Part shown: positions 1 through 10,793 of the stretch, one piece after another | How positions within the stretch are numbered: the first letter of the stretch is position 1 | Layout: each line of letters begins with the position of its first letter | Source: Deltaproteobacteria bacterium | GTDB taxonomy: Bacteria; UBA10199; DSSB01 | NCBI GenBank assembly: GCA_021414045.1 | Contig: JAIOPF010000251.1 | Location: 1 to 10,793, forward strand | Reading direction: 5' to 3' | Length of the DNA: 10,793 nucleotides | Notes under the pieces: generated by a model | Database searches by the model: none | Told to the model about the DNA's origin: nothing | What the model saw: the letters and a program-made list of their open reading frames with translations, nothing else | Made by a program: the position numbers and the translations under genes

Positions 1-1492
1 GGTAGCGGACGCGAGTCGTGCGGTGGGCTTGGCGGGCGTGATGGGCGGCGAAGGTTCCGGCGTCTCGGAAACGACTCGGGATTTGCTTCTGGAAAGCGCC
101 TTCTTTGTTCCCGACGTCGTGCGCAAGGCGGCGAAACGGGCTGGGCTGCAGACCGAGTCTTCCTACCGATTCGAAAGAGGCGTGGATCCCAACGGGTGCG
201 TGGAATCCCTGAATCGCTTGGCGGCCTTGATTCAAGAGTGGGCCGGCGGAGAGGCGAGCGCGGATCAAGTCGACCAATACCCCGTTGCCGTCGCCGCCTT
301 GGATATTTCCCTGCGACGCAAGACTTTGGATCGGGTGCTCGGATACGACGCCGGCTGGGATAAAATCCCCGAGGCCTTCAAGAGCCTCGGCATGGAAGGG
401 AAGGCTTTGGCCGGGGAAGAGTATACTTTCCGCGTTCCGACCTTTCGCAGCGATCTGCGTCGTGAGATCGATCTCGTCGAAGAGGCGGCCAGGCTCTATG
501 GGTACCATCGGATTCCGACCCAATATCCCAGCATCGCCTTGAATGAGATCCCCCCGCACCGTGAGAGCCCCTTGGATCGCCTGCGCCGCGTTTTGGTCGG
601 CTGGGGCTTCACCGAGGTCTTGCACTACAGTTTCACTTCGCCTCAGGCCTTGAATCGTTTCGGTTTTGCGGCTCCCGAAGAGACGACGCTCATGAACCCC
701 ATCAGCGAAGAGCTCGGGGTCATGCGTTCCAGTCTCTTGCCGCAGATGGCTCAGACGCTGAAGCAGAATCTGTTTCGCGGCAATAAAGATCTGAAACTCT
801 TCGAATTGCGCCCGGTGTATCGTTCGGCCGAGGGCAGCCCTCCTTTTGCCGAAGAGTGGAAACTTTGCTTGGGAATCAGTGGGTCGAGGCGCGCCTTGCA
901 CTTTATGGAGAAGGAAGAGGGTGTTTCTCTCCTCGACCTCAAAGGTTACTTGAAGGCTTTGGCGGAACTATATGGACAGGGAGGCTTTTTTGAGTCTCCA
1001 TCTGGACGCGGTTATTTTCATCCGAAGCGTCAGGCCGCCTTGGTTTGGCAAAAGATGGACGGTGCTAGGTTCGATATGGGGGGGCTTGGAGAGCTGCATC
1101 CCATCCTGGCGGAAGAGTGGGGTTTGAGGGTGCCTGTCGCCCTTGCTGAAATTCCCTTAGATCTCTTTTTGACAGAATCGAAAAATCCTGTAAAATTTCA
1201 AGAGGTATCGCCGTTTCCCTCGGTTTGGAGGGATTTGAACCTGGTGGTCGGCGAATCCGTCTCCCAGGGGGAGATCTTGGCGGAGATCCGGGCCCATGGC
1301 GGACCCTGGCTGCGCCAAGTGGTCTTTTTCGACCTTTATCGGGGAAAACCCCTGGTCGAGGGCCAAAAGTCCATGACCTTTACCCTAGAGTACGGCGCGC
1401 CTGAGAAGACCCTGACGGACGAAGAGGTCAATCAGGCCCGTGAACGGCTACTTGGAAATTTGAAAGAGCACATTGGCGCGTCGCTGCGCTGA
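1..1492 (+). CDS. pheT: Phenylalanine--tRNA ligase beta subunit, 5' end outside window
   Basis: This is the C-terminal ~496 residues of PheT, the beta chain of the alpha2-beta2 synthetase that charges tRNA-Phe in the cytoplasm. The first complete codon is at nt 2, and the frame is open to the window edge, so the gene continues upstream (full length is usually ~800 aa). Counting from nt 2, the end of the B3/B4 editing domain is visible (GLAGVMGG at ~9-16, TESSYRFERGVDP at ~51-63). A B5 domain follows at ~100-175, with SDLRREIDLVEEAARLYGY. The catalytic-like core lies at ~195-380 (MNPISEELGVMRSSLLP). A C-terminal FDX-ACB anticodon-binding domain begins near FPSVWRDL at ~405-412. The stop TGA is at 1490-1492. 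ihfA follows after 18 nt, the same pheT-ihfA pairing as in E. coli, so the two are probably co-transcribed. Confidence 0.97.
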   Translation, partial: VADASRAVGLAGVMGGEGSGVSETTRDLLLESAFFVPDVVRKAAKRAGLQTESSYRFERGVDPNGCVESLNRLAALIQEWAGGEASADQVDQYPVAVAALDISLRRKTLDRVLGYDAGWDKIPEAFKSLGMEGKALAGEEYTFRVPTFRSDLRREIDLVEEAARLYGYHRIPTQYPSIALNEIPPHRESPLDRLRRVLVGWGFTEVLHYSFTSPQALNRFGFAAPEETTLMNPISEELGVMRSSLLPQMAQTLKQNLFRGNKDLKLFELRPVYRSAEGSPPFAEEWKLCLGISGSRRALHFMEKEEGVSLLDLKGYLKALAELYGQGGFFESPSGRGYFHPKRQAALVWQKMDGARFDMGGLGELHPILAEEWGLRVPVALAEIPLDLFLTESKNPVKFQEVSPFPSVWRDLNLVVGESVSQGEILAEIRAHGGPWLRQVVFFDLYRGKPLVEGQKSMTFTLEYGAPEKTLTDEEVNQARERLLGNLKEHIGASLR

Positions 1493-1510
1493 GTTCATTA
1501 GGAGGTTGTT

Positions 1511-1789
1511 ATGACCAAAGCGGATCTCGTCGAGTCGATCTACGAAAAGATCGGTTTCTCCAAGAAAGAGTCTTCCGACATCGTGGAGATGATCTTCGAC
1601 ACCATGAAAGACACCCTGGAGCGGGGTGAAAAGATCAAGATCAGCGGCTTTGGTAACTTCGTCGTTCGGGCCAAACGACCCCGCATGGGGCGCAATCCTC
1701 AGACCGGCCAAGAGATCGAAATCTCGGCCCGGCGGGTGCTCACCTTCAGGCCTTCCCAAGTACTCAAACAAGCACTTAATAAAGAATAG
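1511..1789 (+). CDS. ihfA: Integration host factor alpha subunit
   Basis: A 92-aa member of the HU/IHF family of DNA-bending nucleoid proteins. IHF is a heterodimer with IhfB and bends DNA sharply for transcription, recombination and replication. The conserved core ISGFGNF (residues 44-50) is present. The beta-arm motif GRNPQTG (60-66) carries the intercalating proline P63, followed by the ARRVLTFRPS (73-82) signature. Similarity around SGFGNF, GRNP.TG and ARRV.TFRP, and the position behind pheT, favour IhfA over IhfB or HU. It is slightly shorter than E. coli IhfA (99 aa). The start is well supported: a GGAGG Shine-Dalgarno at 1501-1505 precedes the ATG by 5 nt. No T-tract terminator follows; a 7-bp inverted repeat lies 10 nt after the stop. 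Confidence 0.95.
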   Translation: MTKADLVESIYEKIGFSKKESSDIVEMIFDTMKDTLERGEKIKISGFGNFVVRAKRPRMGRNPQTGQEIEISARRVLTFRPSQVLKQALNKE

Positions 1790-1798
1790 TCTAAGTCT

Positions 1799-1817
1799 AG
1801 GAATTCTAACAATTCCT
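1799..1817. promoter_or_regulatory. Inverted repeat abutting the merR-type promoter, possible operator
   Basis: The arms AGGAATT (1799-1805) and AATTCCT (1811-1817) are perfect reverse complements separated by CTAAC. The right arm ends on the first T of a consensus -35 box. No T-tract follows, so it is not an intrinsic terminator. Its position suggests an operator, perhaps for autoregulation by the downstream MerR-type protein, but this is inference. Confidence 0.4.
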
Positions 1818-1847
1818 TGACAGTGAGGGATAGCTTTCTGCTATGAA
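1817..1847 (+). promoter_or_regulatory. Candidate sigma-70 promoter for the MerR-family gene
   Basis: A perfect -35 hexamer TTGACA lies at 1817-1822. Nineteen bases later comes TATGAA at 1842-1847 (4 of 6 to TATAAT), preceded by TG at 1839-1840 in the extended -10 position (TGCTATGAA). A long 19-bp spacer is typical of promoters activated by MerR-family regulators, which untwist the DNA. The predicted start of transcription near 1854 would leave only about 12 nt of leader before the ATG at 1866. Confidence 0.5.
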
Positions 1848-1865
1848 GGCCGCGGGTATCTCTTT

Positions 1866-2279
1866 ATGAAAACGGAAGAAGCCACGCAGAAACGCGATCC
1901 TTACGCTTCGGTCATCCCCGATAAGGTCTATTTCAAGATCGGAGAGGTGGCCGATATCGTCGGCGTGAAACCTTATGTTTTGAGGTATTGGGAGACGGAG
2001 TTTCCCGATATCGCTCCCGCGAAGAGCAAGAGTAAGCAGCGCTTGTACAAGCGCAAGGAAGTCGAAGCGATCTTGCGAATTCGGGATCTGCTCTATAAAG
2101 AGAAGTTCACGATCGAAGGGGCGCGAAAACGTATCAAGGAATTAGCCCGTAAGCCGCGAGAGAAAGACAACTCGCCTCAAATTTCCTTGGGCCTGCCCAT
2201 CTCCCCTCCCAATGATGAGTCTTTGATCGAGATCCGAAAGAAATTGGAAGAGTTGGCGAAGATTCTTGAAAGTCTCTAA
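1866..2279 (+). CDS. MerR-family helix-turn-helix regulator, small non-metal type
   Basis: A 137-aa protein with a MerR-type winged helix-turn-helix near the N terminus. The helix-turn-helix core is [20 protein letters not shown] at residues 23-42. The wing is [11 protein letters not shown] at 59-69, and a further helix [14 protein letters not shown] lies at 81-94. A proline-rich linker (~100-118) leads to a short charged helix [17 protein letters not shown] (121-137) that could form the dimer coiled coil. There are no cysteines, so it is not a metal or redox sensor of the classical MerR/SoxR kind, and no ligand domain is visible. No good Shine-Dalgarno precedes the ATG; a nearby promoter suggests a very short leader. 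Small regulators of this type follow ihfA in many deltaproteobacterial genomes (from memory); their targets are not known to me. Confidence 0.85.
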
Positions 2280-2318
2280 CGTTTTTGTTTAGGTGCCACC
2301 TCCGCGCATGGTGGAAAG

Positions 2319-2375
2319 ATTGCCGTCGAATGAATCCCCAGACGGTAAATCGGGGCGTAGCGCAGCCTGGTAGCG
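2319..2375 (+). repeat. 57-bp direct repeat, copy 1 (contains a tRNA-Pro 5' fragment)
   Basis: Bases 2319-2375 are identical to 2493-2549, an offset of 174 bp. The repeat holds 32 bp of tRNA upstream sequence plus the first 25 nt of the tRNA-Pro gene (2351-2375). Identity stops sharply on both sides: G versus T before it, G versus C after it. The upstream part contains a small hairpin, CCGTC (2323-2327) against GACGG (2341-2345). Confidence 0.95.
2351..2375 (+). pseudogene. Truncated tRNA-Pro copy, acceptor 5' strand and D-arm only
   Basis: This stretch equals the first 25 nt of the intact tRNA-Pro at 2525-2549: the acceptor strand CGGGGCG, TA, D-stem GCGC and D-loop. The last D-stem base is lost where homology ends. 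No anticodon or T-arm follows, so it cannot make a tRNA. It may be the original 5' end, displaced by an insertion that brought or copied a replacement 5' end. Confidence 0.85.
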
Positions 2376-2492
2376 GATGATCCAAGGGGGAAAAGGATTT
2401 CCCCCTCTCCCTCGGCAAAGCCGAGTGATTCACCCCCAATCTGGCTTGGGGCGGGGCCCCAAGGGAGCGCGCGGGGAGGAAAGTTTTTTTTT
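2376..2492. other. Hairpin-packed 117-bp spacer between tRNA 5' copies
   Basis: No credible ORF is present. Three perfect short hairpins follow one another: GGGGGAAA (2386-2393) with TTTCCCCC (2398-2405); CTCGGC (2411-2416) with GCCGAG (2420-2425); and CTTGGGGC (2445-2452) with GCCCCAAG (2456-2463). An alternative pairing of CCCCAA (2434-2439) with TTGGGG (2446-2451) competes with the third. The spacer ends in nine Ts (2484-2492). The T-tract is 20 nt from the nearest perfect hairpin, so it is at best a weak terminator. Density of hairpins resembles small non-coding intergenic elements of the REP/BIME or MITE kind, but I cannot assign a family. Confidence 0.6.
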
Positions 2493-2549
2493 ATTGCCGT
2501 CGAATGAATCCCCAGACGGTAAATCGGGGCGTAGCGCAGCCTGGTAGCG
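2493..2549 (+). repeat. 57-bp direct repeat, copy 2 (5' flank and start of the intact tRNA-Pro)
   Basis: This is the second identical copy of the repeat at 2319-2375. Here the last 25 nt continue into a complete tRNA-Pro. Removing either 2319-2492 or 2376-2549 (174 bp) would leave one uninterrupted tRNA gene, so the arrangement can be read as an insertion or duplication that preserved the tRNA. Confidence 0.95.
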
Positions 2550-2601
2550 CACTCCCTTGGGGTGGGAGTGGTCGCTGGTTCAAATCCAGTCGCCCCGACC
2601 A
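2525..2601 (+). tRNA. tRNA-Pro (anticodon GGG)
   Basis: A complete 77-nt cloverleaf with encoded CCA. The acceptor stem is CGGGGCG (2525-2531) with CGCCCCG (2591-2597), giving the C1-G72 pair typical of bacterial tRNA-Pro. The D-stem is GCGC/GCGC and the anticodon stem CTCCC/GGGAG. The loop TTGGGGT puts the anticodon GGG at 2559-2561, reading CCC and CCU. The T-stem is GCTGG/CCAGT with loop TTCAAAT, and ACCA closes the gene at 2598-2601. No clear promoter lies just upstream; AT-rich TAAAT at 2520-2524 is too close to the mature end. It may be processed from a longer transcript. A strong terminator follows 3 nt later. Confidence 0.97.
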
Positions 2602-2604
2602 TAG

Positions 2605-2640
2605 AATCCTCCGGTTATGATTAACCGGAGGATTTTTTTT
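2605..2640 (+). terminator. Rho-independent terminator after tRNA-Pro
   Basis: A perfect 13-bp stem, AATCCTCCGGTTA (2605-2617) with TAACCGGAGGATT (2622-2634), has a TGAT tetraloop and runs into eight Ts (2633-2640). It separates the pheT/ihfA/merR/tRNA side from the surE operon. Confidence 0.95.
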
Positions 2641-2717
2641 GTCTGGCATCAACCGATTCCCCATTCCTCCATAATTCCTCCTAGCGACCTTCAAAAAAAT
2701 CCTGTAATAACAAGTTA

Positions 2718-3464
2718 ATGCTCATCTTAGTCTCGAACGACGACGGCATTTATGCCGAAGGTATCCAGGTTCTCGCTGACACTTTAAAGAAGATCGCTCG
2801 CGTCGTGGTGGTGGCTCCCGATCGTGAAAAATCCGCCGCTAGCCATTCGCTCACCTTGCACCGTCCTTTGCGCATCATCGAAGTGAAGAAAAATTACTAC
2901 GGCGTTACCGGAACCCCCGCCGATTGCATCGGCCTCGGCGTCAACGAGATCCTCCATCGCAAGAGGCCGGATCTGATTATTTCCGGAATCAATCACGGCG
3001 GCAATCTGGGCGACGACGTGCATTATTCGGGCACTGTTTCCGCGGCCCTCGAGGGCGCGATGATGGGCATCCCCTCCATCGCCGTTTCTCTGGTGCTGCG
3101 CGACGGACATCCTTATTTCAAGCCGGCCGCGAACTTCGCCGCGAAACTAGCGAAATTGGTTCACAAAGAAGGGCTTCCCAAGGGCATCGTCCTCAACGTG
3201 AACGTTCCCAACCTCCCGCAGAGCAAGCTCAAAGGTTATGCCTACGGCAAGCTCGGTAAGCGCAATTACAGCGACATCATCATCGAGAAGCTCGATCCGC
3301 GGAAGAAGAAATACTACTGGATCGGCGGCGACGAGATCGGCTACGAGAATATTCCCGGCAGCGACTGCAACGCCATTTTGGAAAAGAAAATCGCGATCAC
3401 TCCGATCAAAGTGGATATGACCGATTACCCCTTTTTAGAAAAGATCCGAACCTGGAAGGTGTAA
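2718..3464 (+). CDS. surE: 5'/3'-nucleotidase SurE
   Basis: A 248-aa metal-dependent phosphatase of the SurE family, which hydrolyses nucleoside 5'- and 3'-monophosphates (and often short polyphosphate) in the cytoplasm. The N-terminal SNDDG motif supplies the metal ligands D8 and D9. S39 in APDREKS and N92 in [12 protein letters not shown] complete the site, exactly at the positions known from E. coli SurE, and [12 protein letters not shown] follows. Length is normal. The start [10 protein letters not shown] is canonical for the family although the Shine-Dalgarno (around ACAAG) is weak. It heads a compact operon: its TAA stop is immediately followed by the ATG of pcm, as expected from the surE-pcm pairing in many proteobacteria. 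Confidence 0.96.
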
Positions 3465-4172
3465 ATGTCGGGCCTTTCCTGGAAAAAAACTCCCGGGCCC
3501 CCGGGGCCTCCCAAGCAGGACGGCAACGGCGACTATGCCATCTCGCGCAAGCGCATGGTGCGCGAGCAGTTGATCGCCCGCGGCATCCGCGACGAACGCG
3601 TGCTCGAGGCCTTTCTCAAGGTCCCGCGCCATCTCTTCGTTGAAGAAGGTCTTCGCCCCATGGCTTATAACGATCATCCGCTCTCGATCGGGCAGGCCCA
3701 GACCATTTCCCAGCCTTACATCGTGGCTTATATGCTTGAGGCCTTGCATCTCACTCCCCAGGACAAGATCCTAGAGATTGGCACCGGTTGTGGTTACCAA
3801 ACCGCGATCTTGGCCGAACTGACCACCCAAGTTTATTCCATCGAGCGCATCAGCGGCTTGCTGCTCAAGGCCAGGAATATCCTCAAGCGCCTACACTACA
3901 AGAACATCCATTTGAAGCTCGGGGATGGTACCTTGGGGTGGCCTGAAAAAGCGCCCTTCGACGCCATCGTCGTGGCGGCGGGTTCCCCGCAAGTGCCCCA
4001 GCCTTATTTCGACCAATGCTCCGAGGCGGGGCGTTTCATCCTTCCGGTGGGCAACGAATTTTCCCAAGACTTGGTCCTTTATCGAAAGGTCTCCGGAGAG
4101 TGGCAGCGGCAAACTCTCTCCGGCTGCCGATTCGTCAAACTGAAGGGGAAGCATGGCTTCGAACCAACCTAG
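3465..4172 (+). CDS. pcm: Protein-L-isoaspartate O-methyltransferase
   Basis: A 235-aa SAM-dependent methyltransferase that methylates L-isoaspartyl residues in damaged proteins so that they can revert to aspartate. Visible motifs are GQAQTISQPYIVA (76-88), the SAM-binding motif I ILEIGTGCGYQ (102-112), GDG (153-155) and FDAIVVAA (165-172). The start codon directly abuts the surE stop (TAAATG), with a GGAAGGTG Shine-Dalgarno inside the end of surE. Relative to E. coli Pcm (208 aa) there is an N-terminal extension of about 24 residues containing GPPGPP; homology begins near MVREQLIARGIRDERVL (31-47), so a downstream start at M31 is possible but has poorer support. The 3' end overlaps the next gene by 20 nt, implying translational coupling. 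Confidence 0.95.
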   Translation: MSGLSWKKTPGPPGPPKQDGNGDYAISRKRMVREQLIARGIRDERVLEAFLKVPRHLFVEEGLRPMAYNDHPLSIGQAQTISQPYIVAYMLEALHLTPQDKILEIGTGCGYQTAILAELTTQVYSIERISGLLLKARNILKRLHYKNIHLKLGDGTLGWPEKAPFDAIVVAAGSPQVPQPYFDQCSEAGRFILPVGNEFSQDLVLYRKVSGEWQRQTLSGCRFVKLKGKHGFEPT

Positions 4173-4698
4173 GATCCTTGGCCTGGCATTGATTTGTCTT
4201 TTGGCGGCCTCCGCTTGCGGAGGCGGGCACAAGGTTTCCACCGCCAGTAGGGCCGGCATTCAGAAAAATAAAACGATGCATCCTTCAGGATTCGCGGCGG
4301 GCAGGGAAGTCGGCTACTTCATATGGCCGGTTCCCGGGCCCATCAATTCACCTTATGGCTTTAGGCACGGAAGGCGCCATGTCGGGATCGATATCGGCGG
4401 CGACGAGGGCGCCCCCGTCTATGCCGCCGCCCCTGGCGAGGTGGTGTTCGAGGGCAAGTTCGGTGACTATGGGAACTTCATCGTGTTGAAGCATGACAAC
4501 GGGCTCTTCACCGCCTACGGCCACAACGAAAAAAACCTCGTTGACATGGGCGATCGGGTGAAGCAAGGACAGCGCATCGCCAAGCTCGGCAGCACCGGGA
4601 ATGCCAGCGGAGACCATCTGCATTTCGAGATCCGCGATATCGAGGGGGTTTACGATCCCTTGGATTTCTTGCCCGACGAGCGTTACAGCAAAAGATGA
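4153..4698 (+). CDS. M23-family metallopeptidase lipoprotein (NlpD-position)
   Basis: A 181-aa exported protein predicted to cleave peptidoglycan cross-links. The N terminus has a hydrophobic signal ending in ASAC, a somewhat weak lipobox with C22 as likely lipidation site. The M23 (LytM) domain covers ~55-175. The zinc ligands are intact: H76 and D80 in RHVGIDIG, and H157 in DHLHFEI; the catalytic histidines H124 (YGH) and H155 are also present. It occupies the place of nlpD in the surE-pcm-nlpD order, but it has no LysM domain. NlpD of E. coli is catalytically degenerate, so this protein may be a true endopeptidase rather than an amidase activator. The start overlaps pcm and has an AAGGGGA Shine-Dalgarno at 4143-4149. 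Confidence 0.9.
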   Translation: MASNQPRILGLALICLLAASACGGGHKVSTASRAGIQKNKTMHPSGFAAGREVGYFIWPVPGPINSPYGFRHGRRHVGIDIGGDEGAPVYAAAPGEVVFEGKFGDYGNFIVLKHDNGLFTAYGHNEKNLVDMGDRVKQGQRIAKLGSTGNASGDHLHFEIRDIEGVYDPLDFLPDERYSKR

Positions 4699-4730
4699 TA
4701 GGCCGCGATTAGGCCTCGCAGGAGTATTCC

Positions 4731-5243
4731 ATGGATCTGAAAAAAATCGTCCGCGACATCCCTGACTTTCCCAAGCCCGGCATCCTCTTCAAGGACATCA
4801 CGCCGCTCTTGCAGAACCCCCAGGCCTTCAAAGTGGTCATCGACAGTTTCGTGGCGCGCTACAAAGACAAGCCTATCGACGTCATCGTGGGCATCGAGTC
4901 GCGGGGGTTTCTGTTCGGTTCGGTTTTGGCTTACGTTTTGGGAAAAAGTTTCGCGATCATGCGGAAGAAGGGCAAGCTGCCCTACACGACGGTTTCCTAT
5001 ACCTACAAGCTGGAATACGGCGAGGATACCATCGAGCTTCATGAAGACGCGATTCCGAAAGGCGCTCGCGTGCTGATCGTCGACGACTTGCTCGCCACCG
5101 GAGGCACGGCTGCAGCCGCGGCTCACCTCGTTAAAAAAATGGGCGGGAAGGTCGAGGAAATGGCCTTCGTGATCGAGCTGGATTTTCTCCAAGGCAAGAA
5201 AGCCCTGGGGGATTCTCCGGCCTTCAGTCTCATCCATTATTGA
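4731..5243 (+). CDS. apt: Adenine phosphoribosyltransferase
   Basis: A 170-aa type I phosphoribosyltransferase that converts adenine and PRPP to AMP in purine salvage. The opening IRDIP-like VRDIPDFPKPGILFKDITPLL (7-27) is an Apt hallmark. ESRGF lies at 56-60, RKKGKLP at 78-84 and the PRPP-binding loop RVLIVDDLLATGGTAA at 113-128. Length matches the family. CAGGAG at 4719-4724 is a well-placed Shine-Dalgarno. It is the last gene of the surE-pcm-M23-apt run, 32 nt after the M23 gene. Its 3' end converges on the minus-strand phosphatase remnant with only 22 nt between stop codons and no clean terminator. Confidence 0.96.
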   Translation: MDLKKIVRDIPDFPKPGILFKDITPLLQNPQAFKVVIDSFVARYKDKPIDVIVGIESRGFLFGSVLAYVLGKSFAIMRKKGKLPYTTVSYTYKLEYGEDTIELHEDAIPKGARVLIVDDLLATGGTAAAAAHLVKKMGGKVEEMAFVIELDFLQGKKALGDSPAFSLIHY

Positions 5244-5265
5244 TCAAGACAAGCGAATCCAGGGG

Positions 5266-6979
5266 TTATTTTCCGGCCAAGGCCGCGTTGATGATCTTGC
5301 CGACGTCGGTGTTGTCGATGAATCCGCGCACGCGGTCGGCATAGGCCGAGGGCCCGGTGGCGAGGATCATGACCGGCGTCGAGGTCGGCGTTCCGGAGGC
5401 CCAGACCGCGCTGGTCTGCGTGGCCGTAGCGCGGCCCAGCAAATTCGCGTGGACGTTCTCGCCGACGTAGAACTGCGAGAAATCCTGGGTCGTCGCGTTG
5501 TCCGAACCCGGGGCGCGATCGAGGATGGTCTTGGCCTGGTTCAGGTTCAGCTTGAGGGTGGTGTTCGTTTGCACGTCGTCGACCAGCATTTGGCCGGCTT
5601 CGTTCAAGTTCACCGTGGAACCCTGGGCGTAGAGCTTGTCCACGACTTCCTTCGTCATCAGATAGAAGCTCTTCCTTTGATCGATTAAGGCGTCATATCG
5701 GATCGTCGGAGCATAATCGTAAGGCGCATTGTACTCGTCTCCGCTCGGTAGCGTCAGGTCGTTGCCCTTGCCCTTGCTGTAGGCGAAGCCGAAACCGCCG
5801 GTCTCGTGGTCGGAGGTCACGATGACGAGGGTGTCGCTATGCGCGTCGGCATAGGCGAGGGCGGCGGTGATCGCGGCGTCGAAATCCAGGCCTTCCTGAA
5901 GCAGGGTGCCGGGATCGTTTTCTTGGGCGACTTGCGAGGTCATTCCACCTTGGACGACGAGTAGGAAGCCGTTCGGTTTCTTGTCCAAGACCTCGATGGC
6001 CTTGCTGGTCAGGTCGGCCAGCGAGGGCAGTGCGCTCAGGGACTTGCGGTCCGGCGAGCGCGGGAAAGTCGAGGCGGAGAAGATTCCCAAAAGCTTGGTG
6101 TCGGCGGCGGAAGCGATGGCGCTAAGTTGATCGCCCTTGCAGACGAATTGGTAGCCCTTGCTCTTGGTGTTCTCGATCAAATTGCTTTGGTCCGCGCGTT
6201 GGCTGGCGCCGTCCAGGGCGGCGTCGATGCCGCTGCATTCCGAAACGTCGCTCAACTTCATTGCGTTTGGATTGGCGCTGGGGGTCGCGGTCGGGAGAAT
6301 AGGACCGAAGACGCCCGGATTGATGTCGATGGCGCGGTCGGGAATGGCGGTGATGACGCCGCTTCTCGCGATATCGGCGCTGGTCAGCATCGCGGTGGAC
6401 TTGTTTTGCGGGATCAAATTCTGGGCGCCTCCGGCGAGCAGGACGTCGACCTTGGGATCTTCGAAGATCTTCGCGGCGATCTCGTTCTCTTGCTCGCTGT
6501 CGAGGGAGTGGGTGAGATAAGGGGCCACGCCGGGGCCGCTGACGCGTGCGTTGGAAACCACGCCGGTTCCCTTGCCTTGGGCTTGGGCCTTCTCGAGGAT
6601 GTTCACGCAGGGATGGCCGTTGGCGTCGAGACACACCGGGTTGTTGCGGGCCTTGAGGCCGCAGGCGATGGACCACTTCGCCGATCTGCTGTGGGCCCAT
6701 GCCGCTTCCGACCAGGAGGATGACGTTCTTTACCGAGCTGGTCGAGGTCGGCGGCGTCACCGGTCCTGGGGTGTTCTCACTGGGAGGAGGATTTGAAGTA
6801 TCGGGATTGCCGCCCGTGTCGACCGGAGTTCCTTCATCGGTCGAGGCGCTGTCCGCCGCGGCTGGACCGTTGTCGCAGCCGGCTAGGCCGGAGAAGAAGG
6901 TGAAGCTGACCACGGAAAAAGCCAGGATCAAGATATTCAGCGTCGATTGGGATCGGAACAATGCGCGAACCTTCGTCAT
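5266..6979 (-). pseudogene. Alkaline-phosphatase-like lipoprotein, frameshifted and catalytically degenerate
   Basis: The 5' part (6979 to ~6660) encodes a lipoprotein signal with the lipobox LAGC (C35), then a Pro/Ser/Thr-rich linker (36-83) and the phosphatase start KNVILLVGSGMGPQQIG (84-100). The homologous frame then shifts: GLKARNNPVCLDANG and the rest continue in another frame down to the TAA at 5266. The whole span is 1714 nt, one more than a multiple of three. About 45 residues expected between GMG and the GLKA block, including the nucleophile motif DSAAS, are absent. Compared with E. coli PhoA, several ligands are replaced: D51 to S (GSGMG), D153 and T155 to G, E322 to Q, D327 to S, H331 to Q (VQGGMTSQVAQEND) and H412 to P. 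Only TSDHETGG (D369, H370) remains. AGGAG at 6985-6989 supports the start. It may be a pseudoenzyme lineage, a decaying gene, or partly an assembly error. Confidence 0.75.
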
Positions 6980-7051
6980 ATATTCTCCTAAGTGGGCCCT
7001 AGAGTCTTGGGATTCGGGTATTGATCGGCTGCTTTTACGGGATGTTGTGTC

Positions 7052-7240
7052 ATCGCTTGGTGAATTTTTGGTGAATTCGGGGCTGGGACCTGCTTCTCCG
7101 CTCCTGGGGGCCCCTCCTCCGAAGCCGGAGGGGCCCCCAGGGCAAAACCCCCCATAATTATTAGAGGCTTTAGGGTGATGGGGGGTTTTGAAGTCGCTGC
7201 GAAGCAGGTCCCAGCCCCGAATTCACCAAAAATTGGCGAT
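7052..7240. repeat. Large nested palindrome, three-way-junction (T-shaped) element
   Basis: The outer arms 7063-7096 and 7201-7234 are perfect reverse complements over 34 bp. Beyond them ATCGC (7052-7056) pairs with GCGAT (7236-7240) across an asymmetric gap. Inside lie two independent perfect stems. The first is CCTGGGGGCCCCTCC (7103-7117) with 7127-7141, 15 bp with a 9-nt loop. The second is CAAAACCCCCCAT (7143-7155) with 7178-7190, 13 bp with a 22-nt loop. Folded, the DNA or RNA would be a long stem topped by two hairpins. It sits between the small exported-protein gene and the phosphatase remnant, both on the minus strand. The ~190-bp size and long terminal inverted repeats fit a MITE-like element, but no target duplication or transposase is visible. 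Confidence 0.85.
7057..7078 (+). repeat. Tandem 11-bp direct repeat at the left edge of the palindrome
   Basis: TTGGTGAATTT (7057-7067) is followed directly by TTGGTGAATTC (7068-7078), 10 of 11 identical. The corresponding right side of the palindrome lacks the second unit's worth of pairing, which explains the asymmetric gap before the ATCGC/GCGAT pairing. Confidence 0.7.
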
Positions 7241-7256
7241 TTTAGGGTGGTGGGGG
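7241..7256 (+). repeat. G-rich direct repeat related to 7169-7184
   Basis: TTTAGGGTGGTGGGGG at 7241-7256 matches TTTAGGGTGATGGGGG at 7169-7184 in 15 of 16 positions. One copy lies inside the loop and arm of the second hairpin of the palindrome, the other just outside the element. The outer copy continues into CGGGG, making a G-tract-rich stretch. Confidence 0.6.
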
Positions 7257-7290
7257 CGGGGAATTCTTTTGTAAGTGCTTGAATTTTATT

Positions 7291-7611
7291 TTATTTTTTA
7301 TCGCTGGGCTCGCCGGTGAAGAAGCCTTTGACGGCTCCGCCGGCTTTTTTGAAGGCGTGCCCTGTGGCTTTTCCGCCTTTCACGATCCCGTGTCCGGCGG
7401 CTTGAAAACCCTTTTCCATTTCGCTGCCGGCTGTCTTGAAGCCGCGTCCTACCACATAAATGCCGCCTTTTTGGCCGCTGTGGCTGCCGATGGGTTTTTC
7501 TTCTTTGGCGTCTTGCTCCGCCTTCTCGTCAGCATGCGCGATGCCAAGGATCTGGAGGTGAGCCAGGGTGAAAGAGAGCAGGATGGCGAATAAGAGGCTG
7601 AGGCGTTTCAT
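7291..7611 (-). CDS. Small exported protein with 11-residue repeats
   Basis: I do not recognise a family. The chosen ATG at 7609-7611 has a GGAAGGA Shine-Dalgarno 6 nt upstream; a longer reading from a GTG at 7650 has no such support. The 106-aa product begins with a clear signal peptide (MKRLSLLFAILLSFTL...) with a likely signal peptidase I site after AHA (A27). The mature part is ~79 residues, glycine- and lysine-rich. From residue 56 it shows an 11-residue period: RGFKTAGSEME, KGFQAAGHGIV, KGGKATGHAFK, KAGGAVKGFFT. Such 11-mers form amphipathic helices in LEA-type proteins and synucleins, so surface or membrane binding is possible (inference). It starts 35 nt after the MBL gene stop and is probably co-transcribed with it. 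Confidence 0.75.
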   Translation of the reverse strand: MKRLSLLFAILLSFTLAHLQILGIAHADEKAEQDAKEEKPIGSHSGQKGGIYVVGRGFKTAGSEMEKGFQAAGHGIVKGGKATGHAFKKAGGAVKGFFTGEPSDKK

Positions 7612-7646
7612 AGGCATTCCTTCCGACGGGGTGAGCGGGGGAAAGG

Positions 7647-8618
7647 TCACAATTTTTTTGAGACGAGCTTTTGAACCTTCTCCAAGGCTCTTGAATCATG
7701 AATCGGGACCAATGTCACCTCATTGCTGTGAGCGATGAGCTCGGCCAATTTGAGCCGAGTGAGGCGGGCTTGGGTTTTGTCAAAATCCGAAGTCCATTCG
7801 GCCACCGGGGAACGGGCTTCGGGCTGGCCTCTCTCGTCCACTGTCCAGAGGGCGTCGCCGACGAAGAGAATACGTTGCCCGTCGGGAAGATTGGCAAAGA
7901 CTCCCAGAGACCCGGGAGTATGGCCCGCCAAAGAAACCAGGACGATGGATCCGTCACCGAAGAGGTCCAGGCTTTGAGAAAAGTTTTCATAAGGTTCGTT
8001 TTTGAGTTGGATGGGAACCAGGCGGTGTTTCAGCGCGGAAATTTGCTCGGGAAAGACTCCGTGGCGGAAGGGGTCTTCGGGTATTTCGGAAAATTCCTTC
8101 TCGGCCGCCAACATTCGGACGGGGATGTCGGGAAAATCCAAGGCGCCGCCCAGATGGTCGAAATGGGCGTGGCTGATCAGGAAGAAGTCGCGCTTGGGAT
8201 CCAGGATGGGGAATGCGGCTTGTTTTGCCAGAGGCATGGTTGGGAAAAACGTCAGCGGGTCCAAGAGACGGTGATCCCAGGAGGCCCGCGCCACTTGCTC
8301 GGAAAAATGCATTCCCAAACCCGAGTCGAGGACGATATTGCCCTTAGGATGACGTATCAAAACGACGCTGTGAGTGAGGCGCTCTTTTTCCAGTAGTTCG
8401 CCACCGCGGCGCACGTAGGCCTCGGGCGCGGTCGAATAGCCCGTCTCGAAGACTTGCAACTGCAGCGTCGGGAGATTCTTCATGGAAGCACGAGCGGCGA
8501 AATGCGAAGCGTGCAGTGCGGGATCGCGCACGGGATATTTGAGGGCCAAGATCAGTCCGAGAACGGCCAGTAAAAAAAAGGTGACTCCAACCAACAGTAC
8601 CTTTTTCAGAAATCGCAT
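7647..8618 (-). CDS. Membrane-anchored metallo-beta-lactamase-fold hydrolase
   Basis: A 323-aa protein starting at the ATG 8616-8618 (MRFLKKVLLVG), 5 nt after the DUF309 stop; a longer upstream reading overlaps that gene and lacks support. Residues ~5-26 form one transmembrane or uncleaved signal helix, placing the domain outside the cytoplasmic membrane. The MBL fold shows all metal motifs: SHAHFDHLGG (H150, H152, D154, H155), LAGHTPGS (H233), VGDALW (D255) and PIHD (H307). The layout LIRHPKGNIVLDSGLG, then HxHxDH, then HTPGS resembles the AHL-lactonase/glyoxalase-II-like branch. The substrate cannot be told from sequence; a lactonase or thioesterase activity is possible. Translation is probably coupled to the upstream DUF309 gene. 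Confidence 0.88.
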   Translation of the reverse strand: MRFLKKVLLVGVTFFLLAVLGLILALKYPVRDPALHASHFAARASMKNLPTLQLQVFETGYSTAPEAYVRRGGELLEKERLTHSVVLIRHPKGNIVLDSGLGMHFSEQVARASWDHRLLDPLTFFPTMPLAKQAAFPILDPKRDFFLISHAHFDHLGGALDFPDIPVRMLAAEKEFSEIPEDPFRHGVFPEQISALKHRLVPIQLKNEPYENFSQSLDLFGDGSIVLVSLAGHTPGSLGVFANLPDGQRILFVGDALWTVDERGQPEARSPVAEWTSDFDKTQARLTRLKLAELIAHSNEVTLVPIHDSRALEKVQKLVSKKL

Positions 8619-8623
8619 AGGCG

Positions 8624-9169
8624 TCAAGACTCGAGTATCAAGGCGGGAAAACTGGTGAAATGCAGCGCGTCGGTTTCCTTGCCTTCGCTGGGCTCGAGGC
8701 AGCTGCAAAAAGTTTCGATGTTCTTGATCCAGTTCTCGAGATCCAGCCCCATGAAATGCCGCATCTTACGCTCGGACATCTCTTTGAGGCAGAAGTGAAA
8801 GCGCTTCTGGGACTCGCGCAATAGGTTCTGAAATCCCTTCTCGCTGCCGGAAAAAAGTTTCAGGAGGGAAGCTGAAAATTGGATCAGGCCTTGGAGGTAT
8901 TGCCCCTCAAGGTCGGTCTTTGGGGTGGTCAGCCAAATCGTCTCCCAGGCCTCATGGGCCTCCCACCAATAGCCGTTATTGAACAGGTCGATGCCGTAGA
9001 GGTAAAGGTCGTTCTGCTTCCATTTTTCGGGAGGGAGATATTCGGGCTTCTCCTCCTCCTTTTTGTAACTGTGCCCCTTAGGATCGATCACGGGATGGGG
9101 ATGCATGCTCGGGACGTAGCGATACTTGTGAAAAGCTCTCTGGGAATAGCGTAGAACGGCTAATTGCAT
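8624..9169 (-). CDS. DUF309 family protein
   Basis: A 181-aa protein with the DUF309 signature LFNNGYWWEAHEAWETIW (62-79), followed by LEGQYLQGLIQFSASLLK (87-104), a short helical family with no agreed biochemical function. The conserved acidic and histidine residues (E70, H72, E73, E76) are all present. The N-terminal ~45 residues are charged and not part of the domain. No Shine-Dalgarno precedes the ATG at 9169; a second in-frame ATG at 9106 (M22) is an alternative start without better support. It is the first gene of the minus-strand group and its stop lies 5 nt before the MBL gene, so the two are likely one operon. Confidence 0.85.
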   Translation of the reverse strand: MQLAVLRYSQRAFHKYRYVPSMHPHPVIDPKGHSYKKEEEKPEYLPPEKWKQNDLYLYGIDLFNNGYWWEAHEAWETIWLTTPKTDLEGQYLQGLIQFSASLLKLFSGSEKGFQNLLRESQKRFHFCLKEMSERKMRHFMGLDLENWIKNIETFCSCLEPSEGKETDALHFTSFPALILES

Positions 9170-9274
9170 AAGGAGCGAGTGAAATACCGAGGCCCGTTTT
9201 ATTTAGTTGAAGCTAATAGGCAATGAGATATCAGTTTTCGCGCCACAAACATACCATTTTTTAGGGAGCTCGAC
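9170..9274. promoter_or_regulatory. Divergent promoter region between DUF309 and acyl-CoA synthetase genes
   Basis: This AT-rich 105-bp gap must hold starts for both directions. For the plus strand, TTGAAG (9207-9212) and TATCAG (9229-9234) are spaced 16 bp. For the minus strand, TTGCCT (complement of 9219-9224) is followed 16 bp later by TAAAAC. Each hexamer matches only 4 of 6 consensus bases, so these are tentative. Confidence 0.35.
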
Positions 9275-10793
9275 ATGTCGGAAATCGTCTGGAAACCTTA
9301 CGGCGACTATTTGGAAAAATCGAACATCTCCCGTTTCATGCGCAAGCAAGGGATTCCGGATTACGACACCCTGATCCAACGCTCCTGCTCGGACACCGAA
9401 TGGTTTTGGACGGAATGCCTCAAAGACCTCGAGATTCGCTGGCAGCGCCCCTACGACAAGCTGCTCGATACTTCCGAGGGGTTCCCTTGGGCGAAGTGGT
9501 TCTTGGGCGGCAAGCTGAACATCGTCGACCATTGCATCGATCGTCAGGTGGAATTGGGCAACGCGTCGAAGCTCGCCTTCATCTGGGAGGGCGATTGCGG
9601 CGCTGTCAAGAAGGTCACCTACGGGGAATTGCAGTTCCAAGTCGATCGTTTGGCCGCGGCCCTGAAAAATTTGGGCGTGGGCGAGGGCGACCGCGTCGGT
9701 CTTTACCTCCCGATGATTCCCGAGATGGTGACCAGCTTTTTCGCCTGCCTCAAGATCGGGGCCATCGTGATCCCGATTTTTTCGGGTTTCGGGCCCGAGC
9801 CCTTGGCTGTTCGCCTCAAGAACGCGGATGCCAAGGTCTTGATCACCGCCGATGGATCCTTGCGCCGAGGCAAGGAAGTGGCCATCAAGCAAAGCGCGGA
9901 CCTGGCCTTGAAGGATGTTCCTTCCGTGAAGCACGTCATCGTCGCCAAGCGACTCTTCAAAGAGATTCCCTGGCAAGAAGGGCGCGATCTTTGGTTCGAT
10001 GATTTACTAAAACAAGATTTGCCGCCGGTGCCCACCGCCGTTTTGGATGCCGAGGCGCGCTGCATGATCATTTATACCTCGGGCACCACCGGCCTTCCAA
10101 AGGGGACCGTGCATACCCATGCCGGCTGCCTGGCGCAGATGACGAAGGAAGTCGGGTATTATTTCGACACCAAACCCGAAGACGTCTTTTTTTGGGTCAC
10201 CGACATCGGTTGGATGATGGGCCCTTGGGAGATGGTTGGGACTACCGCGTTGGGCGCGACCTTCGTGGTTTTCGAAGGCGCCCCGGATTACCCGCGGCCG
10301 GACCGTCTTTGGGATGCTGCGGAACGCCATGGCGTCACCATCTTCGGCATCTCGCCCACCGCGATCCGCCTGCTGATGAAGTCCGAGGATTCTTGGGTTC
10401 AGAAACACGACTTGAGCAAGCTGAGGATCTTGGGTTCCACCGGCGAACCCTGGGATCCCCAATCCTATCGTTGGTTCTTCGACAAGGTCGGAGGCGGGCG
10501 CTGTCCCATTATCAATATCAGCGGAGGAACCGAGATCGTCGGTTGTCTGCTCGCGCCGCTTCCTATTACCGAATTGAAACCCTCCACGCTTCGCGGACCC
10601 GGTTTGGGCATGGATGTCGACGTCTTCGACGAAGACGGGAAATCGGTGCGCGGCGAAGTGGGTTATCTGGTCTGCAAGAAGCCGGCGCCCTCCATGACAA
10701 AGGCCTTTTGGAACGACAAAGAACGCTATCTCGACACTTATTTCTCGAAGTGGCCCGAGGTCTGGTTTCACGGCGACTGGGCCATCGTCGATG
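9275..10793 (+). CDS. AMP-forming acyl-CoA synthetase (acetyl-CoA synthetase-like), 3' end outside window
   Basis: The first 506 residues of an ANL-superfamily ligase that activates a carboxylic acid with ATP to an acyl-adenylate and then transfers it to CoA. The start ATG has AGGGAG (9263-9268) 6 nt upstream, and the frame is open to the window end. The N terminus (~1-80) resembles the Acs N-terminal region. The ATP-binding loop YTSGTTGLPKG is at 267-277. The acyl-pocket region follows (TDIGWMMGPWEM, then FEGAPDYPRPDRLW and ISPTAIRLLM). STGEPWDP, a SGGTE motif and FHGDWA (498-503) complete the adenylation core. The tryptophan in DIGW corresponds to the Acs tryptophan that limits the pocket to short acids, so acetate or propionate is likely. 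About 130-150 C-terminal residues with the CoA-step lysine lie outside the window. Confidence 0.92.
   Translation, partial: MSEIVWKPYGDYLEKSNISRFMRKQGIPDYDTLIQRSCSDTEWFWTECLKDLEIRWQRPYDKLLDTSEGFPWAKWFLGGKLNIVDHCIDRQVELGNASKLAFIWEGDCGAVKKVTYGELQFQVDRLAAALKNLGVGEGDRVGLYLPMIPEMVTSFFACLKIGAIVIPIFSGFGPEPLAVRLKNADAKVLITADGSLRRGKEVAIKQSADLALKDVPSVKHVIVAKRLFKEIPWQEGRDLWFDDLLKQDLPPVPTAVLDAEARCMIIYTSGTTGLPKGTVHTHAGCLAQMTKEVGYYFDTKPEDVFFWVTDIGWMMGPWEMVGTTALGATFVVFEGAPDYPRPDRLWDAAERHGVTIFGISPTAIRLLMKSEDSWVQKHDLSKLRILGSTGEPWDPQSYRWFFDKVGGGRCPIINISGGTEIVGCLLAPLPITELKPSTLRGPGLGMDVDVFDEDGKSVRGEVGYLVCKKPAPSMTKAFWNDKERYLDTYFSKWPEVWFHGDWAIVD

Follow-up and report, generated by a model that had tools for sequence, protein, structure and literature searches.

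The nested palindrome at 7063–7234 of the window (the whole 10,793-nucleotide stretch of DNA analysed here) is one copy of a dispersed non-coding repeat family. Modelling of the aligned copies shows that one strand alone can adopt a three-way junction, with the loops of P2 and P3 predicted to kiss. The family adds a shape-conserved, sequence-drifting type to the miniature repeats of bacteria. An inverted-repeat search of the window finds three arm pairs, P1, P2 and P3, nested in an intergenic gap and listed here on the + strand, the one whose loops match the family:

7063..7234, + strand: the element, a P1–P2–P3 three-way junction
7063..7101, + strand: P1 5′ arm, 39 nt, 95% paired (37 of 39 pairs Watson–Crick)
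7196..7234, + strand: P1 3′ arm, pairing with 7063–7101
7103..7141, + strand: P2 hairpin, 15 bp, 100% paired, arms 7103–7117 and 7127–7141, loop TCCGAAGCC at 7118–7126
7122..7126, + strand: putative kissing half in the P2 loop, AAGCC (69 of 79 distinct copies used)
7143..7190, + strand: P3 hairpin, 13 bp, 100% paired, arms 7143–7155 and 7178–7190
7159–7179, + strand: conserved P3 loop stretch TATTAGAGGCTTTAGGGTGAT
7166..7170, + strand: putative kissing half in the P3 loop, GGCTT, pairing with AAGCC of the P2 loop

The longest perfect run of P1 is 34 bp (7063–7096/7201–7234), which together with the perfect 15- and 13-bp stems confirms the nested palindrome described in a first-pass annotation of this DNA. 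That annotation held that such stems could not arise by chance, and the shuffles agree: in 6901–7400 the longest perfect inverted repeat is 34, against a maximum of 12 in 60 dinucleotide shuffles. RNA folding of 7050–7245, which it had proposed for both strands, is strong on each, at −136.4 kcal/mol (+) and −131.8 kcal/mol (−), with z of −13.9 and −13.8, and none of 200 shuffles folds as well. Of its outer limits, 7052–7240, the palindrome itself stands; the ends are soft, and the supported element spans about 7063–7234. Near these limits lies a direct repeat, TTGGTGAATT, at 7057–7066 and 7068–7077, with only weak outer pairing. The copy is internal on its contig, with genes on either side, and has the terminal inverted repeats, non-coding character and multiple copies by which a MITE is recognised. 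The region 6850–7450 contains no terminator-like and no sigma-70-like promoter site, and nothing in Rfam overlaps the window element at E ≤ 1. Just outside the element, ATTGGCGATTTTAGGGTGGTGGGGG at 7232–7256 is 80% identical to the P3 loop and arm at 7160–7184 and may be left over from another copy.

Related copies exist in the window's own genome and in its relatives, as a search suggested by the first-pass annotation establishes, though not at the level of plain BLAST. BLAST gives no convincing second copy in the window's own genome (G000) and repeated matches at the P3 loop in G004, a genome of the same taxonomic family, at loci with the same architecture and different stems. The loop pattern, allowing two mismatches, has 26 matches in 4 of the 46 genomes of the class, and the reversed-pattern control has none. 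R1, a covariance model of the P2–P3 core built from 16 copies, finds at E ≤ 0.01 at least 82 copies in 5 of the 46 genomes: at least 8 in G000, 22 in G001, 10 in G002, 20 in G004 and 22 in G008, all lower bounds set by Infernal's stricter filters and by at most 86 candidates scored per genome. Carrier G008 belongs to a taxonomic family other than that of the window. Among the up to 86 candidates scored in each of the other 41 genomes, three of the window's own family included, no R1 copy was reported; the phylum-level set consists of the same 46 genomes. Near-identical copies occur at differing sites, and complete units measured from P1 to P1 span 140–182 bp.

A pattern of the type seen in G000, G001, G002 and G004, which fits neither the window copy itself nor the G008 type, has good matches among 84,980 GTDB r220 species genomes only in JADYZQ01, ‘Deltaproteobacteria bacterium SJ577’. 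Two contigs of this assembly are 100% identical to G002 loci (JADYZQ01 is G002) and score well with R1; the other 9 of the 11 contig matches, with a best R1 score of 11.6 bits, were rejected as copies. The phage, plasmid and viral collections gave no match with the queries used, and neither the window nor six further loci matched an Rfam family at gathering score. The strongest sub-gathering match, to MIR918 on locus L038 (84.9 bits against a cut-off of 268), is a long-hairpin match and was rejected as an identity. We found no description of this repeat family in the open-access literature.

The stems covary across the family. The R1 alignment of 85 matches, fitted to the structure, has 79 distinct rows, in which 96.4% of the 1,596 cells of P2 and P3 are standard pairs. 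Double-change cells number 503 against a shuffled mean of 127, and the covariation score is 0.782, compared with 0.188 for shuffled alignments and at most 0.240 for slid structures, counts that kinship among the copies inflates. RNAalifold on a MAFFT alignment of 16 copies also shows double changes, in 18 of 26 pairs. The covariation test proposed in the first-pass annotation is answered by compensatory changes in the stems, orthologous copies included. Stem columns average a 66% majority, and bases are most constant at the 3′ junction and within the P3 loop (A.GC...AAGG.G).

The kissing loop between P2 and P3 is a feature absent from that annotation. The last five bases of the P2 loop (NNGCC) pair with GGCNN of the P3 loop, and 295 of 345 cells are Watson–Crick in 69 of the 79 distinct rows (10 were left out for a long insert, gap or cut-off), against a mean of 229 and a maximum of 250 in 2,000 shuffles, a count likewise inflated by kinship. 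With the register shifted by one or two bases, only 106/345 and 35/345 cells pair. Six fully complementary combinations occur (AAGCC/GGCTT, CTGCC/GGCAG, AGGCC/GGCCT, CGGCC/GGCCG, TGGCC/GGCCA and TTGCC/GGCAA); among single types, AAGCC with TGCTT is the most frequent (15 copies) and pairs at 4 of 5 positions.

Where selection acts on a stem as the RNA of one strand, G–U should be tolerated and A–C should not. The repeat stems show no such preference: P2 and P3 depart from standard pairs with 19 G–U and 20 A–C in 1,596 cells, and P1 with 21 G–U and 35 A–C in 2,189, counted in 70 of 73 copies (three are too short) with some P1 alignments extending into the flank. Excluding interrupted or cut-off copies leaves 11 G–U and 17 A–C of 1,415 (P2 and P3) and 19 and 32 of 2,067 (P1); the contigs of loci L095 and L097 lack the native 5′ arm. 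R1 was trained on copies poor in both G–U and A–C mismatches. A control of 39 tRNAs from four of these genomes (G002 not included), drawn from 30 loci among the 147 matches listed (25+45+40+37 per genome), has 22 G–U and 0 A–C in 663 cells, the zero being partly selection because tRNA finders themselves favour paired stems. With G–U as scarce as A–C, the pairing therefore looks to be kept at the DNA level, whether by hairpins that single-stranded DNA forms or by switching of the template from arm to arm. Template switching homogenises arms, can invert spacers and makes double changes in one step (PMC8604942, PMC8794818). Its intrastrand form is said to favour 5′G–C3′ and 5′U–A3′ pairs (PMC8794818); the asymmetry expected from that account is absent here (549 C–G, 348 A–T, 314 T–A and 308 G–C, C–G being the commonest), which counts against template switching in this family. 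Functional RNA is usually considered proven by covariation. Here overwhelming covariation accompanies a balance of G–U and A–C that speaks for DNA, so the family lets one gauge, in a natural setting, to what extent DNA hairpins or template switching can imitate selection on RNA.

Orthologous copies show the same paired drift. Nine comparisons contain 78 double Watson–Crick changes, 7 changes to G–U and 42 broken or gapped cells, the last including alignment shifts, and the trio L085, L082 and L102 supplies three of the comparisons. The counts (double/to G–U/broken) are 21/2/3 for L069/L065, 12/0/5 for L064/L079 and 8/1/6 for L074/L066; L093 and L091 show no changes, being identical over 168 aligned positions with flanks that differ by 10–11%. 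Copies thus persist across species and their stems change in step, and since many copies are orthologous between species, movement is not frequent. At three orthologous gaps the copies lie in opposite orientation (L075/L096, L062 versus L065/L069, and L053/L103); because the subfamilies differ there, flipping is no likelier than separate insertion. An 89% identical stretch beside L103/L053, considered as an insertion sequence, is an ordinary gene, presumably fusA.

Presence and absence at orthologous sites includes the window copy itself:

5249..7278, no strand: about 2.03 kb with the alkaline phosphatase gene and the element, absent between the same two neighbours in G001, G002 and G004

In these genomes the phosphoribosyltransferase gene (window 4731–5243) and the gene at 7291–7650 lie 110, 114 and 188 bp apart, respectively, with no R1 match in the gaps; that of G004 holds another palindrome. 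Other empty sites are G003:C277 (against L070), G000:C80 (against L071) and G000:C282 (against L092). Of the empty-site check proposed in the first-pass annotation, the presence and absence hold; the relatives are 64–77% identical near the empty sites, too diverged to place the exact junction or to show a target duplication. The alkaline phosphatase gene (window 5266–6979, with PF00245 in the downstream piece) seems to be split by a frameshift near 6640–6680. A host origin of P1, by insertion into existing palindromes, is unlikely in G000, G001, G002 and G004, where element-like sequence lies outside the variable P1 in most copies (TGCC at one flank and TACC or TCGTGC at the opposite one); the case is less clear in G008, and in the window copy these flanks have no clear form.

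Some units are compound. Two copies of the element (A) form inverted pairs, 3′ to 3′, at six loci (L047, L087, L094, L100, L117 and L127), among which L087/L100 and L127/L094 are orthologous. A second multi-branched palindrome, B, has a 35-bp perfect outer stem in L063 (1180–1445, − strand) and ends like those of the element (TTTCTGCCC ... TACC..TGC). Full-direction matches to B number at least 16 in G004, 7 in G001 and 2 in G002, with none in G000; these are lower bounds, 16 of 55 candidates having been scored in G004. Wherever A and B are neighbours within 500 bp, B is inverted on the 3′ side of A (13 of 13, 10 in G004 and 3 in G001). At five G004 loci (L068, L052, L054, L056 and L078) the A–B spacer harbours a palindrome of the TCATCCTGAGCG...GAAGGATCT type.

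The P2 loop also receives a guest. A 1,216-bp insertion sequence (L206:2107–3322; G001:C86:20106–21321) with an intact-looking 324-aa IS110-family transposase frame (PF01548, PF02371) splits it in G001, where 4 left (...CT|TGTATC) and 5 right (GGTATCT|CAGG) junctions fall at a single position in that loop, which means that five or more copies are interrupted (junction loci L205, L207, L208, L094, L095, L097 and L105). The isolated 5′ arms and unusual contig ends of G001, suspected as assembly chimeras, are largely halves of copies split by this insert. IS110-family elements target REP palindromes (PMC11208160), and the present family behaves towards IS110 as REPs do; the IS110-family element is a guest and not evidence of the mover.

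From the fold and the family we infer mobility, a recogniser and the kind of nucleic acid that folds in the cell. On balance we lean towards a miniature mobile repeat of REPIN-like kind, whose single strand is recognised once folded and whose stems are made perfect again by template switching. An enzyme acting in trans would move or copy the units, recognising the folded strand, most plausibly single-stranded DNA, by its shape and conserved loop bases. At the DNA level, pairing of the stems would be upheld largely through template switching from one arm to the other during replication. Some units are inverted pairs, either of two A copies or of A and palindrome B, and the P2 loop serves as a landing site for the IS110-family element, as in REP repeats. 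The first-pass annotation had likened the palindrome to non-autonomous mobile elements and to hairpin replication ends; related copies, presence/absence sites and compensatory stem changes support the former part. Tentatively, the family may be a mobile element identified by its folded single-strand shape (three-way junction and kissing loops) rather than by end sequence, moved by an enzyme not yet tied to such repeats and maintained by template switching. What the recogniser then reads would be the shape plus some dozen bases of the loops and junction, and about 60 stem pairs would be free to drift together. R1 offers a model for seeking it.

The repeat works most like a REPIN without being a member of the REP/REPIN class on size, tag or Y1 linkage. 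The likeness to REPs and REPINs lies in small, intergenic, palindromic, dispersed and persistent units, inverted pairs and an IS110 landing site (PMC3116915, PMC8049555, PMC8266576, PMC3733652, PMC11208160); the repeat shows both of the last, with its six A–A loci, single A–B arrangement and P2-loop junctions in G001. A REP/REPIN hairpin is 20–40 bp and tagged GTAG (or CGTC), whereas the unit here is 140–182 bp, larger than a REP and three-armed, with a kissing loop. A CTAC/GTAG-like end occurs only in some subfamilies, as CTACC just outside P1 in G004 and some G000, G001 and G002 copies, with TCGTGC in others. As for the RAYT/Y1 transposase (TnpA-REP) that flanks REPs, Y1_Tnp is present in 38 of the 46 genomes, but in the fragmented assemblies of the five carriers 0 of 7 matches shares a contig with an R1 match, G002 having none; with no association with element contigs, Y1_Tnp was provisionally rejected as the mobiliser, and no other mobilising enzyme came to light. 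ERIC, NEMIS/Correia and RUP are non-coding intergenic palindromes of 100–200 bp, apparently non-autonomous, that keep their stem sequences. The repeat resembles such ERIC- or MITE-like elements as an apparently non-autonomous miniature intergenic palindrome, but here the stem sequence drifts and the loops are conserved, and no parent transposon came to light in these analyses. We know of no kissing-loop three-way junction described for IS200/IS605 ends or integron attC sites. The repeat is comparable to these in that their folded single-stranded DNA is read largely by shape (PMC6006769). The IS110-family element in the P2 loop, with CT at both junctions, parallels IS621 in REP (PMC11208160); here the palindrome is the target and not the insertion sequence.

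A dispersed structured non-coding RNA or 3′-UTR structure, with the kissing three-way junction as a functional fold for which copies are kept, is the main alternative, though a rather doubtful one. Kissing-loop covariation and loop conservation suit it, since the kissing loop could equally be an RNA feature, as do the fold kept in orthologous copies and the identity of L093 and L091 between diverged flanks; but G–U is no commoner than A–C, unlike in the tRNA control, no Rfam family reaches gathering score in the window and six other loci, the window copy has no promoter-like or terminator-like site, and position relative to gene starts is inconsistent in noisy ORF calls. HEARO is a multi-copy structured RNA, dispersed and sometimes present in many copies; the repeat is likewise structured and dispersed, and differs in having no Rfam match and no RNA-type G–U tolerance. 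The same scarcity of G–U, with the paired stems and a documented mechanism (PMC8604942, PMC8794818), would suit a passive palindrome with no recogniser, its stems arising and persisting through template switching alone. We regard this as unlikely because switching alone predicts no loop conservation, loop covariation or dispersed near-identical copies, and here the loop and junction bases are the most conserved, the loops covary and near-identical copies lie at different sites.

A bidirectional transcription terminator or mRNA-end stabiliser, for which we see very little probability, could draw on gene context: among 67 copies with two called neighbours, the ORFs are convergent at 27, divergent at 14 and in the same direction at 26 (from a tally of 74 copies by a crude ORF caller, which misassigned the window copy's left neighbour). 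Yet the window copy has no T-tract, as the first-pass annotation recognised in calling it no standard Rho-independent terminator, a terminator-like hairpin with a T-run already stands ahead of the element in L071, and the conserved loops are left unexplained. Least probable by far are two readings raised in that annotation: that the palindrome is an assembly artefact, or that it is the hairpin replication end of a viral genome or linear replicon. The T-shaped geometry recalls such ends, and many copies sit at contig ends, so assembly does break at them. Both are countered by five genomes, each assembled on its own, that carry at least 82 copies with covarying stems, most of them lying between called ORFs on chromosomal contigs. 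Nor did any of the queries tried against viral, phage and plasmid collections produce a match.

Smaller inserts and fragments accompany some copies. A REP-like palindromic insert (AAGCCCGAACTTGCTTCGGG) lies inside the P2 loop in L071 (1580–1650), in L109 and at the start of G001:C8 (L209), and fragments of this insert turn up at many sites across G000, G001 and G004; L056 and L126 carry other P2 inserts. Adjoining the element in L071, positions 1300–1500 hold more arm-like pieces (GGTAGATCCCTTG..., GGTAGATTCCTTGG...), perhaps remnants of other copies.
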